Of a DNA stretch of 16,108 bases, positions 1-16,108 are shown piece after piece. This stretch comes from Nitrospinota bacterium (GTDB lineage: Bacteria > Tectomicrobia > Entotheonellia > J063). The stretch covers positions 1 through 16,108 of the forward strand of contig RFHZ01000137.1 in the NCBI GenBank assembly GCA_003696125.1, read 5' to 3'. The position numbers and the translations under genes are program-made. How positions within the stretch are numbered: position 1 is the first letter of the stretch; every line of letters starts with the position of its first letter. Under the pieces are notes generated by a model that was not told the DNA's origin, ran no database searches, and saw nothing but the letters and a program-made list of their open reading frames with translations.

Positions 1-526
1 CCTGTTTCATGATCCGCCGCAACTGCTTCTGTGGCATCCCCTCGGTAGCCGGATATATGGGGATAATCCGTCCCATATGCACCGACTCACTCGCTTCTCC
101 CTCGACGAACTCGACATCCGGGTGCAGCACTTCGGGCTGGCCGGTATAGAAGTTGGCTCGAATATCCCCACTCACCACCACCTCTTTTCCCCTGGTGAAG
201 TGGGTAGTCATATAGTCGAGGTTAAAATTAAACCAGATCGCCTTGATCAGGCCGGTCTGATCCCTGAAAAAGACCTCGAAGAGCCGGTATCCCCGTCGCG
301 TATTGCGGAGATTGGTGGCATGAATGCGGGCACGAAAGGTGGCTCTGGTTCCGATGTCAAGCTGGGCAATAGGGCAAAGCTCGCTCCGGTCTTCATAGCG
401 TCGGGGCAGAAAAAAGAGGGCATCCCGCACCGTTTCTACCTGGAGGCGGCGGAAGGCTTTGGCTCTGGCCGGGCCCACCCCTTTTACGTACTGGATAGGG
501 ATCAGCAGCGGATCGATAGGTCGCAT
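1..526 (-). CDS. recG: ATP-dependent DNA helicase RecG, N-terminal part (cut by window edge)
   Basis: RecG remodels stalled replication forks and recombination intermediates; it is a cytoplasmic superfamily 2 helicase. Only the first 175 residues are here. They show the N-terminal helix-hairpin-helix-like element (VKGVGPARAKAF, about residues 14-25), then the RecG-typical LFFLPRRYEDRS, then the OB-fold wedge domain that grips the fork junction (about residues 55-150, with GLIKAIWFN and VVVSGDIR). The helicase motor lies beyond the left edge. The ATG at 526-524 is preceded by GGGAGG at suitable spacing, which decides the start. The gene is divergent from rpmB across about 160 bases. A weak leftward -10 (TATAAC) overlaps the rpmB promoter on the opposite strand. 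The assignment rests on family motifs known from memory and is secure. Confidence 0.93.
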   Translation of the reverse strand, partial: MRPIDPLLIPIQYVKGVGPARAKAFRRLQVETVRDALFFLPRRYEDRSELCPIAQLDIGTRATFRARIHATNLRNTRRGYRLFEVFFRDQTGLIKAIWFNFNLDYMTTHFTRGKEVVVSGDIRANFYTGQPEVLHPDVEFVEGEASESVHMGRIIPIYPATEGMPQKQLRRIMKQ

Positions 527-558
527 TATCCTCCCTTATCTTCTTGGCGAAAAAGAGA

Positions 559-587
559 TTGCCTGGGGAGCTTTGGTCTGTTATAAT
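559..587 (+). promoter_or_regulatory. sigma-70 extended -10 promoter for rpmB
   Basis: TTGCCT (559-564), a 17-base spacer and TATAAT (582-587), with TG at 579-580 forming an extended -10. The start point would be near 594, giving a 5' leader of about 95 bases to rpmB. On the other strand the same AT-rich core reads TATAAC, with a poor -35 17 bases away, which may serve recG divergently. Confidence 0.75.
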
Positions 588-690
588 CTAGGCACCAGAT
601 CCCAGTAAGCTTTTTCCCCTACCAGCAGCCATACCCGGATCAGGGCAGAAGAAGAGTACAACCGAACGTGCCAGTAGAGGAGGGAAAATC

Positions 691-888
691 ATGTCGAAGA
701 GGTGTGCTATCTGCGGCAAAGGTCCCCGTTTTGGGCATCGCATCAGCCATGCGCATAATCTGACCAATCGTCGCTGGAATCCCAACCTGCAAAAAGTCCG
801 GATTCTGCTCAATGGCAAAAGGCGTCATGTCCGCGTCTGTACCCGCTGTCTCCGCTCCGGCAAGGTGGAAAAAGCCCCCATCCCCTAG
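691..888 (+). CDS. rpmB: 50S ribosomal protein L28
   Basis: A small basic protein of the large ribosomal subunit, 65 residues. It starts MSKRCAICGKGPRFGH and carries the L28 hallmarks SHAHNLTNRRWNPNLQ and VCTRCLRSGKV. Four cysteines (two CxxC pairs, CAIC and CTRC) are retained, which marks the zinc-ribbon (C+) form of L28. The length matches the family. AGGAGG at 678-683 sits 7 bases before the ATG. It has its own strong promoter, is transcribed alone, and converges on rel with only 6 bases between the stop codons. Confidence 0.96.
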   Translation: MSKRCAICGKGPRFGHRISHAHNLTNRRWNPNLQKVRILLNGKRRHVRVCTRCLRSGKVEKAPIP

Positions 889-909
889 GGGAACTCAGGC
901 ATGGCTTTT
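870..909. terminator. possible bidirectional terminator between rpmB and rel
   Basis: AAAAGCC (870-876) and GGCTTTT (903-909) are inverted repeats flanking the two stop codons. They would give an A-rich upstream arm and a U-rich downstream arm on either strand. The 26-base loop contains a CCCCTAGGGG palindrome. The long loop makes this weak, but the position between convergent genes is what a shared terminator would occupy. Confidence 0.35.
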
Positions 910-3096
910 GGCCGCATGGGTTCCCTTCACCCGCTCAACCTTGAGCACGTCCTTGATCTGACGAATATTACGGATCACCTGCTGCAGTTGATTGAGATCG
1001 GTGATGTCGATGATGAAGTCGATGAAGGCCCGCTTGTCTTCCGTGGTGGTGAGGTTGCCCTGGCTGATATTCACCCCGCAGTCGGCAATGGCAGAGGTGA
1101 TCTTGGCGAGAAGGCCGGGTCGGTCAATGGTCACCACTGAGATCCAGACCGGATGCGGACTGACCCGTTCCACATCCCACTCCACCTGGATCAGGCGTCC
1201 CGGATCGTAGGCCTGGATCTGCGGACAATCCGCAGTGTGAATGGAGACCCCCCGTCCCCGGGTAATGAAGCCGACGATCTCGTCCCCGGGCACCGGGTGA
1301 CAACACTTGGCATAGCGGATGAGCATCTCATCGATCCCCTTGACTTTCACCCCGCTATCCGCCGGCTTCTCTCCTATCTGCTGGGCCAGCTTAAGGAACT
1401 TCTCCTCTTCACTCTCCTCTGCGCTACTCTCCTTTTTCTGCCGCTCTTCCAGGAGGTCTTTGGGCAGGAGATAGGAGATGACCTGATGGGCCGAGACCTT
1501 ACCATAGCCGATACCGGCCAGCAGATCGGCCATGGCATTGAAGCCAAAGCGCCTGGCCACCTGGTCCAGATCGTTCTCCTTCATATAGTTTGCCGGTGCC
1601 ACCCCGTACTTCTGGATCTCCTTCTCCAGGATATCCCGTCCCAGATTGAAACTCTCCTCTTTCTGCTTGGCCTTGATCCAGGCCTTGATCTTGGTGCGGG
1701 CCCGTGAGGTCTTGACAATGCGGAGCCAATCGGTACTCGGGGTATGGTTGGGGTTGGTCAGGATCTCCACGATATCGCCATTGCGGAGTTGATACTTCAG
1801 GGGCACGATCCGGCCATTTACTTTAGCGCCGACACACTGATGACCGACATCGGTATGAATCTGGTAGGCAAAATCGATGGGAGTCGATCCCCGGGGGAGG
1901 GAGCGCACCTCCCCTTTGGGCGTAAAGACATAGACTTCATCCGGGAAGAGATCGATCCGGACCGCTTCCATGAAGTCTTTGGGATCGGTGAGATCCTGCT
2001 GCCAGTCGAGTAGGCGTCGCAGCCAGTTCAGCCGCTCTGTATACTTCTCGTCTCCTACTCCTCCCCCTTCCTTGTATCGCCAGTGCGCTGCGATCCCCTC
2101 CTCTGCCGTTTTATGCATCTCCTCGGTCCGGATCTGAAACTCCACCCGCATGCCATGTGGTCCGATCACAGTGGTATGCAGGGACTGGTACATGTTCATC
2201 TTGGGCAGGGCGATATAGTCTTTGAACCGACCAGGGATCGGGGTCCAGAGGGAGTGAATGAGGCCGAGGACCGCATAGCAGTTACGGATGCTGTCGGTGA
2301 TGATGCGCAGGGCGATGATATCGTACACCTCCTCAAAGCCGATGTTCCGGTTTTGCATCTTCCGGTAGATGCTGTAGAAGTGTTTCGGCCTCCCTCCTAC
2401 TCTGCCTGGAATATGGGCCTTCTCTAGTTCCTTTTCGATGATGGCCTTGACCTCCTCGATGTACCGTTCCTGCTCTTCCCGCTCACTGGCAACTTTGTCC
2501 GCGATATCCTTATACGCCTCCGGGTCGAGGAAGCGAAAGGCGATATCTTCCAGCTCACTCTTGAGCCAGCCGATACCCAAACGATGGGCCAGCGGTGCGT
2601 AGATATCGAGCGTTTCCTGCGCGATCTTCTGCTGTTTGGCCGGGGGAAGATGGTGGAGGGTACGCATGTTGTGCAGGCGATCGGCCAGCTTGATCAGGAT
2701 GACTCGGATATCCTTGGCCATGGCCAGCAGGATCTTGCGGAAATTCTCCGCCTGCCGCTCTTCTTTACTCGCATAGCGTACACGACCGATCTTGGTCACG
2801 CCATCGACCAGGGAAGCCACCTCATGGCCAAACTCCCTCTCCACCTCCTCTAGCGTTGCTGCGGTGTCCTCGACCGTATCGTGGAGCAGGGCTGCCGCAA
2901 TGGTGGCAGAATCCATGCGGAGGGTGACCAGAATCTCGGCGACTTCTAAGGGGTGAGAAACGTAGGGATCTCCCGACTTCCGGTACTGTCCTGTGTGGGC
3001 TTTGGCCGCAAAGTCATACGCCTTGCGAATCAGGGTTTCATCGGTATGGGGATTATAGCTGAGAATCCTTTGAATAAGCCTGTCAACCGGGTCCAT
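895..3096 (-). CDS. rel: bifunctional (p)ppGpp synthetase/hydrolase, RelA/SpoT family
   Basis: Makes and degrades the stringent-response alarmone (p)ppGpp; cytoplasmic, regulated by the ribosome. From the ATG at 3096 it has 733 residues, the usual size of long RSH proteins. Domains in order: HD hydrolase with HP (residues 48-49) and HDTVED (72-77); synthetase with GRPKHFYSIYRKM and RFKD (290-293); TGS (about 384-447, DEVYVFTPKGE); a conserved CCHPVPGD zinc-finger-like segment; and a C-terminal ACT domain (VTIDRPGLLAKIT). RFKD rather than EXDD, with an intact HD motif, points to both activities. The open frame extends upstream to GTG codons at 3156 and 3153, but homologues begin near MDPVDRLI, and AGGAAAGAG lies before this ATG. 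It is divergent from rpoD, with a long leader. Confidence 0.93.
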   Translation of the reverse strand: MDPVDRLIQRILSYNPHTDETLIRKAYDFAAKAHTGQYRKSGDPYVSHPLEVAEILVTLRMDSATIAAALLHDTVEDTAATLEEVEREFGHEVASLVDGVTKIGRVRYASKEERQAENFRKILLAMAKDIRVILIKLADRLHNMRTLHHLPPAKQQKIAQETLDIYAPLAHRLGIGWLKSELEDIAFRFLDPEAYKDIADKVASEREEQERYIEEVKAIIEKELEKAHIPGRVGGRPKHFYSIYRKMQNRNIGFEEVYDIIALRIITDSIRNCYAVLGLIHSLWTPIPGRFKDYIALPKMNMYQSLHTTVIGPHGMRVEFQIRTEEMHKTAEEGIAAHWRYKEGGGVGDEKYTERLNWLRRLLDWQQDLTDPKDFMEAVRIDLFPDEVYVFTPKGEVRSLPRGSTPIDFAYQIHTDVGHQCVGAKVNGRIVPLKYQLRNGDIVEILTNPNHTPSTDWLRIVKTSRARTKIKAWIKAKQKEESFNLGRDILEKEIQKYGVAPANYMKENDLDQVARRFGFNAMADLLAGIGYGKVSAHQVISYLLPKDLLEERQKKESSAEESEEEKFLKLAQQIGEKPADSGVKVKGIDEMLIRYAKCCHPVPGDEIVGFITRGRGVSIHTADCPQIQAYDPGRLIQVEWDVERVSPHPVWISVVTIDRPGLLAKITSAIADCGVNISQGNLTTTEDKRAFIDFIIDITDLNQLQQVIRNIRQIKDVLKVERVKGTHAAKSHA

Positions 3097-3145
3097 GGTC
3101 TGCTCTTTCCTAACAAAGGGGCCTCTCTCTCCCCTGAGAATAACA

Positions 3146-3163
3146 TTATTCACCACCAGCCAT
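3146..3163 (-). other. possible 5-residue upstream ORF (MAGGE) in the rel leader
   Basis: In the leftward leader of rel, an ATG (3163-3161) follows AGGAGG (3180-3175) by 11 bases and encodes MAGGE and a stop, ending about 50 bases before the rel ATG. This is the best Shine-Dalgarno sequence in the leader, better than the one in front of rel itself. It could be a regulatory short ORF, or the ribosome site could serve the in-frame GTG at 3156, although that spacing (18 bases) is long. Confidence 0.25.
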
Positions 3164-3368
3164 CAACGCTCTCCCCTCCTTTCTTACCACCCGCCCACCA
3201 CCTCTCCGTTGAAGGCTGAAGGCCATCCCCTTATCTCTTGAGAAAAGCCTCGGTACGAGAAGGACAAGACCCTCCTTTCTCTGTGCATGGGCTGTTTTGC
3301 TCAGATCTACGGTCGAGCCTGGAAGCAAGACACGTAGAGCAGACCGTTTTCCATTTTGGGTATTTTTT

Positions 3369-3397
3369 AGTGTAACAAAGCTGGAAACAATGTGCAA
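3369..3397 (-). promoter_or_regulatory. possible promoter for rel
   Basis: On the minus strand TTGCAC (3397-3392), a 17-base spacer and TACACT (3374-3369), preceded by TG to give an extended -10. Both hexamers are imperfect. The predicted transcript would start near 3362 and have a leader of about 265 bases before the rel ATG. Confidence 0.4.
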
Positions 3398-3485
3398 GCG
3401 CAAAACAAAGAAAGAGGGCTCCTTACCTCCTCTCCCGGGCCGTCCCGACCGGCCTGGACGGGGCACAAAAATTTTCATCCTTCCA

Positions 3486-3514
3486 TTGACAAATTGATTT
3501 TTATCTGGTATAAT
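3486..3514 (+). promoter_or_regulatory. consensus sigma-70 promoter with extended -10
   Basis: TTGACA (3486-3491), exactly 17 bases, TATAAT (3509-3514), with TG at 3506-3507. Both hexamers are perfect and the extended -10 is present, so this is the strongest promoter in the window. The predicted start is near G3521. It faces rpoD but is separated from it by an intrinsic terminator (3614-3645). A 6-bp inverted repeat CCGTCC/GGACGG (3440-3445 / 3456-3461) lies upstream of the -35. Confidence 0.85.
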
Positions 3515-3520
3515 TTCTCT

Positions 3521-3645
3521 GCTTAGTTGCGTACTGATAGGAATCAAGGCGATTTTTCCGAAAGGAGCGTAAAGGAGCGGGGTATTCGCATAGAGAGGAA
3601 AACCTTCTTGGGGAAGCCCTTTCAGGTGCGGAAGGGCTTTTTCTT
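3521..3645 (+). ncRNA. candidate small RNA or attenuated leader upstream of rpoD
   Basis: This stretch runs from the predicted start of a consensus promoter to the U-run of an intrinsic terminator, about 125 nt in all. It has no convincing ORF. A short GAAA-loop hairpin (TCC-GAAA-GGA, near 3557-3566) can be seen, followed by a purine-rich segment with repeated GGAGCG. I do not recognise it as tmRNA, SRP RNA, 6S RNA, a T-box or a common riboswitch. It could be a free-standing small RNA, a leader whose terminator is read through or controlled to set rpoD expression, or both. The boundaries are predicted from sequence only. Confidence 0.5.
3614..3645 (+). terminator. intrinsic terminator ending the candidate small RNA
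   Basis: Inverted repeat AAGCCCTT (3614-3621) and AAGGGCTT (3632-3639), an 8-bp stem with a 10-base loop. The stem runs into a T-rich tail (TTTTT at 3638-3642, then CTT). It lies about 95 bases before the rpoD start. Confidence 0.75.
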
Positions 3646-3659
3646 ATGCCCGTGTACGG

Positions 3660-3668
3660 TGGTATAAA
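3660..3668 (+). promoter_or_regulatory. possible second, extended -10 promoter for rpoD
   Basis: TGGTATAAA (3660-3668) has an extended -10 TG and five of six -10 bases, but no good -35 at 16-18 bases upstream. It lies after the first terminator. A transcript from it would start near 3675, directly before the 3676-3700 hairpin, and carry rpoD independently of the upstream promoter. Confidence 0.45.
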
Positions 3669-3675
3669 CACTGAT

Positions 3676-3706
3676 GCCCGAGGAATGCTTCTCCTCGGGC
3701 TCTTTG
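3676..3706 (+). terminator. second terminator-like hairpin in the rpoD leader
   Basis: GCCCGAGGA (3676-3684) and TCCTCGGGC (3692-3700) form a perfect 9-bp stem with a 7-base loop, followed by TCTTTG. The tail has few T residues, so it may be an attenuator, a 5' stabilising hairpin on the rpoD mRNA, or a weak terminator. It ends 24 bases before the rpoD Shine-Dalgarno sequence. Confidence 0.5.
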
Positions 3707-3738
3707 CCATTCGCTGATTCAGCAAGGAGATAAGGCTG

Positions 3739-5256
3739 TTGGGAAACATGAAGAAGTATCAAATTTTAGGCGAAGAGGACTTTTTGTCTCCTGAGGGAAC
3801 AGAAGAGGAAACCGTGAATATGGCTGCCGATCCCGTACTGTCCAGTGAACTCGGTTCAGATCCGATGGAAACAGAGGTTTCCCCCGTCATAAACGATATC
3901 GACGAGATGACAGAGCTAGGGGGTGAAGAGACGGTAGCCGATCTGGAGCAGACCGATGAGGTGTCTGACGCAGATCTGGCGGATCTGGTGGAAAACCCGG
4001 TGCGTGTCTACCTCTATCAGATCGGGAAGGTCCCTCTCCTTTCTCCCGCCGAAGAGGTGGAGATCTTCAAGCGCATCGAAGCGGGAGAGGCAGCGGTAGA
4101 AGAGGCGCTCCTCCATTCCCCTCTCACGGTAGAAGAGGTGTTGAACCGCGCAGAGAAGATCCGCCAGGGCAAACGGGAACTCTCCTCCCTGGTGCAGAGA
4201 GAGAAAAAGGGAGAGGCGCAGGATAGTGCGGCGACCTTTCAGATGTTAGCACAACTGGCTGAACTCGCCGAACAGAGTCGTACCCTGCGAAAGCAGCTCA
4301 CCCAGCTTCCTCCCACCACGGAATCTTCTGCAGCCCTGCAGAGCGAACTCCAGGGCCGGCGGGAAGAGATGGCCACGCTGCTTCGGGCCTTGAACCTGAA
4401 AAAGAGCTTCCTCAACCAGGTGAAGAAGAAGCACAAGCGCTATGCCGGCAGAGACCTGGAAGGGGAATATCCCCTGCTCGCCGCCGAACTCCGGGAGGCC
4501 ATCGCAGCCATCGAGCGGGGAGAACAACGGATCAAAATGGCCAAGGAAGAGATGATCACAGCCAATCTGAAGCTGGTGGTCAACATGGCCAAAAAGTACA
4601 TCGGCAGCGGCCTCCCCTTGCTCGATCTCATCCAGGAAGGCAATATGGGCCTGATCCGGGCCGTAGATAAGTTTGATTATAAGCGGGGATATAAATTCAG
4701 TACCTATGCGGTATGGTGGATCTGGCAGGCGATCAGCCGGGCTGTGGCCGACCAGGGGCGTACCGTGCGTATCCCTATCCACATGACCGAAATGCTCTCC
4801 AAGATCCAGAAAGCCTCACGCACCCTGTATCAACAGCTCGGACGAAAGCCGACTCCCCAGGAAATCGGCCAGGCCATCAACCTGCCCGCGGAAAAAGTGC
4901 AGGAAGCGCTTCAGGTCGGGAAAAAGACGGTTCACCTCGACAAGCCGATCGGTGAAGGGGAAAGCACCATCGGGGATTTCATCAAAAACGAGCATGCCCC
5001 TTCCCCCTTTGAAGAGCTACTGATGAAGGATTTAGAACATCAAACCGATCGGGTACTGGGCACCTTAACCGAAAAAGAGGCCAAGGTGCTTCGCCTGCGC
5101 TTCGGCATCGGTGAAACGCGAAACTATACCCTGAAAGAGATCGGAGAGATGTTCGAGGTCAGCCGAGAGCGGATTCGCCAGATCGAAGGGAATGCCCTGC
5201 GCAAGCTGCGGCATCCCCAACGGCGTAAAGACCTGGAAGATTTCCTCGTCGATTAG
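3739..5256 (+). CDS. rpoD: primary RNA polymerase sigma factor RpoD/SigA
   Basis: Housekeeping sigma-70 factor, 505 residues. Residues 1-85 are acidic and carry no clear region 1.1. Region 1.2 is at about 86-115 ([18 protein letters not shown]). A shortened non-conserved region fills about 115-270. Regions 2.1-2.4 span about 272-346 ([37 protein letters not shown]). Region 3 follows, then region 4 with [10 protein letters not shown] at the C-terminus. AAGGAGAT (3724-3731) is at ideal distance from TTG 3739 but 18 bases from ATG 3748, so TTG is chosen. H348 and E351 match E. coli H455 and E458, which read the extended -10. Oddity: W329 stands where the family has Arg (E. coli R436). It is not next to dnaG here; rel is divergent upstream. 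The N-terminal start is the least certain point. Confidence 0.95.
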
Positions 5257-5263
5257 CCTTGCC

Positions 5264-5303
5264 GGCGCCGGCAGTTCTGGAAAACTGCCGGCGCCTCGTT
5301 TTT
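5264..5303 (+). terminator. rpoD intrinsic terminator
   Basis: GGCGCCGGCAGTT (5264-5276) and AACTGCCGGCGCC (5283-5295) form a 13-bp GC-rich stem with a 6-base loop, followed by TCG and five Ts (5299-5303). It begins 7 bases after the rpoD stop and overlaps the stop codon of the convergent DHH gene. On the minus strand there is no T-run, so it looks unidirectional. Confidence 0.92.
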
Positions 5304-6435
5304 ACTCCCCTTCCTGATCAATGCCTCCCAAGATCTTACGGAAGATCTTCTGCTTGACCTGTTGATCGTACACCTCCCATTTCCGCTTCATGTAGACCTC
5401 ATCGCGCATCCCACCGGACAAAAAGCCGATCGGGATTTCAAAGCCGCCCGCTTCTTCCCGTCCCCCACCGTAGAAGTTCCCGTTCACATCCCTGCCAAAC
5501 GTCTCCTTTAAGAACTCGTCCGGGTCCAGGGTGATCTTCGAAGTCCGGAAAGAACCGCTGAGCATCTCCCGTTGTTGCTCGATGACGATCCCGTACACAA
5601 TGGCGGTATGCACGTTCTCTTCGGTCAGCAGAAAGTCGGCCGCCTGTGGGATGGCATCCCGATCCTCCAGGCGAAGGTACCCGATACCGGAGATGCTGTA
5701 ATTATCCTTGACGATCCGGTTTTCCAAAGCCTTCTGGATGATATCCATCACCCGCTTAGAGCGCGACTGATAGAGGATCTCTTCCAGCCGGGCATGATCG
5801 ACATAGTCACAGAGAAAGGCGGCAGCCAGGAAGTCCTCCTCTTTCCCCCGGATCATACTCCGCGTATCGCTAAAGATGCCAACCATAAGGGCGGTAGCAC
5901 AGTTGACATGATCCGGCTCAGACTTCTCAAACTCAAACAAGCCATGTCGCATATAATCGACATAGATGGTGGCCGTCGAGCCGGTCTTCCGGATATCGCA
6001 AAACTCCGGTTTCAGCCGATCCTGTCGTTCATGGTGATCCACAACCGCCAGCGGGGGGATGCCCAATTCCTCGAGAGGCTTGGTCAACGAAGTCGTGGTA
6101 CCCTGGTTATCGATGAAGATACTCCCGACGTACTGGGAGAGATCGAGGGTCTCAGAATACCGGATGAGATCAAGGTTCAGAAGCTTTACCAGGGCTATGT
6201 TCTGTTGATGGCTGATTCTCCCTGCATAGACAATATCACTCTCAATATCGAACCGAAGCGCGATCAACCGGTGCAACACCGCTGCGGAAATCGCATCAGG
6301 ATCAGGGAAATCCTGCAAGCATACGATATGTTTCTCTCCCTGATGCTTACGCAAGAAGGTTTCCATCTCTTGGGCCTTTACCTGCCCAAGCTTCTCCTCG
6401 GGTGTGACAGACATTTGTTCACTCCACGCTTTCAT
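5302..6435 (-). CDS. DHH-family phosphoesterase (NrnA-like)
   Basis: A cytoplasmic, probably Mn2+-dependent phosphoesterase of the DHH/DHHA1 family. Relatives degrade short oligoribonucleotides or 3'-phosphoadenosine 5'-phosphate. Visible motifs are DFPDPDAI near the N-terminus (motif I), IDNQGT (motif II), VVDHHERQD (the DHH motif) and GTFSD-like GIFSDTRS, then a DHHA1-type C-terminal domain with GGGREEAGGF. In NrnA the last motif is usually GGH..A.G; here the His is replaced, so substrate choice may differ. About 377 residues from ATG 6435. ATG 6414 (after GGAG at 7 bases) and TTG 6453 are alternative starts. It has its own promoter (6536-6564). The exact substrate is not determined by sequence. 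Confidence 0.85.
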   Translation of the reverse strand: MKAWSEQMSVTPEEKLGQVKAQEMETFLRKHQGEKHIVCLQDFPDPDAISAAVLHRLIALRFDIESDIVYAGRISHQQNIALVKLLNLDLIRYSETLDLSQYVGSIFIDNQGTTTSLTKPLEELGIPPLAVVDHHERQDRLKPEFCDIRKTGSTATIYVDYMRHGLFEFEKSEPDHVNCATALMVGIFSDTRSMIRGKEEDFLAAAFLCDYVDHARLEEILYQSRSKRVMDIIQKALENRIVKDNYSISGIGYLRLEDRDAIPQAADFLLTEENVHTAIVYGIVIEQQREMLSGSFRTSKITLDPDEFLKETFGRDVNGNFYGGGREEAGGFEIPIGFLSGGMRDEVYMKRKWEVYDQQVKQKIFRKILGGIDQEGE

Positions 6436-6535
6436 GATCCCTTTCCCCGTCAAAACGCTACCCCCCAGGGCATCATTTCCCTTTCTGGAAAAGGTCTGCT
6501 CGCAGATCTCCTATCCATGGAAAAAGACCTGTTGC

Positions 6536-6564
6536 ACTATAAAAAACCTCCTGCCAATTGTCAA
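6536..6564 (-). promoter_or_regulatory. sigma-70 promoter for the DHH phosphoesterase gene
   Basis: On the minus strand TTGACA (6564-6559), a 17-base spacer and TATAGT (6541-6536). Transcription should start near 6529, leaving about 95 bases of leader. The leader begins with an imperfect hairpin (AGGTCT 6530-6525 / AGACCT 6497-6492, 27-base loop) followed by TTTTCC. It also holds a 22-codon open frame, from ATG near 6518 to a stop overlapping TTG 6453, which lacks a good ribosome site. Confidence 0.75.
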
Positions 6565-6651
6565 GACTTCTTCCCCCCTTTTTCTCCCCTCTCGTTGTTA
6601 AAAAAGATACCCGATTTGGGAGGGATTGTGAAGACCTTTTTTTACAAAACA

Positions 6652-6660
6652 TGGTATAAT
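6652..6660 (+). promoter_or_regulatory. extended -10 promoter for the cyclodeaminase-family gene
   Basis: TGGTATAAT (6652-6660) is a perfect extended -10. The only TTG-type -35 (TTGTGA, 6626-6631) is 23 bases away, too far, so the element probably works as a -35-independent extended -10 promoter. The predicted start is near 6667, about 55 bases before the gene. Confidence 0.6.
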
Positions 6661-6722
6661 GGCTAGCAGTGCAGTGTACAGACCGATGGCAGGATGGCAA
6701 TGAACAGGAAGGAGGAAGTGTG

Positions 6723-7676
6723 ATGGTGCTATTTCTGCAGGAGAAGGATGTCCAACAGATCTTGACCATGGAAATGACCCTCCAGGCCTTAGAGGAAGCC
6801 TTTCGAGAGCAAGGACTCGGCAAAGCCACCAATCGTCCCCGCTCCCGTATCCGCGTTCCCCACGGGATTCTCCACCTGATGTCGGCCGGAATACCGAGTA
6901 TGCGGGCCATGGGCTACAAAGCCTATACCTCTTTCCGGGAAGGGACCCGCTTCCACTTCCTGCTTTACGATACGGAAAGCGGGAGGTTAGAGGCCATCAT
7001 GGAAGCGGACTGGCTGGGGAAGATGCGTACCGGTGCTGCCAGCGGCCTGGCCACCAAGTACATGGCCAGAGAAGATGCCCATACCCTGGGCCTGTTCGGC
7101 ACCGGCTGGCAGGCCAGCACCCAGGTGCAGGCCATCTGTGCCGTCCGCAACATCACCCAGATCAAGGTCTATAGCCGCAACCCGGAGCGCCGTCAACGCT
7201 TTGTGCAGGAGATCCGCCCCCTCGTTTCGGCCGAAGTCCTGCCCGTAGAGAAGCCTGAGGAAGCGGTCAAGGGCATGGATATCATCGCCACCATTACCAA
7301 CGCCAGGACCCCGGTCTTTCAAGGAGAATGGCTGGAAGAAGGCACCCACATTAATGCCGCCGGTTCCAATGCCCTCATCCGCCAGGAAATCGACGAAACC
7401 ACGGTCCAGCGAAGCAGCCGCATCATCGTCGATTCGATCGAACAGTCCCAAATAGAGTCTGGCGATCTGATGATCCCTATCGAAAAGGGGAAAATCTACT
7501 GGGAATCGGTACATGAACTGAAGGATGTGGTCACCGGTGCCGTACCGGGTCGCACCTCTCCCCAGGAGATCACCCTCTTCAAGTCGAACGGGATTGCTCT
7601 CGAAGATGTGGCCACCGCAGCCAGGGTATACGCCGTGGCCAAAGCGGAAGGGATCGGACAAGAACTCCCGCTGTAA
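6723..7676 (+). CDS. ornithine cyclodeaminase / mu-crystallin family NAD(P)-dependent enzyme
   Basis: A soluble Rossmann-fold protein of 317 residues. The family includes ornithine cyclodeaminase (ornithine to proline plus ammonia), alanine dehydrogenase of the archaeal type, ketimine reductases and mu-crystallin. Recognisable parts are RPRSRIRVPHG (N-terminal substrate domain), MGYKAYTSF with the family lysine, KMRTGAASGLATKYMA, the dinucleotide-binding LGLFGTGWQA, DIIATITNARTPVF, and HINAAGSNA near the active site. The ATG at 6723 follows AAGGAGG by 7 bases. The frame is open upstream to 6669, but that stretch overlaps the transcription start. It is a lone gene, convergent with nth, with no catabolic partners beside it. 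Which reaction it catalyses cannot be read from the sequence. Confidence 0.87.
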   Translation: MVLFLQEKDVQQILTMEMTLQALEEAFREQGLGKATNRPRSRIRVPHGILHLMSAGIPSMRAMGYKAYTSFREGTRFHFLLYDTESGRLEAIMEADWLGKMRTGAASGLATKYMAREDAHTLGLFGTGWQASTQVQAICAVRNITQIKVYSRNPERRQRFVQEIRPLVSAEVLPVEKPEEAVKGMDIIATITNARTPVFQGEWLEEGTHINAAGSNALIRQEIDETTVQRSSRIIVDSIEQSQIESGDLMIPIEKGKIYWESVHELKDVVTGAVPGRTSPQEITLFKSNGIALEDVATAARVYAVAKAEGIGQELPL

Positions 7677-7695
7677 CTCCACCCCTCCCCCTCCT

Positions 7696-8352
7696 TCAGC
7701 GATGCCTGCTCACCCCTACCCGGGCACAATAGGGGGTCAGGGGACAACGACTGCAGAAGGGAGAAATCGGCTTACAGCGGTGTTGTCCAAACGTAACCAG
7801 CAGATCGTTAAACCGGATCCAGTATGGGGAGGGGAGCTTCTTCCGCAGTACCATCTCTGTCTCTTCAGGGGATTTGGTCTGCACGTAGCCCCAGCGGTTC
7901 GTGATCCGGTGCACATGGGTATCCACACAGATCCCGGGCTTCCCATAGCCGAGGGTGACAACAAGGTTCGCCGTCTTCCGTCCCACCCCGGGCAGGGTCA
8001 GCAGGGTATCGATATCGTCCGGCACCCGGGCGTCATATCGCTCCAGCAACAGCTGACAGATGCGGAGAATCTGGGCGGCTTTGGTGCGATAAAACCCTAC
8101 CGGATAGATGGTTTGGGCAATGGTCTCCGCATCAAGCTGCACCATCTCCGCAGGTGTCTGCGCAAGACGAAAAAGTCTCTCTGCCGCCACCCGTGTGGTC
8201 TCGTCCTTCGTCCGCAGGCTCAGCAGACAGGAGATCAAGACGCGAAACGGCCGGGAGGGACCGGTGGCCATCTGCCCCACCACCGGCACCTTCCACTGCT
8301 CTACCTCGGTGGTAAGAAGCGCAATGACCGTATGAATGTCTTCATCCCGCAT
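7696..8352 (-). CDS. nth: endonuclease III (DNA glycosylase/AP lyase)
   Basis: Base-excision-repair glycosylase that removes oxidised pyrimidines and nicks the abasic site. 218 residues. The helix-hairpin-helix LPGVGRKTANLV holds the catalytic lysine (K126), and VDTHVHRI holds the catalytic aspartate (D144). The C-terminal [4Fe-4S] loop is intact as C-X6-C-X2-C-X5-C (Cys 193, 200, 203, 209). All of these sit six residues later than in E. coli Nth. The N-terminal SLRTKDE resembles archaeal and thermophile Nth more than the E. coli SAQATD. ATG 8352 follows GAGG at 8 bases. It lies 13 bases downstream of the metalloenzyme gene and is probably co-transcribed with it. Confidence 0.94.
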   Translation of the reverse strand: MRDEDIHTVIALLTTEVEQWKVPVVGQMATGPSRPFRVLISCLLSLRTKDETTRVAAERLFRLAQTPAEMVQLDAETIAQTIYPVGFYRTKAAQILRICQLLLERYDARVPDDIDTLLTLPGVGRKTANLVVTLGYGKPGICVDTHVHRITNRWGYVQTKSPEETEMVLRKKLPSPYWIRFNDLLVTFGQHRCKPISPFCSRCPLTPYCARVGVSRHR

Positions 8353-8365
8353 CGTCTTACCTCTC

Positions 8366-9271
8366 CTACAGCTCTAACGCCTGTAACACAACCGGAGCAA
8401 CATCGGTCAAGCTGTGCAACCTGCCGGCCAGTACCCCGTTCTCCTGCCCCCAAATCACGGCCAGGGCCTTGTTGCGCGTATGCGTCCTTACCCGCATATC
8501 CTCCAGATTTCCGTGGTCGCTCACCAGCAAGCAGACCGTGGTCGTCAGATCGACCAGGCGCAGAATCTGCAAGATAAAAGCCTCTAATTTCTCCAGCTCG
8601 CTGACCCCCCGTTCTACATCCTGCGCATGGCCGGCCAGATCGGTCTGAAAGTACTCGAAGAAGAGAAAATCGGTGTCCTGCACACGCCGGGCCAGGATCC
8701 CTCCAGCGGTAACCGGCGAATAGCAGGGCAGGGGAAATCCTCGTTCCCGCAAGGCACAGTTGGTAAAGTCGTGGTACAGCGCCCGGCCGGCCCGGATATC
8801 CTCCAGCGTATGAAAGGGGAGACGGGCGGCGCGATTGGCCACGGTGCTGGCACTGACCCAGCGCCGACGCCTCCGCTCTTCCTGCAGCGAGGATGTGGGC
8901 CGGTAAGCGTTTAAAAAGAGCCCCCTCTTCCCTCGCCTTACCACCTGTTTCAGGAGGGAGTGCTCGGCCAGGAGGGCCTGTAGACGTCGCGTGGGAAAGG
9001 CCGGGACATGCCTTCCCTCCAACTGGGCAGCATTGTACCCGGTCAGGATCGTGGTTTGACCGGTCCCACTCTGCGGAAGCCCGCTCACTCCTAAGGAAGC
9101 ATCGAGTCCACGGGGAATGCCACCATAGGGAAGAGGAGCGTGTGACCTGATGCCATGGGGCGTATCAAACAGACGGAAAATAGTCGTCCTGGCCTTGACA
9201 CACGGATTGCTCTCTGCCTCTCCTCTCCCGATTCCCACCCCATCGACAAAGAGCAAGATGACCTTCGCCAT
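8366..9271 (-). CDS. alkaline-phosphatase-superfamily metalloenzyme, function unknown
   Basis: A soluble protein of 301 residues with the metal-binding core shared by phosphopentomutase and cofactor-independent phosphoglycerate mutase (Metalloenzyme superfamily). Visible: FVDGVGIG with D10; SGTGQTTILTG (68-78), the likely nucleophile loop; DLAGH (211-215); SDHGN (251-255); and HTRNKAL (264-270). It is too short for a full phosphoglycerate mutase (about 500 residues) and lacks that enzyme's inserted domain. I recall similar proteins of unknown function in other bacteria. ATG 9271 follows AAAAGGAGAGG. The frame stays open upstream to 9532, but that part is low-complexity, rich in Gly, Arg and Glu, and looks like leader. 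First gene of an operon with nth; substrate unknown. Confidence 0.8.
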   Translation of the reverse strand: MAKVILLFVDGVGIGRGEAESNPCVKARTTIFRLFDTPHGIRSHAPLPYGGIPRGLDASLGVSGLPQSGTGQTTILTGYNAAQLEGRHVPAFPTRRLQALLAEHSLLKQVVRRGKRGLFLNAYRPTSSLQEERRRRRWVSASTVANRAARLPFHTLEDIRAGRALYHDFTNCALRERGFPLPCYSPVTAGGILARRVQDTDFLFFEYFQTDLAGHAQDVERGVSELEKLEAFILQILRLVDLTTTVCLLVSDHGNLEDMRVRTHTRNKALAVIWGQENGVLAGRLHSLTDVAPVVLQALEL

Positions 9272-9438
9272 GGCCTCTCCTTTTCCCCCCGGGACTGTCA
9301 AAAATTTCACACCACCTCTAAGATTTTTGGCACCGGGAAATTTCTCCTCCTCATCCCTTCCCTGTCCCTCTAAACCCCAACCGATTCGCGGAATTCCCCG
9401 CTTCCTCCCTTGTCCCCACCTCTCCTCCTCTCGTCCTC

Positions 9439-9459
9439 TCTGCCTAAAAAATAGGCAGA
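9439..9459. repeat. inverted repeat in the leader of the metalloenzyme-nth operon
   Basis: TCTGCCTA (9439-9446) and TAGGCAGA (9452-9459), a perfect 8-bp inverted repeat with a 5-base A-rich (T-rich on the minus strand) loop. It lies about 80-100 bases inside the predicted leftward transcript. It could be an operator or an RNA hairpin; there is no U-run that would make it a terminator. Confidence 0.4.
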
Positions 9460-9544
9460 AAAGGGGAGGAACAACCGCCTCCTTACCGCAAATCGATCGG
9501 GGAAGGCCAACAGGAAGCCGGGCCACCGTCAAGGTATTGGCGAT

Positions 9545-9573
9545 AGTCTAAGCCAGCCCCAGCTTTTTGTCAA
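9545..9573 (-). promoter_or_regulatory. sigma-70 promoter for the metalloenzyme-nth operon
   Basis: On the minus strand a perfect TTGACA (9573-9568), 17-base spacer and TAGACT (9550-9545). The predicted start is near 9538, so the leader before ATG 9271 is about 265 bases, unusually long. Between 9272 and 9544 I see no gene, only C/T-rich leader and the inverted repeat at 9439-9459. The promoter is divergent from the sigma-54 promoter about 110 bases away. Confidence 0.6.
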
Positions 9574-9679
9574 TACGTGTCCTTTCTTTCCTATTCCCTG
9601 CCCCTCACTCCCTCTCCACGAGCGCGGTGCCGCTACAGGCCCATCCGGGAGAACAGACCGCTTTTAGATAACGGTTTTC

Positions 9680-9695
9680 TGGCACGAAAATTGCT
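9680..9695 (+). promoter_or_regulatory. sigma-54 (RpoN) -24/-12 promoter
   Basis: TGGCACG (9680-9686), four bases (AAAA), TTGCT (9691-9695). The invariant GG (9681-9682) and GC (9693-9694) are separated by 10 bases, the required spacing. This equals the sigma-54 consensus TGGCACG-N4-TTGCW. The start should be near 9706, with about 70 bases of leader to the 69-aa gene. No clear enhancer-binding inverted repeat was found between 9574 and 9679, so the activator cannot be named. Confidence 0.85.
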
Positions 9696-9777
9696 TAACT
9701 AAACGATGGTGGTTGGCTGTAGGGCTGGACAAAAGGAGCAGGCGAAGGAACAGAGGTCTCAAAAAGGAGAAGCGGTC

Positions 9778-9987
9778 ATGAACGCCTTGCTATCGCTCGC
9801 ACAGCAGAAACGGGACATCGAGCCAGAGGAGAGGTGTGGACGTCCCCTGACCCTCTTCGATCTCATCAACGCGCTCTGCGAAGAAACAGACGATGATGCC
9901 CTGGTAGCTGCGGCCGTTATCGATCTCTTCCAAAGAGGTTATGTCCGTTTCCAGGATGAGGAGAGCGATCTCATCGCCCTGGGCTAG
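9778..9987 (+). CDS. small protein of unknown function (69 aa), sigma-54 promoter
   Basis: I do not recognise this gene. It encodes 69 residues, acidic overall, with no signal peptide or membrane segment. The N-terminal third is polar (QQKRDIEPEERCGRP). The rest predicts helices: LTLFDLINALCEE, an Asp-rich turn (TDDDA), then ALVAAAVIDLFQRGYVRFQDEE by segments. The helix followed by GYVRF and an acidic end recalls a winged-helix tail, such as the C-terminal domain of the condensin subunit ScpA; that is similarity by eye only. AAGGAG lies 8 bases before ATG 9778, which decides the start. It appears to be transcribed alone from the sigma-54 promoter, with two hairpins downstream (10076-10117). 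The strong ribosome site and dedicated promoter argue that it is real. Confidence 0.75.
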   Translation: MNALLSLAQQKRDIEPEERCGRPLTLFDLINALCEETDDDALVAAAVIDLFQRGYVRFQDEESDLIALG

Positions 9988-10075
9988 AAGAGGAGGTTAT
10001 CCCTTTCAGGAAGAGTCTCTGGTTGTCTTCAGGACGATATCTGGTGCCGTCCAACCATCCCCTCCCTTTTTACGC

Positions 10076-10117
10076 GGCAAGCCTCTTGCCAATCTATGAG
10101 GAGAGCGTTGCGCTCTC
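10076..10117. repeat. two back-to-back hairpins between the 69-aa gene and the DUF1571 gene
   Basis: GGCAAG (10076-10081) with CTTGCC (10085-10090), 3-base loop, then GAGAGCG (10101-10107) with CGCTCTC (10111-10117), 3-base loop. Neither has a T-run on the plus strand. They could stop or stabilise the sigma-54 transcript. The rest of 9988-10287 is a C/T-rich stretch with a T7 run (10162-10168 region) and a weak promoter, but no gene. Confidence 0.45.
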
Positions 10118-10173
10118 TCCCTACCCTCCCTGCCTCCCTCCCCTATAGAGGTAAAACCGGGTTTTTTTCCTCC

Positions 10174-10203
10174 TTTACAAGCGATGGGACAAAATGGTAA
10201 CAT
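10174..10203 (+). promoter_or_regulatory. weak promoter candidate with overlapping inverted repeat, upstream of the DUF1571 gene
   Basis: TTTACA (10174-10179), 18 bases, TAACAT (10198-10203); each hexamer is imperfect. A 7-bp inverted repeat TGGGACA (10185-10191) / TGTCCCA (10215-10221) brackets the -10 and predicted start. It could be an operator or a 5' hairpin. Confidence 0.35.
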
Positions 10204-10287
10204 TGGTCTGCATATGTCCCAAAGAACGCTTACTTGAGGAGTGTGCAGAGGGAGGAGGAGAGCAGCGCGAAGGGGGGAGAAGGAGAT

Positions 10288-11016
10288 ATGCAGAGATGGT
10301 GGCTTTTGTTGCTCGTCATGATAACGATATGGACAGGGAGCGGGCTTCCGGTCACGTCCAACCAGTACCTCGCCGATCCCCTGTCCCTTCTTTTCCAGAT
10401 GGAGAAACGCTATCAGACGGTAGAAGACTATACGGCCATCCTCAAGAGCCAGGAACGGATCGAGGGGAGGCTTAAACCGGAGAGCACCATCGCCATAAAG
10501 TTCAAAAAACCCTTCATGGTCTATATGAAATGGCTGGATGGCCCTCATAAAGGGCGGGAAGTGCTGTACGTGGAGGGGAAAAACGACAACAAACTGCTGG
10601 TACAGACCCATAAATGGTATCAATTCTTCCCTCTATCCCTCGACCCCTATGGCAGCATGGCGATGGAGGGAAACCGGCACCCGATCACCGATATCGGTAT
10701 CGGCCGCCTCATTCAACTTCTCACCACCAACTTCCGCCAGGCCCAGGCCAACGGCGAAGTCCAGATCGTCGAAGCCTCGCCAGACACGATCTTTCAACGG
10801 CCAGCCTATAAAATAGAAGCCCGTTTTCCTGCGGGGAAATACTATGCTCCCCGTGTCATTCTCCACATCGATCAGGAATACCTGCTCCCGATCCAGGTCA
10901 CCGTCTTTGACGAGGCCGATCAGATGGTGGAAAAGTACGGCTATACCAACCTCCGGCTCAATGTGGGACTCACAGAGCACGACTTCGATAAGGAGAACAA
11001 GGACTATGGTTTTTAG
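10288..11016 (+). CDS. secreted DUF1571-domain protein
   Basis: An exported protein of 242 residues. The N-terminus is a clear Sec signal (MQRWWLLLLVMITIW, then a small-residue region), with no lipobox cysteine, so it should be soluble in the periplasm. The mature part follows the DUF1571 pattern: FQMEKRYQTVEDYTAILKSQ, then KFKKPFMVYMKWLDGPHKGR, a central ITDIGIGRLI, and the family-typical end TEHDFDKENKDYGF. DUF1571 is thought to resemble the LolA/LppX lipid-binding fold; its function is not established. ATG 10288 follows a GGGGGGAGAAGGAG purine tract; the frame is open back to 10234, but only this start gives a signal peptide. It is convergent with the MCE operon, 7 bases from its last stop codon. 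Confidence 0.83.
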   Translation: MQRWWLLLLVMITIWTGSGLPVTSNQYLADPLSLLFQMEKRYQTVEDYTAILKSQERIEGRLKPESTIAIKFKKPFMVYMKWLDGPHKGREVLYVEGKNDNKLLVQTHKWYQFFPLSLDPYGSMAMEGNRHPITDIGIGRLIQLLTTNFRQAQANGEVQIVEASPDTIFQRPAYKIEARFPAGKYYAPRVILHIDQEYLLPIQVTVFDEADQMVEKYGYTNLRLNVGLTEHDFDKENKDYGF

Positions 11017-11017
11017 G

Positions 11018-11037
11018 GGAGCGCTATTCCGCGCTCC
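11018..11037. terminator. hairpin between the convergent DUF1571 and MCE genes
   Basis: GGAGCGC (11018-11024) and GCGCTCC (11031-11037), a 7-bp stem with a 6-base loop. It starts just after the DUF1571 stop and covers the stop codon of the MCE gene. T content after the stem is modest on the plus strand (TATTCTT) and low on the minus strand, so efficiency is uncertain. Confidence 0.5.
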
Positions 11038-12193
11038 TATTCTTCCCCTTCTCCGTTGTAGAACGGATCAGGGTGCGCAGGATCCAGCTTCGCTGGGCAC
11101 CGGAGAGAAGGGCTGCCAGGTTCTCATAGATGGTCGGATCCTGGATCAGTGCCCCTAAGGTCCCCTCTCCCTGGGCGATACGCTGCGTGGTGACCTTCAG
11201 GTTTTGCACCACCTGCTGCAGATCGGTAGCGACGCTGCGATACTGAGGGTCAAGGAGGAGCTGGGACAGCACCCCTTCTCCGCTCTGCACCTGCTGCAGC
11301 GTGCGGCGGAGAGACCGGATGGCCTGCTGCAGGTCAGCAACGGCCTTTCCTCCCTGTCCATCGTAGAGTAAAGCATGCAGCATCCCTTCTCCCTGCTCCA
11401 CCTCGCGTAAGAGCCGTTGCAGCGTCGCCAGGACTGCGGTCAGTTGTGAGAGGGCTGCCGGTTCTGTTTCATAAATGAGGGAGTGGAGAAATCCCGGCTT
11501 CTGTTGGACATCGATTGCCAGTTGACGCAGTGCGGCTGAGGTCCGGGCCAGATCGTCCAGTATCTTTCCCTGATCCGGTTGATAGATGAGGGAGTGGAGG
11601 AGCCCCTCTCCCTGTTCGATGGCCATAACGATGTTCCCCACCGAGCGGATGGTCTCCTCTAAAGTCAAACGGGTTTCGCTTTTACGAAAGGTGGCCAGCA
11701 TGCTATCGAGAGACGCGGTGATGCTGATGGCGTTGTCCAGCAGCTCCGTGCTCCGCTTCACAATCTCTTCAAAGCCTGGAGCAGTAACGGTACGAATCGT
11801 CTGGCCATCGGTCAGCATCGGTTGATCTTCACTCCCCAGGGTGATATCGACAAACTTATCCCCTAACAAACCCAGGGTACCGATGCTGGCAATCGAGTCC
11901 CGGCGAATCCGGTCCTGTACCTTGCGTGTGATCAACAACTCCACCCAGACCTTCTTTTCCCCAATGGTGGGAGCAAAGCGGATATCCTTGACCCGGCCCA
12001 CCTGGACTCCGGCCAGTTGTACCGGTGCGCCTTCCAATAGCCCACCGATATCGTCAAAGGCGGCTCGCAGCCGGTACTGCTTTTCGAAGTATCGCGTCTG
12101 GCTCCCCATGACTAAGATGGCAATGGCAAAGGCGAGGAGCACGATAAAGACAAACATCCCTACCCGGACTTGCGACAGCCTACTCCCGGTCAT
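11024..12193 (-). CDS. mlaD: MlaD-like MCE-domain lipid transport protein with five C-terminal repeats
   Basis: Substrate-binding/tunnel subunit of an MCE-type ABC transporter moving phospholipids across the envelope. 389 residues. One N-terminal membrane anchor (FVFIVLLAFAIAILVMG, about 13-30), then a single MCE domain (about 38-120; FDDIGGLLEGAPVQLAGVQV, GTLGLLGDKFVDITLG). The long C-terminal tail (about 140-376) ends with five units built around QGEGxLH, starting at residues 193, 230, 266, 303 and 340. E. coli MlaD is only 183 residues, so the tail is the main difference. Tails of this type are seen in other MCE proteins and may form helical bundles or tubes. The ATG at 12193 overlaps the mlaF stop by 14 bases, implying translational coupling. 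Last gene of the operon. Confidence 0.9.
   Translation of the reverse strand: MTGSRLSQVRVGMFVFIVLLAFAIAILVMGSQTRYFEKQYRLRAAFDDIGGLLEGAPVQLAGVQVGRVKDIRFAPTIGEKKVWVELLITRKVQDRIRRDSIASIGTLGLLGDKFVDITLGSEDQPMLTDGQTIRTVTAPGFEEIVKRSTELLDNAISITASLDSMLATFRKSETRLTLEETIRSVGNIVMAIEQGEGLLHSLIYQPDQGKILDDLARTSAALRQLAIDVQQKPGFLHSLIYETEPAALSQLTAVLATLQRLLREVEQGEGMLHALLYDGQGGKAVADLQQAIRSLRRTLQQVQSGEGVLSQLLLDPQYRSVATDLQQVVQNLKVTTQRIAQGEGTLGALIQDPTIYENLAALLSGAQRSWILRTLIRSTTEKGKNRSAE
11066..11617 (-). repeat. five tandem ~111-bp coding repeats in the MCE gene
   Basis: The repeats encode residues 193-376. Unit starts are spaced 37, 36, 37 and 37 residues. Each opens with a QGEGxLHxLL-like motif (EQGEGLLH, QQKPGFLH, EQGEGMLH, QSGEGVLS, AQGEGTLG) and continues with a Leu/Ala-rich helix. 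Unit 2 has lost the GEG core (KPG). DNA identity between units is low to moderate, so the repeats are old rather than recent. Confidence 0.8.
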
Positions 12194-12968
12194 TGCATCC
12201 CCCTTCTCCTGGTGGCTGGAGATCGCCTGCCAGAAATTCTCGCACTTCGTGCCGTTCTGATCGCCTCATCTCCTCCGGGCTTCCCACGGCGATGATCTCT
12301 CCCTGGTAGAGCATCGCCACCCGATCAGAAATGGGGAAGGCATAGTGGAGATCGTGTGAGACCACCACCGAAGTGGGAAAGAACTTCTGTTGCAGGCTAT
12401 CAATCAAGCGACTGATCAATTTGGCATTTATCGGATCGAGTCCTGCCGTCGGCTCATCGTAGAGGAGAATTTCCGGTTCCATGACGATGGCCCGGGCAAT
12501 GGCTACCCGCTTCTTCATCCCGCCGCTCAAGTCGGCCGGGTATTGCTCCTCGATGCCGGGAAGTCCGACCAGGGAGAGCTTCTCTGCCACCCGTTCCCGG
12601 ATCTCTTTCTCACTCAATTGCAGATGTTCGCGCAGCGGATAAGCGACATTCTCTCCCACGGTCATGGAGTCGAAGAGCGCTCCCCCCTGGAACACCACTC
12701 CCATCCGCTGGCGGAAGGGGAGGAGTTCTTCTTCGCTCAGGGGGGTGATATCGACCCCGCGCAGAAAGATCTGCCCGCGATCAGGTTTTATCAGGCCGAC
12801 AAGCAGTTTGAGGGTCACACTCTTCCCGCTACCACTCCCCCCCATGATGGTCAAGATCTCCCCTTGCCGGATGGAGAGGTTCAGGTTCCGGAGTACCCGG
12901 TTCTGGCCAAAGCTCTTCTGCACGTTTACGAACTCGACAACCGTTTCGCCTCGCTCTACGACATCCAT
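12180..12968 (-). CDS. mlaF: MlaF-like ABC transporter ATPase
   Basis: Cytoplasmic ATPase driving the MCE lipid transporter; 262 residues from ATG 12968. Walker A GGSGSGKS, Q-loop VVFQGGALFDSMTV (the MlaF/Mkl-type form), signature LSGGMKKR, Walker B ILLYDEPTAGLDP and the H-loop VVSHD are all present, so it should be active. The C-terminal REFLAGD is also typical of the family. The frame extends to 13016, but that start would overlap the permease gene by 41 bases; ATG 12968, 7 bases after the mlaE stop and preceded by GAGG, is preferred. It sits between the permease and MCE genes in an operon with tight spacing. No MlaB (STAS) partner is seen in the window. Confidence 0.93.
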   Translation of the reverse strand: MDVVERGETVVEFVNVQKSFGQNRVLRNLNLSIRQGEILTIMGGSGSGKSVTLKLLVGLIKPDRGQIFLRGVDITPLSEEELLPFRQRMGVVFQGGALFDSMTVGENVAYPLREHLQLSEKEIRERVAEKLSLVGLPGIEEQYPADLSGGMKKRVAIARAIVMEPEILLYDEPTAGLDPINAKLISRLIDSLQQKFFPTSVVVSHDLHYAFPISDRVAMLYQGEIIAVGSPEEMRRSERHEVREFLAGDLQPPGEGGCNDRE

Positions 12969-12975
12969 ACGGGCC

Positions 12976-13776
12976 TCACAAGAGTAAGAACAGCTTGGTA
13001 AGGAAGAAATCGACAATCAGGATGGTAATCGAAATCGCCACCACTGCTGACGTTGTTGCCCTCCCCAGTCCCTCCGTTCCTCCTGTAGTATTGAGTCCAA
13101 AGTAGCACCCGATCAGGACGATGAGAAAGCCGAAGACAAAGGTCTTGCCCAGACCGCTGAAGACATCACGAAAGGTGAGCATCCGCACCACGCTGTTGAG
13201 ATAATAGATGGCGTCGAGATCGAGCTGTAAGGCGGCGATGATCATGCCCCCAAAGATCCCCATCAGGTCGGCCAGGATGGTCAGGAGAGGGAAGACGATC
13301 AGCGCCGCCATGACCTTGGGCACGATGAGTTTTTTGATATAGTTCGCCCCGAGGGCACGCAGGGCATCGATCTGCTCGGTCACCTTCATGGAGCCGAGTT
13401 GGGCCGTGATTCCGGAACCGACTCGCCCTCCTACCAGCAGGGCCGTCAACACCGGTCCGAGCTCCCGCACCATGGAGAGCGCAACCACCGGTCCCACATA
13501 GAGCTTGGCCCCGAAAAGGGCCATGGCATAGGAAGTCTGCAACGCCATCACCATCCCGGTAAAGAGGGCGACCAGATTGGCCACACTGATCGATCGTACC
13601 CCCATCATATCCAGTTCGGCGATAAGGAGCGAGGGATAATAGGGAGGGGTCAGGCTATTCTTGATCGCCTGAAACCCCAGAAGCGAAAACCCACCGAGAT
13701 GTTCCAGACCCTGGCGGGTCATCGATCCCAGGTAGAAGAAGACCCCCCGGAGCTTTCGATAGAATACACGCCGCAT
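12976..13776 (-). CDS. mlaE: MlaE-like ABC transporter permease
   Basis: Inner-membrane permease of the MCE lipid transporter, 266 residues, about five to six hydrophobic segments. The family signature is clear: MVRELGPVLTALLVGGRVGS followed by GITAQLGSMKVTEQIDAL (about 103-140). Downstream segments include VFPLLTILADLMGIFGG and the C-terminal AVVAISITILIVDFFLTKL. An N-terminal amphipathic helix (FFYLGSMTRQGLEHLGG) matches the MlaE interfacial helix. AGGAGGG lies 9 bases before ATG 13776, inside the end of the lipoprotein gene, which stops only 5 bases upstream, so the two are co-translated. Confidence 0.93.
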   Translation of the reverse strand: MRRVFYRKLRGVFFYLGSMTRQGLEHLGGFSLLGFQAIKNSLTPPYYPSLLIAELDMMGVRSISVANLVALFTGMVMALQTSYAMALFGAKLYVGPVVALSMVRELGPVLTALLVGGRVGSGITAQLGSMKVTEQIDALRALGANYIKKLIVPKVMAALIVFPLLTILADLMGIFGGMIIAALQLDLDAIYYLNSVVRMLTFRDVFSGLGKTFVFGFLIVLIGCYFGLNTTGGTEGLGRATTSAVVAISITILIVDFFLTKLFLLL

Positions 13777-13781
13777 TGCGC

Positions 13782-14321
13782 TTAGCCCTCCTGGGGTATC
13801 AATCGCACTTCGCGTACCATACGCTCGAAATCCGGAAGACCGGTGGCAAAGTCCTGGGGGTGGGCATAATAGACAAAGTCATACACGCAGGAGCGATAGC
13901 GAATCACATAACTGGCTATTTGCAGCGGCATCCCCTGTAGCTCAGCCCGCAAAAGGCTCTTAAGGGCAGGAATCCCCTGGATTTTTACCTCCTCCTGCTC
14001 TAAAATCTCTTTCTGCTCAAACCCAAAGAAGAGATGCCGGGTAAGCAGGGGGAGAGAGAGATGTTCGTCTCTGCCACACGTGGTATTTAGCAGGATACCG
14101 GCAGAAGAAACGCGATGGCGAAATGCCAGCCGGGTCCCATTTTGACTTACCAACTCCCAATATTCCCCGGGTAGAGGCGCAATGATCCCCTTGGCGTCGT
14201 TCATATACCAGCGCTCAACCAGCAGGCCGGAGGAGGTAGCACACCCGGTAATAAGCAACAGCAAAGGGAAAAAGAGGGGGCCCACAGAAAGCATACCATG
14301 CTTGCTTATACACCCGATCAT
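13782..14321 (-). CDS. lipoprotein heading the MCE transporter operon
   Basis: A lipoprotein of 179 residues. The signal region runs from the ATG at 14321 through PLFFPLLLLITGC, with the lipobox LITGC placing the modified cysteine at residue 27. The internal ATG at 14294 would leave a signal peptide with no positive charge, so 14321 is chosen, although neither start has a good Shine-Dalgarno sequence. The mature part has a conserved-looking core (SLPLLTRHLFFGFEQKEILE, then IQGIPALKSLLRAEL) and a second half with SCVYDFVYYAHPQDF. I recall similar lipoproteins beside MCE operons in deltaproteobacteria, but know no function. Its place as first gene, 5 bases before mlaE, suggests an accessory role in lipid transport, perhaps at the outer membrane. 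It is not homologous by eye to MlaA or MlaC. Confidence 0.8.
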   Translation of the reverse strand: MIGCISKHGMLSVGPLFFPLLLLITGCATSSGLLVERWYMNDAKGIIAPLPGEYWELVSQNGTRLAFRHRVSSAGILLNTTCGRDEHLSLPLLTRHLFFGFEQKEILEQEEVKIQGIPALKSLLRAELQGMPLQIASYVIRYRSCVYDFVYYAHPQDFATGLPDFERMVREVRLIPQEG

Positions 14322-14439
14322 AGGCGCCAGCCTGACTAGGGAGGGCGATTATCACAGGCTAAACCGTTTCGGTCCTTCCTCTGAAGCAGATACGGTACAA
14401 AGTTTCCTACCCCCTCTCTCCACCTCTGGGACTGTCTAT

Positions 14440-14469
14440 ATCTTAATCGGCTGGCGCTTGTATTGTCAA
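14440..14469 (-). promoter_or_regulatory. promoter for the MCE transporter operon
   Basis: On the minus strand a perfect TTGACA (14469-14464), 18 bases, TAAGAT (14445-14440). The start would be near 14433, with about 110 bases of leader. A second candidate is the extended -10 TGTGATAAT ending at 14348, with no -35, whose start would be closer to the gene. Apart from these and the dehydrogenase promoter, I see no gene or RNA in 14322-14693. Confidence 0.5.
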
Positions 14470-14644
14470 GGGGAGGAGGCTCTGCCCCAGAGACCATCCT
14501 TTGCAAATGGGGAGAGAATCGAGTAAGATAGATACCTGACTCTGCCTCTGGCCACATATGACCCCTGCGAAAGAGCCGGTCCTCTGGCCGGAGAGGCGGA
14601 ATAGCCGGAGCGGGGATAGCATAGAGCGCCGAACAGAATCGAGA

Positions 14645-14673
14645 TTGACAGGCGCCTCCTGTTATGATAAAAG
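14645..14673 (+). promoter_or_regulatory. promoter for the tandem dehydrogenase genes
   Basis: TTGACA (14645-14650), 17 bases, TAAAAG (14668-14673). The -35 is perfect and the -10 matches at four of six. The predicted start is near 14680, just ahead of the AAGGAGG (14683-14689). This would place the ATG at 14664 upstream of the transcript and supports GTG 14694 as the start. Confidence 0.5.
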
Positions 14674-14693
14674 GCGAGACAGAAGGAGGGATA

Positions 14694-15704
14694 GTGCAGG
14701 CAGCCGTATACAGAGGACGCGATCAGATCTATCTGGAGGAGTGGCCTACCCCTACCCCGGGAGCAGGAGAGCTGCTGGTTCGGGTCCGGAGCTGTGGGCT
14801 TTGCGGCAGCGATATCCTCAAGATCGTAGAGGGAAAACTCCCTCCTCCCGCGGTACTCGGCCATGAGGTCAGTGGGGATGTGGTGGCTGTTGGAGAAGGA
14901 GTCACCGCCTTTCACCCCGGGGATCGGGTGGTGGTCGCTCATCATGTCCCCTGCTATACCTGTCACTATTGCCGGCACGGAAACTTCTCCATGTGTCGCT
15001 TCTTCAAAACTACCAACCTGGATCCAGGAGGGTTTGCCCAGTTTGTACGGGTACCGGGGCCGCATGTGCACCTGACCACCTTCCCTCTCCCCTCTGCTCT
15101 CTCCTATGACGAGGGAACCTTCATGGAGCCGCTGGCCTGCTGTCTACGCAGCTTAAAACGATGCGCTCTCCAGGGAGGCGACCTGGTGGTCATTGTCGGA
15201 AGCGGCTCCATCGGCCTCCTGATGATGCAGCTCGTTCGTCTCTTTCAGGCCCAGCCTGTGGTAGTGGATCTCGTTCCTGAACGCCTGCGCCTGGCCCAGG
15301 ATTTGGGAGCATACCAGACGCTGCAGGCCGGTACCGACCCGATCACAGCGGTGCTCCAGGAACTGAGTGAGGGACGCGGGGCAGATCTGATCATCTTTAC
15401 CGCTGGCCAGGAGGAGGTGGTGGTGGAAGCGTTAACCTGGGTACGCGATGGGGGCACGATCAACCTGTTTGCCGGCCTGCCCCCTGCCAGGCTCGATCTC
15501 CGCACCCTTTACCATCGAGAGCTGACCGTATACGGCAGTTACTCGCCGTCGCCACGAGAGCTATCCCAGGCCTTGACCCTGCTGGCCGCAGGGAAGGTCC
15601 AGGTAAAACCGCTCATTACCCATCACCTTCCCCTGGCTGAACTCCCCCAGGCGGTCGTCCTGGCCCGTCAACGCAGAGCGCTGAAGGTGATGCTACACCC
15701 GTAG
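14694..15704 (+). CDS. zinc-dependent medium-chain alcohol/polyol dehydrogenase
   Basis: An NAD(P)-dependent zinc alcohol dehydrogenase of the sorbitol/threonine dehydrogenase type, 336 residues, cytoplasmic. Catalytic-zinc residues are in SCGLCGSD (Cys) and LGHEVSG (His-Glu). The structural-zinc lobe is complete, with four cysteines in CYTCHYCRHGNFSMC. FMEPLACCLRS matches the third catalytic-zinc region. The cofactor motif is VIVGSGSIGLL, followed by VVDLVPERL, where the Asp favours NAD over NADP. The start is set at GTG 14694 because homologues begin close to QAAVY and AAGGAGG precedes it, although the spacing (4 bases) is tight; ATG 14664 has no ribosome site. The next gene, 35 bases on, is a paralogue. 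The substrate cannot be read from the sequence. Confidence 0.88.
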   Translation: MQAAVYRGRDQIYLEEWPTPTPGAGELLVRVRSCGLCGSDILKIVEGKLPPPAVLGHEVSGDVVAVGEGVTAFHPGDRVVVAHHVPCYTCHYCRHGNFSMCRFFKTTNLDPGGFAQFVRVPGPHVHLTTFPLPSALSYDEGTFMEPLACCLRSLKRCALQGGDLVVIVGSGSIGLLMMQLVRLFQAQPVVVDLVPERLRLAQDLGAYQTLQAGTDPITAVLQELSEGRGADLIIFTAGQEEVVVEALTWVRDGGTINLFAGLPPARLDLRTLYHRELTVYGSYSPSPRELSQALTLLAAGKVQVKPLITHHLPLAELPQAVVLARQRRALKVMLHP

Positions 15705-15739
15705 GCTGTCGAAAGTCCAAAGAAGAAGGAGAATATCTG

Positions 15740-16108
15740 GTGAAGATGCGAGCAGCCCTCCTCTATGGGATACAAGATCTCCGCATCGAAGAGCGACCGG
15801 TCCCTGCTCTCGCTCCGGGGGAGGTATTGGTACGGGTAGATGCGGCGCTGACCTGCGGTACAGATCTGAAGACGTTCCAGCGCGGCCATCCGGTCCTTCT
15901 CCGCTCCCTGCCCGCCCCTTTTGGACACGAATTTGCCGGCACCATCGTGGAGACCGGACCAGAAGTAGAAGGATTCTCTCCCGGCATGGCGGTCACCGGG
16001 GGGAACTCTGCCCCGTGCCGGCACTGCCTCTACTGCCAGAAAGGACAGCCCAACCTCTGTGAACACCTCACCTTCCTCCAGGGAACCTATGCCGAATACC
16101 TCCGCATC
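15740..16108 (+). CDS. second zinc-dependent alcohol dehydrogenase, N-terminal part (cut by window edge)
   Basis: The first 123 residues of another medium-chain dehydrogenase, paralogous to the gene before it. It opens (V/M)KMRAALLYGIQDL and carries the catalytic Cys in ALTCGTDLKTF, the PFGHEFAG motif, and a complete structural-zinc lobe with four cysteines (CRHCLYCQKGQPNLC). The usual GDRV before that lobe is GMAV here. GTG 15740 sits 8 bases after AAGGAG; ATG 15746 is 14 bases away, so GTG is preferred. The frame is open to the right edge and the cofactor domain is not visible. With a 35-base gap it is almost certainly co-transcribed with the first dehydrogenase. The pair may act on related sugars or alcohols, but nothing here says which. 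Confidence 0.85.
   Translation, partial: MKMRAALLYGIQDLRIEERPVPALAPGEVLVRVDAALTCGTDLKTFQRGHPVLLRSLPAPFGHEFAGTIVETGPEVEGFSPGMAVTGGNSAPCRHCLYCQKGQPNLCEHLTFLQGTYAEYLRI

Follow-up and report, generated by a model that had tools for sequence, protein, structure and literature searches.

A consensus promoter and an intrinsic terminator delimit a candidate leader RNA ahead of a group-2 sigma factor gene in a Nitrospinota bacterium

Among described systems, the closest to the locus analysed here is UpsM of Rhodobacter sphaeroides, a small RNA from the 5'-leader of the dcw cluster (PMC5089854). Both loci combine a strong promoter, a leader with an internal Rho-independent terminator, a short RNA and a gene downstream, and in both a short frame overlaps the terminator. 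UpsM measures 206 nt and precedes mraZ and the dcw cluster (PMC5089854), whereas the RNA reported here is ~125 nt long and precedes a sigma factor gene. The gene behind UpsM is reached by read-through in about 1 of 100 transcripts and no mraZ-exclusive promoter was seen (PMC5089854), while our sigma gene carries a candidate -10 element of its own. In addition, UpsM has been documented by Northern, RACE and reporter data and is conserved in its family (PMC5089854), whereas the present RNA is predicted from its sequence. The nearest case involving a sigma factor is the E. coli rpoS leader (567 nt), where premature termination in a long leader limits a secondary sigma factor; termination is Rho-dependent there and base-pairing sRNAs take part (PMC6582626), whereas the stop in our locus is an intrinsic terminator. 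6S RNA (RF00013) is a small RNA that also has a conceptual link to sigma factors, but the RNA studied here lies outside this family: it gave no match to it, and the clear 6S RNA of the genome is found on contig C31 (99.5 bits). No tRNA or tmRNA was found either.

The window, that is, the whole stretch of 16,108 nt that was analysed, corresponds to contig C445. The assembly to which it belongs is of metagenome style and totals 4.18 Mb over 990 contigs, with ~95% completeness and 8% contamination. An earlier note on this DNA had claimed a TTGACA-17-TATAAT promoter with an extended TG and had called it the most perfect promoter of the window, and both statements were borne out. This sigma-70 promoter (3486-3514, + strand, predicted start G3521 at +7) has its -35 hexamer at 3486-3491, a spacer of 17 nt and its -10 hexamer at 3509-3514 with TGG ahead, and is the sole site in the window to match at 12/12 positions; not one such site arose in 200 dinucleotide shuffles. 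Genome-wide, perfect sites number 18, against 1 for a reversed control pattern, and the consensus is thus in real use in this genome. Most of the other perfect promoters with downstream sequence present run straight into ORFs or a tRNA. The only other clear case with terminators is the perfect promoter on C176, in the leader of a cysteine-synthase gene, which is a typical setting for attenuation.

Besides, an unrecognised terminated leader RNA was noticed in two copies, at L028:1240-1410 on the minus strand of C176 and at L069:1440-1600 on the minus strand of C505, with a mean column identity of 79% in a two-sequence alignment. The C176 copy is located ahead of the cysteine-synthase gene and behind the perfect promoter just mentioned, and the C505 copy ahead of a gene resembling trpD, after which comes a sirohydrochlorin-chelatase-like gene. 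For the segments GCGGGGGUU...ACCCCCGC two pairings are possible, one inside the leader and one with GGGGGUUUUUU of the terminator. Rfam searches returned no gathering-score match for the C176 copy (chance level at the relaxed threshold) and none for the C505 copy up to E 0.5, and a covariance model of the pair recovered from 290 genomes these two alone, plus one weak match (E 0.033). This RNA is a candidate sulfur-related attenuator or riboswitch.

Behind the window promoter lies an intrinsic terminator (3610-3645) with a stem of 9-14 bp, a 6-nt loop and the run TTTTTCTT on the + strand only. The earlier note had described an 8-bp stem with a T-run at 3614-3645; the terminator stands, while the core stem measures 9 bp (3615-3638) and is extendable to 14 bp over 3610-3643, with TTTTTCTT at 3638-3645. 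Read on the - strand, the hairpin has no T-run. Moreover, the + strand carries no other gene from 885 to 3739; the only one upstream is that of L28 (691-885), beyond the whole minus-strand rel gene. Because the terminator works in the + orientation only and no other + gene occurs in this interval, we conclude that it serves only the window promoter. The order on the + strand is promoter, intrinsic terminator and, 94 nt past the T-run, the sigma gene. A small RNA or an attenuated leader, as the earlier note had it, is the right pair of options, and the sequence reads naturally as a short terminated RNA. The explanation that we favour, to which we assign about even probability, is that the group-2 sigma gene has this unit as its 5' leader, attenuated or gated, and that a ~125-nt RNA is released from it.

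The predicted RNA (3521-3645, + strand) consists of a modest 5' stem (3521-3578) followed by the terminator. Compared with shuffled sequences, the full length folds with a z-score of -1.9, due mostly to the terminator, whereas 3579-3645 gives -2.1 and 3521-3606 is only slightly better than shuffles (z -1.4). In silico, in the nascent RNA that precedes synthesis of the terminator's 3' arm, GGGGU (3579-3583) pairs with GCCCU (3616-3620) with a probability of 0.86-0.99, and an alternative fold therefore exists, in which the 5' arm of the terminator is held. Shuffled leaders paired with the terminator arm just as well as the true one (481/1000), so that complementarity of this order is common by chance, and no dedicated antiterminator stands out. 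The covariance search against Rfam that had been proposed matched no family, with only chance-level hits at the gathering and relaxed thresholds.

The RNA contains a direct repeat, AAAGGAGCG followed by AAAGGAGCG (3561-3579, + strand), in which each unit is Shine-Dalgarno-like and carries GGA motifs. A CsrA-binding decoy of the CsrB/RsmZ type was considered, since the genome encodes CsrA (C575) and six GGA motifs fall within the 125 nt, two of them in the repeats. This number is near chance (3.1 expected, p about 0.055 by shuffling; ~5% of window segments equal it) and another two of the six belong to the terminator, so that a decoy role appears highly improbable. The claim that the unit contains no ORF holds insofar as no coding-like frame is present in the RNA, although a 46-codon frame (TTG3527-TAA3667) stays open through the terminator. 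That the frame spans the terminator would suit a short mRNA for a peptide of at most 46 codons, or a leader-peptide attenuator; its codon usage, however, is not coding-like (score -0.03, with only 0.4% of real coding segments so low) and no ribosome-binding site lies ahead of TTG3527, which makes this the least probable of the explanations considered.

Past the terminator, a second extended -10 element, TGGTATAAA, is found at 3660-3668 (+ strand) without a good -35 hexamer. It is a possible separate promoter, and the sigma gene may therefore have a start of its own besides read-through. This element is followed by a strong 9-bp hairpin, GCCCGAGGA-ATGCTTC-TCCTCGGGC (3676-3700, + strand; z -4.6 for 3670-3712), which lacks a T-run and would open, on the 5' side, any transcript initiated at the second promoter, and by the ribosome-binding site sequence AAGGAG (3724-3729, + strand). 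The codon usage of a 19-codon frame at 3674-3732 is not coding-like. Sequestration of the ribosome-binding site in the window leader was considered and dropped, since the folds disagree.

The earlier statement that the unit is complete without the downstream gene is strengthened by this second element, as everything from promoter to terminator is in place. A free-standing, trans-acting small RNA, with the sigma gene transcribed separately from 3660-3668, would account for this completeness, for the presence just past the terminator of a motif as rare as TGNTATAAW (4 in the window versus 0.24 expected) and for a hairpin opening the second transcript. Trans-acting sRNAs are usually conserved at family level or wider. 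For the present RNA, BLAST of the interval against its own genome, against 40 relatives and against the class returned the self-match only, and a single-sequence covariance model (R1), run on the five class genomes and on selected loci, recovered nothing besides the query except a chance match (E 3.6), albeit in a comparison with one genome of the family, the level at which such conservation would usually be seen. The part ahead of the terminator is, moreover, not strongly structured (3521-3606, z as above). We regard this main rival as a serious possibility, though a less likely one than the leader explanation.

The gene downstream (3739-5256, + strand; start TTG3739 or ATG3748; 502-505 aa) had been taken for rpoD, encoding the primary sigma factor, and this assignment is refuted. 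The protein contains sigma-70 regions 1.2, 2, 3 and 4 but lacks region 1.1, and it scores below the NCBIfam RpoD cut-offs (440 against 555 bits; 325 against 354 bits for the C-terminal domain). In contrast, a 609-aa protein encoded on C696 has region 1.1, passes both cut-offs (728 and 402 bits) and groups with RpoD-like proteins of three relatives, the one of which that was scored passes the same cut-offs. With region 1.1 missing, both scores too low and the true rpoD located on C696, the window protein is a secondary, group-2 sigma factor, RpoD-like but not primary. The frame upstream of the C696 gene reads like the end of dnaG. The nearest kin of the window protein is a paralog whose gene is divided between contigs C158 and C941 and adjoins one that looks like that of a Fur-family regulator. 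Named relatives of the window sigma gene are distant Dadabacteria only, and no match was found in the viral contigs searched. The assembly (G000) holds at least five RpoD-like sigma genes (C445, C158/C941, C696, C529 and C509), and some of these contigs could be contaminants, contamination being ~8%. To see a primary sigma factor next to the alarmone enzyme was thus a misreading, the gene being one of several RpoD-like paralogs.

The divergent neighbour of the unit is rel (895-3156, - strand; RelA/SpoT family, TIGR00691), in view of which the RNA had been suggested as a possible link between growth state and the supposed rpoD. We found no support for this idea: a sigma gene is absent beside rel in 4/4 class relatives, and the rel-sigma neighbourhood is thus not conserved. 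Promoters under stringent control are expected to have a G+C-rich discriminator; that of the window promoter, TTCTCT, is not of this type, and stringent control is unsupported for this reason. The only thing to suggest a (p)ppGpp link is the neighbouring gene. The convergent L28-rel pair (691-3156 in the window) is kept in 4/4 class relatives.

The class comparison comprised four other genomes, all from another family than the window genome, which is the sole member of its family in the set, and its reach is limited accordingly. In each of the four, a group-2 sigma gene is preceded by a TTGACA promoter with 11/12 matches and then by a leader of 238-351 nt. Across 22 class loci, which add up to 165.5 kb of strand, promoters this good are rare: there are five, and four of them are those at group-2 sigma genes. 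Two of these four come from one genus and are thus not fully independent, and the loci were partly picked for sigma genes. The genes resemble the window gene in kind but are probably not strict orthologs of it, and their leaders carry no clear terminator, except a weak one in G003. Conservation of the interval was looked for as well, and the window RNA was not found in the four relatives by BLAST or covariance model. The promoter-plus-leader layout recurs in the class, whereas the RNA sequence does not. In two of the relatives' leaders (L021 and L022, from G001 and G002), a hairpin GUAGC-AAUAA-GCUAC in one corresponds to GCAGC-GGCAA-GCUGC in the other species, so that the change is compensatory; the folds place the ribosome-binding site partly or largely inside a stem.

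An attenuated leader in the window is favoured by the orientation of the terminator, the position of the sigma gene behind it, the alternative fold of the nascent RNA, the C176 parallel and the strong promoters and long leaders at the relatives' group-2 sigma genes. Against it count the lack of a standout antiterminator, the failure to find the RNA in the relatives, the probable lack of strict orthology of their sigma genes and the mostly terminator-free leaders there; the second promoter, which could free the sigma gene from the window RNA, weakens it further. The locus could also be unregulated: a terminator of fixed, partial efficiency would damp the strong promoter, no signal would be involved and the RNA would have no function. 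This account would agree with the missing antiterminator and the missing sequence conservation, but each of the four relatives likewise has a long leader behind a strong promoter at a group-2 sigma gene, and we consider it improbable.

In the attenuated-leader explanation that we favour, a very strong housekeeping promoter would drive the leader, and the intrinsic terminator would stop transcription ~125 nt on, most transcripts presumably going no further and yielding a short leader RNA. Expression of the sigma gene would depend on the read-through fraction and, probably, on the weaker extended -10 promoter (3660-3668) as well. Less termination under some conditions may then permit a quick rise of the sigma factor from an already busy promoter. 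The arrangement is real and probably functional, but of an ordinary known type; its RNA matches no known family. More speculatively, a rule for this little-known class may be surmised, which we hold to be doubtful: secondary sigma factors would generally be placed under strong housekeeping promoters followed by long leader RNAs, with output set by control of termination or translation and not by promoter choice. The window RNA would then represent a novel attenuator of this kind, specific to the lineage, whose released form may also act in trans. We know of no experimental work on this lineage. If the favoured explanation is true, it would add one more sigma-factor gene under intrinsic termination in its leader, from a lineage with few genomes, and would suggest that secondary sigma factors in the class are usually controlled through their leaders.
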